64,000 nucleotides of DNA, taken from Cellulosimicrobium terreum (GTDB taxonomy: Bacteria > Actinomycetota > Actinomycetes > Actinomycetales > Cellulomonadaceae). Below the pieces are notes generated by a model. It was not told the DNA's origin. It made no database searches and saw only the letters and a program-made list of their open reading frames with translations. This document shows positions 1 through 64,000 of this stretch, in pieces. Location of the stretch: NCBI GenBank assembly GCA_014803435.1, contig JACYFD010000002.1:597026-661025 (forward strand), in the 5' to 3' direction. A program made the translations under genes and the position numbers. Position 1 is the first letter of the stretch; each line of letters begins with the position of its first letter.

Positions 1-1450
1 AGGCCAGGCCCGCGAGGCCCGGCCGCCAGCCGAGGCAGACCCACACCACGCCGACGAGCGCGAGCACCGCCGGCAGGTACACCACCGAGGCGACGACGTA
101 CTCGCCGAGCGACGGCGTCGTCACCCCCGCGGTCAGGGCACCGAGCCCGAGCGTGAGGCCGGAGACGACCAGCAGGATCGCCGAGCCCAGGACGGTCACG
201 GCGAGCTGGGCGCCGAGCCACCGCGTGCGGCCCGTCGCGGTCGCGAGCACGGGCTCGACCCGCCCGCTCGTCTCCTCGGTGCGTGCCCGTAGCGCCGACG
301 CGGTCGCGAAGCCGCCCACGGCGAGCGCCATGAACACGCTCAGCAGCGCGACGAAGCCGTTCACCATGTCGTCCTCGCCGAACAGGGCGGCCATCTCGGG
401 GCTCGTGATGCTGAGCTCGTCGACCATGTCGCCGACGGAGTCGACGAACGTGCCCGACGCGTACGCCATGACGCCGATCCCCGCTCCCCACGCGACGACG
501 GAGCCGACCTGCTGGCGCCAGGCGAGCGCGAACGGGGAGCGCAGGCGGGGGGCGGCGTTGGCCGGTCCTGCGCGGGGCGGGAGCAGCCCGGCGTCGACGT
601 CGCGCCGGCTCGCGAGGAACGCGGCGAGGGCCAGCAGCAGCACGACCAGGGCGAGTGACAGCGCCAGCGGCCACCAGCGCAGGTCGACGAACGCACGGAT
701 CTGCTGGGCCCAGCCGATGGGCGACAGCCACGAGACCCAGCTGCCGTGGGTCTCCTGCACGTCGCCGATCGCCCGGAGCAGGAAGGCGGCGCCGAGCGCG
801 GCGAGACCCATGCCGGACGCCGTGCGCGCGTGCTCCGTGAGCTGGCTCGTCACGAGCCCGACCGCGGCGAAGACCAGACCCGTCACGCCGACGGCGGACG
901 CGAGCGCGAACGAGTCCACGGCCTCGAGCCCGGCCGCGGCGAGCACGGCGCCGCTGAGGACCGTGACGAGCGCGTTCGCGACCAGCGCGAGCAGGAAGGT
1001 GGCGGTGGCCGGGGCGTGGCGGCCCACGACGCCGGCCCGCACGAGCTCCGAGCGGCCGGTCTCCTCCTCGGCCCGGGTGTGCCGCACGACGAGCAGGACG
1101 TTCATGATCGCGACGGCGATCATGGCCCAGAGGGCGAACTCGTTCGCGACCAGCGCGCCGAGGGTGTAGTCGTCGAGCCCGTACCCGGGACCGGACATCA
1201 TGACCGCCGCCGGGCTCGACACGAGCTCGGCGCGGACCTGCCGGTCTGCCGCGGTGGGGTAGACCGCGTCGAGCGCGGTCACCGCGTAGAGGAACAGGAG
1301 CGCGATCGAGAGCCCCCACACGGGCGTGCGCACCCGGTCACGGCGCAGTGCGAAGCGCAGCAGCGTGCCCGTCCCGGTGAGCGCGGAGCCGCCCCGGCGC
1401 TCGGAGCGGCGTGCCGGCGCGGTGCGCGGGGCGGTGGCGGTGGCGCTCAC
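1..1450 (-). CDS. ABC-2 type exporter permease, 3' end outside window (partial)
   Basis: Membrane subunit of a drug or polyketide-type ABC exporter. A GTG start at 1450 overlaps the stop of the upstream ATPase gene (GTGA), and the frame stays open for 483 residues to the window edge. After a charged cytoplasmic N-terminus it shows many hydrophobic segments, for example [18 protein letters not shown] near residue 45 and a run of about 25 hydrophobic residues near residue 270. Size and two-half layout resemble the 500-550 residue TnrB3-type permeases of actinomycetes. The coupled ATPase and adjacent TetR gene suggest inducible efflux; the substrate cannot be read from sequence. Confidence 0.8.
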
Positions 1451-2418
1451 AGCGCACCTGCCGTGTCGAGGCGCTCGAGCTCGTCGCCGTAGTGGCGCAT
1501 GAACAGCTCCTCGAGCGACGGCGGCGCGACGTGCAGGGACCGCACACCGTACGGGCCCAGGGTCGTCACGAGTCCGGCCATGTGGTCGTTGTCGACGTCG
1601 AACCTGGCGCGCGGGCCGTCGTCGGTGGGCTCGACGACGAGGTCGTGCACGCCCGGGAGCGTCCCGAGGTCCGTCGCGTCGCGCTCCGTCACGACGGTGA
1701 CGGCCGAGCGGGTGAGGTGGCGCAGCTCCTCCAGCGTCCCCGACTGCACGACCTTGCCGGCGCGGATGATGGTCACGGTGTCGCACAGCTTCTCGACCTC
1801 GGCCAGGATGTGGCTCGACAGCAGCACCGACCGGCCCTCCGCCACGATCTCCCGCACGCACTCGGTGAACACGGCCTCCATGAGCGGGTCGAGGCCGGAC
1901 GTCGGCTCGTCGAGGACGAGGAGCTCGACGTCGGACGCGAGCGCCGCGACGAGCGCGACCTTCTGCCGGTTCCCCTTGGAGTAGGTGCGGGCCTTCTTGG
2001 TCGGGTCGAGCTCGAACCGTTCGAGGAGGAGCTTCCGGCGGGCCGGGTCGACGCCGCCGCGCAGACGCGTCAGGAGGTCGATCGCCTCGCCCCCGGTGAG
2101 GTTGGGCCACAGGTTCACGTCGCCGGGTACGTAGGCGAGGCGGCGGTGCAGCGCGACGGCGTCGGCCCACGGGTCGCCGCCCAGGAGGCTGACGGAGCCC
2201 GAGTCGGCGCGCAGCAGGCCGAGCAGCACCCGGATCGTCGTGGACTTGCCGGCGCCGTTGGGGCCGAGGAAGCCGGCGACCTGGCCCTGGCGGACGGTGA
2301 GGTCGAGGCCGTCCAGCGCGGTGACGGACCCGAAGGTCTTGTGCAGGTCGTGGATCTCGACGGCGGGCGTACCGGGGCCCGCCGTGCTCGTGCTGGTCGT
2401 CGTTGTCGTGGAGGTCAT
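1447..2418 (-). CDS. ABC exporter ATPase, DrrA/CcmA-like
   Basis: Energises the permease encoded just downstream. 323 residues with Walker [10 protein letters not shown] near residue 53, an ABC signature YSKGNRQK that deviates from LSGGQ, as is common in DrrA-like exporters, Walker [14 protein letters not shown] and an H-loop [11 protein letters not shown]. The C-terminal 90 residues form the extra domain typical of drug-export ATPases. The ATG at 2418 follows a low-complexity Ser/Thr N-terminus. The stop overlaps the permease GTG, indicating translational coupling. The TetR gene ends 57 bp upstream on the same strand, so all three may be one transcript. Confidence 0.92.
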
Positions 2419-2475
2419 GGCGGTTCCTCGTCTCGGTGGGAGCTGGGCGGGCGGGGGACGACGGCGCGGCGCGGG

Positions 2476-3156
2476 TCAGGCCGACGCGGCGTCGTCCTCC
2501 TCGGGCGGGTCGCCGACGTAGAGGAGGTACTCGTCGAGCATGCGACGGTTCGTGAGGAAGCCCTCGGTGTAGAGCTCGAGCGAAGGGAGCGCGACGGAGT
2601 CCCAGTAGCGCCTGGTGGCCGTCGCGAGGTCGGACTCGTCCTGCGGGGGGTCGAGCGTGAGCGACAGCAGGAGCGAGCCCAGCGCACCGAGGACGAGGAA
2701 CCGTGCGCGGGCCCCCTCGTCACGGCTGGGCGTGGTGGTCCCTGCGGCGACGGACTCGCGGAGGTAGGCGACCGTGTCCTCGACGATGTGGTCGACGAAC
2801 GTCCGGGCGAGGTCCCCGCCGGCCTGCAGGCTACGGAGGGTGTACCCGAGGGCGGGCGCATATGTCTCGATCCCGGCGAACCATGCGGCCATGGGGGCTG
2901 CGGCGGCGACGTCCGCCATCACGTGGCTCTTGGTGTCACGGATGGTCGCGAGGACGTAGGCGTCGCACGCCTCGCGCAGCCCGTCCTTGGAACCGAAGTG
3001 GTGCAGGACGAGCGCGGCGCTCACACCGGCGTCCTCGGCGATCGCGCGCAGCGGCGCACGGAAGCCGTCCCGTGCGAACCGCAGGATCGCGGCATCCCGG
3101 ATACGGGCGCGGGTACTGAGGTCGTCAGATGCGCTGCCGGCTGAGGGTGAACGCAT
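2476..3156 (-). CDS. TetR/AcrR family regulator
   Basis: Probable repressor of the adjacent ABC exporter. 226 residues: an N-terminal helix-turn-helix (TRARIRDAAILRFARDGF, then AGVSAALVLHHFGSKDGL) and a ligand domain of about 150 residues. The usual YxYF of the recognition helix is LVLHHFGSK here. The frame is open far upstream, but the TetR domain begins just after ATG 3156; ATG 3165, three codons earlier, is equally possible. Neither start has a clear Shine-Dalgarno. An imperfect inverted repeat overlaps the start codons (3149-3180) and could be its own operator. The inducer is unknown. Confidence 0.88.
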   Translation of the reverse strand: MRSPSAGSASDDLSTRARIRDAAILRFARDGFRAPLRAIAEDAGVSAALVLHHFGSKDGLREACDAYVLATIRDTKSHVMADVAAAAPMAAWFAGIETYAPALGYTLRSLQAGGDLARTFVDHIVEDTVAYLRESVAAGTTTPSRDEGARARFLVLGALGSLLLSLTLDPPQDESDLATATRRYWDSVALPSLELYTEGFLTNRRMLDEYLLYVGDPPEEDDAASA

Positions 3157-3180
3157 GTTCAGCATCTTAAACAGACATTC
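3149..3180. promoter_or_regulatory. candidate TetR operator overlapping the regulator start
   Basis: Imperfect inverted repeat with arms GAACGCATGTTCA (3149-3161) and TTAAACAGACATTC (3167-3180); about ten positions pair if one gap is allowed. It is the only AT-richer patch near the TetR start, as expected for an autoregulatory operator. Assignment rests on position and symmetry only. Confidence 0.3.
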
Positions 3181-3352
3181 AGCGAGGCGTCCACCCTCTT
3201 CGCTGCGGCCGGGCGGGTCGGACGACCGCATCACGCCGCGGTCTCGGTTCACCGCTACCGCATGACGGAGTGGAGGTCCTGTGGCAGTGTCGTGACGACG
3301 GCGGGAGCACGACGACGTGCCCCCGGTCTGTGCGGTGAGCGGAGGTCTGGGC

Positions 3353-6300
3353 ATGGGGGAACGGCTGGGGACGACGAGCACGACCCGTGGGGAACGTGCG
3401 CGCCGGGAGCGCCGCGGGCGGCGTACCCGCAGGGTGTGGAGCGTCCTGGGTGTCCTGACGCTGGGCCTCGCCGGGGCGGTCGTGCCTGCGACCTCGGCGT
3501 CCGCGGCGTCGTGGGGGATCTCGAAGGTCGAGACCAGCACCGGACCGTACGAGCCGGGCCAGACGGTGACCTGGGTCGTGACGGTCTCCTGCTCGGACCC
3601 CAACCAGGACCCGTGCGTCCCGACCACGATGACGGACCCGTTGCCCGACTACGTCGAGCTCGTCAGCGCGTCGATCCAGAGCCCGGGGGCGGGGACGGTC
3701 AACCCGGCCATCGACGCCGACACCGACACCGACACGGTGACGTACACGGCCGACAGCGTGAACAACGGGCAGCAGTCGCAGATCCTCGTCACGGCGGTGA
3801 TCGCGGACGACATCCCGTACAGCATGAACGGGCAGACGATCACCAACACCGCGACCGTGGACTCGGACAACTCGGACCCCAACACGGCGTCGGACGGCAT
3901 CGAACCCGTGATCCCGCTCCTCCTCGACTCCGAGACCACCAAGTCCATCGAACCCCCTGGGGCCATCGCGAGCCCCGGAACGCCCGCGACCGTGACGATC
4001 GGCGGCACGAACACGTCGAACGACCCGGTGGACTCGCTCGTGATCGTCGAGCCGGGGGACCCGGCGCCCGACCCGAACCCGTTCACCTACCTCGCCTTCA
4101 CCGGGTGGGGCACGGTCGTCTGGCCCGCCGGGGCGACATCGGCGGACGTCACGTTCACCTGCGCGGACGGGTCGACGCCGAGCGACACCAGCACGACGCC
4201 GAACACCCTGCCCGACCCGCCCGACACCTGCGTGGTCGAGGGCTTCACGGTCTCGTTCGACGGTGACATCCCGATCGACGCCTCTGCGTCCATCCCGTTC
4301 ACCACCGAGCAGACGGACGCGGTCACGACGATCACGGACACGACCACCGTCACGAACACCACGCAGTCCAACGTCGTCCACGGGGACGACGAGTCCGACC
4401 CCACGGACGCCAGCGACACCTACGTCATCACCCCGCCGAACAACAGCGTGACGCCCACCAAGACCTTCGACCCGGACGTCGTGAGCGCGGGCGACCCGAC
4501 GACGGTGACCCTCGGCGCGACCAACGACGGTGACCCGACGACGGAGATGACGATCACGGAGCCGTCGCCAGGGACGGACAGCCCGTTCGAGGGGGACGAC
4601 CCCCTGACGTTCACGGGGTGGGGGACGGACGGCGCCGGTGCGGGGATCGTGTGGCCGAACGACGCCGACGCGGCCAGCGTCACGTTCACCTGCGCCGGTG
4701 GGACGACGACCGACCCGATCCCTGCCGAGGCGGAGGACACGCTGCCCGACCCGCCCGCCGGGTGCGACGTCGTCGGGTTCTCCATCGAGTACACGGGCAA
4801 CATCGTCACCGGGGCCGAGGCGACGATTCCGTTCACCGCGGACACCGACCCGGACCAGGAGGAGGACAACGTCCTCCACCCCAACGAGATCACGGCCGAG
4901 ATCCCCAACGACTCCGAGACCGCGGAAGACACGCTCGAGACCCTGACGGACCGGCTCGCGACCGACACGACGAAGTCGATCTCGCCGTCGACCATCCCGG
5001 CCCTGCCGGGACAGACGGTCGTCGTGGGGCTCCCGACGCAGCTCCTGCCGTTCGGTGAGGACGGGTCCACGACGAACGCCGACCAGATCGTGGTCCAGGA
5101 CCCGACGGACACGGGTGCCCCGGGCGAGTTCTGGGACAACTTCACCGCGACGTCGGTGCGCTCCACGGAGGTGCCCGCCGGCACCACGCTGACGGTCAAC
5201 TACTGGAACGGGACCGCGTGGGTGGAGGCTCCGGGCTGCGGCCCCACCGACGGCGCTGCAACCGTCAACTGCGACCTGCCGGACGACGCGCAGGGCGTCC
5301 AGTTCGTCTACGACGACAACACGGGCGAGGGCATCCCGCCGGGCACGAGCGTCTCCCCGAACTTCGTCGCCGCGTACACCGGGCCGGAGGACGCCGACGA
5401 CCCGATCGAGAACTGCGGCGCGTCCAGCGCGTCGAGCGGCGCGGTCGCTCCCACCGACCCGGCCGAGGGCTGCGACACCGTCGACCCGTTCCCGGTGCCG
5501 GTCGGTCCGGGCGACCTCGACTTCATCGCCAAGGACTTCCTGGCCCCCGAGGGGCAGACCGGGACGCCGTACACGCTGCGTGCGCGCACGCAGGACGGCA
5601 TCACCGCCCAGATCACCTGGTCGACCAACGGGTTCGAGAACGTGGACCCGATGGTGATCAGCGACATCGCCGACCCGGTCGCCGCGGACGACCCGGCGAT
5701 CTCAGGGTCGTTCTACGACGCGTTCGACCTGGTGCGGGTCGAGGCGATCGACCCGTCGGTGGACCCGCTCATGGTCTACGACGCCGTCACCGGGGTCGAG
5801 CTGTTCATCGATGGTGCCTGGGTCGACGCGACGAACGACCCGTGCAGCGTGGCCGCCCCCTGCAACACCTCGTTCCCGGGATACACGCTCACGGCCGACG
5901 AGCAGGAGGACGCGACATCGGTGCGGCTCACCTACACCGAGTCACCGACTCGCGCCGCGTTCCCCGCCGACCCGACGCAGCCCGCCGCGGGCTCGGGCGT
6001 GGCACGTTCGACGCAGGTGGACGGGCGCCATCTCGACCTCACGTTCCAGCTCCGCGACGACCGTCGGAGCGGCGGACCGGCGCTCGGGCGGGACCAGGGC
6101 GAGATCTACAACAACCCCGACGACCCGGGTCTGGTCACCGACACCGCGCGCGGCACGGCGACGTTCAACCCGCCCGACGGCGGTGACCCCGTCGAGCGCA
6201 CGGACACCGACGCCGACGACGTGCTCATCATCGACGAGCCGATCAACGTCGGGATCGACAAGGAGTGGACCGGCGGTCCGCTCTCCGTGCCCCCGGAGGG

Positions 6301-9300
6301 CACGCCGTACGAGGACTTCCCGACGACGGTCGTGACCATCACGGGGTCCAACAACTCAGTGGCCCGGGTGGACGAGCTGCGCCTCGCCGAGCCGTCGTAC
6401 GCGAACGACGACAACGTCGTCGAGCCCTTGGTCGACCCGGGCACCAGCCCGTTCGACGCGTTCACCCTGACGGGCATCATCGACGTCGCGCCCCCGGACG
6501 GTACGGAGACGACCACGGTCACGCTGACCACGCTGGGCGGGGCGACCACCGACTACACCGAAGCCGAGGCCGAAGCACTCAGCGAGGCGGAGCTCGCGGA
6601 CGTCGTCGGCGTCGAGGTCGCGTTCGACGGGCGCATCGCGTCGACGGAGTCGGGCGACAACGAGGGCGCCCTGGAGATGCAGCTCAAGCTGCGCGAGCTC
6701 GACCGGTACACCGGAGACCGCGTCACGGTGGACCACGACCCCAACCCGGTGCCCAACAGCGCCGGCGCCGAGGTCTCCGACCCGGGCGGCACGACGAGCG
6801 ACGAGCCGGTGGCGTGGGACACCGCCGACATGGAGCTCCGCGACGCGGAGATCACCATGGAGGAGACCAAGTCGTTCGACCCGGCCACGGTCGTGGAGCC
6901 CGGGACGGACGCCGAGGAGAACCCGACCTCGACGCTCACGATCACCGGGCAGCCGACCGGACCGTCCCGCGCGGTCGAGATGACGCTCACGGACGTGGAC
7001 GGCAGCTTCTGGAACCAGTACGACCTCGTCGACTTCGACGCCTCCACGCTGACGGGGCCGATCGACCAGGTGCAGGTCGACGCCTACACGGGCGGCACCT
7101 ACGACGAGGCGAGCGACACCTTCTCCGGTGCCACGCTGACGACCGGCACGCCCTCGGCGACGTTCGCGCTCCCGCCCGGCGTGGACGCCGGCGACGTGAC
7201 CGGCCTGGTCTTCACGTTCACCAAGGCAGACGGGACGATCTGGGAGAACCCGGCCAACCCCGTCCAGGCGGTCAACATGGTGGTCCAGGTGCGCGACACG
7301 CTGCGCTCCGACCCGAGCACCCCGGTCCCGAGCGACCTCGAGCTGAACGACCCGGCCCCCGGCGAGGACGCACCCGGCGTCGCGACCAACGACGTGACCG
7401 CCACGGTCACCGGCGCCGACCTGGTCTTCAACCCGGACGACCCCGAGAACCCGATCCCGGTGACCGCCGACGCGGACGCGTCGGGGACGATCATCTACCA
7501 GCACACCGAGAACGGCGTGCAGATCGTCAAGGACTTCAACTCGGACATCCAGGACGGTACCGAACCCCCCGGCACACCGTTCCCGATGAACATCACGGTG
7601 ACGAACGTCGGTAACCGGCCGATCTATGACCCGGTGATCATCGACGACCCGATGCCGAGCGACGCGGACGGGCCGCAGCTCCGGCTCGCTGACGTCGCGG
7701 AGCCGTACAGCTACACGCTCACCGAGCCCACGACGCCGCCCCCGGGCCAGCCGAACGGTCCGCAGCTGCCCACGGACCCGGACGACGTGACGGTCGACCG
7801 CACCGGGAACATCGCCGGCCTGACCTTCACGTTCCCCGAGGGGACGGCCTTCGAGGTCGGGCAGGTCTACACCATCACCGTGATGGTCGAGTTCCGGACC
7901 ACGCTCGCCGCCAACACCCTGGTGGAGAACACGGCCGGGGTGACGGGCGACCGCCCCTGGGACGTGTGCGAGGCACAGTCCGGTGAGACGGGCGATCCCA
8001 TCCCGGGGCGGATCAACGAGGACACGGGCGCGTGCGAGGCGGACGCCGACGTGACCCCGATCCCGTCCGGCGTGCTCGCCGAGTCGAAGTACGTCAAGGC
8101 GACCGACGACCAGTACCCCCTCGGTTTCATCGTGGACCCGGGCCAGGACCCGCCCGGCGGCGTCGGTGCCGAGGACTGCGAGCCGGTCGAACCGGCGGGC
8201 GACCCAGAGTTCTACGCCTATCCCTGCACGCCGGTCATCCCGCCGGGGCACGACGAGACGTGGCGCATCCGGGTGGACAACGTCGGCAACCTGCCGATGG
8301 ACAAGGTGGTCGTCTACGACCGCCTCCCCGCGCCGGGCGACACGGCGTCCGACCCCACCAGCAGCTCGGGGCGTGGGTCGCAGTGGTCCCCGCTCCTCAA
8401 CAAGAACTTCCCGCCCGAGGTGGTCGACGCCCCCGTGGGCAGCACGACGACCTTCTACTACACGCTGGTCGACGACTACTGCGGCGACGACCTCGAGTTC
8501 CCGACGACCGAGCCCACCTGCTCGGACGACCCGGCCACAGGCGGCTGGGCCGAGCTCACCCCCGACGTCCCGGAATCGACGTACCGGCAGATCACCGCGT
8601 TCAAGGCCGTGATCACCATGGCGGAGGGCAACCTCTTCCGCCCGGGCAGCTCTCTCGCGCTCGAGGGCACGACCACGACCCCGCCCGAGGTCCCCGACGC
8701 GGGCGACCGCTCCATCGCGTTCAACTCGGCGGCGGCGTCAGCGGCCGTCGTGACCCAGGGCGGCGCCAGGCTCGACTCGCTGTCCGCCGAGGGCACCAAG
8801 GTGGGCGTCGCCACGGCGTCCGGGGCGCTCCAGGTCGACAAGCTGGTGACGGGCGACGGTGCGGCGAACGCGCCCGACTCGTTCGACCTGACCGTGCAGT
8901 GCACGTCTGCCGTCGGCACCTGGGTGGAGACCGAGCTGGATCCCATCCCGATCACCGTGACGCCAGGGACGCCCGTGGTCGTACCCGACCTCCCGTACGG
9001 CGCGGAGTGCACGATCGAGGAGGACGAGAGCGCGGGTCAGACGCGGCTGGTCCTCACCCCAGAGACGGTGACGATCGACAGCGAGGACCCGGACGCGCCG
9101 ACGACCATCCTCGCGACCAACGTCTACGACCTGTCGAGCATCGTCATCGACAAGGAGGTCGTCAGCGACGCCGTCGACCAGGACGGCGAGCCGATCGTGT
9201 TCGGCCCGTTCGACGGGACGGTGGACTGCACGTTCCTCGGCGAGGAGGTCTACGCGGAGGGTTACGGGCCCGACGACCCGATGACGTTCGAGCTGGAGGA

Positions 9301-11755
9301 CGGGGACTCCGTCGAGTTCGACGGGCTGCCGGTCGGGGCGGAGTGCACCGTGACCGAGACGGGCGCCGGGAACGCGTCGTCCACGACCGTCACCGTCCAG
9401 CAGGGTGCGCTGGGCGAGCCGGTGGTCACGGACGGCACGTCGGCCGACCTGACCCTCGCGGGCGACATCGTCGGGCAGCCGCGCAACGCGGTGACCTTGA
9501 CGAACACCTACGACGTCGGCGTGATCGACCTGCAGAAGGTCGTCGACGGCGAGGGCGCGGAGCAGTACGGCGCGGGCCCGTTCGACATCGCCGTCGTCTG
9601 CACGTTCGACGACGGCGACGGCAGCGGTCCGCAGACGGTCTACGACAGCACCGTCGTCCTGGGCGGGGCCGGGCCGCTCGACGCGGAGATCTCGAACCTC
9701 CCCGCCGGGGCGGAGTGCACCATCGCCGAGACGGACGACGCCGGTGCGACCGGTGCGGTCGTCGTGCCGGACACGGTGACCGTGGACGCGGACGAGCCTG
9801 CGCAGGTGGTCATCACCAACACGTTCGACGTCGGTGAGATCGAGGTCGACAAGGAGCTCGCCGGGCTCGGCGCGCTCTACGGCCCCGGGCCGTTCGAGGT
9901 CGAGCTCGCGTGCACCTACGAGGACGTCGACCTGACGATCCCCGGTGGTGCGACGCGCGAGCTCGTGCCGGGCACGCCCGTCGTCTACGACGGCCTGCCT
10001 GTCGGGTCGGTGTGCTCCCTGGAGGAGACGAACGACTTCGGGGCGTCGTCGACCACCATCACGGTGGACGACGGCGAGCCGGTCGACGGCACGACGGCCG
10101 ACGGCATCGTGGTCCCGCCCGCAGACGACGGCGACCCGACGACCGTGACCGTGGGCATCACGAACACGTTCGACACCGCCCCGCTCGTGGTGCAGAAGGT
10201 CGTGGACGGCGACGGCGCGGCGTTCGCCCCGGCGATGCCGGACCTGCCGCCGTTCCCGGAGATCCCCGACGGGCCGATCGATCCCGAGGACCTCCCGGGG
10301 CTCATCCAGGAGCTGCAGGAATACCTGGCGACCGTACCGTTCGACGAGTTCCCGTACGCGGTCTCGCTGGAGTGCACCACCGTCGGGGGCGAACCTGTGG
10401 AGACCATCCCGGGTGGCCCGGACCGGGCGTTCGGCCCCGGGTTCCCGGCCCTCTACTTCGGTCTTCAGGACGGCGACACGTGCACGATCACGGAGACGGA
10501 GGACGGCGGCGCGACGTCGTCGACCGTCGACCCGGACCCGGTGACGATCGACGGGACGGCGACGCCCCAGGATCCGATCGCGGCCATGGTGACCAACACC
10601 TACGACGTCGGTGCGCTCGAGGTCGACAAGATGGTGGACGGCGGCGCGGCGCAGTTCGGCGTCGGACCGTTCGAGGTGAGCGCCGAGTGCACCTTCGAGG
10701 GTGAGCCGATCGACGTGCCGGACGGCGCGACCCGGACGGTCACTCCCGACGAGCCGGCCGTCTACGACGGTCTGCCGATCGGCGCGGAGTGCGTGATCAC
10801 CGAGACCGAGGACGGTGGCGCGACGACGACCGAGATCTCGACGGAGGTCGAGGGCGGCGAGCCCGGGCAGGTCGTGGTCCCGGAGGCCGACGCCGACCCG
10901 GCTGTGGTCACGGTGACGAACACGTTCGACGCCGGGTCGGTCGAGGTGACCAAGATGGTGACGGGTGACGGCGCCGAGGCCTTCGGCGCCGGGCGGTTCA
11001 CCGTGCACCTCGACTGCACCTTCGAGGGCGCGGACATCGAGGTGCCGGGCGGCGCGGACCGCGAGCTCGTGGCCGACGAGGTGGCCGTCTACGACGGTCT
11101 GCCGATCGGCGCCGAGTGCGTCGTCACGGAGACCGCCGCGGGCGGGGCGACGTCGACCGTCGTGTCGTCGGTCGAGGACGGCGCCCCCGGGGTGGTTCCC
11201 GTCGGCGGGCCGGGGTCGAACGAGATCGTCGTGACGAACACGTTCGACGTGGGCCAGGTCGTCGTGACCAAGGAGCTCGCTGGCTCCGGCGCGGGCGAGC
11301 ACCGGGACGACGAGTTCACGGTCACCCTGGCGTGCGTGCAGGACGTCGACGGCGAAGAGACGGACGTCGAGATCCCCGGTGGTGCCGACCGGACGCTCTC
11401 GGCGGACGACGACTGGACCGCCGTCTACGAGCTGGTCCCGCAGGGGGCCACGTGCACGGTCGCCGAGACGGACGCGGGCGACGCCGAGAGCGTGCTGGTC
11501 GTCGTCGACGACTCACGCGTCACGGCGGATCCCGCGGACGAGGAGCCGACGTCGGGAACCTTCGGGATCCCGATCGCCGCCGACCCGGCCGACGCCGTGG
11601 AGGTCGAGGCGACGGTCACGAACTCGTTCACGAGCACCGGTGAGGGAGACCTTCCCGCGACCGGAGCGCGGATCGGCGCGATCGCCGTCCTCATGGTCCT
11701 CCTCTTCGGGATCGGGGCCATGCTGACGACGGCGCACCGCCGCCGGGAGGTGTGA
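3353..11755 (+). CDS. giant LPXTG-anchored repeat surface protein (DUF11-like and DUF5979-like repeats)
   Basis: A 2,800-residue cell-wall adhesin or surface-layer-like protein. ATG 3353 is chosen over the upstream GTG at 3317 because GGAGG lies 7 nt before it (3341-3345). Residues 1-52 are an Arg-rich signal peptide ending SASA. Residues 55-1800 hold about eight immunoglobulin-like blocks, each opening with a motif such as TTKSIEPPG, TKTFDPDVV, EETKSFDPA or VKDFNSD. Residues 1820-2765 hold eight blocks of 90-140 residues of the form VDKxVxGxGA...GPFxVxxxCTFxG...VYDGLPxGAECxxxETxxGGAT...VTNTFD, typical of DUF5979. The C-terminus has LPATG (11651-11665), a membrane helix and RRR, a sortase signal. 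The protein is very acidic. No sortase gene is in the window. The ligand is unknown. Confidence 0.9.
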   Translation: MGERLGTTSTTRGERARRERRGRRTRRVWSVLGVLTLGLAGAVVPATSASAASWGISKVETSTGPYEPGQTVTWVVTVSCSDPNQDPCVPTTMTDPLPDYVELVSASIQSPGAGTVNPAIDADTDTDTVTYTADSVNNGQQSQILVTAVIADDIPYSMNGQTITNTATVDSDNSDPNTASDGIEPVIPLLLDSETTKSIEPPGAIASPGTPATVTIGGTNTSNDPVDSLVIVEPGDPAPDPNPFTYLAFTGWGTVVWPAGATSADVTFTCADGSTPSDTSTTPNTLPDPPDTCVVEGFTVSFDGDIPIDASASIPFTTEQTDAVTTITDTTTVTNTTQSNVVHGDDESDPTDASDTYVITPPNNSVTPTKTFDPDVVSAGDPTTVTLGATNDGDPTTEMTITEPSPGTDSPFEGDDPLTFTGWGTDGAGAGIVWPNDADAASVTFTCAGGTTTDPIPAEAEDTLPDPPAGCDVVGFSIEYTGNIVTGAEATIPFTADTDPDQEEDNVLHPNEITAEIPNDSETAEDTLETLTDRLATDTTKSISPSTIPALPGQTVVVGLPTQLLPFGEDGSTTNADQIVVQDPTDTGAPGEFWDNFTATSVRSTEVPAGTTLTVNYWNGTAWVEAPGCGPTDGAATVNCDLPDDAQGVQFVYDDNTGEGIPPGTSVSPNFVAAYTGPEDADDPIENCGASSASSGAVAPTDPAEGCDTVDPFPVPVGPGDLDFIAKDFLAPEGQTGTPYTLRARTQDGITAQITWSTNGFENVDPMVISDIADPVAADDPAISGSFYDAFDLVRVEAIDPSVDPLMVYDAVTGVELFIDGAWVDATNDPCSVAAPCNTSFPGYTLTADEQEDATSVRLTYTESPTRAAFPADPTQPAAGSGVARSTQVDGRHLDLTFQLRDDRRSGGPALGRDQGEIYNNPDDPGLVTDTARGTATFNPPDGGDPVERTDTDADDVLIIDEPINVGIDKEWTGGPLSVPPEGTPYEDFPTTVVTITGSNNSVARVDELRLAEPSYANDDNVVEPLVDPGTSPFDAFTLTGIIDVAPPDGTETTTVTLTTLGGATTDYTEAEAEALSEAELADVVGVEVAFDGRIASTESGDNEGALEMQLKLRELDRYTGDRVTVDHDPNPVPNSAGAEVSDPGGTTSDEPVAWDTADMELRDAEITMEETKSFDPATVVEPGTDAEENPTSTLTITGQPTGPSRAVEMTLTDVDGSFWNQYDLVDFDASTLTGPIDQVQVDAYTGGTYDEASDTFSGATLTTGTPSATFALPPGVDAGDVTGLVFTFTKADGTIWENPANPVQAVNMVVQVRDTLRSDPSTPVPSDLELNDPAPGEDAPGVATNDVTATVTGADLVFNPDDPENPIPVTADADASGTIIYQHTENGVQIVKDFNSDIQDGTEPPGTPFPMNITVTNVGNRPIYDPVIIDDPMPSDADGPQLRLADVAEPYSYTLTEPTTPPPGQPNGPQLPTDPDDVTVDRTGNIAGLTFTFPEGTAFEVGQVYTITVMVEFRTTLAANTLVENTAGVTGDRPWDVCEAQSGETGDPIPGRINEDTGACEADADVTPIPSGVLAESKYVKATDDQYPLGFIVDPGQDPPGGVGAEDCEPVEPAGDPEFYAYPCTPVIPPGHDETWRIRVDNVGNLPMDKVVVYDRLPAPGDTASDPTSSSGRGSQWSPLLNKNFPPEVVDAPVGSTTTFYYTLVDDYCGDDLEFPTTEPTCSDDPATGGWAELTPDVPESTYRQITAFKAVITMAEGNLFRPGSSLALEGTTTTPPEVPDAGDRSIAFNSAAASAAVVTQGGARLDSLSAEGTKVGVATASGALQVDKLVTGDGAANAPDSFDLTVQCTSAVGTWVETELDPIPITVTPGTPVVVPDLPYGAECTIEEDESAGQTRLVLTPETVTIDSEDPDAPTTILATNVYDLSSIVIDKEVVSDAVDQDGEPIVFGPFDGTVDCTFLGEEVYAEGYGPDDPMTFELEDGDSVEFDGLPVGAECTVTETGAGNASSTTVTVQQGALGEPVVTDGTSADLTLAGDIVGQPRNAVTLTNTYDVGVIDLQKVVDGEGAEQYGAGPFDIAVVCTFDDGDGSGPQTVYDSTVVLGGAGPLDAEISNLPAGAECTIAETDDAGATGAVVVPDTVTVDADEPAQVVITNTFDVGEIEVDKELAGLGALYGPGPFEVELACTYEDVDLTIPGGATRELVPGTPVVYDGLPVGSVCSLEETNDFGASSTTITVDDGEPVDGTTADGIVVPPADDGDPTTVTVGITNTFDTAPLVVQKVVDGDGAAFAPAMPDLPPFPEIPDGPIDPEDLPGLIQELQEYLATVPFDEFPYAVSLECTTVGGEPVETIPGGPDRAFGPGFPALYFGLQDGDTCTITETEDGGATSSTVDPDPVTIDGTATPQDPIAAMVTNTYDVGALEVDKMVDGGAAQFGVGPFEVSAECTFEGEPIDVPDGATRTVTPDEPAVYDGLPIGAECVITETEDGGATTTEISTEVEGGEPGQVVVPEADADPAVVTVTNTFDAGSVEVTKMVTGDGAEAFGAGRFTVHLDCTFEGADIEVPGGADRELVADEVAVYDGLPIGAECVVTETAAGGATSTVVSSVEDGAPGVVPVGGPGSNEIVVTNTFDVGQVVVTKELAGSGAGEHRDDEFTVTLACVQDVDGEETDVEIPGGADRTLSADDDWTAVYELVPQGATCTVAETDAGDAESVLVVVDDSRVTADPADEEPTSGTFGIPIAADPADAVEVEATVTNSFTSTGEGDLPATGARIGAIAVLMVLLFGIGAMLTTAHRRREV
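8829..11640 (+). repeat. eight tandem DUF5979-like protein repeats
   Basis: In-frame repeat units start near 8829, 9145, 9520, 9837, 10183, 10615, 10937 and 11254, each marked by a VDK/VQK/VTK strand and closing with VTNTFD or VTNTYD. The unit at 10183 is longest, with a Pro-rich insertion (MPDLPPFPEIPDGPIDPEDL). Conserved Cys pairs in each unit (CTF and AECxI) suggest one disulfide per repeat. Divergence between copies implies an old expansion. Confidence 0.8.
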
Positions 11756-11898
11756 TCGAGGTCTCATCCAGGGCCCGGGTGAGAACAGAACCGTCCAGAC
11801 CCCTGCCGTAGCGGCCCGTTGGGCCGTAGGGTGTTCGATAGCCGTCGGCGGCACCGCCGGCGCTCACGTCCCGGCGCGTCGGACCGTCGGGACGTCGG

Positions 11899-11928
11899 GA
11901 GGCCCGTCGCACTCGTGCGACGGGCCTC
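11899..11928. terminator. hairpin after the giant surface protein gene
   Basis: A perfect 13-bp stem, GAGGCCCGTCGCA pairing with TGCGACGGGCCTC around a CTCG loop, 144 bp after the stop. There is no T-run, so it is a GC-type terminator or transcript-end stabiliser. Confidence 0.55.
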
Positions 11929-11959
11929 TCCGTATCCGGCCCCAGGTGGCCAAAGACGA

Positions 11960-11994
11960 CACAGCCCCCCGGGACGTCGTCCCGGGGGGCTGTG
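11960..11994 (-). terminator. terminator of the tRNA-Ser gene
   Basis: A 16-bp stem, arms beginning ACAGCCCCCCGGGAC and ending GTCCCGGGGGGCTGT with a 3-nt loop, starts 9 nt after the tRNA 3' end on the minus strand. It may work in both directions, also backing up the surface-protein terminator. Confidence 0.6.
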
Positions 11995-12002
11995 CGATCG
12001 TG

Positions 12003-12088
12003 CGGAGGATGGGGGATTCGAACCCCCGAGGGCTTTTAACCCAACACGCTTTCCAAGCGTGCGCCATAGGCCACTAGGCGAATCCTCC
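12003..12088 (-). tRNA. tRNA-Ser (anticodon GGA)
   Basis: On the minus strand an 86-nt cloverleaf: acceptor stem GGAGGAT pairing with ATCCTCC, anticodon stem CACGC/GCGTG with loop TTGGAAA (anticodon GGA), a long class II variable arm and T arm GGGGGTTCGAATCCCCC. Discriminator base is G; CCA is not fully encoded. It reads UCC and UCU serine codons. Upstream on the minus strand TATCCT (12120-12115) and TTCGGC (12145-12140) could be the promoter. Confidence 0.95.
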
Positions 12089-12176
12089 TGGAACAGCCCG
12101 ACGGCTGCGGAACGAGGATACCGGACGAGGAGGCGCCCAGCCGAATCGGGGCCCGGCTCTGTGGGGGTGGCCCGGT

Positions 12177-12206
12177 TTCGGCGTCGGGCAGGTCCTGGGC
12201 TAGGGT
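12177..12206 (+). promoter_or_regulatory. probable SRP RNA promoter
   Basis: TTCGGC (12177-12182), an 18-bp spacer and TAGGGT (12201-12206), placed so that transcription would start at about 12212, where the RNA pairing begins. The same -35 hexamer appears before the divergent tRNA gene. Confidence 0.45.
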
Positions 12207-12209
12207 TGG

Positions 12210-12304
12210 ACCAGACCCCTCGTGCGGCATCATCTCGCCGAACTCCCCCAGGGCCGGAAGGCAGCAAGGGTAGGTGAGCTCTGGTGGGTGCACGGGGGGT
12301 CCTC
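12210..12304 (+). ncRNA. ffs: signal recognition particle RNA, small bacterial type (4.5S)
   Basis: RNA scaffold of the signal recognition particle that binds Ffh. The apical part carries the conserved GGAAGGCAGCAAGGGTAGG loop region (12255-12273). Flanks pair as a long hairpin: ACCCCTCGTGC at the 5' side with GCACGGGGGGT at the 3' side. About 95 nt, the usual size for the Alu-less form. Ends are estimated from pairing. tRNA-Ser next to SRP RNA and near dnaX is a common actinobacterial order. Confidence 0.9.
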
Positions 12305-12407
12305 TCATGCCCGCGTCCAGCGGGCGGGTATCCGAGATGTGATCCGCGCGACGTCCGCATCCTGGACTTTCGCCCGCCGGAACTGGCGCCGCCGCGGACA
12401 GCGCGCC

Positions 12408-12413
12408 CATGAT
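12408..12413 (+). promoter_or_regulatory. -10 element of a leaderless short ORF
   Basis: CATGAT lies 7 nt before the ATG at 12421, the spacing seen at other leaderless starts in this window. No convincing -35. Confidence 0.3.
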
Positions 12414-12420
12414 GGACGGC

Positions 12421-12522
12421 ATGACCCGGAACCTCTTCGCCACCACGGCCCCGAGCGCTGCGTCCCGCGCCGAGGCGTCGTGCTGTCGCGGCGGGGTCGC
12501 CGGACGAATGTGCGACCGCTGA
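12421..12522 (+). CDS. candidate Cys/Met-containing leader peptide upstream of metQNI
   Basis: A 33-codon ORF beginning MTRNLFATTAPSAASR and carrying adjacent Cys codons (C21, C22) plus M30 and C31 close to the stop, in the 400-bp region between the SRP RNA and metQ. The tail of the ORF can fold: GCGGG/CCCGC (12491-12495, 12536-12540) stacked on GTGCGA/TCGCAC (12510-12515, 12530-12535). The layout resembles leader peptides that sense cysteine supply upstream of actinobacterial sulfur genes. No alternative anti-terminator was worked out. The rest of 12305-12708 holds no other feature I can support. Confidence 0.35.
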   Translation: MTRNLFATTAPSAASRAEASCCRGGVAGRMCDR

Positions 12523-12708
12523 CGCGACGTCGCACCCCGCGGGCCACGCCTGCACCCGAGCTGCCTCCTGGCGCTCGCACCTCACCACCACGCTCGCCGC
12601 GAGGCTGATGGCCCGCCGGAAGCACCTGCCCCACCCGCCGCAGCCACCCTGCACCCCGGCCGCGCCGCCGTCCCACGAGCCGCGCGCCCGCCATCGGAAG
12701 GAACCACC

Positions 12709-13608
12709 ATGGCCTCGACCACCCGCAAGCGCCTGACCTGGGCGGCCATCGCCGCGACCGCCGCGCTCACCCTCACCGCGTGCGGCGGGGGCGACGACGC
12801 CGGCACCTCGAGCGGCGAGGGTGGCGACCCGGTCCGCATCGGCGTGGTCGGTGCCGCGGACGACAAGTGGACCGTGTTCTCCGACCTCGCCGAGGACGCG
12901 GGCATCGAGATCGAGCTCGTCGACCTGCAGGACTACACCCAGGCCAACCCGTCGCTCTCCCAGGGCGAGCTGGACCTCAACCAGTTCCAGCACCTGCAGT
13001 TCCTCGCCGGGTACAACGTCGACGCGGACGACGACCTCCAGCCGATCGGCGCGACCGCCGTCTACCCCCTCGGCCTCTACTCGACGAAGCACGCCTCGCT
13101 CGAGGAGATCCCGGACGGCGGCCAGGTCGCCGTCCCGAACGACCCGACGAACCTCGCGCGCGCCCTCCTCGTGCTGCAGGAGGCCGGGCTCATCGAGCTG
13201 AAGGACGGCGGCAACGCGCTGTCCACGGAGGCCGACGTGCTGCCGAGCTCCAAGGTCACGGTCACTCCCGTCGCCGCCGAGCAGACGCCGATCCAGCTCC
13301 AGTCCGTCGACGCGTCGATCATCAACAACGACTACCTGCAGGACGCGGGCCTGAGCGCCGACGACGTGCTGTTCCAGGACGACCCCGACTCCGACGCGGC
13401 CGCGCCCTACATCAACGTGTGGGTCGCACGGGCGGAGGACAAGGACGACGAGACCCTCCTCGAGCTGGCCGCGCTGTCCCAGAGCCCGGAGATGATCGAC
13501 GCCGAGGCTGCGTCGTCCGACGGCACCGCGGTGACGAAGGACAACTCGGCGGCCGAGCTCCAGGAGATCCTCGCCGGGCTCGAGGACGACATCCGCGCCG
13601 GTTCCTGA
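12709..13608 (+). CDS. metQ: methionine ABC transporter substrate-binding lipoprotein MetQ
   Basis: Captures D/L-methionine (NlpA family) and delivers it to MetI. 299 residues: signal peptide with lipobox LTAC (lipidated C25), a short Gly/Asp linker, then the NlpA fold with VRIGVVGAADDKWTVF at the start of the domain and the family's QGELDLNQFQHLQFL stretch. ATG 12709 follows GGAAGG with good spacing. It is first in a metQ-metN-metI order. A strong hairpin (13618-13651) follows and may let metQ be made in excess. Confidence 0.93.
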   Translation: MASTTRKRLTWAAIAATAALTLTACGGGDDAGTSSGEGGDPVRIGVVGAADDKWTVFSDLAEDAGIEIELVDLQDYTQANPSLSQGELDLNQFQHLQFLAGYNVDADDDLQPIGATAVYPLGLYSTKHASLEEIPDGGQVAVPNDPTNLARALLVLQEAGLIELKDGGNALSTEADVLPSSKVTVTPVAAEQTPIQLQSVDASIINNDYLQDAGLSADDVLFQDDPDSDAAAPYINVWVARAEDKDDETLLELAALSQSPEMIDAEAASSDGTAVTKDNSAAELQEILAGLEDDIRAGS

Positions 13609-13617
13609 CCCAGCGAC

Positions 13618-13651
13618 GTCGGACGGGCACGCGCCGTCGTGCCCGTCCGAC
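13618..13651 (+). terminator. intercistronic hairpin between metQ and metN
   Basis: A perfect 14-bp stem, GTCGGACGGGCACG with CGTGCCCGTCCGAC, 6-nt loop, no T-run. Its position after the binding-protein gene suggests partial termination or 3'-end protection. Confidence 0.5.
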
Positions 13652-13718
13652 GCGCCGTCGTGCCCTACGCCCGGCACCATGACCAGGAGGGAAACCCTCC
13701 GACGAGAGGACGCGCACC

Positions 13719-14939
13719 GTGAGCGACGGCTCGAGACCTGACGACGCGAGGCCCGACGGCGCGAAGCTGGACGACTCCGTGATCGAGCTGCGCCACGTCA
13801 CCAAGACGTTCGGGCACGGCGAAAGCGCCGTCCGCGCGGTCGACGACGTCTCGCTGAGCGTCCGCCGCGGCGAGATCTTCGGCGTCATCGGCTACTCGGG
13901 CGCGGGCAAGTCCACCCTCGTCCGGCTGATCAACGCGCTCGAGAACGTCACGGACGGGGACGTGGTCGTGGACGGGCAGGTCATCACGGGACTGCCGGAG
14001 CGCCGGGTCCGGGAGGTCCGGTCGCGGATCGGCATGGTGTTCCAGCAGTTCAACCTGCTCACCTCGCGCAGCGTGTCCGGCAACGTCGCGTACCCGCTCA
14101 AGGTCGCCGGGTGGTCGCGCGAGAGGCGTGCGGCGCGGGTCGCGGAGCTGCTCGCGTTCGTCGGCCTGTCCGACAAGGCGCGGGCGTACCCGCGCCAGCT
14201 CTCGGGCGGGCAGAAGCAGCGCGTCGGCATCGCGCGGGCCCTGGCCGCGTCGCCGACGATCCTGCTCGCGGACGAGGCGACGTCCGCGCTCGACCCGGAG
14301 ACGACGCGCGAGGTGCTCGCGCTCCTGCGCCGGGTCAACACCGAGCTGGGCGTCACCATCGTCGTCATCACGCACGAGATGGAGGTGGTGCGTCAGGCGT
14401 GCCACCGCGTCGCGGTCATGGAGCACGGCCGGGTCGTCGAGGTCGGGGACGTGTACGACGTGTTCTCGTCCCCGAGCGCCGACGCCGCGCAACGGTTCGT
14501 CGGCACGGCGCTGCACGACCGGCCGTCGCGCGACACCCTCGCCCGGCTGCGCGAGCGCCACCCCGGCCGGCTGGTCACGGTGGGCGTCCGCGAGGGCGCG
14601 AGCACGGGCACCGACCTCTTCCGGCTCCTGCGGGAGCACGACGTCGACGGGTCCGTCGTCTTCGGGGGGATCTCCGAGGTGGGGGAGCGGCCCTTCGGGT
14701 CGCTCACCGTCGAGCTCGACGCACCCGAGGACCGCGTCGCCCCGTTCCTGGTGGCGCTCGCCGAGCGGGCGGACGTCGTCGACCTCGGGACGGCCGAGCA
14801 CCCGCTCGAGGACCCGCGCATCGCCCGGCTGCGGGTCGGGTCCGAGGACGCCGCCGTCGATCCGGGTGACGACCCGGGCGACCCGTACGGGCTCGCCCGC
14901 GAGACCCTGTTCCGGCACGGCAACCTCGGAGGCCGCTGA
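13719..14939 (+). CDS. metN: methionine ABC transporter ATPase MetN
   Basis: ATPase of the methionine importer. 406 residues, about 60 longer than E. coli MetN through an acidic N-terminal tail and a longer C-terminal part. Walker A GYSGAGKST (58-66), signature LSGGQKQR (161-168), Walker B ILLADEATSALDP (181-193). Residues from about 320 look like the NIL/ACT-like domain that binds methionine and inhibits transport, with FGSLTVELDAPEDRVAPFL. GTG 13719 follows GAGAGGA. The stop shares a base with the metI start. Confidence 0.93.
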   Translation: MSDGSRPDDARPDGAKLDDSVIELRHVTKTFGHGESAVRAVDDVSLSVRRGEIFGVIGYSGAGKSTLVRLINALENVTDGDVVVDGQVITGLPERRVREVRSRIGMVFQQFNLLTSRSVSGNVAYPLKVAGWSRERRAARVAELLAFVGLSDKARAYPRQLSGGQKQRVGIARALAASPTILLADEATSALDPETTREVLALLRRVNTELGVTIVVITHEMEVVRQACHRVAVMEHGRVVEVGDVYDVFSSPSADAAQRFVGTALHDRPSRDTLARLRERHPGRLVTVGVREGASTGTDLFRLLREHDVDGSVVFGGISEVGERPFGSLTVELDAPEDRVAPFLVALAERADVVDLGTAEHPLEDPRIARLRVGSEDAAVDPGDDPGDPYGLARETLFRHGNLGGR

Positions 14940-15601
14940 TGAACCGCGACTGGTCCACCCTGTGGCCGATCCTCTGGGAGGCGTTCGGCCAGACGCTGCA
15001 GATGGTCACCGTGGCGCTGCTGACCGGCGGTCTCGCGGGCCTCGCCCTCGGTCTCGCGCTGTACGTGACCCGGCCCGGCAACCTCCTGGCGAACCGCGCC
15101 GTGTTCGGCATCCTCAACGTGCTCGTCAACGTCGTGCGGCCGATCCCGTTCATCATCTTCGTCACCCTGCTCGGGCCGGTGACCTTGCAGGTCGTCGGCA
15201 CGACGCTGGGGACCGCGGCGTTCATCTTCCCGCTGTCGGTCATGACGGCGTTCGGCACGTCCCGCATCGTCGAGCAGAACCTCGTGGGGATCGACCCGGG
15301 CGTCGTGGAGGCCGCCCGTGCCATGGGCGCCTCGCCGTGGCGCATCATCACGACCGTCCTGGTCCCCGAGGCGCTGGCCCCGCTGATCCTGGGCTACACG
15401 TTCCTGTTCATCGCGGTGCTCGACATGTCCGCCGTCGCCGGCCTCATCGGCGGTGGCGGTCTGGGTGACTTCGCGCTGAGGTACGGGTACCAGCGCTACA
15501 ACTGGGGCGTCGTCATCGTCACCGTGCTCGTGATCATCGGGATCGTGCAGGTCGCGCAGCTGCTCGGCAACTGGCTGGCCCGCAAGGCGCTGCACCGCTG
15601 A
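14939..15601 (+). CDS. metI: methionine ABC transporter permease MetI
   Basis: Membrane subunit of the methionine importer. 220 residues with five predicted membrane helices and the coupling loop EAARAMGASPWRIITTVLVPEA (EAA motif) around residue 125. ATG 14939 overlaps the metN TGA, so translation is coupled. Length matches the family. It ends the operon; a dnaX promoter lies 70 bp downstream. Confidence 0.93.
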   Translation: MNRDWSTLWPILWEAFGQTLQMVTVALLTGGLAGLALGLALYVTRPGNLLANRAVFGILNVLVNVVRPIPFIIFVTLLGPVTLQVVGTTLGTAAFIFPLSVMTAFGTSRIVEQNLVGIDPGVVEAARAMGASPWRIITTVLVPEALAPLILGYTFLFIAVLDMSAVAGLIGGGGLGDFALRYGYQRYNWGVVIVTVLVIIGIVQVAQLLGNWLARKALHR

Positions 15602-15670
15602 GCGTCGTCCCGCTCGGCGCCGTGCCGGTGCGGCCCTGTGCGCGACCTCGTGCGTGTGGGTCCCGACGTC

Positions 15671-15676
15671 TAGAGT
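15671..15676 (+). promoter_or_regulatory. dnaX -10 element (leaderless)
   Basis: TAGAGT ends 7 nt before the GTG start at 15684, so the transcript should begin at or next to the start codon. Confidence 0.5.
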
Positions 15677-15683
15677 GACCGGG

Positions 15684-18398
15684 GTGAGCACCGCCCTGTA
15701 CCGCCGCTACCGGCCCGAGACCTTCGCCGAGGTGATCGGCCAGGAGCACGTGACCGCGCCGCTCATGCAGGCGCTGCGCAGCGGCCGGGTGAACCACGCC
15801 TACCTCTTCTCCGGGCCGCGCGGCTGCGGCAAGACGACGAGCGCGCGCATCCTCGCACGCACGCTCAACTGCGTGCAGAACACGCCCGAGAACCCGATCG
15901 ACACCCCGTGCGGGCAGTGCGAGTCGTGCGTCGAGCTCGCGCGTGGTGGCCCCGGCAGCCTCGACGTCGTGGAGATCGACGCCGCGTCGCACAACGGCGT
16001 GGACGACGCGCGCGAGCTGCGCGAGCGCGCCGCGTTCGCCCCGGCTCGCGACCGGTACAAGATCTTCATCCTCGACGAGGCGCACATGGTGACGCCGCAG
16101 GGCTTCAACGCCCTGCTCAAGCTCGTCGAGGAGCCGCCGGAGCACGTGAAGTTCGTGTTCGCGACGACCGAGCCGGACAAGGTCATCGGCACCATCCGCT
16201 CGCGCACCCACCACTACCCCTTCCGCCTCGTCCCGCCGGACGTCCTCGGTCCGTACCTCGAGGAGCTGTGCGCCGCCGAGGGCGTGAGCGTCGGCTCCGG
16301 CGTGTTCCCGCTCGTCACGCGCGCGGGCGGCGGGTCGGTGCGCGACTCGCTCTCCGTCATGGACCAGCTCATCGCGGGCGCGGAGAACGGGACGGTGGAG
16401 TACGAGCGGGCCGTCGCCCTGCTGGGCTTCACGCACGCGACCCTGCTCGACGACGTCACCGACGCCCTCGCCGCGCGCGACGGCGCGAGCATCTTCCGCG
16501 TCGTCGACCAGGTGATCGCGACGGGCCACGAGCCCCGGCGCTTCGTCGAGGACGTGCTCGAGCGGCTCCGCGACCTCATCGTGATCGCCGTCTCGGGCGA
16601 CGAGGCCGCGGCCGTGCTGCGCGACCAGCCGTCCGACCAGCTCGCCCGCATGCGCGTGCAGGCGCAGAACCTCGGCGTCGCGGAGCTGTCGCGCGCCGCA
16701 GACCTCGCCAACGCGGCGCTCACCGAGATGTCGGGCGCCACGTCGCCGCGTCTCCACCTCGAGCTCCTCGTCGCACGTCTCCTCCTCCCAGGGGCCGACG
16801 ACGGCGCCGCGGGATTCGCCGCCCGCCTCGACCGGCTCGAGCGCGGCGGGCTCGGCGCTACCGCAGGTGCGCAGGCCGTCGTGGAGCCGGCCGCCGTGCG
16901 GCCCGGAGCGGCCGGTCCGGTGGCGACAGTCCGCCCGGTGGCGACCGCCCGCCCCGTGCCCGACGCCGCGGGGTCCCCGTCCGTCCCCGCGCAGTCCGGC
17001 GCGGGTTCGCTCACCGGCGCCGCCGCCGTCCGCGCGGCGCTGCGGCCAGCGCGCCCCGAACCCGTCCCCGCGGCCGCGTCGACCGTCGCTGCCGAGCCGG
17101 CGGACGAGGCGTCGGCACCGTCCGGACCCGTGGCGCCTGAGGCCCCTGTGCCTGCGTCAGCCGATCTGACCGAGCCGACAGAGCCGACAGAGCCGGAGGA
17201 GTCGACAGGGCCGCGAGGGCCGGTCGAGCCGGCGGCGGAGGCGCCGGCGCAGGCAGACGAGCCCGGACCGGCGGAGCAGCCGCAGGCGACGGAGCAGCAG
17301 CCCGTCGCTGCCGCGCCGCTCGCGACGATCTCTGCCCCCACCGGGGCGACGCCGGCCGTCACGACCGAGGAGCTTCGGCGTCGCTGGCCCGAGGTCCTCG
17401 AGACCCTGCGGGGGAGCCGGTCGACGTGGTCGCTCGTCAGCACGAACGCCCAGGTCGCCGAGCTCGCGGCGGACGTCGTCTACCTCGCCTTCCCCTCGCC
17501 GGGACTCGCGCGCACGTTCGCGTCGTCGCGGCACACGGGTGCCGTGCAGGACGCCGTCTACCAGACCCTGGGCCTGCAGGTCCGCGTGGAGCCGCGCCTC
17601 GCGGAGGACGTCCCGGGGACCGGGACCGCCGCGTCGGCGCCGGCCCCTCCATCGGCCGAGAATCTTCGTGCTGACACCCCACCGCCCGGTCCCTCACCGT
17701 CCGACCCGTCACCGTTCGACAGGGCCTGGCCGACGGACGAGGGCCGGCCGACGGACGAGGCCGTGCCTGCGCCGTCGGGCACGTCGTCCGGAGGTGCGCG
17801 CGAGAGCGAACCGCACCCCCCGGTCGGTGGTGCGCCGCGCTCCGCCAGCGGTCGCGCACAGGTCGTGGGCGCTGTCGGGATGCCGGAACCGGCCCGTGGC
17901 GGGGTCGCGCTCCAGGAGCGCCCGTCGCAGCACCCGGCGTCGTCCACGGTCGAGGCATCCGCGGCCGCACCTGAGGAGGCGCCCGACGAGGTCGCGACCG
18001 ACGACGGCGCGGACCAGGCGTGGCTCGCCGGGGAACCGTCGCGGAACCTGCCGTCGGCGACCGACGAGGCGTGGCTCGCCGGTGCGGTGCTGCCCGGACC
18101 GCCGCCCGTGGAGGACGACGAGCTCGCGCCCGCGCAGGCCCAGGACACGGCATCGGCATCGGCACCGACCGCGGGCCCGGGGCCGGCGATCCGTGAGACG
18201 CCGCGTCAGGCTGCGGAGCGCCGCGAGGCGGAGCGTCGTGCGGCCGTGCGGCCCACCGTCAGCGCACCGGACCCGATCGACGACTACCCGTCGGACGACG
18301 ACCCGGACATCGTGTCCACCGGGCTCGTGGGCGTCCAGCTGGTCACCAAGCTGCTGAACGGCAAGGTCATCGACGAGATCGTGGACCAGGGCCTCTGA
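15684..18398 (+). CDS. dnaX: DNA polymerase III subunit tau DnaX
   Basis: Clamp-loader ATPase and replisome organiser. 904 residues from GTG 15684, chosen because the conserved N-terminus (ALYRRYRPETFAEVIGQEHV) starts there and a -10 element sits just upstream. Residues 1-370 form the AAA+ core: Walker A GPRGCGKTT near 43, four-Cys zinc module (CVQN...CGQCESC) near 65-85, Walker B ILDEAH near 125, SRTHHYPFR near 172. Then a 180-residue Pro/Ala/Glu linker, a folded domain near 555-640 (RRRWPEVLETLRGSRSTWSL), a second disordered stretch with repeated AWLAG motifs, and a conserved-looking tail. No A-rich slippery site is evident, so probably only the tau form is made. Confidence 0.95.
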   Translation: MSTALYRRYRPETFAEVIGQEHVTAPLMQALRSGRVNHAYLFSGPRGCGKTTSARILARTLNCVQNTPENPIDTPCGQCESCVELARGGPGSLDVVEIDAASHNGVDDARELRERAAFAPARDRYKIFILDEAHMVTPQGFNALLKLVEEPPEHVKFVFATTEPDKVIGTIRSRTHHYPFRLVPPDVLGPYLEELCAAEGVSVGSGVFPLVTRAGGGSVRDSLSVMDQLIAGAENGTVEYERAVALLGFTHATLLDDVTDALAARDGASIFRVVDQVIATGHEPRRFVEDVLERLRDLIVIAVSGDEAAAVLRDQPSDQLARMRVQAQNLGVAELSRAADLANAALTEMSGATSPRLHLELLVARLLLPGADDGAAGFAARLDRLERGGLGATAGAQAVVEPAAVRPGAAGPVATVRPVATARPVPDAAGSPSVPAQSGAGSLTGAAAVRAALRPARPEPVPAAASTVAAEPADEASAPSGPVAPEAPVPASADLTEPTEPTEPEESTGPRGPVEPAAEAPAQADEPGPAEQPQATEQQPVAAAPLATISAPTGATPAVTTEELRRRWPEVLETLRGSRSTWSLVSTNAQVAELAADVVYLAFPSPGLARTFASSRHTGAVQDAVYQTLGLQVRVEPRLAEDVPGTGTAASAPAPPSAENLRADTPPPGPSPSDPSPFDRAWPTDEGRPTDEAVPAPSGTSSGGARESEPHPPVGGAPRSASGRAQVVGAVGMPEPARGGVALQERPSQHPASSTVEASAAAPEEAPDEVATDDGADQAWLAGEPSRNLPSATDEAWLAGAVLPGPPPVEDDELAPAQAQDTASASAPTAGPGPAIRETPRQAAERREAERRAAVRPTVSAPDPIDDYPSDDDPDIVSTGLVGVQLVTKLLNGKVIDEIVDQGL

Positions 18399-18403
18399 CC
18401 GAG

Positions 18404-18823
18404 GTGGCGCCGCGAGGTTCCGTCCACCACCTGGAGCTCTGGGTCCCCGACCTGGCGCGGGCAGCGCCTGCGTGGGGCTGGCTGCTCGGCGAGCTCGGGT
18501 ACACGCCGTTCCAGCGCTGGGAGCACGGTCGCAGCTGGCGCCTGGACGCCGCGTACGTCGTGGTCGAGCAGAGCTCCGCTCTGACGTCGGGCGAGCACGA
18601 CCGCACCCGGCCCGGCCTCAACCACGTCGCGCTGCACGGCGGCACTCGCGACGAGGTCGACGCGCTCGTCCGCGACGCCACGACGCACGGGTGGACCCTG
18701 CTCTTCCCCGACCGCCATCCGCACGCCGGCGGCGTCGAGCACTACGCGGCCTACCTTGAGGATGCGGGCGGGTTCGAGGTCGAGCTCGTCGCATCGATCC
18801 CCCGCGGGGAGAGCCCTCCCTGA
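18404..18823 (+). CDS. VOC (glyoxalase/bleomycin-resistance fold) protein
   Basis: Small metal-binding-fold protein of 139 residues. It begins VHHLELWVPDLARAAPAWGW, the typical first VOC strand, with a candidate metal His in HHLEL, a second in NHVALHGG and a Glu in FEVELVAS near the C-terminus. GTG 18404 is 5 bp after the dnaX stop, so it is probably co-transcribed. The substrate is unknown; roles range from lactoylglutathione-type chemistry to antibiotic binding. A long hairpin follows (18822-18883). Confidence 0.8.
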   Translation: MAPRGSVHHLELWVPDLARAAPAWGWLLGELGYTPFQRWEHGRSWRLDAAYVVVEQSSALTSGEHDRTRPGLNHVALHGGTRDEVDALVRDATTHGWTLLFPDRHPHAGGVEHYAAYLEDAGGFEVELVASIPRGESPP

Positions 18824-18883
18824 CGAGATGCGAGAAGGTGTCGTGCGAGGAGCCTCGGAGACCGCATCTTCTCCCATCTCGTC
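18822..18883 (+). terminator. hairpin between the VOC gene and recR
   Basis: Arms GACGAGATG (18822-18830) and CATCTCGTC (18875-18883), extended by GAGAAG (18832-18837) and CTTCTC (18868-18873), with a GAGGAGCCTC loop helix. Likely ends the dnaX transcript. Confidence 0.45.
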
Positions 18884-18945
18884 GGACGGCCCGCGCCGGT
18901 CTTGGCCGGGCGGCCACGTGCGCGTGGCGTGCGGGCCGTGGGCCG

Positions 18946-18951
18946 TAGGCT
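18946..18951 (+). promoter_or_regulatory. recR -10 element (leaderless)
   Basis: TAGGCT ends 6 nt before the GTG at 18958. Confidence 0.45.
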
Positions 18952-18957
18952 GGGGGC

Positions 18958-19557
18958 GTGTATGAAGGCGCGGTCCAGGACCTGATCGACGAGCTCGGAC
19001 GCCTCCCCGGCGTCGGGCCCAAGAGCGCGCAGCGCATCGCGTTCCACCTGCTCGCCGCGGACACGGTCGAGGTGCGTCGCCTCGTCGACGCGCTCACCGA
19101 GGTCAAGGCCCGCGTGCGGTTCTGCGACACGTGCGGCAACGTCGCCGAGTCCGAGCAGTGCCGCATCTGCGCGGACCCGCGGCGCTCGCCGGAGGTGATC
19201 TGCGTCGTCGAGGAGCCCAAGGACGTCGTCGCCGTCGAGCGCACGCGCGAGTTCCGGGGGCGGTACCACGTGCTCGGCGGGGCCATCAACCCGATCGAGA
19301 ACGTCGGGCCCGGCGACCTGCGGATCGCCGAGCTCATGACGCGGCTCGCGGACGGGCAGGTCACCGAGGTCATCCTCGCCATGGACCCGAACGTCGAGGG
19401 CGAGGCCACCGCCACCTATCTCGCGCGCATGCTCGGGCCGATGGGGCTGCGCGTGACCCGCCTCGCGTCCGGGCTTCCGGTCGGGGGAGACTTGGAGTAC
19501 GCCGACGAGGTGACCCTCGGTCGGGCGTTCGAGGGCCGACGACTCGTCGGCGGCTGA
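18958..19557 (+). CDS. recR: recombination mediator RecR
   Basis: Works with RecF/RecO to load RecA at gapped DNA. 199 residues, the usual length: N-terminal helix-hairpin-helix ([21 protein letters not shown]), a four-Cys zinc finger ([17 protein letters not shown], residues about 57-72), a Toprim domain ([15 protein letters not shown] and later [20 protein letters not shown]) and a C-terminal Walker-B-like end. GTG 18958 has no Shine-Dalgarno but a close -10. The ybaB gene that often lies between dnaX and recR is absent here. Confidence 0.96.
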
Positions 19558-19573
19558 CGGAAGGGTGCGCACC

Positions 19574-20143
19574 ATGGGGGAGATCGAGAACGACCCGGAC
19601 CTGCGAGAGATCGCCGAGGGCATGGCCGACCAGGCCCGCGCCTTCCTCACGACGACGGCCCAGGTCGCCGCGGGTGCCGTTCCCGGCGCCGCCCTCCCGC
19701 TCCTCCTGCTCGCCCTGTCGGACGTGCTCGCCGCCGGTGCGCGGCTCGGCGCCGTCGCCGACGTCGTGCCTGCCGAGCGGTTCGAGCCCGACCCGGGACC
19801 CGACACCGACCTCGACCCGCTGCGCACCGCCCTGGTCCACCTGTTCGACGGGTTCGACGACTACGCGGAGGTCGCCGACCCGCTCGTCGGCCCCGAGATC
19901 GCCGGCGCGTCGCTCTCGGGCGACCTCGCGTGCGTCGCCGAGTGCCTCGCCAAGGGCCTGCAGCACTACGAGTCGGGCCACGAGCTCGAGGGCCTGTGGT
20001 GGTGGCAGTTCTCCTACGTCTCGCTGTGGGGCGAGCGGGCGGCGAGCGGCCTCCGCGTCCTGCAGAGCGCGCTCGCGCACCTGCGCCTCGACGTCGAGGA
20101 CGACGTCGCGGCGGAGGCGGAGTACGACGCGCTGCAGTCCTGA
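19574..20143 (+). CDS. DUF5063 family protein
   Basis: Function unknown. 189 residues, acidic, mostly helical, with a hydrophobic stretch (AVPGAALPLLLLALSDVLAAG, residues about 30-52) and a tryptophan-rich segment LEGLWWWQFSYVSLWGERA. No catalytic motif recognised. ATG 19574 is preferred because GGAAGGG ends 8 nt before it; a GTG at 19565 overlaps that site. It follows recR by 16 bp, the usual place of this family in actinobacteria, so a link to RecR or a shared transcript is plausible. Confidence 0.8.
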   Translation: MGEIENDPDLREIAEGMADQARAFLTTTAQVAAGAVPGAALPLLLLALSDVLAAGARLGAVADVVPAERFEPDPGPDTDLDPLRTALVHLFDGFDDYAEVADPLVGPEIAGASLSGDLACVAECLAKGLQHYESGHELEGLWWWQFSYVSLWGERAASGLRVLQSALAHLRLDVEDDVAAEAEYDALQS

Positions 20144-20204
20144 CTGCGGTACCACCTCGCGCGACTGCGGTACTACGTCGTGAGACCGGGATACTGAAGG
20201 GGTG
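20142..20204 (+). repeat. three 21-bp tandem repeats upstream of the TSUP gene
   Basis: Units start at 20142, 20163 and 20184: GACTGCGGTACC, GACTGCGGTACT and GACCGGGATACT. The first two share 17 of 21 bases; the third is degenerate and ends at the gene start. The 21-bp period puts each copy on the same DNA face. GATACT in the last unit (20190-20195) is a good -10 for the leaderless GTG at 20202. Confidence 0.6.
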
Positions 20205-21020
20205 CTGCCCACCCTTGCCCTCCCGTCCACCGGAGGGCTCGAGATCGACGGGCTGACCGTCGTCCTGCTTGTCCTCGCCGCGCTCACCGCCGGCTGGATC
20301 GACGCAGTCGTCGGCGGCGGCGGGCTCGTGCAGCTCCCCGCGCTCCTCCTCGTGCCCGGCATCAGCCCGGTTCAGGCGCTCGCGACGAACAAGCTCGCGA
20401 GCATCATGGGCACCTCGGTGAGCGCGGCGACCTACTACCGACGGGTCGGGCCCGACCTGCGCACCGCGGGGCCGATGGCGCTCGCGGCGCTCGTCGGTGC
20501 GTTCGGGGGAGCGGCGCTCGCGTCGCGCATCCCGGCCGACCTGTTCGAGCCGATCATCCTCGTCGTGCTCCTGGGCGTCGCCGTGTACACGGTCGCGAAG
20601 CCGAAGCTCGGGCACGCGACGAACCTGCGCTGGGAGGGCAACGGGCACCGGTGGGCCGCCGCCGGCATCGGCCTCGTCATCGGCACCTACGACGGGCTGC
20701 TCGGCCCGGGGACGGGGACGTTCTTCGTCATTGCGCTCGTCAGCGTCCTCGGGTACGCGTTCCTCCCGGCCTCGGCGCTCGCGAAGATCGCGAACCTCGC
20801 GACGAACGCCGGGGCGCTCATCTTCTTCGTGCCGTACGGGGCGGTGCTGTGGGGCCTCGGGCTGCTCATGGGCGTGGCGAACCTGGTCGGCGCCTACATC
20901 GGGGCGCGCATGGCGGTGGCCAAGGGGAGCGCTTTCGTGCGCGTCGTCTTCGTCGTGGTCGTCGGGGCGCTGATCCTCAAGCTCGGTTCCGACGTCGTGC
21001 GCGACCTGGCGGACGGCTGA
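20202..21020 (+). CDS. TSUP (TauE/SafE) family membrane transporter
   Basis: Probable exporter or importer of sulfite, sulfonates or other anions; the substrate is not set by sequence. 272 residues with about eight membrane helices and the family's paired Gly-rich motifs AGWIDAVVGGGGLVQLPALL in the first half and GTYDGLLGPGTGTFFVIAL in the second. A conserved LATNKLASIMGTSVSA follows the first. GTG 20202 is leaderless behind GATACT. Tandem repeats precede it, and a convergent terminator follows. Confidence 0.87.
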   Translation: MLPTLALPSTGGLEIDGLTVVLLVLAALTAGWIDAVVGGGGLVQLPALLLVPGISPVQALATNKLASIMGTSVSAATYYRRVGPDLRTAGPMALAALVGAFGGAALASRIPADLFEPIILVVLLGVAVYTVAKPKLGHATNLRWEGNGHRWAAAGIGLVIGTYDGLLGPGTGTFFVIALVSVLGYAFLPASALAKIANLATNAGALIFFVPYGAVLWGLGLLMGVANLVGAYIGARMAVAKGSAFVRVVFVVVVGALILKLGSDVVRDLADG

Positions 21021-21028
21021 CAGCACGG

Positions 21029-21107
21029 CGGTCCCGGCACGGTGAGCGTCCGCGCCGTGCGAGCCGGGGGCGCGACTCGCACGGGGTGGCTCTCCGTGCC
21101 GGGACCG
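21029..21107. terminator. convergent terminator between the TSUP and Opp operons
   Basis: Perfect 14-bp arms CGGTCCCGGCACGG (21029-21042) and CCGTGCCGGGACCG (21094-21107) with an internal GC-rich helix. It lies between two operons that face each other. Confidence 0.5.
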
Positions 21108-21167
21108 TTCTGTGGTGAGGGCGCTCGGCCGCTCACCGGTCCGGGATGCTTCGGGTCCTTCTCCTTG

Positions 21168-22340
21168 CTAGGAGGAGCGTTCCGGCGTGCCTGCGCCGAG
21201 CGCCTCGTCCTTGCTGACGGTGGCGTGGTCGGCCTCGTCGACGGTGCCGATGCCCCCCGCGTGCCCCGGGGCGCCGGGGACGTCGACCGGCACGGCGCCG
21301 GGCGGAGGTGGTGCGACGGTATGACCGACGAGGTCGGGCCGGTCGCTCACCGTCGTGATGCCGCTCGAGACCTTGTAGCCCTTCTTGCGCATCGCGCGTG
21401 CACGCTCGCCCGCCGAGCGCAGGCGCGGGTTGACGTACTCGTCGATGCCGAAGTTGATCAGCGAGAGTGCGACGCCGAGCAGTGCGATGCACAGGCCGGC
21501 GGGGACGTACCACCACCAGAAGTCGGGGAACGCGCCGTTCTGCTGCGCCCAGAAGAGGATGGTGCCCCAGTTGAGGTTGGTGATGGGGATGACACCGATG
21601 AAGGCGAGCGTCGTCAGACCGAGCACCGCCGCGGTCACCGTGCCGACGAAGCTCGACGCGATGATCGCCGTGAGGTTCGGCAGCATCTCCACCGCGATGA
21701 TGCGGTAGAGGGGCTCGCCGTTGGCGCGCGCCGCCTGGACGAAGTCGCGGTTGCGCAGCGACATCGTCTGGGCCCTCAGGACGCGTGCGCCCCAGGCCCA
21801 CCCGGTGATCGCCAGCACGGTCGAGATGAGCAGCAGGCTCGGGTTGTCGTACTGCGACGCGATGATGATCATCAGGGGCAGGCCCGGCAGGACGAGGAAG
21901 ACGTTCGTCACGGCCGAGAGGGACTCGCTGCGCCAGCCCGCGACGTAGCCGGCGCAGACGCCGATGATCACGGCGACGAGCGTCGCGATGATGCCCGACA
22001 CGAAGCCGACGACGAGGACTCCGCGCGTCCCGTACACGATCTGGCTGAAGACGTCCTCACCCATGTGCGTCGTGCCCAGCCAGTGCTCCGCCGACGGCGG
22101 CTGCTTGAGCGCGGAGTAGTCCTTGTCGAGCGGGCCGTACGGGGCGATGAGGTCGCTGAAGACCGCGAGCACGGTGAAGAAGCCGAGGATGATCAGGCCG
22201 GTGAGGGACTTGCCGTTGCGGAACATCGCGAACGACTGGCCGAACCGGGAGCCGGACCTGCGGCGGGCGGGGGTCGCGGGGCCCGTCGCCGGGTCCGGTG
22301 CGACGGTCTCCGCGGTGGCGGTCGTGGTCGTGGACGTCAT
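21168..22340 (-). CDS. Opp/Dpp-type ABC permease (OppC-like)
   Basis: Second membrane subunit of the five-gene importer at 21168-26820. 390 residues; a Pro/Ala-rich N-terminus, the OppC-N segment GKSLTGLIILGFFTVLAVFSDLIAPYG, six helices and the EAA loop QAARANGEPLYRIIAVEMLPN. An unusual C-terminal tail of about 65 Pro/Gly/Ala-rich residues follows the last helix. ATG 22340 is 3 bp after the stop of the upstream permease gene. Last gene of the operon. Confidence 0.9.
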   Translation of the reverse strand: MTSTTTTATAETVAPDPATGPATPARRRSGSRFGQSFAMFRNGKSLTGLIILGFFTVLAVFSDLIAPYGPLDKDYSALKQPPSAEHWLGTTHMGEDVFSQIVYGTRGVLVVGFVSGIIATLVAVIIGVCAGYVAGWRSESLSAVTNVFLVLPGLPLMIIIASQYDNPSLLLISTVLAITGWAWGARVLRAQTMSLRNRDFVQAARANGEPLYRIIAVEMLPNLTAIIASSFVGTVTAAVLGLTTLAFIGVIPITNLNWGTILFWAQQNGAFPDFWWWYVPAGLCIALLGVALSLINFGIDEYVNPRLRSAGERARAMRKKGYKVSSGITTVSDRPDLVGHTVAPPPPGAVPVDVPGAPGHAGGIGTVDEADHATVSKDEALGAGTPERSS

Positions 22341-22343
22341 GGC

Positions 22344-23327
22344 TCAGGCCTCCGTCATGCGGGTGCGCGGGTCGAGGGCGGCGTACGCGACGTCCGCCAG
22401 GATGTTCGCCACGAGGACGGAGAGCGTGATGACGAGGAAGAGCCCCTGCATCAGCGGGTAGTCCTTGGCGTTGGTGGCGTCGAGGAGGAGCTTGCCGACC
22501 CCGGGGTAGGAGAAGACGAGCTCCATGACGAGCGTGCCGCCGACGATGAAGCCGAGGGACAGGGCGAAGCTCGACAGCTGCGGGAGCACCGCGTTGCGGG
22601 ACGCGTAGTGGGTCAGGACCTTGCGCGGGCTCAACCCCTTCGCCTGGGCGACCGTGACGTAGTCCTCGTCGAGCACGGTGATCATCATGTTGCGCATCCC
22701 GAGGACCCAGCCCCCGAGCGAGGCGACCACGATGGTCAGCGCCGGGAGCGTGCCGTGCTGGATGACGTCCCAGACGAAGTCCCACGACCACTCGGGGTAT
22801 GCGCCCTTGCTGTACGCGTGGGACGCGGGGAACCAGCCGAGCGTGCTCGAGAAGATGGCGATCGCGATGAGTCCCATCCAGAAGTACGGGACGGTGGAGA
22901 AGAAGGTCGTGATCGGGACGATGGCGTCGGCCTTGCTGCCTCGCCGCCACCCGATGATCGCACCGAGCGAGCTGCCGAGGAAGAAGCTGAGGATCGTCGC
23001 GAGGCCGACGAGCCCCAAGGTCCAGGGGAGCGCGACCGCGATGACGTCACCGACGGGCGCGAGGCCCTTGGAGAACGAGCGGCCGAGGTCGCCGCGGAGC
23101 ATCAGGCCCCAGTAGTCGATGTACTGCTGGAACAGCGACCTCTGGTCGTCGAGACCGAAGAGCGTCCGCAGCGACGCGGCGGCCTCCGGGCTGATCTTTC
23201 CCTGGTTCTTCGCCATGTAGGCGGAGACCGGGTCGCCCTTCATCATCCGGGGCAGGAAGAAGTTGATCGTGATGGCCGCCCAGGCCGTGAAGGCGTAGAA
23301 GGCGGCGCGACGAAGGAAGAATCTCAC
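22344..23327 (-). CDS. Opp/Dpp-type ABC permease (OppB-like)
   Basis: First membrane subunit of the importer. 327 residues, start GTG 23327 (VRFFLRRAAFYAFTAWAAIT), six helices and the EAA loop VAQAKGLSPRKVLTHYASRNAVLP. The frame stays open upstream across the ATPase gene, but homology begins at this GTG. NFFLPRMMKGDPV is the typical OppB amino-terminal motif. It pairs with the OppC-like gene; the ATPase stop is 5 bp upstream. Confidence 0.9.
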   Translation of the reverse strand: MRFFLRRAAFYAFTAWAAITINFFLPRMMKGDPVSAYMAKNQGKISPEAAASLRTLFGLDDQRSLFQQYIDYWGLMLRGDLGRSFSKGLAPVGDVIAVALPWTLGLVGLATILSFFLGSSLGAIIGWRRGSKADAIVPITTFFSTVPYFWMGLIAIAIFSSTLGWFPASHAYSKGAYPEWSWDFVWDVIQHGTLPALTIVVASLGGWVLGMRNMMITVLDEDYVTVAQAKGLSPRKVLTHYASRNAVLPQLSSFALSLGFIVGGTLVMELVFSYPGVGKLLLDATNAKDYPLMQGLFLVITLSVLVANILADVAYAALDPRTRMTEA

Positions 23328-23332
23328 GGGGG

Positions 23333-24142
23333 TCAGCTCCTCGACTGTGCGGTGGCAGGGCCGGAACCGGAGAAGTGGACCTCCGGGTTGGGCGATGCGT
23401 CGCGCAGCGCGCGGGTGTAGGGGTGCTGGGGATCGAGGATCACGTCGTCGGCGGGGCCCTGCTCGACGACCGTGCCGTGGTGGAGCACCATGATCTCGTC
23501 GCTGAAGTGGCGGGCCGTGGCCAGGTCGTGCGTGATGTACAGGACGCCGAGGTTGGACTCGCGCTGCAGCTCCGCGAGGAGGTTGAGCACGCCGAGGCGG
23601 ATCGACACGTCGAGCATGGAGACGGGCTCGTCGGCGATGAGCAGACCGGGGCGCGACGCGAGCGCACGGGCGATGGCGACGCGCTGACGCTGGCCGCCGG
23701 AGAGCTCGTGCGGCCGACGGTCGACGACGGCCTGGTCGAGGCGTACGCGGTCGAGGAGGCGGTGCACCTCCGCGTCCACCTCGTCCTTGGGGACGACCTT
23801 GTCGAGGCGCAGCGGCCGCTCGATGTGGTGCCGGATCGTGTGGTACGGATTCAGGGACGCGAACGGGTCCTGGAACACCATGCGCACCTGCTGGCGGTAG
23901 TGCCGCAGCGCGCGCCCGCGGTGGGGGATGGGCTCGCCGTCGAGCAGGATGTCGCCCGACGTGGCCCGCTCGAGCTGGGTGAGGATCTTGGCGATCGTCG
24001 ACTTGCCGCTGCCGGACTGCCCGACGAGGGCGATCGTGCGGCCGGACGTGAGCGTGAAGCTCACGTCGTCGAGCGCGAGCATGTCGCCGGACCCGCGGAT
24101 CCGGTACCTCTTGCTCACGTGGGAGAACTCGAGCGTGGTCAT
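23333..24142 (-). CDS. Opp-type ABC ATPase (OppF-like)
   Basis: One of two ATPases of the importer. 269 residues: Walker A GQSGSGKST, signature LSGGQRQRVAIARAL, Walker B LLIADEPVSMLDVS, H-loop ITHDLATARHF. The C-terminal QHPYTRALRDASPNPE is the oligopeptide-type motif, although such systems also carry oligosaccharides. ATG 24142 overlaps the preceding stop (ATGA). Confidence 0.92.
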   Translation of the reverse strand: MTTLEFSHVSKRYRIRGSGDMLALDDVSFTLTSGRTIALVGQSGSGKSTIAKILTQLERATSGDILLDGEPIPHRGRALRHYRQQVRMVFQDPFASLNPYHTIRHHIERPLRLDKVVPKDEVDAEVHRLLDRVRLDQAVVDRRPHELSGGQRQRVAIARALASRPGLLIADEPVSMLDVSIRLGVLNLLAELQRESNLGVLYITHDLATARHFSDEIMVLHHGTVVEQGPADDVILDPQHPYTRALRDASPNPEVHFSGSGPATAQSRS

Positions 24143-25026
24143 CGGGCTGCGCCTCCTGCGGTGCCGGCCGTGCCCGCGGGCACCGCGTCGTCGGTCCGCC
24201 CGCGCACGAACCCGCCGCGCTCACCCGTGAGGCTCGGGAAGGAGCCGAGGAGCTTGCGCGTGTACTCGTGCTGGGCGCCGTGGTAGATGTTCTCGGCCGT
24301 GTCCAGCTCGACGATCCGTCCCTGGAGCATGACCGCGATGCGGTCGGAGATCTCGAGCAGGAGCGGCAGGTCGTGCGTGATGAAGATGACCGAGAATCCG
24401 AACTCCTTGCGCAGGTCCGAGATCTGCTGGAGGATCTCGCGCTGCACGAGGACGTCGAGCGCCGTCGTGGGCTCGTCCATGATCATCAGCTGCGGCTTGA
24501 GCGCGAGCGCCATGGCGATCATGACGCGTTGGCGCATGCCGCCCGAGAGCTCGTGGGGGTAGGACTTGAGGCGGTCGCGGCCGACGCCGACGAGGTCGAG
24601 CAGCTGCGCGCACTCCTCGGTCCGCTCTGCCTTGCTCATGCGCGGGCGGTGCGTGGTGAAGACGTCGCCGAGCTGCTTGCCGATGTTCACGACCGGGTTC
24701 AGCGAGTTCATCGCACCCTGGAACACCATCGAGGCCTTGTCCCAGCGGAACCGGCGCATCTCGACCTCGCTGAGCGCGTTGAGGTCGACGTCGGCGCCCG
24801 ACTCGTCGTGGAAGATCGCGGTGCCGGACGGGATGACCGCCGGCGGCTTGAGCAGACGCTGGATGCCGTAGGCGAGCGAGGTCTTCCCGCAGCCCGACTC
24901 GCCGGCGAGACCGAGGATCTCCCCGCGGTGCAGCGTGAGGGAGACGTCGCTGACGGCCTCGACCGGGGGGTCGACGTCGTAGACCACGCTGAAGTTCGAG
25001 ACCGTCAGCAGGGGTTCGGTGTTCAC
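24139..25026 (-). CDS. Opp-type ABC ATPase (OppD-like)
   Basis: Partner ATPase. 295 residues from GTG 25026, which has AGGA 7 nt upstream; the frame extends further but without homology. Walker A GESGCGKTS, signature LSGGMRQRVMIAMAL, Walker B LMIMDEPTTALDV. In place of the usual ISQDPMTSLNP is FQGAMNSLNPVVN, a variant seen in sugar-type Opp systems. A strong hairpin separates it from the binding-protein gene. Confidence 0.91.
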   Translation of the reverse strand: MNTEPLLTVSNFSVVYDVDPPVEAVSDVSLTLHRGEILGLAGESGCGKTSLAYGIQRLLKPPAVIPSGTAIFHDESGADVDLNALSEVEMRRFRWDKASMVFQGAMNSLNPVVNIGKQLGDVFTTHRPRMSKAERTEECAQLLDLVGVGRDRLKSYPHELSGGMRQRVMIAMALALKPQLMIMDEPTTALDVLVQREILQQISDLRKEFGFSVIFITHDLPLLLEISDRIAVMLQGRIVELDTAENIYHGAQHEYTRKLLGSFPSLTGERGGFVRGRTDDAVPAGTAGTAGGAAR

Positions 25027-25060
25027 TCGTCCTACCTTGTTTCTGTGCTGTGAGCGGGGC

Positions 25061-25114
25061 CGTGCAGGATGGGTGCGCCTCGGGCCTGCGCCCTCGGCGC
25101 ACCCATCCTGCACG
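25061..25114 (-). terminator. 19-bp hairpin between binding-protein and ATPase genes
   Basis: Perfect arms of 19 bp (25061-25079 and 25096-25114) with core CAGGATGGGTGCGCC and a 16-nt loop, no T-run. It lies after the solute-binding gene in the direction of transcription and could reduce read-through into the ATPase and permease genes. Confidence 0.55.
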
Positions 25115-25140
25115 TGTGGTGTCACACGAGCCTCAGGGCA

Positions 25141-26820
25141 TCAGCCGGCGGGCTTGAGCTCCGTGAGGATGAGCACCGAGCTCGGCTGCGTCGGGTCCGC
25201 ATTGATGTACGGGTCCTCGTCGCTGGGCCAGCCGACGTAGTTGCGCGAGTTGAACTCCGTGATGAACGGTCGCGTCCCGATCGGCATCGCCGGGACCTCC
25301 TCGACGAAGATCTTCTGCGCCGTGGCGATGGCCTCGGCACGCGCCTCGTCGTCGGTCGCGGCGATGTAGGAGTCGAGCGCGGCGGTCGCCTCGGGGCTGT
25401 CGAAGCGCCCGAAGTTGAAGTCCGCGGGCTCGCCGATCGGCTTGAGCCAGCGGCCGTCCATCGTGTCGCTGTACAGGTCCCAGGGCGTGGCGCCCGTGTC
25501 GGTCCAGTTCAGGACGGCGTCGAAGTCGCCGTTCTGGCGGGCGGCCCACCAGGAGTCCTGGTCCGGCGTGTCCACAGCGGCCTCGACACCGATCGCCTTG
25601 ACGGAGTCGGAGATCAGGCTGATGCCCGTGACGTAGTCGTTCCAGCCCTGCGGGACGCTGAGCGTGAACGTGACCGGGTCACCCTCGGGGTCGATCAGCT
25701 TGTCGCCCTCGTAGGTGTAGCCGGCGTCGGTGAGGACCTGCTTGGCGCCGTCGACGTCGACCGTGAAGTCCTTGCCGACGTACTCCTCGGAGATGTACGC
25801 GTCGCCGGCAGGCGTCGGCAGGCCGGTGACCGACGTCAGCACGGGGACGCCGCCCTCGCGGGCGATCTCCTGGTGCTGGGTGCGGTCGATGACCATGTTG
25901 ACCGCCTTGCGGAAGGCGACGTCGTCGAACGGCTTCTTCGTGGTGTTGACGAACATCATGTCCGTACCGAGACCGGCCGGAGCCCAGTAGATGTTGTGCT
26001 CAGGGTCCTTGTCGACGTAGGCGGACTGCACGTTGGGCAGGAACGCCTGGGCCCAGTCGGCGTCGCCGTTGGCGAGAGCCGTCGTCAGGGCGTTGTTGTC
26101 GTTGTACGACACGTAGTACAGGGTCGGGACCGCGAGCTCGCCGCCCCAGTAGTCGTCGCGCGCGGTGAGCTCGACGCTCTCCGTGCTGAAGTTGGACAGC
26201 GTGTACGGGCCGGTGCCGATGGGCTCGGGGTTGGTCTCCGTCGTCGGGTCCGCGATGCCCTCCCAGACGGCCTTCGGCACGACGAACCGGTGCAGCGCCT
26301 TGTCCTGCTTGGCGAACATCGGGGTGTTGAACGTGACCGTGACGACGTCGCCCTCGGTCTCGACGCTCTTGACGCCGATCGCGGCGGTGTCGAGCGCGGG
26401 GGTGTCGACGAGGATCTGGTACGAGTACGCGATGTCCTCGGCCGTCATGTCGCTGCCGTCGTTGAACTTCACGCCCTCGCGTGCCGTGAGCGCGACCGAC
26501 GTGTAGTCGTCGGACCAGGCGATCTCGGAGGCGAGCCACGGGCGGACCTCGTCCGACGGGTTCACCAGGTTGACGATGCCGACGGGCTCGTAGATCGCGT
26601 TGACGTAGCCGAGCTTGAGCGCGGACGAGTCGCCGATCCACGGGTTGTTCGACTCGGTCGCGATCGCACCGTCGGGCTTCGCGATGGTCAGTGCTGCGGT
26701 GCCCTGACCCTCGCTGGCGGCGCCGGTGCTCTCCGGCTCGTCACCGCCGGACGACGAGCAGCCTGCCAGCACGAGCGTTGTCGCGATGCCGAGGGCGATC
26801 GCAGAGGCCTTGAACCTCAT
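25141..26820 (-). CDS. family 5 extracellular solute-binding lipoprotein
   Basis: Captures the substrate for the Opp-type importer. 559 residues: signal peptide with lipobox LAGC (C21), Ser/Gly linker, then the SBP family 5 fold with GVKFNDGSDMTAEDIAYSYQ and later FRKAVNMVIDRTQ. ATG 26820 follows AAGGAG with 9-nt spacing; an upstream in-frame ATG lacks a signal peptide. It is the first transporter gene, 94 bp after the GH3 gene. That neighbour favours beta-glucan oligosaccharides over peptides, an inference from context. Confidence 0.9.
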   Translation of the reverse strand: MRFKASAIALGIATTLVLAGCSSSGGDEPESTGAASEGQGTAALTIAKPDGAIATESNNPWIGDSSALKLGYVNAIYEPVGIVNLVNPSDEVRPWLASEIAWSDDYTSVALTAREGVKFNDGSDMTAEDIAYSYQILVDTPALDTAAIGVKSVETEGDVVTVTFNTPMFAKQDKALHRFVVPKAVWEGIADPTTETNPEPIGTGPYTLSNFSTESVELTARDDYWGGELAVPTLYYVSYNDNNALTTALANGDADWAQAFLPNVQSAYVDKDPEHNIYWAPAGLGTDMMFVNTTKKPFDDVAFRKAVNMVIDRTQHQEIAREGGVPVLTSVTGLPTPAGDAYISEEYVGKDFTVDVDGAKQVLTDAGYTYEGDKLIDPEGDPVTFTLSVPQGWNDYVTGISLISDSVKAIGVEAAVDTPDQDSWWAARQNGDFDAVLNWTDTGATPWDLYSDTMDGRWLKPIGEPADFNFGRFDSPEATAALDSYIAATDDEARAEAIATAQKIFVEEVPAMPIGTRPFITEFNSRNYVGWPSDEDPYINADPTQPSSVLILTELKPAG

Positions 26821-26914
26821 GTGACTCTCTCCTTCGAGGTATGTCCGCCCGGCGGGCGCCGGTCGGTGGAGCAGTGGGTGGATCTGGTCGGGTGGAAGGG
26901 TGGCCGCGGTCCGG

Positions 26915-29440
26915 TCACTCCGTGGGGGTCGTGGCGTCCTGCACCCGGACTGCGGTGTCCAGGCGTAGGTCGCGGACGGAACGTCCCGCCCTGATCCGGT
27001 AGTCACCGGAAGGCAGGTGCCAGCGTGCACTGCGGGGGTCCCACACCTCGAGCCGACGGCGCGGGACGGTCACGGTGACGTGCACGGTCTCACCGGCGGC
27101 GGCGTCGACGGAGGCGAAGCCGCCGAGCCAGCGCACCGGCCGGTCGCGGTACGCGTCCGGCGCCGAGCTCGGCGCGGCGGGGGCCTCGAGGTACACCTGG
27201 ACGGTCTCGTGACCGTCCCGGCCCCCGGTGTTGGTCAGGTCGACGCGGACGACGACGTCGCCGTCGGGCGTCAGGGTCGCGGGACCCAGCCCGTCGTAGG
27301 ACCAGGTGGTCCAGCCGAGGCCGTGGCCGAAAGCCGCGGCGGGGACCGTCCCGTCGCGTTCCCAGGCGCGGTAGCCGACGTGCACGCCGTCGTCGTACGC
27401 GACGGTCCCGCGGTCCGGGACGGCGTGCGGCACGGGGACGTCCGCCTCGTCCGCGGGCAGGGTCCAGGGGAGCCGGCCGGCAGCCTCGACGGCTCCCGCC
27501 AGGACGTCCGCGAGAGAGTGGCCGGCCTCCTGGCCGGGGAACCAGACCCACAGGACGGTGCGTGCGCGGTCGAGCCAGGGCAGCAGCACCGGGGCGCCGG
27601 CGTTGACGACCACGACGGCGTCGGGGTCCGCCGCGAGGACACGCTCGACGAGCTCGTCCTGGCGGCCCGGGAGGGCGAGGGAGGTGCGGTCCCAGCCCTC
27701 GGACTCGACCTCCTCGTTGGTCCCGACGACCACGACGGTCAGGTCGGCGGCGCCCGCGGCCTCGACCGCCGCGACGATCTCCTCCTCCGCCGACGGGCCG
27801 GGGACGCGGTGGCGCAGCTCGGCGCGCACCAGGTTCCCGTAGCCCTGGGCGCGGGTGACGAGCAGGCTGACGGTGATCCGGACTCGACGGGCCTCGTCCA
27901 CGTGGACCGTCGTCGGGACGCCGCGGGGGTTGTTGATCGACGAGTCGAGGATGACCTCGACACCGGACCGGGTCGGGTCCTGCGCGACGACGGTGCCGTC
28001 GATCTCGACCGTGTGCCCGGGGACCGTGCCGACCTCGATCACGTGGTCGCCCTCCTCGTGGAGCAGGACGTCCGCCTCGAGGACGACGGTGTCGACCTCG
28101 GGAGGCAGCTCGCGCAGGAACCCGTCCCACCGGGGCAGCGCCTCCGTGCGCAGCACGGCGCCGGCGGCGTCGCGCCACGTGACGGTGACCGCCTCGCCGC
28201 GCAGAGAGCGTCCCTCCAGGTCGAGGCGGGGGGCGAGCTCGCGCGGGTCGCCGCCGCGGGCCACCGTCAGCTGCGCGTCCGGGTAGCGTGCGGCGAGACC
28301 CTCGGCCGGCATGACGACGTGCTCCGGGAGCACGGTCGAGCTGCCGCCGCCGAGGACGTGGGGGAGCACGGCGTTCGGCCCGACGAGGGCGATCGAGCGC
28401 GGTGCGGGCCGGTCCCAGACCGGGTTCTGCGCGTCGGAGCGCAGGACGACCGTCGAGCGGGCCGCGGTGCGACGCACGAGGGCGCGCAGATCGCCGTCGT
28501 GCGTGACGGGCCGTGCTGGCCCGCCCGCCGGCCCCTCGACCGCGCCGACGCGGCGGGCGAGCAGCAGGATGCGCGCGACCTTGTCGTCGATCTCGGCCTC
28601 GGGCACGAGCCCGTCCTCGACCGCGCGGACCAGCCGATCCTCCCAGGGGCCGCCCGGACCGGGCATCACGAGGTCGAGACCGCCGTTCGCGGACTGCTCG
28701 GTCGTGCGGGTGGCGACCCAGTCGGAGACGACCACGCCGTCGAAGCCGAGCTCGTCCTTGAGGACGTCGGTGAGCAGGTGGCGGTGCGCGGTCATGGGGC
28801 CCTGCTCGGTGCCGTCGTCCACCTGGTTGTACGCGGCCATCACGGTCCACGTGCCGGCCTCGACGGCTGCCTCGAACGGCGCGAGGTAGACCTCGCGCAG
28901 CGAGCGCTCGTCGACGTGGGACGTGTACGTGGTGCGGTCGGTCTCGGAGTCGTTCGCGACGTAGTGCTTGACGCTCGCGGCGACGCCCTGGTCCTGGAGG
29001 CCGCGCACGACCCCGGTGCCGACCTCGGCGGTCAGGTACGGGTCCTCCGAGTAGCACTCGAAGTGCCGGCCGCCCGCCGGCGTGCGCTGGATGTTGACCT
29101 GGGGAGCGAGCACGACGTCGACCCCGTGGTCGCGTGCCTCCCGGCCGAACGCCTGACCGGTCTCGAACGCGACGTCGCGGTCCCAGGTCGCGCCGATCGC
29201 GCTCGGGCAGGGGAACAGGACCGAGGTCTCGCCCTCGACCTCACCGGTCCCACGCACACCCACCGGGCCGTCCGACATGACGACCGGCCGCAGCCCGAGC
29301 TCGTCCAGGGCGTGGGTGCGCCACATGGACGAGCCGGTCAGGAGCAGCACCTTCGTCCGCAGCGGGAGATCCTGCGCGGTCTGGCGCAGGGTCTCGAGCT
29401 CCGCTGCGGCGGCTGCTCCTGGGGGGGACTGCAGTGTCAC
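26915..29440 (-). CDS. GH3 beta-glucosidase with inserted PA14-like region
   Basis: Cytoplasmic glycosidase, no signal peptide, that would hydrolyse imported beta-linked oligosaccharides. 841 residues: TIM barrel with SDGPVGVRG, the KHYVAND motif and nucleophile D240 in GVVVSDW; a second alpha/beta domain with NEEVESEGWDR as probable acid/base loop; a PA14-like insertion (about 380-500, ending EIDGTVVAQDPTRSG); a C-terminal Fn3-like domain (VRVDLTNTGGRDGHETVQVYL). GTG 29440 follows GAGGGAG. The promoter overlaps a TetR-type operator. Likely specificity is cello-, gentio- or sophoro-oligosaccharides. Confidence 0.93.
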   Translation of the reverse strand: MTLQSPPGAAAAAELETLRQTAQDLPLRTKVLLLTGSSMWRTHALDELGLRPVVMSDGPVGVRGTGEVEGETSVLFPCPSAIGATWDRDVAFETGQAFGREARDHGVDVVLAPQVNIQRTPAGGRHFECYSEDPYLTAEVGTGVVRGLQDQGVAASVKHYVANDSETDRTTYTSHVDERSLREVYLAPFEAAVEAGTWTVMAAYNQVDDGTEQGPMTAHRHLLTDVLKDELGFDGVVVSDWVATRTTEQSANGGLDLVMPGPGGPWEDRLVRAVEDGLVPEAEIDDKVARILLLARRVGAVEGPAGGPARPVTHDGDLRALVRRTAARSTVVLRSDAQNPVWDRPAPRSIALVGPNAVLPHVLGGGSSTVLPEHVVMPAEGLAARYPDAQLTVARGGDPRELAPRLDLEGRSLRGEAVTVTWRDAAGAVLRTEALPRWDGFLRELPPEVDTVVLEADVLLHEEGDHVIEVGTVPGHTVEIDGTVVAQDPTRSGVEVILDSSINNPRGVPTTVHVDEARRVRITVSLLVTRAQGYGNLVRAELRHRVPGPSAEEEIVAAVEAAGAADLTVVVVGTNEEVESEGWDRTSLALPGRQDELVERVLAADPDAVVVVNAGAPVLLPWLDRARTVLWVWFPGQEAGHSLADVLAGAVEAAGRLPWTLPADEADVPVPHAVPDRGTVAYDDGVHVGYRAWERDGTVPAAAFGHGLGWTTWSYDGLGPATLTPDGDVVVRVDLTNTGGRDGHETVQVYLEAPAAPSSAPDAYRDRPVRWLGGFASVDAAAGETVHVTVTVPRRRLEVWDPRSARWHLPSGDYRIRAGRSVRDLRLDTAVRVQDATTPTE

Positions 29441-29479
29441 GTCGTGGCTCCCTCGTCGTCGAGCGGCTTGTAGGCCGTG

Positions 29480-29508
29480 AACTTACCGTCAAGTTAGTAA
29501 GTTAGCAA
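29480..29508 (-). promoter_or_regulatory. GH3-transporter promoter with overlapping operator
   Basis: On the minus strand TTGCTA (29508-29503), a 17-bp spacer and TAAGTT (29485-29480). Inverted repeat AACTTAC (29480-29486) / GTAAGTT (29497-29503) and direct repeat AAGTTAG lie inside it, so a bound repressor would block the polymerase. The regulator is probably the divergent TetR gene at 29662. Confidence 0.55.
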
Positions 29509-29661
29509 GAACCTGTGTTTGCCCAGGTCACAGCGATACCGAACTGTGATGTTTGCGGATCTCGGCAGCGAAGCGCTTCCAGACGTGCGTAGGATCTGCC
29601 CCGACAGCAGCGGCGCCGACCGACCGGCGGGCGACGTAGCGAGACGGGATGTGACCACGGC

Positions 29662-30360
29662 ATGAGCTCGACGAGGCGCCCACCACGTGTCCGGCAGGAG
29701 ACGCTCAAGCGGCGGGAGGAGATCCTCAAGGCGGCGATGACGACCTTCGGGAGCAAGGGCTATCACAACGGCCCCCTCACGGAGATCGCGGAGCAGGTCG
29801 ACATGACCCACGCCGGGATCCTCCACCACTTCGGGTCCAAGGACCATCTCCTCACCGAGGTGCTGCGCTACCGCGACGAGACCGATGTCGCCGGGCTCGA
29901 CGGCCGGCACATCCCCGGTGGCGTGGACATGTTCCGGCACCTGGTGCGCACGGCGTTCCTCAACGCCCAGCGCGCGGGGCTCGTGCAGACGTACGCCGTG
30001 CTCTCCGCGGAGTCGGTCACCGACGACCACCCGGCGCGGGAGTTCTTCCAGGTGCGGTACCGGACCCTGCGCAACGAGGCCGTCGAGGCGTTCGAGGGGA
30101 TGTGCACGGAGCGCGGGGTGGACGCGCCGGCCTCGGTCCGCCACGCCGCGGCGGCGATCCTCGCCGTGATGGACGGACTCCAGATCCAGTGGCTCCTCGA
30201 CCCGACCCGGGTCGACCTCGGGGAGGCGAGCTCCTTCGCGATCGACGCCATCGTCTCGTCGGTGCTCGACCCCCAGGGCTCACCGCTGGGTTCGTCGCCG
30301 GGCTCGTCGTCGAGCACGGTCCCGGGTGCCGGGTCGGACGCGGAGCTCACCGGCGCCTGA
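29662..30360 (+). CDS. TetR family regulator of the GH3-Opp unit
   Basis: 232 residues, N-terminal HTH (RREEILKAAMTTFGSKGYHNGPLTEIAEQVDMTHAGILHHFGSKDHLL by position 24-70) and a ligand domain resembling those of actinobacterial sugar-linked TetR proteins. ATG 29662. Divergent from the GH3 gene across a 221-bp AT-richer region with repeat-based operator candidates, so it probably represses the glycosidase and transporter until an oligosaccharide is present. The inducer is inferred. The C-terminal 25 residues are a Ser/Gly/Pro tail. Confidence 0.86.
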   Translation: MSSTRRPPRVRQETLKRREEILKAAMTTFGSKGYHNGPLTEIAEQVDMTHAGILHHFGSKDHLLTEVLRYRDETDVAGLDGRHIPGGVDMFRHLVRTAFLNAQRAGLVQTYAVLSAESVTDDHPAREFFQVRYRTLRNEAVEAFEGMCTERGVDAPASVRHAAAAILAVMDGLQIQWLLDPTRVDLGEASSFAIDAIVSSVLDPQGSPLGSSPGSSSSTVPGAGSDAELTGA

Positions 30361-30381
30361 CCGGCAGCCACCCGGGACGGC

Positions 30382-30412
30382 TTGGCATCCGGGCACCCGG
30401 CGTGCGTATCAT
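30382..30412 (+). promoter_or_regulatory. lysC promoter candidate
   Basis: TTGGCA (30382-30387), a 19-bp spacer and TATCAT (30407-30412), giving a 5' UTR of about 60 nt with GGAG 7 nt before the lysC GTG. Confidence 0.4.
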
Positions 30413-30480
30413 CGAGCGACCCACAAGCACCCGGCGGGCCGTTGAGAGAGACGGAGGCCGGCGACAGATGGAGCAAGCAC

Positions 30481-32935
<2,455 letters not shown>

Positions 32936-32941
32936 GACCGG

Positions 32942-35900
32942 TCAGCCGTCGCCGAACAGGCCGCGGACGTCGTCGGCGGTGAGTCCCTGGGAGAAGACGT
33001 CCTCGTCGTCGCCCAGCACGGCCCCGACCACCCGGGCCTTGCGCTCCTTGAGCTCCATGACCTTCTCCTCGATCGTGCCCGCGGCGACGAGGCGGAACAC
33101 CATGACGTTGCGGGTCTGGCCGATCCTGTGGGTGCGGTCGACGGCCTGCGCCTCGGTCGCAGGGTTCCACCAGGGGTCGAGGATGTAGACGTAGTCGGCC
33201 TCGGTGAGGTTCAGCCCGAACCCGCCGGCCTTGAGGCTGATCAGGAAGAGGGGTGCGGTGCCCTCGCGGAAGCCTTGCACGACGTCCGACCGCCGTCGGG
33301 TCGAGCCGTCGAGCGACGCGAACTCGATGCCCGCCGCCCGGCACCGGTCCGCGACGAGCGCCAGGTAGCTGGTGAACTGCGAGAACACGAGCGCGCGGTG
33401 CCCCTCCGCGATCACCTCGACGAGCTGCTCGAACAGCACGTCCAGCTTGCTCGACGGCACGCCTGCGTGCGCGCCGTCCTCGATGAGGCTGGCGTCGAGC
33501 GCCATGCGGCGCATGACCGACAGGGACCGGAAGATCGCGATGCGGTTGCTGTCGTAGTCGTCCAGCAGCCCGAGGACCCGGCGGCGTTCGCGCTGGAGCC
33601 GTGCGTCGTAGGCGCGGCGGTGCCTCGGCGCGAGCTCGACGGTCAGGACCTGTTCCTGGCGGTCGGGCAGCTCGGGCGCCACCTGCTCCTTGGTGCGGCG
33701 CAGCAGCAGCGGGCGGACCCGGCGGCGCAGCCGGGCGACGCGTTCGCGCGCGAGGGTGCGGGCGTCCTCGTCAGCGTTCGGCCGTGACGCCGCCTCCACG
33801 GGCTTGGCGTAGTCCTCGCGGAACCGTTGCAGCGACGGGTACAGGCCGGGCGCGACGACGGCGAGCAGCGCCCACAGCTCGGTGACGTCGTTCTCCATCG
33901 GCGTGCCCGTGATGGCGAGCTTGAACGGTGCGCGCAGCGCACGGGCGCACGCGTTGCCGCGGCTCGCGTGGTTCTTCACGAACTGCGCCTCGTCGAGCAC
34001 CAGGCCCGCCCACTCGAGCGCCGCGAAGTCCGCGTGGTCCAGGCGGAAGATCGCGTAGGACGTCAGGACGACGTCCGCGTCGGCCGCGTCCTGGGCCAGC
34101 GGCGTCGAGGCGCGCGCGCCCGTCGTCGCGCGGACCGCCACCCGCAGCGCGGGGGCGAACCTCGCCGCCTCCGCCGCCCAGTTCCCCACGACCGACGCGG
34201 GCGCGACGACGAGGAACGGCGCGGACGCGCCCGTCCCCTCCCGTGCGTGCGCGAACAGCGCGAGCGCCTGCAGCGTCTTGCCGAGGCCCATGTCGTCGGC
34301 CAGGATGCCGCCCAGCCCGTGCTCGTAGCAGAAGGCGAGCCATTCGAAGCCCTGCTGCTGGTAGGGGCGCAGCTCGGCCTTGAGGCCCGGCGGCGGCGGG
34401 AGCTGCTCCGGGCGCGTCGCGCCGTCCCCGGTGGTCAGCGCGAGGAGGCCACCGACCGACTGCCGCCACCGCGCGGACTGCTCGACGACGTCGGACACCT
34501 CCTCCAGCTCGCCCCACAGGCTCGCCTGGTGGCGGCTGATCCGGGTCCTGCCGGGCTGGTCGCTGAGCCGGGCGGCCTCCTCCAGGAGCGCGCGGAGCCG
34601 GTCGAGGGCCGGGTGGTCGAGCCGCAGCCACGACCCGTCGACGAGCAGCAGGCGGCCGTCCCCGCGGGCCAGTGCCTGGAGCAGGGTGGGCAGCGGGATC
34701 TGCTGCCCGTCCACGACGACGGCGACCCCGAGGTCGAACCAGTCGTTCTGGTCGGTCTCTGTGGCGGCGAGCCGCACGACGGGCGCCGAGGCCAGCTCGG
34801 TGTACCCGGGGACCGGTCCGGCGTCGACCCGCACGCCCTCGAGGGCGTCGAGCGCGGGGAGCAGCACCTCGGCGGCGTCCAGCGCGTCGGTCCCGGTGAG
34901 GACGTCGTGGTCGCGCAGGCGCAGCCCGGGCAGGACATCCAGCCCACGGAGGGCCCGCTCCACCTCATCCCGCACGCGCTCCTCCGCGGCGACGTCGCGC
35001 AGGTCGGCGTCGAGGGCGGTCACCAGCAGCGGCCGACGCACCGCGCCCGACGGCGTCGCGTACTCCCAGGACCACGCGAGCCGCAGGTGCGTGGGTGACT
35101 CGAAGTTCGCGACGACGACGAGCGTGGGCAGCGCCGGCGCGGGCAGTCTCACGCTGCCGTCGGTGCTGGTCATGGTGACGTGGCGGGCCAGACGCGGGTG
35201 GTACTCGGCCCAGTACTGGTCGGTCTCCGTGGCGGGGATCGCGATCGGCTCGGCATCGAGGAGGTCGATCGTCGTCGCGGAGAGCGCTGCCGGGGTGGGT
35301 CCGAGACGCAGCACGCGGGACTTCCCGCGCTCCTCGATCACGAACAGGCCGTGCTCGCCGACCGCGCCGCGCGACGTCGCAGGGCTGGGCTCGCCGTCGA
35401 GCTCGAGGCGCGGGGCGAGCAGCAGCCCGTCCCCGGTCGCGCCGACGTCGAGCACCACCCGGGCCTCGGCCGCGACCTGGACGACGTCCTTCTTGGTGGT
35501 CCCGACCATCGGGATCCCCAGCTCGACCCCTCGTGCCAGGTGCGGCCACAGCAGGCGGGGGACGAACGATCCCAGGTTCTCCCAGCTGTTCGCGCCGTAG
35601 CGGAACGCTGCCGGGCCGCGCATCGCGCCGAGCTCGAGCAGCCACTGGCGGGTCTGCGGGTCCCAGCGGATCCCGTGGTACTGGTTCCCGATCGACTCCC
35701 AGGAGACCTGGTATCCGCTGCTCCACCCGCCGTTCGGCCCCTGCGTCCCCGGCCGCACCGACAGCGAGAGCGGGCCCGAGGCCTTGCGCCCCAGCCCGTC
35801 CACGCGCACCTGCAGCCCGGCCGGCGTCACCTGTGCAGGGACCGGCTCGACGGCGACGAGCGGCAGCCGGTCGAGCGTCCGCCTCCACAGCGGAACGAGC

Positions 35901-36262
35901 CCACCCGCCGAGCGACCTGGAGACCCGGAGGCAGGTGCAGCACCCGCGAGGGCGTCCCCGGCGGCCAGCTCTGCCGCCTCGATCAGCAGCGCCGCGGCGT
36001 GCTTGCAGTCGATCGAGACGGGGCACGAGCACTCGGCGGTCTCGAGCTCGAGACGCTGCCCGGCGCGGACGAGGTAGACCGTGCACGAGTAGGTGTTCCG
36101 ACCCTGGCCCCGCACCCGGCCGGTCAGCGAGAGATCGCGTCCGTCCCAGCCGACCTCGAGAACCCGACCCTCGGCCTGGTAGGCCGCGCCCCGTCGGTAC
36201 GCCGCCGCGCCGACCAGCGCCGCGACGCTGGAGTCGTCCGGGGCGACGAAGAGGACTGCCAC
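32942..36262 (-). CDS. SWIM zinc-finger SNF2-family helicase
   Basis: DNA translocase of the Swi2/Snf2 family. 1,106 residues from GTG 36262, chosen because similarity starts at VAVLFVAPDD; an upstream ATG at 36361 lies inside the palindromic operator and adds 33 basic residues. SWIM motif CSCPVSIDCKH near residue 80; long middle domain with no known motif; motif I DDMGLGKT near 650, DEAQ box LDEAQFVKN near 756, TGTPMEND near 785, helicase C-terminal domain with FSQFTSYL and RTHRIGQTRNV near 1046. Role unproven: repair, transcription recycling or defence. It sits divergent to the YtrA-type operon. Confidence 0.92.
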   Translation of the reverse strand: MAVLFVAPDDSSVAALVGAAAYRRGAAYQAEGRVLEVGWDGRDLSLTGRVRGQGRNTYSCTVYLVRAGQRLELETAECSCPVSIDCKHAAALLIEAAELAAGDALAGAAPASGSPGRSAGGLVPLWRRTLDRLPLVAVEPVPAQVTPAGLQVRVDGLGRKASGPLSLSVRPGTQGPNGGWSSGYQVSWESIGNQYHGIRWDPQTRQWLLELGAMRGPAAFRYGANSWENLGSFVPRLLWPHLARGVELGIPMVGTTKKDVVQVAAEARVVLDVGATGDGLLLAPRLELDGEPSPATSRGAVGEHGLFVIEERGKSRVLRLGPTPAALSATTIDLLDAEPIAIPATETDQYWAEYHPRLARHVTMTSTDGSVRLPAPALPTLVVVANFESPTHLRLAWSWEYATPSGAVRRPLLVTALDADLRDVAAEERVRDEVERALRGLDVLPGLRLRDHDVLTGTDALDAAEVLLPALDALEGVRVDAGPVPGYTELASAPVVRLAATETDQNDWFDLGVAVVVDGQQIPLPTLLQALARGDGRLLLVDGSWLRLDHPALDRLRALLEEAARLSDQPGRTRISRHQASLWGELEEVSDVVEQSARWRQSVGGLLALTTGDGATRPEQLPPPPGLKAELRPYQQQGFEWLAFCYEHGLGGILADDMGLGKTLQALALFAHAREGTGASAPFLVVAPASVVGNWAAEAARFAPALRVAVRATTGARASTPLAQDAADADVVLTSYAIFRLDHADFAALEWAGLVLDEAQFVKNHASRGNACARALRAPFKLAITGTPMENDVTELWALLAVVAPGLYPSLQRFREDYAKPVEAASRPNADEDARTLARERVARLRRRVRPLLLRRTKEQVAPELPDRQEQVLTVELAPRHRRAYDARLQRERRRVLGLLDDYDSNRIAIFRSLSVMRRMALDASLIEDGAHAGVPSSKLDVLFEQLVEVIAEGHRALVFSQFTSYLALVADRCRAAGIEFASLDGSTRRRSDVVQGFREGTAPLFLISLKAGGFGLNLTEADYVYILDPWWNPATEAQAVDRTHRIGQTRNVMVFRLVAAGTIEEKVMELKERKARVVGAVLGDDEDVFSQGLTADDVRGLFGDG

Positions 36263-36353
36263 GCCGTCGATGATGACACGGCCGTGAGACGGCCTCGCCC
36301 GTGGTCCGTGCCTGCTGCTCGGCGCGCGAGGGTTGCGGAGACGCGTGCCTCTA

Positions 36354-36379
36354 TGGTTCATTAGTCAAGTAATGAACCA
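36354..36379. promoter_or_regulatory. 26-bp palindromic operator for the GntR/YtrA regulator
   Basis: Perfect 10-bp arms TGGTTCATTA (36354-36363) and TAATGAACCA (36370-36379) around GTCAAG. It is the most AT-rich segment of the divergent region and lies 33 bp before the start of the GntR regulator gene. YtrA-type regulators bind palindromes in their own promoter. Confidence 0.75.
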
Positions 36380-36411
36380 GAGAACACGAGAACCGCGAGA
36401 GGATGGGCGCC

Positions 36412-36810
36412 ATGTTCGACGGACCTGAACCCATCTACCTCCAGATCGCCCAGATGGTCCGGGCGCAGGTGCTCGCAGGCCAGACGGCGGAGGAGGAGCA
36501 GGTCATGTCGACCACGGAGTTCGCCACGACGTTCCGCATCAACCCGGCGACCGCGGCCAAGGCGTTCGCCCTGCTCGTCGACGAGGGCGTGCTGTACAAG
36601 CGGCGGGGCCTCGGCATGTTCGTCGCACCGGGCGCTCGCGAGCGTCTTCTCGCCGAGCACCGCGAGCGCTTCTTCGCCGAGGTCCTCGACCCGGCGCTGG
36701 CCCAGGCCGACGTCCTCGACATCCCGTCCGCGGCGATCGTCGAGCACGTCCTGGGACGAGCGCACCCCGACCTCCCCACCGACGACCGACACCCCGAGGT
36801 GAACCCGTGA
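36412..36810 (+). CDS. GntR family regulator, YtrA subfamily
   Basis: 132-residue DNA-binding protein: winged HTH (EPIYLQIAQMVRAQVLAG, then STTEFATTFRINPATAAKAF and EGVLYKRRGLGMFVAPGA) and the very short C-terminal dimer segment of the YtrA group. ATG 36412 is preferred since GAGAGG (36397-36402) is 9 nt before it; ATG 36403 overlaps that site. First gene of an operon with two ABC exporters, overlapping the next start by 4 bp. It probably represses the operon through the 26-bp palindrome and responds to cell-envelope stress or antibiotics, the usual YtrA theme. Confidence 0.92.
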   Translation: MFDGPEPIYLQIAQMVRAQVLAGQTAEEEQVMSTTEFATTFRINPATAAKAFALLVDEGVLYKRRGLGMFVAPGARERLLAEHRERFFAEVLDPALAQADVLDIPSAAIVEHVLGRAHPDLPTDDRHPEVNP

Positions 36811-37739
36811 CCACCGCCGCACCGCCGCCCTTCGGCGTCGAGGTCCGTGACGTCGTCGTGCGCTACGGACGCCACGACGAACGGCCCGCGCTCGACGCCG
36901 CGACCCTGACCGTCCGCCCCGGGACCATCACCGGTCTGCTCGGGCGCAACGGCGCCGGGAAGACGACGCTCGCCGCGCTGCTCGCTGGCTTCCGCCGGCC
37001 GACGAGCGGGTCGGTCGCCGTCGGCGCCGAGGGCGGGCTCGAGGACCCGTTCGAGAACGTCTGGACCGCCGCGCACACCCAGCTGGTCCGCGAGAGCGGC
37101 GACGTGTGGAACGACAGCAAGGCGAAGGACACCCTCGACTACTACGCCGCGCTGCGCCCCCACTGGGACGCGGACCTCGCCGCCCGCCTGCTCGACGAGT
37201 TCGAGATCTCGCCGCGCAAGAAGCTGAACACGTTGTCGCGGGGCAAGCGCTCGGCGTTCGGCGCGGTCCTCGGGCTCGCGTCGCGGGCACCGTTGACGAT
37301 CTTCGACGAGGTGTACCTCGGCATGGACGCCCCGAGCCGGTACGCGTTCTACGACGCGATGGTCGCGGACTACACCGAGCACCCCCGCACGATCGTGCTG
37401 TCCAGCCACCTGATCGCCGAGGTCGAGCGGCTCTTCGAGGACGTCGTGATCGTCGACCGCGGGCGGGTCCTGCTCGCGGAGCCCGCCGACGACGTCCGCG
37501 CACGCGGCGTGAGCCTCACCGGCGCGTCGGACGTCGTCGAGCGGTTCGTCGCGGGCCGCGAGGTCCTCGCCCGCCAGCGACTGGGTTCGACGGCGCAGGT
37601 CACGCTCTTCGGCCTGTTCGACAGCGACGAGCGGGCCGCCGCGGCCACGGCCGGCCTCGACGTGGGCAGCGTGCCCGTCCAGGACCTGTTCGTCCACCTG
37701 ACCCGACAGTCCGGGTCCGTCCCTGAGGAGGCCCGATGA
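36807..37739 (+). CDS. ABC exporter ATPase of the YtrA operon
   Basis: 310 residues. Walker A GLLGRNGAGKTT near 49, degenerate signature LSRGKRSAFGAVLGLAS, Walker B LTIFDEVYLGMDA with a Val-Tyr where most ABC proteins have PT, and H-loop LSSHLIAEVERLF. These variants are shared by YtrB-like ATPases. GTG 36807 overlaps the regulator stop; its own stop overlaps the permease ATG. With the downstream membrane protein it should form one exporter. Confidence 0.9.
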   Translation: MTTAAPPPFGVEVRDVVVRYGRHDERPALDAATLTVRPGTITGLLGRNGAGKTTLAALLAGFRRPTSGSVAVGAEGGLEDPFENVWTAAHTQLVRESGDVWNDSKAKDTLDYYAALRPHWDADLAARLLDEFEISPRKKLNTLSRGKRSAFGAVLGLASRAPLTIFDEVYLGMDAPSRYAFYDAMVADYTEHPRTIVLSSHLIAEVERLFEDVVIVDRGRVLLAEPADDVRARGVSLTGASDVVERFVAGREVLARQRLGSTAQVTLFGLFDSDERAAAATAGLDVGSVPVQDLFVHLTRQSGSVPEEAR

Positions 37740-38566
37740 GCACGCAGCACGACGCACCCGGCGCCCTCGGCGCCGACGTCTCCGCTCGGCGTCCCGCGGA
37801 GCGTGCCGCGTTCGAGACCGCCGCCCACCGCCGCGGGGTGCGGGCGACGGCCGAGTACGCCGTCTTCGCCACCTGGTACATCGGCGTGTGGTTCTGGGTG
37901 GTCGCCCTCGCGATCGGCGGGATCATCCTGTTCGTCATGCAGCGCACCGGCGACGTCGACCTCACCGCGGTCAGCGGCCCCTCCGAGTCCGCGCGGTTCT
38001 TCCTGTTCGTCATGGGGATCGTGCTGCCGCTGTCGATGGTCGCCCTGCACGTCGCCGCGGGGGGGACGCGGCGGTCGTTCGCGCAGGGGATGTGGGTGAG
38101 CGGCCTGGTCGTGGGCCTGACGTTCGGGCTCGTGTCCGCGGCCGTCGCGTGGATCGAGTGGTGGGGCTTCGACCGGGCGGGCTGGCCGGTCGACCGCGTC
38201 CAGAACCAGCTCTACCAGGACGGTTCGCAGTTCGGGCTCGTCCTGCTCGTCCAGTCGGTCTCGTGCGCCGTGTACTTCCTCGTCGGGATCGCCATCGCGC
38301 TCGGGTACTACCGCGCCGGGTTCTGGCGCGGCACCGGGATCATGCTCGTCGCGCTCGTCCCTCTCGCGGTCGCCGAGGTCTCGCTCCAGTCCGGCTGGTT
38401 CGGCCAGGCGTTCGCCGGATCGGTCGGCGTGCCCGCGGCGACGGTCTGGGGCGCCGCGCTGGGCGGCCTCGTCGCCGTCGCGCTCGCCGCGCTCCTCGTC
38501 AGCCGCATCATGGCGGACGTCGCCGTCCGCCCGGTCGACTTCGGCTCGAGCGTCACCATGGGCTGA
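37736..38566 (+). CDS. ABC exporter membrane subunit of the YtrA operon
   Basis: 276 residues; about six membrane segments, among them TWYIGVWFWVVALAIGGIIL near 48, ARFFLFVMGIVLPLSMVALH near 90 and SGLVVGLTFGLVSAAVAWIE near 122. No close family motif, but position behind a YtrB-like ATPase with an ATGA overlap fits its permease. The charged N-terminus of about 40 residues is probably cytoplasmic. Substrate unknown. Confidence 0.8.
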   Translation: MSTQHDAPGALGADVSARRPAERAAFETAAHRRGVRATAEYAVFATWYIGVWFWVVALAIGGIILFVMQRTGDVDLTAVSGPSESARFFLFVMGIVLPLSMVALHVAAGGTRRSFAQGMWVSGLVVGLTFGLVSAAVAWIEWWGFDRAGWPVDRVQNQLYQDGSQFGLVLLVQSVSCAVYFLVGIAIALGYYRAGFWRGTGIMLVALVPLAVAEVSLQSGWFGQAFAGSVGVPAATVWGAALGGLVAVALAALLVSRIMADVAVRPVDFGSSVTMG

Positions 38567-38672
38567 CCACCGCACTCGCACGCGAGCTCGCACCACACCA
38601 CCACCAAGAGAACGTCCGCACGGACGGCGACCCCGCCGCCCGGCGGTCCCGCACACCCTGAAGGAGGTCGCC

Positions 38673-39728
38673 ATGACCGCCGCACCACACCCCGTCACCG
38701 CCCCGACCACCGCACCGCCCGACGTCGGGTTCGACGCCGCCGCACCCGTCGTCGAGGTCCGGCACCTGCGCAAGACCTATGCCGGACCGAAGGGATCGAC
38801 GGCACGCAAGGTCGCCGTCGAGGACGTGAGCTTCTCCGTCGCGCCCGGCGAGATCTTCGGCATCCTGGGCCCCAACGGCGCCGGGAAGACCACGACCGTG
38901 GAGTGCCTCGCCGGTCTGCGGGAGACCGACGGCGGATCCGTCCGGATCCTCGGCGTCGACCCGCAGGACCACCCCGAGCGTGTCCGCGACGTCCTCGGGG
39001 TCCAGCTCCAGGAGTCGGCGCTCAACGAGAAGATCACCGTCGACGAGGCGATGCGCCTGTACGCGTCGTTCTACGAGACGCCCGCCGACATCGAGGAGCT
39101 GCTCGACCTGCTCGAGCTCGCCGAGCACCGCGGTGTCGCGTACGCGAAGCTGTCCGGCGGGCAGAAGCAACGCCTGTCGATCGCGCTCGCGCTCGTCGGG
39201 AACCCGCGCGTCGCGATCCTCGACGAGCTCACCACGGGCCTCGACCCGCAGGCCCGCAGGAACACCTGGGACCTGGTCGAACGGGTGCGCGACCGCGGCG
39301 TCTCCGTCCTGCTCGTCACGCACTTCATGGACGAGGCCGAGCGCCTGTGCGACCGGCTCGTCGTCATCGACCACGGCCGCGTCGTGGCCGAGGGGAGCCC
39401 GGCCGGGCTGATCGACGCGCTCGACGACGAGCGGACCATGCGGCTGCGCGTGCCCGCCGCGGACCACGACATGGCCATGCACACGCTCGCCGGTCTCGTC
39501 GACGTCGAGCGCATCGAGGTGATCGACGCCGTGCGGCCGTCCGACCGCGAGATCGAGGTGCGCGGGTCGCGACGGGTGCTGCCCGCCGTCGTGCTCGCGC
39601 TCGCCGAGCGGGACGTCGTGCCCGACGACGTCCGCACCGTCTCCCGGTCCCTCGAGGACGTGTTCGTGGCCGTGACCGGCCGCACGTACGACCCCACCGC
39701 CGCATCCCGAGAAGGAGCATCCCGATGA
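38673..39728 (+). CDS. second ABC exporter ATPase, DrrA/CcmA-like
   Basis: 351 residues. Walker A GPNGAGKTT near 70, Q-loop GVQLQESALNEKITV, signature LSGGQKQRLSIALAL, Walker B VAILDELTTGLDP with Leu in place of Pro after Glu, H-loop VTHFMDEAERL, then a C-terminal domain with LEDVFVAVTGRTYDP. ATG 38673 follows GAAGGAG. It lies 106 bp after the first exporter of the operon in a gap with nothing else recognised. Its stop overlaps the next ATG. Confidence 0.93.
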   Translation: MTAAPHPVTAPTTAPPDVGFDAAAPVVEVRHLRKTYAGPKGSTARKVAVEDVSFSVAPGEIFGILGPNGAGKTTTVECLAGLRETDGGSVRILGVDPQDHPERVRDVLGVQLQESALNEKITVDEAMRLYASFYETPADIEELLDLLELAEHRGVAYAKLSGGQKQRLSIALALVGNPRVAILDELTTGLDPQARRNTWDLVERVRDRGVSVLLVTHFMDEAERLCDRLVVIDHGRVVAEGSPAGLIDALDDERTMRLRVPAADHDMAMHTLAGLVDVERIEVIDAVRPSDREIEVRGSRRVLPAVVLALAERDVVPDDVRTVSRSLEDVFVAVTGRTYDPTAASREGASR

Positions 39729-40531
39729 CCGCCGCGACCCTCTCCCCGTCGCTGCCGACCACCCCCACCTCCGGGTGGCGCGGCTTCGGCACCCTCCTGA
39801 CGACCGAGGCGCGGCTGTGGCTGCGCGACCCGGGGAGCGTGTTCTTCGCCCTCGCGTTCCCGACCGTCCTGCTGGTGGGCGTGAGCTTCGCGATCCCCGG
39901 CATGCGCGAGCCGATCGAGGGGATGGGTGCGCCGTGGGACGGCCTCACGGCGGTCGCCACGTACGTCCCGGTGGTGCTCGCCGCGGCGGTCGCGACCCCG
40001 GCCCTCACGACGATGCCGGTCTACTTCGCGACCTTCCGTGAGAAGGGGCTGCTACGGCGGCTGTCCACGACACCGATGCGTCCGCAGGGCATCGTCGTCG
40101 CGCACCTCGTCATCAACCTCGTCGCGATCTTCGTGGCGGCCGCGCTCTCGCTCGTGGTGTGCCAGCTCGTGTTCGGCCTCGCCGAGCCCCGCCACCTCGG
40201 GACCGTCCTGCTGGCCTTCCTGCTGACGGTCCTGTCGATGCTCTCGCTCGGGACGCTCGTGGCGGCACGAGCGCCGAAGGCGAGCACCGCCTCGGCGGTC
40301 GGCACGCTGATCTACTTCCCGATGCTGTTCCTGTCGGGGATGTGGACGCCGGGCCCGATCATGCCCGAGGCCGTGCGCGAGATCGGGCAGTACACACCTC
40401 TCGGTGCGGCGTCCCAGGCGCTCGCAGCGGGCTGGTTCGAGGACGGGTTCCCCACGCTGCAGATTCTCGTCATGGCAGTGTGGGCCGTCGTCCTGCTCCC
40501 GCTCGCGATCAAGCTCTTCCGCTGGACCTGA
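39725..40531 (+). CDS. ABC-2 type permease of the second exporter
   Basis: 268 residues, six membrane segments with the ABC-2 signature region RFLLxR-like LLRRLSTTPMRPQGIVVAHL and the late motif FPMLFLSGMWTPGPIMPE. ATG 39725 overlaps the ATPase stop (ATGA); the open frame upstream is an antisense-style artefact of GC bias. Last gene of the operon. Typical of daunorubicin-resistance-type exporters. Confidence 0.9.
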   Translation: MTAATLSPSLPTTPTSGWRGFGTLLTTEARLWLRDPGSVFFALAFPTVLLVGVSFAIPGMREPIEGMGAPWDGLTAVATYVPVVLAAAVATPALTTMPVYFATFREKGLLRRLSTTPMRPQGIVVAHLVINLVAIFVAAALSLVVCQLVFGLAEPRHLGTVLLAFLLTVLSMLSLGTLVAARAPKASTASAVGTLIYFPMLFLSGMWTPGPIMPEAVREIGQYTPLGAASQALAAGWFEDGFPTLQILVMAVWAVVLLPLAIKLFRWT

Positions 40532-40614
40532 TCGACCGGCAGCACCACCCGCTCCGTGTCAGGCGGGCACGGCCGGCGGGGGTGCGCCGACGGGCGAACG
40601 CTCGACGGCGCGCC

Positions 40615-40620
40615 TAGCCT
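40615..40620 (+). promoter_or_regulatory. -10 element of the amidotransferase gene (leaderless)
   Basis: TAGCCT ends 7 nt before ATG 40628. Confidence 0.45.
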
Positions 40621-40627
40621 GACCGGC

Positions 40628-41362
40628 ATGAGGCCCTACCTGCTGCTGGCCTCGCGCGCCGAGGACGTCGCGGCGGACGGCGAGCACGACGCCATGCTGC
40701 GGTTCTCCGGGTTGCGCGCGGACCAGCTCCACCGGGTCCGCATGGAGGCCGGGCCGCTGCCGGCCATCGACCTGGACGACTACTCCGGGGTGATCGTCGG
40801 TGGCAGCCCGTTCGACTCGTCGCGGCCGGACGCCGAGAAGTCCGACGTCCAGCGCCGCGTCGAGCGCGAGCTGGCCCCGCTGCTCGACGAGATCGTGGAG
40901 CGGGACCTCCCGTTCCTCGGGGCCTGCTACGGCGTCGGGACGCTCGGGCTGCACGAGGGCGCCGTGCTCGACGACACGTTCGCCGAGCCGATCGGACCCG
41001 TCACGATCCGGCTCACGCCCGAGGGGCGCGCCGACCCGCTGCTCGCCGACGTCCCGGACGAATTCGAGGCGTACGTCGGGCACAAGGAGGCGGTCCGCGA
41101 GCTCCCGGCGCACGCGGTGCTGCTCGCGTCGTCGGACACGTGCCCGGTGCAGATGTTCCGCGTGCGGGAGAATCTCTACGCGACGCAGTTCCACCCCGAG
41201 CTGGACCTGGACGGCATCGTCACGCGGATCGGCGTGTACCAGGGGTACGGGTACTTCCCACCGGAGACCGCGGACGACGTCGAGGCGAGGGTCCGGCGGG
41301 GCGACGTGCGGTTCCCGCGGCGCATCCTCGAGACGTTCGTCCGGCGCTACGCCCGAGACTGA
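40628..41362 (+). CDS. class I glutamine amidotransferase-like protein
   Basis: 244 residues with the GATase1 fold: GVIVGGSPFDSS near 60, nucleophile Cys in FLGACYGVGTLG near 99, and the His-Glu pair in ATQFHPELDLDG near 193. Similar stand-alone proteins are annotated as GMP synthase-like glutaminases; none of the synthetase domain is present, so GMP synthesis is unlikely. It may hydrolyse gamma-glutamyl compounds. ATG 40628 is leaderless. Convergent with the TSUP gene 15 bp away. Confidence 0.87.
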   Translation: MRPYLLLASRAEDVAADGEHDAMLRFSGLRADQLHRVRMEAGPLPAIDLDDYSGVIVGGSPFDSSRPDAEKSDVQRRVERELAPLLDEIVERDLPFLGACYGVGTLGLHEGAVLDDTFAEPIGPVTIRLTPEGRADPLLADVPDEFEAYVGHKEAVRELPAHAVLLASSDTCPVQMFRVRENLYATQFHPELDLDGIVTRIGVYQGYGYFPPETADDVEARVRRGDVRFPRRILETFVRRYARD

Positions 41363-41377
41363 CGTCGAGCAGGCGGT

Positions 41378-42319
41378 TCAGCGGGACGCGGGCTCCGGCG
41401 ACGCGGTCTCGGCCGGCTCGAGGGTGGCCGTCGTGGGGACGTCCGCGTCGAGGGCGCGGGCGGCGCGGTGCTCCTTGACCGACCACGCGACCGCGGCAGC
41501 CCACAGCAGCGCGATCGCGCCGAGGACGATCCCCTGGACGGCACCGCTCGCGTCGACCCAGTCGGAGCGCAGGAGGGTGCGCACGTTCGTCAGGACGATG
41601 ACGCCACCGACGGCAGAGCCGAGGATCCGGGGCGGCAGGTGCCGGACGAGCCACGCGGCGATCGGCGCGGCGATGAGCCCGCCGACGAGGAGCGCGCCGA
41701 CCCAGGCGAGGTCGAGGCCCTGCGTGCCGAGCGAGACGAGGAAGCCGAGCGAGGCGGCGATCGCGACGAGGAACTCGCTCGTGTCGATGGACCCGATGAC
41801 CTTGCGAGGCTCGATCCGGCCGGACGCGAGGAGCGCGGGCGTGCCGACAGGTCCCCAGCCGCCGCCACCGGTCGCGTCGACGAATCCGGCGACGAGCCCG
41901 AGCGGGCCGAGGAACCGCTTGCGGAGCGGGAGCCCGAGGCGCCCCGTGGGCAGCCCGACGAACGTGAACCGCGTGAGCACGTAGACCCCGAGCGCGAGCA
42001 GGAGGAGCGACATCACGGGCGCGGCGACGTCGGTCGCGAGGTTCGAGAGGAACGTGGCGCCGGCGAAGGCGCCGATCGCGCCCGGGACCCCGATCCGCAG
42101 CACGACCTTCCAGTCGACGTTGCCGAACTTCCAGTGCGCGGCCCCGGACGCCAGGGTCGTGCCGATCTCCGCGAGGTGCACGGTGGCCGACGCCGCGGCG
42201 GGGTTGGTCCCGATCGCGAGGAGCAGCGTCGTCGACGTGACGCCGTACGCCATCCCGAGGCTCCCGTCGACGAGCTGGGCGCCGAGGCCGACGAGGGCCA
42301 GCAGGAGGAGGGTGCGCAC
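41378..42319 (-). CDS. second TSUP (TauE/SafE) family membrane protein
   Basis: 313 residues, about eight membrane helices with paired motifs GLGAQLVDGSLGMAYGVTSTTLLLA at the N-terminus and LVAGFVDATGGGGWGPVGTPALLAS in the middle. This form, with SLGMAYGV and GGGGWGP, is the sulfate/sulfite-linked branch. GTG 42319 follows AGGAG. The C-terminal 30 residues are cytoplasmic and Ala/Glu-rich. An Rrf2 regulator lies upstream on the same strand, so sulfur control is plausible. Confidence 0.87.
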   Translation of the reverse strand: MRTLLLLALVGLGAQLVDGSLGMAYGVTSTTLLLAIGTNPAAASATVHLAEIGTTLASGAAHWKFGNVDWKVVLRIGVPGAIGAFAGATFLSNLATDVAAPVMSLLLLALGVYVLTRFTFVGLPTGRLGLPLRKRFLGPLGLVAGFVDATGGGGWGPVGTPALLASGRIEPRKVIGSIDTSEFLVAIAASLGFLVSLGTQGLDLAWVGALLVGGLIAAPIAAWLVRHLPPRILGSAVGGVIVLTNVRTLLRSDWVDASGAVQGIVLGAIALLWAAAVAWSVKEHRAARALDADVPTTATLEPAETASPEPASR

Positions 42320-42397
42320 GAGTTCTCCTAGGTCGCAGTGTCCGGGCCGGTACCGGTCGGGCACGGGCGTGCGCGACGGTCACGGGCAAGTACGGAC

Positions 42398-42422
42398 AAG
42401 GTTGACCGAGGAGGTCGACTTT
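42398..42422. promoter_or_regulatory. candidate operator between the Rrf2 and TSUP genes
   Basis: Imperfect inverted repeat AAGGTTGACC (42398-42407) / GGTCGACTTT (42413-42422), 8 of 10 positions paired, in the 142-bp gap upstream of the TSUP gene. Could be an Rrf2 site. Confidence 0.35.
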
Positions 42423-42461
42423 GTGAACCCCCTGCCCACATCGTGGGAACGTGTTAACGGA

Positions 42462-42920
42462 TCAGGGGTTGACCCACGCGTCGGCGCGCGCAGCCAGCGC
42501 ATGGACCTCGGCCGGCAGCTCGCGAGCGACCACCTGTGCGACGGTCACGCGGTCCAGCACGTCCCGCACGCTCGCGCGCAGCGCGACCCACACCTCGAGC
42601 AGCCCGGCGGCGGACCCCGCGTACTCGAGGCTGGGCGGGCGCTCGTCGCGCACGGTGACGAGCGGGCCGTCGACGGCCCGGAACACGTCGGCGAGGGTGA
42701 TCTCCTCCGCGGGGCGGGCGAGGCGGTGCCCGCCGGAGCGTCCGCGGACGCTCGCCACGATCCCCGCGCGCCGCAGGTCCGCGAGGATCCGCTCGAGGAA
42801 GCTGACGGGCAGGCCCTGGCCCGCTGCCAGGTCCTCCGCCCGCACCGGGTCGCCGTGCGGCGACGCCGCGAGCTCGGCGCACGCCCGCACCGCATAGTCT
42901 GCCTTCGCCGAGACACGCAT
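42462..42920 (-). CDS. Rrf2 family transcriptional regulator
   Basis: 152 residues from ATG 42920. Winged HTH starting MRVSAKADYAVRACAELA with the recognition region LPVSFLERILADLRRAGIV and wing SVRGRSGGHRLARP, then a dimerisation helix. Only one Cys (C14) is present, so it cannot hold the three-Cys iron-sulfur cluster of IscR or NsrR; it is more like CymR-type sulfur regulators. It lies 142 bp upstream of the TSUP gene on the same strand and divergent from the rsbQ-like gene. Confidence 0.9.
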   Translation of the reverse strand: MRVSAKADYAVRACAELAASPHGDPVRAEDLAAGQGLPVSFLERILADLRRAGIVASVRGRSGGHRLARPAEEITLADVFRAVDGPLVTVRDERPPSLEYAGSAAGLLEVWVALRASVRDVLDRVTVAQVVARELPAEVHALAARADAWVNP

Positions 42921-43033
42921 GTCCCCATTGTGCCCGGCGTACCGCCGGGGCCGGCCATCGCCACGGCCTCGTGGCGGGGAGCTCGTCCGACAAATCACCC
43001 GGCACGGCGCCGGGCCACGACATCTCGACCCTC

Positions 43034-43039
43034 TACGCT
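43034..43039 (+). promoter_or_regulatory. rsbQ-like gene -10 element (leaderless)
   Basis: TACGCT ends 7 nt before GTG 43047. Confidence 0.45.
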
Positions 43040-43046
43040 GTGTCGC

Positions 43047-43856
43047 GTGGACGTGCTCCGACGGAACAACGTGCAGGTCGTGAGCGGTGGTGGTGCGCCC
43101 TCCGGCCGTACCGTCGTGCTCGCGCACGGCTTCGGGTGCGACCAGGCGATGTGGCGGTTCGTCGCGCCGCGCCTCGCATCCGACCACCGTGTCGTCCTGT
43201 TCGACCATTCCGGCTGCGGCGCGGCGGACCCGTCCTCGTACGACCCCGAGCGGCACGCGAACCTCGACGGGTACGCGAAGGACCTGATCGAGATCGTGGA
43301 GGCTGTCGCGGACGGTCCCGTGATCGTCGTCGGCCACTCTGTTAGCGCAATCATCTCCGTGCTCGCCGCGGTCGCACGCCCCGACCTGTTCGACCGTCTG
43401 GTGCTCGTCGGGCCGAGCCCGCGCTACGTCGACGACGGCGACTACCACGGCGGCTTCACCGCCGAGGAGATCGACGAGCTCCTCGAGACCATGGACTCCA
43501 ACTACCTGGGCTGGTCCCGGGTGATGGCCCCCGTGATCACGGGCAACCCCGACCGCCCGCACCTCGGCGAAGAGCTCTCCGACTCGTTCTGCCGGATGGA
43601 CCCCGACGTCGCGCGCCGCTTCGCGCGCGCGACGTTCCTCGGGGACAACCGCGAGGACCTCGCCCGGGTCCGCACCCCGACCCTCGTCGTGCAGTCGCGC
43701 GTCGACGTGATCGCCCCGCCCGAGGTGGGGAGGTACGTGCAGGAGCACCTCCCCGACAGCGAGCTCGTCACCATCGACACCGTCGGGCACTGCCCCAACC
43801 TGTCGCACCCCGACGCCCTCGTCGACGTGGTCCAGGACTGGCTGCGGGCGAGCTGA
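43047..43856 (+). CDS. rsbQ: RsbQ-like alpha/beta hydrolase
   Basis: 269 residues, the length of Bacillus RsbQ (269). Catalytic triad S98 (GHSVSA), D220 (SRVDVIAPP) and H248 (VGHCPN), nearly the same positions as S96, D219 and H247 of the Bacillus protein. Oxyanion motif HGFGCDQAMW. RsbQ provides a small hydrophobic ligand or product to the PAS domain of RsbP; plant KAI2 and D14 receptors belong to the same family. GTG 43047 is leaderless and the stop overlaps the next gene's ATG, so the two proteins are coupled. Confidence 0.9.
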   Translation: MDVLRRNNVQVVSGGGAPSGRTVVLAHGFGCDQAMWRFVAPRLASDHRVVLFDHSGCGAADPSSYDPERHANLDGYAKDLIEIVEAVADGPVIVVGHSVSAIISVLAAVARPDLFDRLVLVGPSPRYVDDGDYHGGFTAEEIDELLETMDSNYLGWSRVMAPVITGNPDRPHLGEELSDSFCRMDPDVARRFARATFLGDNREDLARVRTPTLVVQSRVDVIAPPEVGRYVQEHLPDSELVTIDTVGHCPNLSHPDALVDVVQDWLRAS

Positions 43857-45376
43857 TGCCCACGTCGCGCGCGGAACGCTGGAACCTGGTCCCGGTCGCC
43901 CTGCTCATGCTCGACGGTGACGCCCACGTCCTCGACGCGAACGAGGAGCTCGTGCGCCTCGTCGGCGCCACGGACGTCGAGGAGGTCCTCGGGCGACGGC
44001 TCGGCGAGCTGCTCACCGTCGGGGGACGGATCTTCTGGGAGACCCACCTCGCGCCGCTGCTGCACGTCGAGGGCAGGGTGGACGAGGTGGCGGTCGAGCT
44101 GCGCACCCCCACCGGCCGCGAGCCGGTCCTCCTGACCGCGGTGGAGCGCTCCTGCGAGTCGCACCGGGTCATCGAGGCCGCCATGTTCCGGGCGCGCGAG
44201 CGGACCCGGTTCGAGCACGAGCTCGTCGACGCGCGGCGCGTCGCCGAGACGGCCGAGCGCAGGGTCCGCACGCTGCACGGCAACGCCGCGGACCTCGCGA
44301 GCGTCGCCGGCCGCGACGGGGTCGCGTGGGCCATGCTGCGGAACGCGGTCACCGCGCTCGGTGCCGGGGACGCCGCGCTGTGGGTGACCGACGAGGGCGG
44401 ACTGACGTACTGGGGCGGCGCCGTCGAGATTCCCGCCCCCACCGTCGACGAGCTGCACGCGACCACCGTCCGCCCCGACGGGGACGTCGTCGTGCCGCTG
44501 CGCACCGCCGACCAGCTGCTCGGCGTCCTCGTCCTGCAACCGCGGCGTTCGGCCTCGGCCGACCCGCTGGAACCGGAGCTGCTCGCCGCGGCAGGACAGC
44601 AGGCGGCGCTCGCGCTCGCCCGCGCCGGTCTGCACGAGCAGAGCGTGTCCGTCGCCGCCGAGCTCCAGCGAGCGATGCTCGCCGGAGCCCTGAGCGCGGA
44701 CGAGCACGTCGAGATCGCCGCCGAGTACCGGCCGGGCGTGCACGAGCTGCAGGTCGGGGGCGACTGGTACGACACCTACCGCACCACGCCGGACACGCTC
44801 GCGCTGTCCGTGGGGGACGTCGTCGGGCGCGGGCTCGGCGCCGCGACCGCGATGGGACAGCTGCGCACCGCGAGCCGCGCCGTGGCAGACCCCGCCGCCG
44901 GCCCCGAGCAGGTGCTGGACCGCCTCGACCGCTTCGTCGCCGGCACCGGCACCGGGTTCATGGCGAGCCTCGTCTACGCGCAGCTCGACCTCGCGACCGG
45001 TGCCCTGCGCTACGCGTGCGCGGGCCACCTCCCGCCGCTGCACCTGCGCGCCGACGGCGACACCTCGTTCCTGTGGCACGCGCGCTCGACCCCGCTCGGT
45101 GTCCGCGGGTCGTCCGCCCGGACCGCGGACACCGTCCTGCTCGACCCCGGCGACGTCCTCGTCCTCTACACGGACGGGATCGTCGAACGTCGTGACCGGG
45201 CGCTGTCGACCGAGCTGGACGCGCTCGCCGACACCGCGCGGACGGCGCTCGCCCTCCACGGGTCGGTCGACCTGCTGGCGCTCGGCCTCGTCGAGGACGC
45301 GCCAGAGCACGACGACGCATGCGTCCTCGCCATCCGCTGGCTCGGTCCCTCAGCGGACGAAGAAGGGGCCCACTGA
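43856..45376 (+). CDS. rsbP: RsbP-like PAS-GAF-PP2C phosphatase
   Basis: 506 residues. N-terminal PAS (LVPVALLMLDGDAHVLDANEELVRLVGA, residues about 10-110), a coiled-coil linker (RARERTRFEHELVDARRVAETAERR), a GAF-like domain (about 150-250) and a C-terminal SpoIIE/PP2C phosphatase with metal ligands in GGDWYDT, VGDVVGRG, LYTDGIVE and EHDDACVLA. It should dephosphorylate an anti-anti-sigma protein when RsbQ acts on the PAS domain. No anti-sigma or antagonist gene is next to it. The 3' end overlaps the convergent Nudix gene by 27 bp. Confidence 0.92.
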   Translation: MPTSRAERWNLVPVALLMLDGDAHVLDANEELVRLVGATDVEEVLGRRLGELLTVGGRIFWETHLAPLLHVEGRVDEVAVELRTPTGREPVLLTAVERSCESHRVIEAAMFRARERTRFEHELVDARRVAETAERRVRTLHGNAADLASVAGRDGVAWAMLRNAVTALGAGDAALWVTDEGGLTYWGGAVEIPAPTVDELHATTVRPDGDVVVPLRTADQLLGVLVLQPRRSASADPLEPELLAAAGQQAALALARAGLHEQSVSVAAELQRAMLAGALSADEHVEIAAEYRPGVHELQVGGDWYDTYRTTPDTLALSVGDVVGRGLGAATAMGQLRTASRAVADPAAGPEQVLDRLDRFVAGTGTGFMASLVYAQLDLATGALRYACAGHLPPLHLRADGDTSFLWHARSTPLGVRGSSARTADTVLLDPGDVLVLYTDGIVERRDRALSTELDALADTARTALALHGSVDLLALGLVEDAPEHDDACVLAIRWLGPSADEEGAH

Positions 45377-45847
45377 CGGGTCCGAGACCCGCTCCAGCGC
45401 ATGCCCGACCCGCTCCGTGGAGGACGGTGCGACGTCGTCCGGAAAGGCGTCGGGCGCGAACCACCCGACGGCGAGGGACTCGTCGTCCGCGACGTGCGCG
45501 GCCGACGCCGCGGCAGCCGAGACCGGGCGGCACAGGAACGCCAGGTCGAGGTACTGGGAGCGGTCGCCGTTCGGGTACTCGACCGGCTCGGTGACGGTCA
45601 CGGCGACCAGCGACTCGACCGTGACCGCGACCCCGGTCTCCTCGAGGACCTCCCGCGCGAGGCCCACGGCCGGGTCCTCGCCCGGCTCCAGGATGCCGCT
45701 GATCACGGCCCACCGTCCGGTGTCCGCGCGCTGCCCGAGAAGGATGCGGCCGGCGTCGTCCACGACCACGCCCGAGACCCCGGGCATCCACAGCAGCCCC
45801 GTCCCGACGTGGGAACGCAGAGCGGCGACGAAGTCGGGGATCGGCAT
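45350..45847 (-). CDS. Nudix hydrolase
   Basis: 165 residues from ATG 45847; the frame runs open for 1.7 kb upstream but only this part has the fold. The Nudix box is GILEPGEDPAVGLAREVLEETGV, near residues 53-75, complete with the REVLEE catalytic helix. Upstream MPGVSGVVVDDAGRILLGQR is the standard first strand. It hydrolyses a nucleoside diphosphate derivative, not identifiable here; housecleaning of NUDP-sugars or oxidised nucleotides is possible. Tail-to-tail overlap with the rsbP-like gene. Confidence 0.88.
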   Translation of the reverse strand: MPIPDFVAALRSHVGTGLLWMPGVSGVVVDDAGRILLGQRADTGRWAVISGILEPGEDPAVGLAREVLEETGVAVTVESLVAVTVTEPVEYPNGDRSQYLDLAFLCRPVSAAAASAAHVADDESLAVGWFAPDAFPDDVAPSSTERVGHALERVSDPSVGPFFVR

Positions 45848-45895
45848 GCGCCGAGCGTAGCCGGACGCGGACCCTGGTCGCCCCGGGCAGCGTGC

Positions 45896-45901
45896 TATCG
45901 T
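45896..45901 (+). promoter_or_regulatory. -10 element of the aromatic leader peptide (leaderless)
   Basis: TATCGT ends 6 nt before GTG 45908; a weak -35 (CTGGTC, 45874-45879) lies 16 bp upstream. Confidence 0.45.
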
Positions 45902-45907
45902 CCTGGC

Positions 45908-45973
45908 GTGACTTCTCAGTGGTATTGGCGCTTTACGCAGGCTCCCGGTGGGGCCGTGCGGGCGTTCGCCTGA
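45908..45973 (+). CDS. aromatic amino-acid leader peptide (Trp-Tyr-Trp)
   Basis: A 21-residue peptide with SQWYWRFTQ near its start: two Trp, one Tyr and two Phe codons in total. It precedes a terminator hairpin (46002-46031) and aroG. Ribosome stalling at Trp or Tyr codons would change the RNA fold and let transcription enter aroG, the classic attenuation scheme. GTG 45908 is leaderless. It is far too short for a gene finder, but composition and place are diagnostic. Confidence 0.75.
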   Translation: MTSQWYWRFTQAPGGAVRAFA

Positions 45974-46001
45974 CCACAGACAACCACCCGGAGCCAGCAC
46001 A

Positions 46002-46031
46002 GGGCCTTGGACGCGGACCGCGTCCGGGCCC
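46002..46031 (+). terminator. attenuator terminator before aroG
   Basis: Stem GGACGCG (46009-46015) / CGCGTCC (46019-46025), extended by GGGCC (46002-46006) / GGCCC (46027-46031), then TTCGTCGT. It lies 28 nt after the leader stop. Confidence 0.65.
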
Positions 46032-46156
46032 TTCGTCGTGCAGACGGCCGCTCCGGACCACGAGGCGGTAGCCGACCTCCGGAAGTCACCCCGGGAGCCG
46101 CCGTCTGGGCGACCTGCGCCGCACCCGCCCAGCCAGCACGACCCCAGGAGCCTCCC

Positions 46157-47305
46157 GTGAACAGCACGACCGCCCGTTCCCTCGCCGCGAGCGCCGACCA
46201 GGAACCCGCTACCGTCGACCGTGTGGACAGCCCCGAGCTGCAGGCCCGCACGAGCGACCTGCGCGTGCGTGCCCTCGACGCGCTCCCCGCACCGCACACC
46301 GTCCTCGCCGACCTCCCGCTCGGCGCGACGCGCAGCGACCTCGTCACGACGTCGCGCCGCGAGGTCCGCGACGTGCTCGCAGGCGACGACGACCGTCTCC
46401 TCGTGATCGTCGGCCCGTGCTCGGTGCACGACCCGGCGGCCGCGCTCGACTACGCGACCAGGCTCGCCGGCGTCGCGCACGAGCTCGCCGACGACCTCGC
46501 CATCGTCATGCGCGTCTACTTCGAGAAGCCGCGGACGACCGTCGGGTGGAAGGGCCTCATCAACGACCCGCACCTCGACGGCTCCCACGACGTGCAGCAC
46601 GGTCTGCGCCTGGCGCGCGAGGTCCTGCTCGGCGTGCTCGACGCCGGTGTCCCCGCCGCGTGCGAGTTCCTCGAGCCGACGAGCCCGCAGTACATCGCGG
46701 ACGCGGTCTCCTGGGGTGCGATCGGGGCGCGCAACGCGGAGTCGCAGGTGCACCGCCAGCTCGCGTCCGGCCTGTCGATGCCCGTCGGGTTCAAGAACGC
46801 GACGGACGGGGACGTGCAGATCGCCGTCGACGGCTGCGTGACCGCCGCGAGCGAGCACACGTTCTTCGGCATGGACTCGCTCGGGCGCGCCGCCGCGGTC
46901 GAGACCGCGGGCAACCCGGACTGCCACGTCATCCTGCGCGGTGCGCGCACGGGGCCCAACTACGCGCCCGACGACGTCGCCGCGGCGCTCGCGGTCGCGC
47001 GCACCTCGGGTCTGGGCGGGCTCACGGAGCACGGGCTCGTCGTCGACGCGTCGCACGGGAACTCGGGCAAGAGCCACGTGCGCCAGGCGGAGGTCGTGCG
47101 CGAGCTCGCGGGTCGTCTGGCCGCGGGGGAGCAGGGGATCACGGGGCTCATGATGGAGAGCTTCCTCGTCGCGGGGGCGCAGAAGCCCGCGCCGTCGGGT
47201 CTGGTGTACGGGCAGTCCGTCACCGACGCGTGCATCGACTGGGACACCACCGCGGACCTGCTGCGCGAGCTCGCCGGCGCCGTGCGGGAGCGTCGCCAGG
47301 GCTGA
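46157..47305 (+). CDS. aroG: 3-deoxy-7-phosphoheptulonate synthase, class I
   Basis: Condenses phosphoenolpyruvate and erythrose 4-phosphate, first step to aromatic amino acids. 382 residues: VGPCSVHDP near 82, the class I signature RVYFEKPRTTVGWKGLINDP near 120, GARTGPNYAP and a catalytic-metal HGNSGK near 295. GTG 46157 follows CAGGAG. Class I enzymes of this type are usually inhibited by Tyr, Phe or Trp. The leader peptide adds transcriptional control by Trp/Tyr charging. Many actinobacteria rely on the class II enzyme, so this may be an additional isozyme. Confidence 0.95.
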   Translation: MNSTTARSLAASADQEPATVDRVDSPELQARTSDLRVRALDALPAPHTVLADLPLGATRSDLVTTSRREVRDVLAGDDDRLLVIVGPCSVHDPAAALDYATRLAGVAHELADDLAIVMRVYFEKPRTTVGWKGLINDPHLDGSHDVQHGLRLAREVLLGVLDAGVPAACEFLEPTSPQYIADAVSWGAIGARNAESQVHRQLASGLSMPVGFKNATDGDVQIAVDGCVTAASEHTFFGMDSLGRAAAVETAGNPDCHVILRGARTGPNYAPDDVAAALAVARTSGLGGLTEHGLVVDASHGNSGKSHVRQAEVVRELAGRLAAGEQGITGLMMESFLVAGAQKPAPSGLVYGQSVTDACIDWDTTADLLRELAGAVRERRQG

Positions 47306-47347
47306 GCTCTCTTGGCGGGTCGGGGCTGGGTCCGGCGGGGTGGTTCC

Positions 47348-47431
47348 GAGACGGCGGGGCGGGTCTTCCATCCGCGCCGCTCGTTCATCGCGGCGCTCCG
47401 CCAGACCCGCCACGACCCGCCCCGCCGTCTC
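47348..47431. repeat. long inverted repeat between aroG and the GH76 gene
   Basis: Perfect 18-bp arms (47348-47365 and 47414-47431, core GACGGCGGGGCGGG) with an inner GCGCCGC/GCGGCGC helix. It starts 42 bp after the aroG stop and ends 153 bp before GH76. It may be a terminator or a small palindromic repeat unit; the rest of the 279-bp gap shows nothing else. Confidence 0.55.
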
Positions 47432-47584
47432 TCCACCGCCCCGCCTCGCCGTCGTCTCGCCGTCCTCTCGACTGTCCGTAGCTCGACTGGGGCCTTGCGG
47501 ACAGCGCTGTCGGCGGGCAGGGTGGTGGGGACGTCCGGCAGCGTCGCCGACAGGTCCGCGGAACGACACGACGAGGTGAATCCC

Positions 47585-49117
47585 GTGAACGACGCGTCAC
47601 GTACGACGATGCGCATGCCCCGAATCTCCCGTACCCGTACCCGTGGACGACGGCGGCGGATCCCTGCTGCGTTCGCCGCACTCGGTGTGGTGCTGACGTC
47701 CGGGGTGGTGGGTGTGGCGGGCGCCGCGCCGGCCGCCGCCGCGACGGTCTGCAACATCCACTGCGACGCGCGCGACCCCGCGCTCGCGACGGGGGACCGC
47801 ACGCCCGTGAGCGCCACGGCCTCCGGGCGGACCGTCGTCCTGCACCTGGCCGACTCCGACCCGATGGGCTGGGCGTCGATCGAGGGCGGTCGGGGCGGCG
47901 ACGAGGTGTGGCTCGACCGGTCGTTCGACGGCGGCACGACCTGGGACGACGACGGCCGGCTCGGTCTGACGAGCGTCCCGGCCGGCGGGTCCGGATGGCG
48001 CACGCAGATGTACAACAACGACGACTGGGCGAACCTCGGCGTCGGGGCGCTGCGGGCCTGCGGGCGCGCCACGGACACGGGGGCGATCGCGTGCACGTCG
48101 TGGGCGCGGACCACGTGGAACGCGGGCGACCGCACCACGGCGGCGGCCACCGCGATGATGGCGACGTACGACCGCGACACCGGGCTGTTCAACGGCAACG
48201 ACTGGTGGACGTCGGCGCCCGCGCTCTCGGCCGTGATCGAGAACGCGCGCGTCACCGGGATGGGCAGCTACCGGTACGCGCTGGGCCGGACCTACGACCG
48301 CAACGTGAACCGCCAGGACGGGCAGAACGAGGGCCAGTTCCGCAACGAGTACATCGACGACACGGGCTGGTGGGCCATGGTGTGGCTCGACGCCTACGAC
48401 CTCACGGGCGAGCAGCGCTACCTCGACACCGCCAGGGCCGCGGCCGACCACATGCACGCGTACTGGGACGGCGCGTGCGGTGGCGGCGTCTACTGGAAGA
48501 CCGACCGGGCCAACAAGGCGTCGATCGCCAACGTCCTCTACCTGCAGGTCAACGCCTCGCTGCACAACCGTCTCCCCGGCGACTCCACGTACCTCGCGCG
48601 GGCGCAGGCCGAGTGGGACTGGTTCCGCGGGAGCGGCCTGATCCGTTCCGACGGGCTCGTCGTCGACGGGCTCGCCTCGTCCGGCTGCGCCCCGGGCGGC
48701 ACGACGTTCACGTACAACCAGGGCGTCCTGGTGTCGGGGCTGGTCGAGCTGCACGAGGCCACGGGCGACGGGTCGCTGCTCGACCAGGCCCGGCGCACCG
48801 CGGACGCCATGACCCGACCGGGCGGTGGGCTGACGACGTCCGCCGGCGTGCTGCGCGACCCGGCCGAGGGCTGGGACACGTGCGCCGACGACGGCGCGTC
48901 GTTCAAGGCCGGTGCGATCCGTGGTCTCGCCGAGCTCGACCGCGCGCTCCCGGACCGGCCGTACGAGGCCTACCTCGACCGGCAGGCGAGCACGGCCCAC
49001 GCGAACGCGCGCAACGCGCTCGACCAGTACGGGTTCGTGTGGTCCGGGCCGGCGCCGGGGGACACGGGGACCGGGTGCCAGAGCAGCGCGCTCGCGGCGA
49101 TGAACGCGGCGCACTGA
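47585..49117 (+). CDS. secreted GH76 glycosidase (alpha-1,6-mannanase-like)
   Basis: 510 residues with an Arg-rich signal peptide (RRRRIPAAFAALGVVLTSGVV, cleavage after APAAAA near residue 57). A single Asp-box-like motif SFDGGTTWDDDG near 120 precedes the catalytic alpha/alpha barrel. The adjacent Asp pair of GH76 is in EYIDDTGWWAMVWLDAYDLTG near 258; another conserved stretch is GGVYWKTDRANKASIAN. Substrates would be alpha-1,6-mannan of yeast walls or actinobacterial glycans. GTG 47585 is favoured over ATG 47609. No cell-wall or carbohydrate-binding domain is present. Confidence 0.88.
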   Translation: MNDASRTTMRMPRISRTRTRGRRRRIPAAFAALGVVLTSGVVGVAGAAPAAAATVCNIHCDARDPALATGDRTPVSATASGRTVVLHLADSDPMGWASIEGGRGGDEVWLDRSFDGGTTWDDDGRLGLTSVPAGGSGWRTQMYNNDDWANLGVGALRACGRATDTGAIACTSWARTTWNAGDRTTAAATAMMATYDRDTGLFNGNDWWTSAPALSAVIENARVTGMGSYRYALGRTYDRNVNRQDGQNEGQFRNEYIDDTGWWAMVWLDAYDLTGEQRYLDTARAAADHMHAYWDGACGGGVYWKTDRANKASIANVLYLQVNASLHNRLPGDSTYLARAQAEWDWFRGSGLIRSDGLVVDGLASSGCAPGGTTFTYNQGVLVSGLVELHEATGDGSLLDQARRTADAMTRPGGGLTTSAGVLRDPAEGWDTCADDGASFKAGAIRGLAELDRALPDRPYEAYLDRQASTAHANARNALDQYGFVWSGPAPGDTGTGCQSSALAAMNAAH

Positions 49118-49136
49118 CCCGGCCGGCACGTCCGAC

Positions 49137-49164
49137 CCATCCGACCGGGCGTCGGCGTCGAACC
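49137..49164 (+). promoter_or_regulatory. SigK-type promoter of sigK-rskA
   Basis: CCATCC (49137-49142), exactly 16 bp, CGAACC (49159-49164), identical to the promoters before the MPT83-like gene and dipZ. It gives an untranslated leader of about 100 nt that folds into a hairpin (GTCCCGGAC / GTCCGGGAC, 49171-49189, inside CTCTC...GAGAG). Confidence 0.8.
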
Positions 49165-49271
49165 TCTCTCGTCCCGGACCGTCCGGGACGTGGACGAGAG
49201 GTCGTTCCTGTCGAGCTCGAGGTCGGCGCGTGCCGCTGCGAGCGGACGGGCCCGTGCGGCAGACTGTCCGG

Positions 49272-49850
49272 GTGCCACCACCCGTGACGACGAACCCGTC
49301 GGGTGCCGTCGATGCCGCCCTGGCTGCGTGCGCCGACGGCGACCCCGCCTCGTTCACGCCCGTGTACGACGCGCTCGCGCCCGTCGCGTACGGCACCTGC
49401 CTCGGTGTCCTGCGCGACGCGGACCACGCGGCCGAGGTGATGCAGGAGGTGATGGTCGAGGTGTGGCAGACGGCAGCACGTTTCGACGCCGCGCGCGGGT
49501 CCGCGCGCACCTACGTCGCGACCCTCGCGCGCCGTCGCGCCGTCGACCGGGTGCGGGCGGAGCAGGCACGCCGCAACCGGGACCAGCGCGACCTCGACAC
49601 GAGCCTGGCGACCGCGCCGCGCGACGTCGTCGCCGACGACGTCGAGCGCATGCTCGAGGGCGCGGCCGTGCGCCGCTGCCTCGGGTCGCTGACCGACACG
49701 CAGCGCGAGGCGGTCGTCGAGGCGTACTACGGGGGCTACACCTACCGCGAGGTGGCGGACCGGCTCGATGCCGCGCTGCCGACCGTCAAGTCGCGGATCC
49801 GCGACGGCCTGATCCGGCTGCGCGACTGCCTGGGGGTGAACCGTGGCTGA
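49272..49850 (+). CDS. sigK: ECF sigma factor SigK
   Basis: 192 residues. Region 2 has DADHAAEVMQEVMVEVWQTA and TYVATLARRRAVDRVRAEQ; region 4 has LTDTQREAVVEAYYGGYTYREVADRLDAALPTVKSRIRDGL. Cysteines C136 and C186 are 50 apart, the spacing and location of the redox-active pair C133/C183 in mycobacterial SigK. GTG 49272 is chosen because it gives a short N-terminus like that protein; GTG 49230 is an alternative. It overlaps rskA by 8 bp. A SigK-type promoter precedes it, implying autoregulation. Confidence 0.9.
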   Translation: MPPPVTTNPSGAVDAALAACADGDPASFTPVYDALAPVAYGTCLGVLRDADHAAEVMQEVMVEVWQTAARFDAARGSARTYVATLARRRAVDRVRAEQARRNRDQRDLDTSLATAPRDVVADDVERMLEGAAVRRCLGSLTDTQREAVVEAYYGGYTYREVADRLDAALPTVKSRIRDGLIRLRDCLGVNRG

Positions 49851-50595
49851 CGACGACATCCGCTCCGACGTCCACGACCTGCTGCCGGCGTACGCGCTCG
49901 ACGCCGTCGACGACCTGGAGCGTCGCGCCGTCGAGCGCCTGCTGGCGTCTGACCCTGACGCGCGCCGCGAGCTGGACGAGTACCGCGACGTGGTCTCGGC
50001 GTTCGCCGTGGATCACGAGCCGCCGGCGTCGGTGCGCGACGCCGTCCTCGCCCGCGTGGCCGACACCCCGCAGCTCGGTGCGCAGTCGACGTCGCGTGCG
50101 ACGGCCGGCCGGTCGGCCGGTGAACCCGTGCACGCGGCGTCCGCACGGGCGCGGGTGCGGTGGGGGCTCGTCGCCGCCGCCGCGGCCGTCGTGCTGGCGA
50201 TCGGTGTGCCGACGACCGTCGCCGTGCGCGCGACGCAGGAGCAGTCGCGCCTCCAGGCGCAGGCGGACACGGTGAGCCGGATGCTCGCCGACCCGTCGGC
50301 GACGATCGTGCGGGGCGACGTCACGGGCGGTGGCGAGGCGTCCGTGCTGGTCGCGGGCGACGACTTCCTCTTCCGGGCGACGGACCTGCCGGACGCGGGC
50401 GACGACCAGGACTACCAGCTCTGGGTCGTCGACGCCGAGGGCGCCGCGACGTCGGCCGGGGTCCTGTCCGCGGAGGGCGGGACCGCCGAACAGCTCGTCG
50501 AGGACGTCCCGGGCGCCGCCGTCGCGGTGACCGTGGAGCCCGAGGGCGGGTCGGAGCAGCCGACGACCGACCCGATCGTCGTCCTGGGCGCCTGA
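49843..50595 (+). CDS. rskA: anti-sigma K factor RskA
   Basis: Membrane anti-sigma factor holding SigK inactive. 250 residues: cytoplasmic anti-sigma domain (DVHDLLPAYALDAVDDLERRAVERLLA), one membrane helix at 107-128 (GLVAAAAAVVLAIGVPTTVAV) and an extracellular RskA C-terminal domain with FRATDLPDAGDDQDYQLWVVD. Release in mycobacteria needs proteolysis by Rip1-type proteases. GTG 49843 lies inside sigK, so the two are coupled. The stop is followed by a truncated gene, not another sigK partner. Confidence 0.93.
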   Translation: MADDDIRSDVHDLLPAYALDAVDDLERRAVERLLASDPDARRELDEYRDVVSAFAVDHEPPASVRDAVLARVADTPQLGAQSTSRATAGRSAGEPVHAASARARVRWGLVAAAAAVVLAIGVPTTVAVRATQEQSRLQAQADTVSRMLADPSATIVRGDVTGGGEASVLVAGDDFLFRATDLPDAGDDQDYQLWVVDAEGAATSAGVLSAEGGTAEQLVEDVPGAAVAVTVEPEGGSEQPTTDPIVVLGA

Positions 50596-50634
50596 CGCCG
50601 CTGCAGTCGACCCGGCCCGGCGAGCGGGCCCGCG

Positions 50635-51009
50635 ATCGACAGGAGCTACGCCGACCGGTTCGGGATGACCGTGGTCTCGGCCCGCGTCATGCATCTCGCC
50701 GAGCGACCGGTCGCACGGTTCGACCTCGGGGCGTGGCGCTCCGTCGCCGTCGCCGTCCGTCTCGTCGAGGCGGTACTCACGACGTCCGCCACCGGGCACC
50801 ACGTCGTGTGGGGCGTGTCGCGCAACACGCGCCGCGACGTCGACCTCGGTCCCGGCGAGGCGATCGGGTACCACCTCGTCGACGACGCCGAGTCCTGGGT
50901 TCACGCGCTCCGGGACCTGCCGGCGCCGTCGTCCCCGCACGTGCTCGGAGGGGACTTCACCGAGCCGGGCCACCCGATCGGGGTGGACTGGCGCACCCTC
51001 GGTCTCTGA
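50635..51009 (+). pseudogene. 5'-truncated NAD-dependent sugar epimerase/uronate dehydrogenase remnant
   Basis: The frame starting at IDRSYADRFGMTVVSARVMHL encodes the C-terminal third of an extended SDR protein, from just after the catalytic Tyr region, and ends naturally: VVWGVSRNTRRDVDLGPGEAIGYHLVDDAESW. The Rossmann half and YxxxK motif are missing, and rskA ends 39 bp upstream, so no intact start region exists. An ATG at 50665 could make a 114-residue product. I read it as a deletion remnant between rskA and the MPT83-like gene. Confidence 0.65.
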
Positions 51010-51037
51010 GCACGGCCCGGGAAGACGCGCGACGACG

Positions 51038-51080
51038 ACGGCCGGTCCCGACCCCCCCGGGAGGGGAAGGGACCGGCCGT
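51038..51080 (-). terminator. terminator of the MPT83-like gene
   Basis: Perfect 12-bp arms ACGGCCGGTCCC (51038-51049) and GGGACCGGCCGT (51069-51080), 22 bp beyond the fasciclin gene stop on the minus strand; it could also end the epimerase remnant. Confidence 0.55.
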
Positions 51081-51102
51081 CGGCCGTCCACGGGCAGGAT
51101 CG

Positions 51103-51807
51103 TCACATGCTCGGCATGAGCACCGAGTCGACGAGGTAGACGGTCGCGTTCTGCGTCATGACGCCGCCACAGATCACCTTGGCGTCGTTCACCATGAGGT
51201 CGTCGCCGGAGCCGGTGACCTCGACGGTGCCGCCCTCGACGGTCGTCTGCTCGCCGACCACCTGGTCGGGCGTGAGCTGCCCGGGCACCACGTGGTAGGT
51301 GAGGATCTTCGTGAGCGTGTCGGTGTCGGTCTTGAGCGAGTCGATCGTCTCGGGGTCGATCGCCGCGAACGCGTCGTCGACGGGTGCGAAGACGGTGAAC
51401 TCGTCACCGTTGAGCGTGTCGACGAGGTCGACGTCCGGGTTGATCCCGCCGCTCACCGCGGCGGTGAGCTGGGTGAGGATCGGGTTGTTCGAGGCCGCGA
51501 CCGCGACCGGGTCGGTCGACATGCCGGTGATGGAGCCGGCGCCGTCGGGCACCTGCTCCGCGTAGGCCTCGCAGCCGGCCCCGACCAGGTTGGCGGCGGG
51601 GTCCATCGCCATGTCCTCGGACCCCTCCGACTCCTGCGCCATGTCGTCGTCGGTCATCGAGTCGTCGGCCATGTCGTCGGTGGACTCCTGGGACTCGGTC
51701 GTCGAGTCCGCTCCGGAGTCGGTGTCGGAGCTGCAGGCGGACAGGCCGAGGACGGCCAGGGTGGCGATGCCGGCCACCGCGTACGAGGTGCGGGTTCGAG
51801 CGTTCAT
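51103..51807 (-). CDS. MPT70/MPT83-like fasciclin-domain lipoprotein
   Basis: 234 residues: lipobox LSAC (C25), an acidic Asp/Met/Ser linker and one FAS1 domain with [20 protein letters not shown] and [18 protein letters not shown]. Motifs [29 protein letters not shown] and [23 protein letters not shown] closely follow the mycobacterial MPT70/MPT83 antigens, including the two Cys expected to form a disulfide. ATG 51807 follows GAGGAG. Divergent from dipZ; each has its own SigK-type promoter. Probably adhesive or envelope-associated. Confidence 0.92.
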
Positions 51808-51860
51808 CGGTCTCTCCTCGAAGGTCGTCGCCCCACCGGTCTGCGAGGCGTCTCGGGCAG

Positions 51861-51888
51861 GGTTCGGAGAGCTCGACGAGACGGATGG
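51861..51888 (-). promoter_or_regulatory. SigK-type promoter of the MPT83-like gene
   Basis: On the minus strand CCATCC (51888-51883), 16 bp, CGAACC (51866-51861). Start of transcription near 51854, 47 nt before the ATG. Confidence 0.8.
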
Positions 51889-51924
51889 GTGCTGATCGGG
51901 ACACGTTCCGACCGGGGTCGCCAC

Positions 51925-51952
51925 CCATCCGGGGCGGGCGTCGCGTCGAACC
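51925..51952 (+). promoter_or_regulatory. SigK-type promoter of dipZ
   Basis: CCATCC (51925-51930), 16 bp, CGAACC (51947-51952), ending 6 nt before the dipZ ATG, so the dipZ mRNA should be leaderless. Confidence 0.8.
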
Positions 51953-51958
51953 GTGCCC

Positions 51959-53941
51959 ATGGAGACGCTCATCCTGATCGGACTGCTCGGTGGCCTCATC
52001 ACCGGGATCTCGCCGTGCATCCTCCCGATGCTCCCCGTCATCTTCTTCGCGGGGGGCGTGCAGGGTGCCCGCAGCGCGCCCGACGCCGCCCGGAAGGGTC
52101 CCGCGCCCGACGCCGAGCCCGCCCGCGAGGGGAGCGTCTCGCCCTCGCTGTTCGCCGGGCTCCCGCAGGCGGTCGGTGCCGGCGGTCGCTCGCGCACCGT
52201 GTCGGCTCGTCCCTCGCGTGGCGGGACCGTCGCGATCGACCTGTCCGCGGACGACGACGCGGCGGACGCGCCGTCGTCGGTCTCGACGCCGCCCACCACG
52301 ACGGGAACCACCCGGTCGCAGCGGCGCCAGGGTCGGCGCTCCCTGCGGCCCTACCTCGTGATCGCCGGCCTCGTCCTGAGCTTCAGCGTCTTCACCCTCC
52401 TCGGCTCGCTCCTGCTGACGGCGCTCGGGCTGCCGCAGGACCTGCTGCGCTGGTCGGGGATCGTGCTCCTGGTCCTCATCGGTGTCGGCATGATCGTCCC
52501 GAGGTTCGAGGAGGTGCTGGAGCGGCCGTTCCAGCGCATCGCGGCGCTGGGCGCACGCAAGGGCGCAGCCCGGCAGGACCGTGGCGCGTTCGTCCTCGGC
52601 CTGGGCCTCGGCGTCCTGTACGTCCCGTGCGCCGGCCCGGTGCTCGCCGCGATCACGGTCGCGGGCGCGACGGGGAACATCGGGCCCGGGACCGTCGCGC
52701 TCACCGTCTCCTTCGCCGTCGGTGCCGCGATCCCGTTGCTCGTCTTCGCGCTCGCCGGCCGCCGGGTCGCCGAGCGGGTCAAGGGCTTCCAGAAGCACAC
52801 GCGCGGGATCCGGATCACGGGCGGGATCGTCATGATCGCGCTCGCCGGCGCGCTCGCGCTGAACCTTCCGGCCGCGCTCCAGCGCGCGCTGCCCGACTAC
52901 ACCGGCGCCCTGCAGCAGCAGGTCGACGAGAACGACACCGTCCGTGAGGCGCTCGACCTCGGCGGCCTCGTCACCGACGAGAACCGCGAGCTGTCCAACT
53001 GCTCCAACGGCGCCTCCGAGCTCGAGGACTGCGGCACCGCGCCCGCGATCCGCGGCATCGACACCTGGCTCAACACGCCCGACGGCGCCGCGCTCGACCT
53101 CGAGGGGCTGCGCGGGAAGGTCGTGCTCGTCGACTTCTGGACCTACTCGTGCATCAACTGCCAGCGGGCCATCCCGCACGTCAACGCCTGGTACGAGCAG
53201 TACCAGGACGTCGGTGAGGGCTTCGAGGTGATCGGCGTGCACACCCCCGAGTTCGCGTTCGAGCGCGAGACGCGCAACGTGGTCGCCGGCGCCGAGGACC
53301 TCGGCGTCACGTACCCGGTGGCCCAGGACAACTCCTACGCGACGTGGACGGCGTACCGGAACCGGTACTGGCCCGCGCAGTACCTGATCGACGCGGACGG
53401 GACCGTGCGGCACATCCGGTTCGGCGAGGGCGGCTACGCGGACACCGAGAACCTCGTGCGCGAGCTGCTCGCGGACGCGAACCCGGGAGTCGAGCTGCCC
53501 GAGCCGACCTCCGTCGGCGACGCGACCCCCGCGGGCGAGACGACCCCCGAGACGTACTTCTCCATCAAGCGCGTCGTGAACTACTCCGGGGAGCCGACGT
53601 ACGCCGCGGGAGAGCAGGAGTTCACGCTCACCGACGACCAGCCGCAGGACACGTTCTCGCTCGGTGGCGGGTGGGACGTGGACTTCCAGGGCGCGACGGC
53701 GGTGTCCGACGACGCGCAGGTCCGCCTCGCGTACCGGTCCACCGACGTGTTCGCCGTCCTGGGCGGCGAGGGCACCGTGACGGCGCGCGTGACGGCCGAC
53801 GGCCGCACGACCGAGCAGGAGATCGACGTCTCGGGCAACCCGACGCTCTATCCGGTGCTCGAGGGCGACGGCCCCACGCAGGGGACCGTCGAGCTCGACG
53901 TCCCGGCAGGGGTCCAGGTGTTCACCGCGACCTTCGGATGA
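51959..53941 (+). CDS. dipZ: DipZ: CcdA-thioredoxin fusion protein
   Basis: Moves reducing power across the membrane and uses it outside. 660 residues: CcdA-like helices with C20 (SPCILPM) and C224 (YVPCAGP), the redox pair; a long hydrophilic insert (about 40-125) between the first helices; an extracellular thioredoxin-like domain with C398-I-N-C401 in [10 protein letters not shown]; and a C-terminal beta domain with [18 protein letters not shown] as in mycobacterial DipZ. ATG 51959 is leaderless behind the SigK-type promoter. In M. tuberculosis dipZ lies between mpt70 and mpt83 in the SigK regulon. Confidence 0.93.
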
Positions 53942-53948
53942 GCGTGGG

Positions 53949-53964
53949 GTCCGGGCGCCCGGAC
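53949..53964 (+). terminator. palindrome after dipZ
   Basis: Perfect 16-bp palindrome GTCCGGGCGCCCGGAC, 8 bp after the dipZ stop; a short hairpin terminator is likely. Confidence 0.4.
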
Positions 53965-54111
53965 AGGTGTCGGTCCGTGTGAGTTCAGAGGTGTACATTC
54001 CGGTCACCTGCTGCGAGGACACCGGACGTGTGCTGTTCCTGCGTCGTCGCCGCCGGCCTCGCCGGACGAGGGCGAGGGACGACGACGTGCCCGGGAACAG
54101 GAGCGGTACAC

Positions 54112-56115
54112 ATGGGTGGACGTTGGTTGCGGCGGATGGCAGCTGTCGTCGCCGGAGCGGTGATGGTGGCGAGCGGGGCGCTCGCCGGCGCGGCCGTGGC
54201 GACGGTGCCCGCCGACGGACCCCGAGCGATGTCGGCCGAGGTGCAGGATGTCGTCCGCGTCGAGGGCCTCGACTCGCCGCGGACGGTGATCCGCTCGGCG
54301 GACCCGCGGTCCTCCGCCGGTGACGAGTTCAGCGGGTCGCGCACGATCGGTGCCTGCCCACGGGGTCCCTTGTGCGCGCTGCGGGGCGAGGCACGAGCCG
54401 CGTGGGACTTCTCCGCAGGGCTCGAGGAAGCCGGCGTCGAGTCGCGGGACGTGCTCCGTGCGACGCTGCAGGCAACGGTGACGCCGGCACCGGCGTGCAC
54501 GTCGACCTCGCTCAGGGCGTTCCTCGTGGGCCCGGTGACCGGGTCGAGCAGCTGGTCCACGCACCGGACGACCTGGACCGGGTCCGGGGCGACCGGGAAG
54601 TCGGACGCCGCCTGTGCCAGGCAGGGCGAGATCTCGTGGGAGCTGACCGACTCCGTTCGTGATGCTCTCGCCGAGGGTCGTCCGGTGGCACTGGGGGTCG
54701 CGCTCACCCGCGCCGGGCTCGTGCGGATCGGTGCGGACGTGTCGCTGAGCGTGGAGCTCGGTGCGGCCGCACCGAGCGCGGTCGGAGCGGGGACCAGCGA
54801 CCCGCAGTCCGCGTGCGTCGTGGGCAAGGACCGCCCTGCTGTCCGGTCCGCCACCCCGATGCTCCGGGCGGACCTCAGGGGGGACGGCAGCATCGGCGCC
54901 CGGTTCGCGGTGTTCGATCTGGAGGACGGGACGGAGCTCTGGTCGGAAGAGACGACACCGCGCAGCGGCGGGACGCAGGCTACGGTGCGCGTCGCAGCCG
55001 ACGTGATGGTTGACGGCCGCGCCTACGCGTGGGAGGTGCGTGCGGCCACCCCCGACGGGGGCTGGAGCGCACCGAGCTCGTGCGAGCTCGTGGTGGACCT
55101 CACGAGCCCCGAGCGCGAGCCCGGGGTCACCCCGGTCGAGGGAGAGCCCGCTGTCTACCGCGAGGGTGTCCTCTCCGGTGGCGTGGGCATCCCCGGAGCC
55201 TTCGTGCTCTCGTCCGACGAGGCCGACGTCATGATCGCGTACTCCTTCCGAAGCTCCGACGCCCTCATCGACACGGTGTCTCCGGGGACCCGAGTCGAGT
55301 TCGTCCCGACGTCCTCTGGTCCTTACACGCTCTTCGTGCGCGCCGTGGACAGGTCCGGCCGGTCGGGCCCGCTGGGCAGCTACGACATCAGGGTCGCGTC
55401 TGCGTCGCCGCAGCGCTGGTCCTTCTCGGAGGGGTCGGGTCTCCAGACGCAGGCCGACTCGAGCACCGCCACCCTGCACCTGTCCGACGACGCGCTGTGG
55501 GGGGACGGCCTGTGGGCCGAGTTCGGCTGGGACCCGAGCGACCGAGGTCTCGTCCTGCCAGGTGACGGCTCGGCCGCGTGGTCCGAGACGCCGCTGGTGG
55601 CGACGGGCGGGTCGTACACGGTAGGCGTGACCGTCCGTGCCGACGATGCCGGTCGCACCCGGGTGGCAGTGAGCCAGGCAGGTGAACGGTCCAGCGCCTT
55701 CGCGCTCGGTCAGCGCAAGGACGCCGCTTGTGGCACCGCGTCGGGGTCGTGCTGGGCGTTCTGGACCTGGGGGGCGGACGCCTCCGACGCCACACCGACC
55801 GTCGCGCTCTCGGGCATGGACGTGCACGCCGGGCACTGGGTTCGCCTGACCGCTGTGCGCGACTCGTCAGGAGGCGAGAACCGCTTGTACGTGTGCGAGC
55901 TCGGGACGGCCGCGGAGCCTCTGTCCGCGGACGTGGTTCTGGCCGCGACCGCCCCGGCCCCTGCACCCGGCTGGGCTTCGTCGGGCGGGTTCCAGATCGG
56001 GCGACGCGGTGTCGACGGCAGCTGGAGCTCCCCGTGGGCGGGGTCGATCGATCGTCTGAGCATCACCGAGGGCATGCTCTCGAGCACCTCGATCTTCCGC
56101 GAGTGCAGCAGCTGA
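54112..56115 (+). CDS. secreted LamG-like domain protein
   Basis: 667 residues. Signal peptide WLRRMAAVVAGAVMVASGALAGAAVA near 4-30. An N-terminal jelly-roll-like domain of the DNRLRE type (RAAWDFSAGLEEAGVESRDVL, TTWTGSGATGKS), an Fn3-like middle part (ARFAVFDLEDGTELWSEE and YAWEVRAATPDGGWS) and a C-terminal LamG/concanavalin-like domain (WSFSEGSGLQTQ to GSIDRLSITEGML). ATG 54112 follows AGGAG with 8-nt spacing; upstream ATGs lack it. No catalytic motif, so probably carbohydrate binding or structural. Similar proteins are common in Streptomyces and Cellulomonas. Confidence 0.82.
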   Translation: MGGRWLRRMAAVVAGAVMVASGALAGAAVATVPADGPRAMSAEVQDVVRVEGLDSPRTVIRSADPRSSAGDEFSGSRTIGACPRGPLCALRGEARAAWDFSAGLEEAGVESRDVLRATLQATVTPAPACTSTSLRAFLVGPVTGSSSWSTHRTTWTGSGATGKSDAACARQGEISWELTDSVRDALAEGRPVALGVALTRAGLVRIGADVSLSVELGAAAPSAVGAGTSDPQSACVVGKDRPAVRSATPMLRADLRGDGSIGARFAVFDLEDGTELWSEETTPRSGGTQATVRVAADVMVDGRAYAWEVRAATPDGGWSAPSSCELVVDLTSPEREPGVTPVEGEPAVYREGVLSGGVGIPGAFVLSSDEADVMIAYSFRSSDALIDTVSPGTRVEFVPTSSGPYTLFVRAVDRSGRSGPLGSYDIRVASASPQRWSFSEGSGLQTQADSSTATLHLSDDALWGDGLWAEFGWDPSDRGLVLPGDGSAAWSETPLVATGGSYTVGVTVRADDAGRTRVAVSQAGERSSAFALGQRKDAACGTASGSCWAFWTWGADASDATPTVALSGMDVHAGHWVRLTAVRDSSGGENRLYVCELGTAAEPLSADVVLAATAPAPAPGWASSGGFQIGRRGVDGSWSSPWAGSIDRLSITEGMLSSTSIFRECSS

Positions 56116-56125
56116 GACCCGCGCC

Positions 56126-56154
56126 CCGTCGGGCCGGGTCCACTGGCCCGGCGG
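56126..56154. terminator. bidirectional terminator between convergent genes
   Basis: CCGTCGGGCC (56126-56135) / GGCCCGGCGG (56145-56154), ten pairs with one GU, in the 46-bp gap between the LamG and DUF4232 genes. Confidence 0.5.
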
Positions 56155-56161
56155 GTGACGG

Positions 56162-57535
56162 CTACGGTTCGCCGGGCTCGACCCAGGGTGCCCACGGTGT
56201 GACGGTGGCGGTCGCGCCGTCGAGCAGGTCGAGACCGCCCTGCGCCCCGGGGACGTCCGCGAAGGGCACGACGCTCTCGGCGGAACCGGGGACCGGCGCG
56301 ACGAGCAGGCTCGTCACGAGCGCCGGACCGTCTGCGGTCGGCCCTCCACGCCACGAGAGGGTCGACTGCGCGCGGTCCCCCGGGGCGAGCGTGACTGGTG
56401 ACCCGACGGCGACCGTGTCCGGCTCGACGAGCACCTCCTGCTCGTTCCCGTCGGACGCGACGAAGCGCAGGTCGGGGCTGCCCGCGAGGACGCACGGGGT
56501 GTCGTCGCGGTTCGATGCCGTGATGGTGAGGAAGCGACGCCCCGACGCCGCGTCGAACCAGGCGGCGCCGAGCGTGAGGAGGTCCGCCTCGCAGGTCGTC
56601 GCCCCGGCCGCGGCGGACCGGGGCTTCGTCCCCGCGACGTAGCCGGAGCGCACGGCCGCCGGGTCGTCGTCGGTGGCGCCGTGCACCTGGAACGGCAGGG
56701 GCTCGCCGTCGTGGGTGACGTCCTCCAGCCAGTCGGCGACGGCGTCGGGCCCGTCCTCGGTCCGTACCGTCAGCAGGGGCGTCGAGGGCAGCGTGCTCCG
56801 GGTCGCCTCGTACGCGACCTGGACGACGCCGGACCGTTCGGCGGCCGCGGCGAGCAGCGCTACGACGTCACGCGGTGGGACCTGGCTCATGTCGCCCGCA
56901 AAGTAGCCGACCGCGTACCCGTCCACCGTGAGGTCGCTCAGCCCCCGGTCGAGGTCGGTCGCGAGGTCGACGACCGGGACGAGGTCGGCGTTCGTGGCGA
57001 CCAGGGCCGAGGCCCACCCGCCCTCGATCACGACCGACAGGACCCGAGGGTCGTCGGCGAGGGCGACGGCGTCGCCGACCGGGTCGGTGCCGAGGTCGGC
57101 GACCTCGCCGGCCTCGCCCGTGACCGGACCGGGGAGCGCGACGCGCAGCGTCGCGCCGTCCGAGGCAGTCCCGGAGACGGTGAGCGTCCAGCCGTCCCGG
57201 GGGTACGCAGCCGCGACCAGGTCTCGAGCGGTGTCCGCCGCGAGCTGCGCGTCGGCCGGAGCGGGGAGCGGCTGGTCGAGCGTGACCGTGACCTGGCCGA
57301 GCGACGCGGTGGTCGCCGGGACGGTGACGTCGGCGACGCCGTCGAGCGCCCGCAACGCGTCGGCGAGACCTTCGTGCCCGGACCTCGGCACGCTGGCGGG
57401 CGGCGACGAGCGAGGCACCTGCCCGACGGCGTCGGGCAGGACGCGCGGTCCGACGACCGCGGCGCCCACGGCGAGCACCACGCCCGCGGCCACGCCGAGG
57501 GCGATCTTCCAGCGGGGCCGTGCGTCGTCGTCCAC
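56162..57535 (-). CDS. membrane-anchored DUF4232 protein
   Basis: 457 residues from GTG 57535. One N-terminal membrane helix (WKIALGVAAGVVLAVGAAVVG) and a large external part: a middle region of repeated alpha-beta units rich in DLVPVVDLATDL-like strands, and a C-terminal DUF4232-like domain with ADLLTLGAAWFDAASGRRFLTITASNRDDTPCVLAGSP. Two Cys in that domain likely pair. No catalytic motif. GTG 57535 is leaderless behind TAGCGT; the frame upstream is open but unrelated. Function unknown; secreted DUF4232 proteins are frequent in actinobacteria. Confidence 0.78.
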   Translation of the reverse strand: MDDDARPRWKIALGVAAGVVLAVGAAVVGPRVLPDAVGQVPRSSPPASVPRSGHEGLADALRALDGVADVTVPATTASLGQVTVTLDQPLPAPADAQLAADTARDLVAAAYPRDGWTLTVSGTASDGATLRVALPGPVTGEAGEVADLGTDPVGDAVALADDPRVLSVVIEGGWASALVATNADLVPVVDLATDLDRGLSDLTVDGYAVGYFAGDMSQVPPRDVVALLAAAAERSGVVQVAYEATRSTLPSTPLLTVRTEDGPDAVADWLEDVTHDGEPLPFQVHGATDDDPAAVRSGYVAGTKPRSAAAGATTCEADLLTLGAAWFDAASGRRFLTITASNRDDTPCVLAGSPDLRFVASDGNEQEVLVEPDTVAVGSPVTLAPGDRAQSTLSWRGGPTADGPALVTSLLVAPVPGSAESVVPFADVPGAQGGLDLLDGATATVTPWAPWVEPGEP

Positions 57536-57542
57536 GGGCGTG

Positions 57543-57548
57543 ACGCTA
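57543..57548 (-). promoter_or_regulatory. -10 element of the DUF4232 gene (leaderless)
   Basis: TAGCGT on the minus strand ends 7 nt before GTG 57535. Confidence 0.45.
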
Positions 57549-57701
57549 CCGAGAGGTACCCCGGAGCGGGCGCGTGCGCGCAGGACGTGCACCTGGCCTC
57601 CACGGGTGGCGACCGACGATCGTTCAGGACATCGAGGGATGACCTGGACATCGTCACGAAGTGGTGGACTACCAGGATTCCCCGCGTGCAGCAACATCTG
57701 G

Positions 57702-57707
57702 CATGAT
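57702..57707 (+). promoter_or_regulatory. -10 element of the DUF2625 gene (leaderless)
   Basis: CATGAT ends 6 nt before ATG 57714. Confidence 0.35.
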
Positions 57708-57713
57708 CCGGCC

Positions 57714-58427
57714 ATGACCCTGAAGTCGGCAGCGGAGCTCGCTGCTGTCGACGACCCCGCGTGGCCGACGCTCGCGCGCATGCTCGGACGGGCCGGGGTC
57801 GAGATCGTCCCTGCACCCGCGTGGTCGCTCGACGTCCTCTTCCGGCTCCAGGTCACGGTGCGCTCGACCTTGGGAGCGCTTGCACTGCACACCGGCGGCG
57901 TCCTCGTCGACGGTGGCTGGCTCCGCCTGCTCGGCGGGGGTGGCGACGGGCTCCCGGACCTCGCGTCGGTGAACGGGCTGGGTGACCCCGACGAGCGTGC
58001 GGTCGTGCCGTCGGTCCTCGTCGTGGCGTACGACGTCCTCGGCGGGACGTTCGCGATCAATGGCGGGGGACTGGCCGGCCCGCTCGGCAACGTCCACTAC
58101 TTCGACCCGGTGTCGCTCGACTGGCTGGACCTCGGGTTCGGGCAGGGCGCGTTCCTCGAGTGGGCCGCGAGCGGCGGGTCGGCCGCGTTCTACGCCCCCG
58201 TGCGCTGGCCGGGCTGGCACGCCGAGGTCGGCACCGTCCGGCTGGACGAGGGCCTGAACGTCTACCCGCCGCTGTGGTCCGAGGAGGGGCGCGACGTCGC
58301 GCGGGCGTCGCGGACCGTCGTGCCGCTCGCCGAGCTGGTCGACTGGCACTTCGAGATGGCCGAGCGCATGGCGCCTGTCGACGACGAGGACTGGCGGCCC
58401 GGCGACCTGGACCCCCTGGGCCCCTGA
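57714..58427 (+). CDS. DUF2625 family protein
   Basis: 237 residues, soluble, no signal peptide. Family hallmarks: VDGGWLRLLGGGG near 65, GGTFAINGGGLAGPLGNVHYFDPVSLDWLDL near 110-140 and WPGWHAEVGTVRLDEGLNVYPPLW near 165. Function unknown; E. coli homologue is an uncharacterised YbcL-distant protein. ATG 57714 is leaderless. It stands alone between divergent DUF4232 and the GntR gene 88 bp downstream. Confidence 0.82.
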   Translation: MTLKSAAELAAVDDPAWPTLARMLGRAGVEIVPAPAWSLDVLFRLQVTVRSTLGALALHTGGVLVDGGWLRLLGGGGDGLPDLASVNGLGDPDERAVVPSVLVVAYDVLGGTFAINGGGLAGPLGNVHYFDPVSLDWLDLGFGQGAFLEWAASGGSAAFYAPVRWPGWHAEVGTVRLDEGLNVYPPLWSEEGRDVARASRTVVPLAELVDWHFEMAERMAPVDDEDWRPGDLDPLGP

Positions 58428-58474
58428 GCGGACCGTGCCCGCCGTCGTGCGGCTCGTTAACCCCCCGCTCCGGA

Positions 58475-58490
58475 CACCTGTATACAAGTG
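58475..58490. promoter_or_regulatory. GntR operator of the prp operon
   Basis: CACCTGTATACAAGTG, a 16-bp near-perfect palindrome (one mismatched pair) around TGTATACA, 25 bp before the regulator start and just upstream of its -10 (CACGAT). It stands out in GC-rich DNA and fits the FCD group of GntR proteins. Confidence 0.65.
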
Positions 58491-58503
58491 CGCAGGAGCG
58501 TGC

Positions 58504-58509
58504 CACGAT
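58504..58509 (+). promoter_or_regulatory. -10 element of the prp regulator (leaderless)
   Basis: CACGAT ends 6 nt before GTG 58516; the operator lies 13 bp further upstream. Confidence 0.35.
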
Positions 58510-58515
58510 GGGACC

Positions 58516-59268
58516 GTGACGACGACGCCGGACCTGCGCCCCGCAGCCGGGTACCTCGGTCTGCCGGAGGGCCCCGACCCTGCGCTCGCACGACGCCAGT
58601 CCGGCGCGCGCGCCGTGTACGAGCTGCTGCGCGGTCACATCATCGACGGGACGCTCGAGCCGGGCGAACGCCTCACCGAGCCGGTCCTCGCTGGCCGGCT
58701 GGGGGTGTCGCGCACACCGGTGCGCGAGGCGCTGCGGCTGCTGCAGGCGGAGGCTCTCGTCGTCGAGCTCCCCACGGGCGGCGTGCGCGTCGCACCGCTC
58801 GACGTCGCGGACGCGCGCCGCGTCTACGAGGTCCGCGCCCGGCTCGAGGGCCTGCTCGCCCGGGACGCGTGCGAGCGTGCGACGCCGGACGACGTCGCGA
58901 GGCTCGTCCGCCTCGTCACCCTCATGGGCGCCGTGCGCGACCACGAGGACGAGGTCCTGCGCGTCGGCGCCCAGTTCCACGGCGAGATCGAGGCTCTCGC
59001 CGACAACCGCTGGTGCTCGGCGCTGCTGCGCCAGATCCGCGGCCACGTCGACCGGTACCGCGCGCTCGCCGCCCGCGGCCGCGTCGGGACGACCGACCAC
59101 GTGGACGAGCACCGGGCCGTCGCCGACGCCTTCGCGCGCGGCGACGCGACCGCCGCCGAGGCCGCGATGGTCGCCCACATCGACCGCAGCGCAGCGCTCG
59201 CCGACCAGGCCCTGCGTGCTGCTGACCACCCCACGACCACCGACCCTGCCCGGAACGACGAGAGCTGA
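58516..59268 (+). CDS. GntR/FCD family regulator of the 2-methylcitrate operon
   Basis: 250 residues: winged HTH ([52 protein letters not shown] by positions 35-88) and a helical FCD domain with metal-binding His in [10 protein letters not shown] and [13 protein letters not shown] 58516 is leaderless. Seven bp separate its stop from prpD, so it is the first gene of the operon and autoregulated through the palindrome at 58475. The effector is probably 2-methylcitrate or propionyl-CoA-derived acid, by context. Confidence 0.88.
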
Positions 59269-59275
59269 GCCACCG

Positions 59276-60868
59276 ATGCCGTACACCCACCACCTGCGTG
59301 TCTACCCGAGCGCGGAACCGCTCGCCCGCACGGACCAGCTCGCGTGGAAGCTCGCCGAGCTCGCGACGGACCCCGTCGAGGTCACCGCCGAGGTCGCGGA
59401 CATGGTGATCAACCGCGTCATCGACAACGCCGCGGTCGCCGCCGCGAGCCTCACCCGGGGCCCGGCCGTCGCAGCGCGCGGGCAGGCGCTCGCCCACCCG
59501 TACACGCCCGGCGCCACGGTCTTCGGGTGCGGGCTCGCGACGCGCACGAGCCCCGAGTGGGCCGCGTGGGCGAACGGCGTCGCCGTGCGCGAGCTGGACT
59601 TCCACGACACGTTCCTCGCTGCCGAGTACTCCCACCCGGGCGACAACATCCCGCCGATCCTCGCGGTCGCGCAGCACGCCGGGGCCGACGGGGCGGCGCT
59701 GGTCCGCGCTGTCGCGACCGGGTACGAGATCCAGGTCGACCTCGTCCGGGCCATCTCGTTGCACCGGCACAAGATCGACCACGTCGCGCACCTCGGGCCG
59801 TCGGCCGCGGCGGGGATCGGGACGCTGCTCGGCCTCGACACGGAGACGGTGTTCCAGGCGATCGGCCAGGCCCTGCACACGACGACGGCCACCCGCCAGT
59901 CCCGCAAGGGGCAGATCTCGACCTGGAAGGCGCACGCGCCCGCGTTCGCGGGAAAGGTCGCGGTCGAGGCCGTGGACCGCGCGATGCGCGGCCAGACCTC
60001 GCCCGAGCCGATCTACGAGGGTGAGGACGGCGTGGTCGCGTGGATGCTCGACGGGCCCGACGCCGCGTACGACGTCGTGCTCCCGGGCCCGGGGGAGGCG
60101 AAGACCGCGATCCTCGACACGTACACCAAGGAGCACTCCGCGGAGTACCAGTCGCAGGCGCTCATCGACCTCGCGCGGGCACTGCACGACGAGCACCCGT
60201 GGCTCGCGGACCCAGAGAACGTGACGTCGGTCGTGATCCACACGAGCCACCACACGCACTTCGTCATCGGCTCCGGCGCGAACGACCCGCAGAAGTACGA
60301 CCCGACGGCGTCGCGCGAGACCCTCGACCACTCGATCCCGTACATCTTCGCGGTCGCGCTGCAGGACGGCGGGTGGCACCACGTCGACTCCTACGCGCCC
60401 GAGCGGGCGGCCCGCCCGGACACGGTCGAGCTGTGGGGCAGGGTCACCACCGCCGAGGACCCGGAGTGGACGCGGCGGTACCACGCCACCGATCCGGCCG
60501 AGAAGGCGTTCGGGGGCCGGGTGGAGATCGAGCTCGCCGACGGCGGAAGGATCGTCCAGGAGATCGCCGTCGCCGACGCGCACCCGCTCGGAGCCCGCCC
60601 GTTCGGCCGCGAGCAGTACGTGCGCAAGTTCCGCACGCTCGCCGCGGGCGTCCTGGAGGACGCGGAGATCGAGCGGTTCCTCGAGCTCGCGCAGCGGCTC
60701 CCGGCGCTCACGCCCGCCGAGGTCCGCGAGCTGACGATCGTCGGACGCCCGGGCCTGCTCGACTCCGTGCCCACGCCGACCGGTCTCTTCGAGCTCGGTC
60801 GCGACACCGTCGACGTCGACGGCGAGGGGTTCACCATGCACGACCCGGCCGAGGGGGAGGGGGCCTGA
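59276..60868 (+). CDS. prpD: 2-methylcitrate dehydratase PrpD
   Basis: Dehydrates 2-methylcitrate to 2-methylaconitate. 530 residues with MmgE/PrpD family motifs: [26 protein letters not shown] near 105, [26 protein letters not shown] near 210 and [22 protein letters not shown] near 325. ATG 59276 follows GAGAG, and its stop overlaps prpB by one base (TGATG). The metal-free PrpD type is seen, so aconitase elsewhere would complete the isomerisation. Confidence 0.95.
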
Positions 60869-61785
60869 TGCTGTACAGCCAGGTGACGCCGTCGGACAAG
60901 CGACGGACGTTCCGCGACGCGCTCGCGACCGCGCGGAGCACCGGTGAGCCCCTGCGGCTTCCCGGGGCGTTCAACCCGCTCTCCGCCCGGCTGATCCAGG
61001 ACAAGGGCTTCGAGGGTGTGTACGTGTCCGGGGCGGTGCTGTCGGCGGACCTGGGCCTGCCGGACATCGGGCTCACCACGCTCACGGAGGTCGCGGGGCG
61101 CTCGCAGCAGATCGCGCGCGTCACCGACCTGCCCGCGCTCGTCGACGCCGACACGGGGTTCGGCGAGCCGATGAACGTGGCGCGCACCATCCAGACGCTC
61201 GAGGACGCCGGGGTCGCCGGGGCGCACATCGAGGACCAGGTGAACCCCAAGCGCTGCGGGCACCTCGACGGCAAGGAGGTCGTCGGCCTCGACGAGGCCG
61301 CGAAGCGCATCCGGGCCGCCGCCGACGCGCGCCGCGACCCCGGCTTCCTCGTCATGGCGCGCACCGACGTGCGCGGGACGGTCCCGGGCCCGGACGGGCT
61401 GCGGGTCGCGATCGACCGGGCCAAGGCGCTCGTCGACGCCGGGGCGGACGCGATCTTCCCCGAGGCGATGAAGGACCTGGCGGAGTTCGAGGCCGTCGCG
61501 TCGGCGGTCGACGTCCCGGTGCTCGCCAACATGACGGAGTTCGGCAAGTCCGAGCTCTTCACCCGGCGCCAGCTCGGCGACGCCGGCGTCGCGCTCATCA
61601 TCTACCCGGTGACACTGCTGCGGATCGCCATGGGCGCGGCCGAGCGCGCGCTCGAGGAGATCGCCGGGACCGGGACACAGGCCGGGCAGGTCGAGGGCAT
61701 GCAGACACGCGCCCGCCTGTACGAGCTCCTCGACTACGCCGCGTACAACCAGTTCGACGAGGGCATCTTCACCTACCGTCCCTGA
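60868..61785 (+). CDS. prpB: methylisocitrate lyase PrpB
   Basis: Cleaves 2-methylisocitrate to pyruvate and succinate. 305 residues, PEP mutase/isocitrate lyase barrel: LPGAFNPLSARLIQDKGFEGVYVSG at the N-terminus, LVDADTGFGE near 91-100, IEDQVNPKRCGH near 120 with the catalytic KRCGH, and ARTDVRG. Start ATG 60868 overlaps prpD. A strong hairpin follows the stop at 61792-61844. Confidence 0.96.
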   Translation: MLYSQVTPSDKRRTFRDALATARSTGEPLRLPGAFNPLSARLIQDKGFEGVYVSGAVLSADLGLPDIGLTTLTEVAGRSQQIARVTDLPALVDADTGFGEPMNVARTIQTLEDAGVAGAHIEDQVNPKRCGHLDGKEVVGLDEAAKRIRAAADARRDPGFLVMARTDVRGTVPGPDGLRVAIDRAKALVDAGADAIFPEAMKDLAEFEAVASAVDVPVLANMTEFGKSELFTRRQLGDAGVALIIYPVTLLRIAMGAAERALEEIAGTGTQAGQVEGMQTRARLYELLDYAAYNQFDEGIFTYRP

Positions 61786-61791
61786 GGAACC

Positions 61792-61844
61792 ACGAGTTGT
61801 CAGCATCCCAGGGGACACCGGACCGGTGGGTGCTGACAACTCGT
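61792..61844 (+). terminator. hairpin between prpB and prpC
   Basis: Perfect 14-bp arms ACGAGTTGTCAGCA (61792-61805) and TGCTGACAACTCGT (61831-61844), then CCC/GGG after a bulged T. No T-run. It lies 7 bp after prpB and 24 bp before prpC and is more AT-rich than its surroundings. Confidence 0.55.
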
Positions 61845-61867
61845 ATCAGACACGAAGGAGCGAGCAC

Positions 61868-63007
61868 ATGAGCAGCACGTCCGCACCGAGCGCTGACCAG
61901 CAGCCCGAGATCCGCAAGGGGCTCGCCGGGGTCGTCGTCGACGTCACCGCGGTCTCGAAGGTCAACCCCGAGACCAACTCGCTCCTCTACCGCGGGTACC
62001 CCGTCCAGGACCTCGCCGCGCGGCGGTCGTTCGAGGAGGTCGCCTACCTGCTGTGGCACGGCGACCTCCCGACGCCCGAGCAGCTCGCCGAGCAGACCGC
62101 GACCGAGCGGGCGAACCGCGCGCTCCCGGGCAACGTCCGCAACGCGATCCTGGAGCTCCCGACGACGTGCCACCCCATGGACGTGTGCCGCACCGCCGTC
62201 TCCCAGCTCGGTGCGCACGACCCCGACGCCGAGGACTCCTCGCCGGAGGCCGAGCAGGCGAAGGCGCTGCGGCTCTGGGCCGTGCTGCCGGCCGCCGTCG
62301 CCCTCGACCAGCGCCGCCGACGGGGGCAGCAGATCGTCGAGCCGCGCGACGACCTCACCTACGCCGAGAACTTCCTGTGGATGACGTTCGGCGAGGACCC
62401 CGACCCCGCGGTGGTGCGCGCGTTCGAGGTGTCGATGGTGCTGTACGCCGAGCACTCGTTCAACGCCTCCACGTTCACTGCGCGCGTCATCACCTCGACC
62501 CTCTCCGACCTGCACTCCGCCGTCACGGGCGCGATCGGCGCGCTCAAGGGACCGTTGCACGGCGGGGCGAACGAGGCCGTGATGGCGACGTTCGCCGAGA
62601 TCGGGACCGCCGACCGCGCCGAGGCGTGGCTCGACGACGCGCTCGCGAGCAAGCGCAAGATCATGGGGTTCGGCCACCGCGTGTACAAGCACGGCGACTC
62701 GCGCGTCCCCACCATGCGCGCGACGCTCGACGGCCTGGTCGAGCACTACGACCGCCAGGACCTCCTCGACCTGTACACGGCGCTCGAGGCCGCCATGACC
62801 GAGCGCAAGAACATCCTGCCGAACCTCGACTACCCGGCAGGTCCCGCGTACCACCTCATGGGGTTCGACACGCAGATCTTCACGCCGCTCTTCGTGGCGT
62901 CCCGCGTCGTCGGGTGGACCGCGCACGTCATGGAGCAGCGCGCCGCGAACTCCCTCATCCGGCCCCTCAGCGAGTACGTCGGCGAGCCGCAGCGCGACGT
63001 GCCCTGA
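61868..63007 (+). CDS. prpC: 2-methylcitrate synthase PrpC
   Basis: Condenses propionyl-CoA with oxaloacetate. 379 residues, type I citrate synthase fold: LLYRGYPVQDLA near 38, YAEHSFNASTFTARVITST near 195, GPLHGGANEAVM near 232, GFGHRVYKHGDSR near 267 and NLDYPAGPAYHLMG. ATG 61868 follows AAGGAG. Last gene of the operon. Together with prpD and prpB it detoxifies propionyl-CoA from odd-chain or branched substrates. No propionyl-CoA synthetase is nearby. Confidence 0.94.
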   Translation: MSSTSAPSADQQPEIRKGLAGVVVDVTAVSKVNPETNSLLYRGYPVQDLAARRSFEEVAYLLWHGDLPTPEQLAEQTATERANRALPGNVRNAILELPTTCHPMDVCRTAVSQLGAHDPDAEDSSPEAEQAKALRLWAVLPAAVALDQRRRRGQQIVEPRDDLTYAENFLWMTFGEDPDPAVVRAFEVSMVLYAEHSFNASTFTARVITSTLSDLHSAVTGAIGALKGPLHGGANEAVMATFAEIGTADRAEAWLDDALASKRKIMGFGHRVYKHGDSRVPTMRATLDGLVEHYDRQDLLDLYTALEAAMTERKNILPNLDYPAGPAYHLMGFDTQIFTPLFVASRVVGWTAHVMEQRAANSLIRPLSEYVGEPQRDVP

Positions 63008-63024
63008 TCGCGACGCCTCGGCGC

Positions 63025-63030
63025 TACGGT
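63025..63030 (+). promoter_or_regulatory. -10 element of the 63038 gene (leaderless)
   Basis: TACGGT ends 7 nt before GTG 63038. Confidence 0.4.
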
Positions 63031-63037
63031 GACCCGC

Positions 63038-63652
63038 GTGCTGAGCATGAACGAGGTGGTCGCGCGGCGCGAGGCGTCCCGCAGGAGACGTCGCGTCGCG
63101 ACATGGGTGGGGAGCGTCCTGGTGGTCCTCGCGCTCGTGGCCGTCGTCGGATGGCAGGTCGTCGCGCGGACGGCCCGCATCGAGCAGGGCGCGGTGAGCT
63201 GGTGGGACGGACCGGCGGTCGAGGCGTGCGGCGTCCGCGACGACCTGCCGTCGGCGTACGTCGTCGGGTCGCAGGACCCGGACCGCAGCGTCGTCTACTC
63301 CGTCAGGAACCCGAACGCCGTGACCGTGCGGCTCACCTCCACCTACGGCCCGGTGCGCTTCCAGCAGGACCTGTTCGACCCGACCGCGGACTTCGAGGGC
63401 GAACCGTCGGACGACCTCGTCGACAGCGTCGTCGTCCCGCCCGGCGAGGAGGCCTTCCTGCAGTTCGAGGCCGACGGCGGAGAAGGGAGCTGGTCCTCCG
63501 GGAGCCAGACCGCGCTGCCCGTGACGCTCGAGGCGCTGGGGATCGAGCAGGCCGCGAGCCTGCCGATCGACCCGGTCGTGGTCTTCGTGAACGGGTCCAG
63601 CGCGGACGCGGACCTCGTCGCCGCAGCCGTGCGCGACACGTGCGGAGAGTAG
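63038..63652 (+). CDS. single-pass membrane protein of unknown function
   Basis: 204 residues, not recognised as a known family. Basic cytoplasmic N-terminus (RREASRRRRR), one membrane helix (GSVLVVLALVAVVGWQVVA near 25-45), then an extracellular beta-rich part with VVYSVRNPNAVTVRLTSTYGPVRF and two Cys (AC and DTCGE) that probably pair. GTG 63038 has a -10 element 7 nt upstream and no Shine-Dalgarno. It starts 30 bp after prpC and has its own promoter, so it is unlikely to be part of the prp pathway. Confidence 0.7.
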   Translation: MLSMNEVVARREASRRRRRVATWVGSVLVVLALVAVVGWQVVARTARIEQGAVSWWDGPAVEACGVRDDLPSAYVVGSQDPDRSVVYSVRNPNAVTVRLTSTYGPVRFQQDLFDPTADFEGEPSDDLVDSVVVPPGEEAFLQFEADGGEGSWSSGSQTALPVTLEALGIEQAASLPIDPVVVFVNGSSADADLVAAAVRDTCGE

Positions 63653-63667
63653 ACCGCGGGCGCCGCG

Positions 63668-64000
63668 CTAGCCGACGAACGCCTCCAGCTCGTGGCGCTC
63701 CACGGGACCGTCGCGCTGGATCAGCGCCTTGACGTCGTCGATGCGGTCCCAGACGTTGACGGCCATGCCGGCCTCGACGCGGCCCCCCTTCATCCAGAAG
63801 GCGACCAGCTCGCGGTCGACGATCGACCCGCTCACCACGACCTCGTCGTACGCGTCCGGGCCGGCGACGAACCCGAGGTACTCCATCCCGACGTCGTACT
63901 GGTCGGAGAAGAAGTACGGCAGCTCGGGGTACGGGTCGGTCGCGCCGAGCATGGCGCGCGCGGCGTGCGGCCCCTGGTTCAGCGCGGTCGCCCAGTGCTC
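63668..64000 (-). CDS. FAD-dependent ferredoxin reductase, C-terminal part (partial)
   Basis: The C-terminal 110 residues of an NAD(P)H:ferredoxin/rubredoxin reductase; the start lies beyond the window. EHWATALNQGPHAARAMLG is the end of the NAD/FAD fold and LPYFFSDQYDVGMEYLGF is the classic reductase C-terminal domain motif, as in rhodocoxin- or ring-hydroxylation-type reductases. The stop TAG is at 63668. Convergent with the 63038 gene 15 bp away. Confidence 0.87.
   Translation of the reverse strand, partial: EHWATALNQGPHAARAMLGATDPYPELPYFFSDQYDVGMEYLGFVAGPDAYDEVVVSGSIVDRELVAFWMKGGRVEAGMAVNVWDRIDDVKALIQRDGPVERHELEAFVG

Follow-up and report, generated by a model that had tools for sequence, protein, structure and literature searches.

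The DNA analysed here (the window) is a stretch of 64,000 nt of Cellulosimicrobium terreum (GCA_014803435.1, JACYFD010000002.1, 597,026-661,025, forward strand), and the locus of interest, at 49137..53941, contains genes for an ECF sigma factor, a membrane anti-sigma factor, an MPT83-type FAS1 lipoprotein and DipZ, together with three predicted SigK-type promoters (Table 1). The gene identities given in the initial annotation were supported, because the best solved-structure matches of the products were M. tuberculosis SigK, RskA (weakly), MPT70 and DipZ. The sigK product contains Pfam Sigma70_r2 and Sigma70_r4 and matched best the M. tuberculosis SigK chain 4nqw_A (E 2.2e-40, 142 bits; next 76.8). 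The NCBIfam SigK model was also its best by far (223.6 bits, next 115.7), although this score is 2.4 below the cut-off of 226. In the alignment to 4nqw_A, the C. terreum protein has both of the cysteines on which SigK control depends (residues 133 and 183 of the M. tuberculosis protein; PMC7509140). The same paper assigns M. tuberculosis SigK to ECF18. The protein named SigK in S. coelicolor (PMC9205884) is a SigB-type factor, a different protein with a clashing name. The rskA product scored 84.3 bits with RskA_C (cut-off 29.4) and 28.6 bits with RskA_N (cut-off 27) in Pfam, exceeded the cut-off of an NCBIfam anti-sigma model and weakly matched 4nqw_B (E 0.026), which is M. tuberculosis RskA, assigned to AS19-1 (PMC7406223). 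The FAS1 product gave Pfam Fasciclin and 1nyo (MPT70) as best structure (E 1.5e-55, next 1.8e-26), and carries the lipobox LSAC, the lipid anchor expected of the MPT83 form. Its linker is methionine-rich and acidic, and histidine is absent from these linkers, whose methionine richness is apparently a new observation; in relatives, an unrelated lipoprotein with a methionine-rich tail is encoded before sigK. Lastly, the dipZ product is full-length, with DsbD_TM (PF02683), AhpC-TSA (PF00578) and Thioredoxin_10 (PF17991) in one protein by Pfam, and matched the DipZ structures 5cyy (E 7.9e-117) and 2hyx.

Table 1. Features of the sigK-dipZ locus, in window coordinates.
Feature	Position	Strand	Remarks
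SigK-type promoter (predicted) of sigK-rskA	49137..49164	+	exact match
sigK, ECF sigma factor	49272..49850	+	GTG start uncertain; other in-frame GTG at 49230
rskA, membrane anti-sigma factor	49843..50595	+	overlaps sigK end; Pfam and NCBIfam
MPT83-type FAS1 lipoprotein gene, methionine-rich acidic linker	51103..51807	-	Pfam Fasciclin; 1nyo
SigK-type promoter (predicted) of FAS1 gene	51861..51888	-	exact match
SigK-type promoter (predicted) of dipZ	51925..51952	+	exact match; ATG 34 nt from first base of -35
dipZ, CcdA-like membrane part and thioredoxin-like part	51959..53941	+	ATG 51959; mechanical ORF starts at GTG 51953

SigK promoters of M. tuberculosis have CCATCC as their -35 element. As claimed at the outset, CCATCC-N16-CGAACC is present three times in the locus with both hexamers and the spacer length identical; the spacer sequences differ, yet all three sites start CCATCCG, and permitting spacers of 14-18 nt gave no further match in the window. 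A genome scan, which the initial annotation had proposed as a check, found six exact sites in the whole 4.49 Mb and none of the reversed pattern. Leaving the last base of the -10 free (CGAACN) gave eight sites, and allowing one mismatch gave 20 matches, 14 of them inexact, versus two for the reversed pattern. The three exact sites outside the locus are found upstream of copC, of a CHRD-LPXTG/sortase gene pair and of a DUF4383 gene; they are intergenic and lie 81, 48 and 49 nt from the likely start codon (L001, L005 and L006, start codons assigned by inspection). Calling sites inside or outside genes from stop-to-stop frames is uninformative in this GC-rich DNA and was not used. With the distal sites between genes, the outcome named in the initial annotation as a refutation, dozens of matches within genes, was not seen. 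The description of the regulon as self-contained was not confirmed because half of the exact sites (3/6) lie elsewhere, upstream of other genes. A sigma-type gene adjoins the L006 site, and the genome has further sigma-type genes.

Conservation was analysed in relatives chosen by SigK similarity, 16 near loci and 34 more distant ones. CCATCC-N15-17-CGAA was present in the 300 nt preceding sigK in all 16 near relatives versus 33 of 2000 random windows, and the exact site over the same distance in only 8 of the 34 distant loci. A site was also found upstream of FAS1 in all 14 near relatives having this gene, whichever its orientation. Furthermore, a motif-blind comparison upstream of dipZ revealed an ATG-anchored footprint kept in 15/15 sequences, with one base changed in L051, and the position of the dipZ ATG is conserved relative to it. 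This fixed start of dipZ, where the mRNA probably begins without a leader, is apparently new. Within the genus (17 genomes), the 13 genomes with a site were the same 13 with sigK, and none of the four lacking sigK had one. At family level, 87 genomes with sigK had a mean of 4.62 sites versus 1.79 in 63 genomes without it, counts that are not independent, the compared genomes being related. Genomes of the family without sigK hold 1.79 forward versus 0.21 reversed sites each, which indicates that part of these sites must be background or be recognised by other factors, and that the reversed pattern, although retained, is too lenient a control.

These counts bear on the possibility that the sites, although genuine promoters, are recognised by a different ECF sigma factor besides or in place of SigK. 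The 1.79 sites per sigK-lacking genome (5-7 in G020, G027, G032, G080 and G126) and the further sigma-type genes of C. terreum, such as that beside the L006 site, would fit such a reader, but the exact agreement between sigK and sites in the genus, the position of the sites next to sigK itself and the reported high conservation and cross-recognition of SigK sites among Actinobacteria (PMC7509140) make it quite improbable. The proposal that the sites are SigK promoters is supported, as a sequence-based prediction, by their conservation and by their co-occurrence with sigK. In loci of Agromyces and Dietzia, too, FAS1 is found close to sigK, so the suggestion that the linked layout is ancestral is plausible.

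A second possibility, that the targets are limited to sigK-rskA, FAS1 and dipZ and that the distal sites arose by chance, depends on how the distal genes behave in relatives. From the hexamer frequencies of the window, about 1.3 exact sites would be expected by chance in the whole genome, so one distal site could be fortuitous, and copC did not hold as a conserved target: among 30 CopC loci, the C. terreum copC itself being excluded, a site was found at 1 of 14 loci from genomes with sigK versus 1 of 16 from those without. In contrast, motif-blind sampling showed a site at CHRD genes in 11 of 12 loci with sigK versus 0 of 2 without, and at DUF4383 genes in 12 of 23 versus 1 of 5. In addition, the genes downstream of 120 retrieved sites repeatedly belonged to the same families. 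These stretches were taken mostly from sites among the matches listed, with a few genus sites, and some ended at contig ends; several G055 sites, those of G122, G052, G092, G148 and G081 and most sigK-locus genus sites were left out by hand, and therefore the family counts are not frequencies. A few relatives (L155, L179, L213) have a molybdopterin oxidoreductase gene after a site. The recurrence of CHRD and DUF4383 genes renders a regulon confined to the locus just as improbable as the other reader, and these distal candidate targets are apparently new. Finally, although each hexamer alone is common in the window (31 and 77 copies, both strands counted), a chance origin of the three sites in GC-rich DNA was ruled out for practical purposes by 100 dinucleotide shuffles (mean 0.07 matches, maximum 1, none with three), by the 0.0014 exact sites expected in the 4.8 kb locus and by the dipZ footprint in relatives.

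The gene identities, the sites, their conservation and their co-occurrence with sigK, all directly observed, point to an autoregulated SigK-RskA module with local and distal targets in this Cellulosimicrobium-like actinobacterium, a reading to which we give a probability of roughly 0.87 and in which all regulation is predicted. RskA would retain SigK and release it in response to a signal from outside the membrane, and SigK-RNA polymerase would then read CCATCC-N16-CGAACN upstream of sigK-rskA, the FAS1 gene and dipZ, the latter probably translated from a leaderless mRNA starting at its ATG. Binding of SigK to its own promoter could provide positive feedback. SigK may also read the distal CHRD/LPXTG and sortase genes and the gene for the DUF4383 membrane protein; for copC this is less certain.

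The most speculative step is the signal, which could be oxidation (or copper) outside the membrane; apart from macrophage contact, the SigK signal is described as unknown (PMC7509140). The methionine-rich FAS1 linkers suggest, without proving it, an extracytoplasmic oxidation response. We therefore raise as a tentative idea, with the odds still against it, that SigK could be an actinobacterial regulator of extramembrane oxidative damage, with sacrificial methionine-rich lipoproteins, DipZ carrying reducing power outward and the wall refitted by a sortase-linked CHRD protein. Alternatively, the signal could be copper outside the membrane, bound as Cu(I) by the methionine-rich linkers. The exact site upstream of the C. 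terreum copC and a one-mismatch site upstream of a DUF1775-copC pair in G001 would agree with this, but CopC genes are not conserved targets, the two species bear the site at different copC loci and the linkers contain no histidine; copper rather than oxidation seems improbable as the signal. If oxidation is the signal, mycobacteria would have inherited an environmental response to oxidants outside the cell, and induction of their regulon in macrophages would reflect it.

The SigK-RskA module of C. terreum resembles the M. tuberculosis complex regulon in its orthologous-looking SigK, RskA, FAS1 and DipZ, and autoregulation and SigK-controlled mpt70/83 promoters have been described in that complex (PMC7509140). 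The initial annotation placed the M. tuberculosis targets in two distant loci, in agreement with PMC10540498; a further direct SigK target, sigC, is given by PMC4821874. In C. terreum, by contrast, sigK, rskA, FAS1 and dipZ share one locus, FAS1 is single-copy under its own inverted promoter, and the distal CHRD/sortase and DUF4383 sites precede genes absent from the gene list in the available part of PMC10540498. Linkage as such is already published: an mpt83-sigK-rskA cassette with a conserved SigK site, sharing with our locus the linked FAS1 lipoprotein gene, sigK and rskA, occurs in other Actinobacteria and even Yersinia (PMC7509140, citing Veyrier 2008), and the C. terreum locus adds dipZ with its own site. 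In C. pseudotuberculosis, similarly, sigK, an anti-sigma gene and dipZ are linked as cskE-sigK-dipZ (PMC3078919). The hypochlorite-responsive systems BcrS/AbcS (PMC10151825) and H. influenzae RpoE2 (PMC7907618) are alike only in the way they work: an ECF factor is paired with its anti-sigma factor, and the targets include a methionine-rich peptide or a methionine sulfoxide reductase. In C. terreum the methionine-rich part is the FAS1 lipoprotein linker, and no methionine sulfoxide reductase was seen among the targets examined.

PMC3078919 holds full-length actinobacterial dipZ to be exclusive to pathogens; its presence in the window and in 14 of the 16 near, environmental-type relatives argues against this. 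SigK controls major antigens of the tuberculosis bacteria, and here the core module lies in one place in an environmental relative. The findings suggest that wall-anchored and membrane proteins beyond the M. bovis/M. tuberculosis list of PMC10540498 can come under this regulon. With a well-defined promoter model, and with additional targets conserved in the family, the regulon and its signal can be studied outside pathogens. A lead on what SigK senses comes from further surface-protein genes that, in relatives, have this site in front of them.

The three CCATCC-N16-CGAACC sites that the initial annotation had placed before sigK, the MPT70/83-like FAS1 gene and dipZ were all recovered, and they are the only such sites in the window. 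A genome scan (4.49 Mb, 14 contigs) gave six exact sites, every one reading CCATCCG at the -35, and none for the reversed pattern; judged by window hexamer frequencies, chance alone would give about 1.3 exact sites over the whole genome and 0.0014 within the 4.8 kb of the locus. Leaving the last base of the -10 free raised the count to eight. Dozens of matches inside genes had been named beforehand as evidence against the regulon, and the three distal exact sites are all intergenic. The gene identities proposed for the locus also held (see table). The NCBIfam SigK model was by far the best match for the window SigK, yet 2.4 bits below its cut-off, and alignment to M. tuberculosis SigK showed that both control cysteines, which matter for control of SigK according to PMC7509140, are kept. 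Because it carries a lipobox, the FAS1 protein is of the MPT83 form, termed ancestral in the same source.

Features of the sigK locus and distal SigK-type sites (distances from reading of the sequence)
Feature	Position	Strand	Remarks
Glycosyl hydrolase family 76 gene	47567-49117	+	directly 5' of sigK promoter; no regulon link seen
Site before sigK	49137-49164	+	
sigK	49272-49850	+	start uncertain; Pfam, NCBIfam; closest solved relative M. tuberculosis SigK
rskA	49843-50595	+	Pfam, NCBIfam; closest solved relative M. tuberculosis RskA (weak, E 0.026)
114-residue frame between rskA and FAS1	50665-51009	+	no match in Pfam or NCBIfam; possibly a remnant; we take it to resemble the tail of an NAD-dependent epimerase/dehydrogenase
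FAS1 lipoprotein gene	51807-51103	-	Pfam, NCBIfam; closest solved relative M. tuberculosis MPT70
Site before FAS1	51888-51861	-	
Site before dipZ	51925-51952	+	
dipZ	51959-53941	+	Pfam, NCBIfam; closest solved relative M. tuberculosis DipZ
Distal site L001			before CopC gene (Pfam); 81 nt to likely start
Distal site L005			before CHRD gene with cell-wall anchor motif, then sortase gene (Pfam); 48 nt to likely start
Distal site L006			before DUF4383 gene (Pfam); 49 nt to likely start

PMC7509140 and also PMC3078919 already describe the linked cassette with its SigK site. A similarity scan with SigK gave at least 62 loci (L049-L110). The closest 16 among the matches listed (L049-L064) belong to Cellulosimicrobium, Isoptericola, Sanguibacter, Luteimicrobium, Promicromonospora, Krasilnikoviella, Oerskovia and one record labelled Sphaerisporangium; within the compared stretch, 14 of them carry FAS1 and 14 carry dipZ. 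The site travels with the FAS1 gene, which is co-oriented with sigK in four loci (L049, L051, L063 and L064), opposite in ten relatives and the window, and preceded by its own SigK-type site either way (14/14). The remaining 46 listed loci (L065-L110) include six with FAS1 close to sigK (three from Agromyces and three from Dietzia) and two, both from Agromyces, with dipZ close to it, which fits an old linkage. Upstream of sigK, an exact CCATCC-N15-17-CGAA within 300 nt was present in all of L049-L064 and in just 8 of 34 more distant loci (L065-L098), six of these eight having CGAATG as the -10, compared to 33 of 2000 random 300-nt control windows from the same sigK loci. Between the window and L049 (C. 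arenosum), SigK is 98% identical and RskA, FAS1 and DipZ 82-85%, with DNA identities of 88% for the sigK-rskA block and 83% for dipZ; the high SigK identity reflects either strong constraint or local exchange.

The predicted dipZ promoter was examined in a motif-blind, ATG-anchored alignment of upstream DNA from the window and 14 relatives. CCATCC at -34 to -29 and CGAAC at -12 to -8 were found in 15/15 sequences, L051 having one -35 base changed; the spacer is kept in part (first base G in 14/15), and farther 5' the DNA is near random. If transcription starts 7 nt past the -10 hexamer, the dipZ mRNA would begin at the ATG and thus be leaderless. When the comparison was widened to 33 dipZ loci, some of them chosen through the motif, the site lay exactly 34 nt ahead of a start codon in 30, the others being L051 with its changed -35 and two Agromyces loci without a site (L076 and L091).

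Sites and sigK also occur together across genomes. In the genus, CCATCCG-N15-CGAACC was found in 13 of 17 genomes, the identical 13 that carry sigK (E <= 1e-20), and the other four gave no sigK match. In the family, 133 of 150 genomes have at least one CCATCC-N16-CGAAC, with a mean of 4.62 sites in the 87 genomes with a sigK match and 1.79 in the 63 without one; reversed-pattern means were 0.20 and 0.21, respectively. Only one sigK-bearing genome lacks a site (86/87 have one), G021, whose sigK match is partial with three stops, and 16 genomes without sigK have none. The rank test on these counts gave a P of 2e-14, which overstates the case because the genomes are related. Sites in genomes without sigK may be due to chance, other sigma factors or a missed sigK, as in G047, where the contig ends past the gene preceding sigK (L164). 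Five of the genomes without a sigK match (G020, G027, G032, G080 and G126) have 5-7 sites each.

Genes downstream of the site in 120 stretches were sorted into groups, and Pfam searches on group representatives identified the largest as DUF4383 (14), CHRD (11), sigK (11), DipZ (8) and FAS1 (5), together with a lipoprotein without Pfam match (12), a small LuxR-type HTH protein (9) and a membrane molybdopterin oxidoreductase (3). In L142, L207 and ten more loci, all from other genera, the gene for this lipoprotein (about 430-450 residues) sits between sigK and a SigK-type site. The single-domain LuxR-type proteins follow sites in relatives (L171, L200, L250 and six more loci) and perhaps form a second regulatory tier. 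Since these stretches had been chosen by motif and by hand, we made a motif-blind test on 61 genomes, using every DUF4383 or CHRD match and 30 matches to CopC. CHRD genes had the site in 11/12 loci of sigK-bearing genomes, always exact N16 (a second CHRD gene in G018 lacks it), and in 0/2 in genomes without sigK. For DUF4383 the counts were 12/23 (two with one mismatch, one N17) versus 1/5, with 2/23 on the opposite strand as control. These counts make CHRD a conserved and DUF4383 a partly conserved predicted target. CopC did not behave as a conserved target (1/14 versus 1/16), its exact site being at best peculiar to the window genome. In G001, a DUF1775-copC pair is preceded instead by a site that differs in its last base; before its own pair, the window genome has none at up to one mismatch. 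The predicted distal targets and the probably leaderless dipZ are apparently new, as no title or abstract among the openly licensed papers listed reports them.

In mycobacteria and Yersinia, RskA has been shown to control SigK both as inhibitor and as activator (PMC7509140), and it probably does so here. For the signal, PMC7509140 points to nothing beyond macrophage contact. In the window and 14 relatives, the linker from lipid anchor to FAS1 domain is acidic and drifts in sequence. Summed over these linkers, 66 of 690 residues are methionine, one is L, I, V, F, W or Y and none is histidine; methionine makes up 0.7% of the window SigK, RskA and DipZ combined. Inspection by eye also showed methionines in the N-terminal stretch of the unrelated lipoprotein encoded ahead of sigK in other genera (12/12). 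Hypochlorite-responsive ECF systems have been reported to make a methionine-rich peptide or methionine sulfoxide reductases (PMC10151825, PMC7907618). Copper is the main alternative as the signal; given the linkers and these ECF systems, we put forward oxidation as our boldest reading, at modest odds. In the probable mechanism, SigK would be held by RskA until a signal outside the membrane frees it. The freed SigK would then raise DipZ and the FAS1 lipoprotein along with its own operon, as well as the wall and membrane proteins encoded at distal loci.
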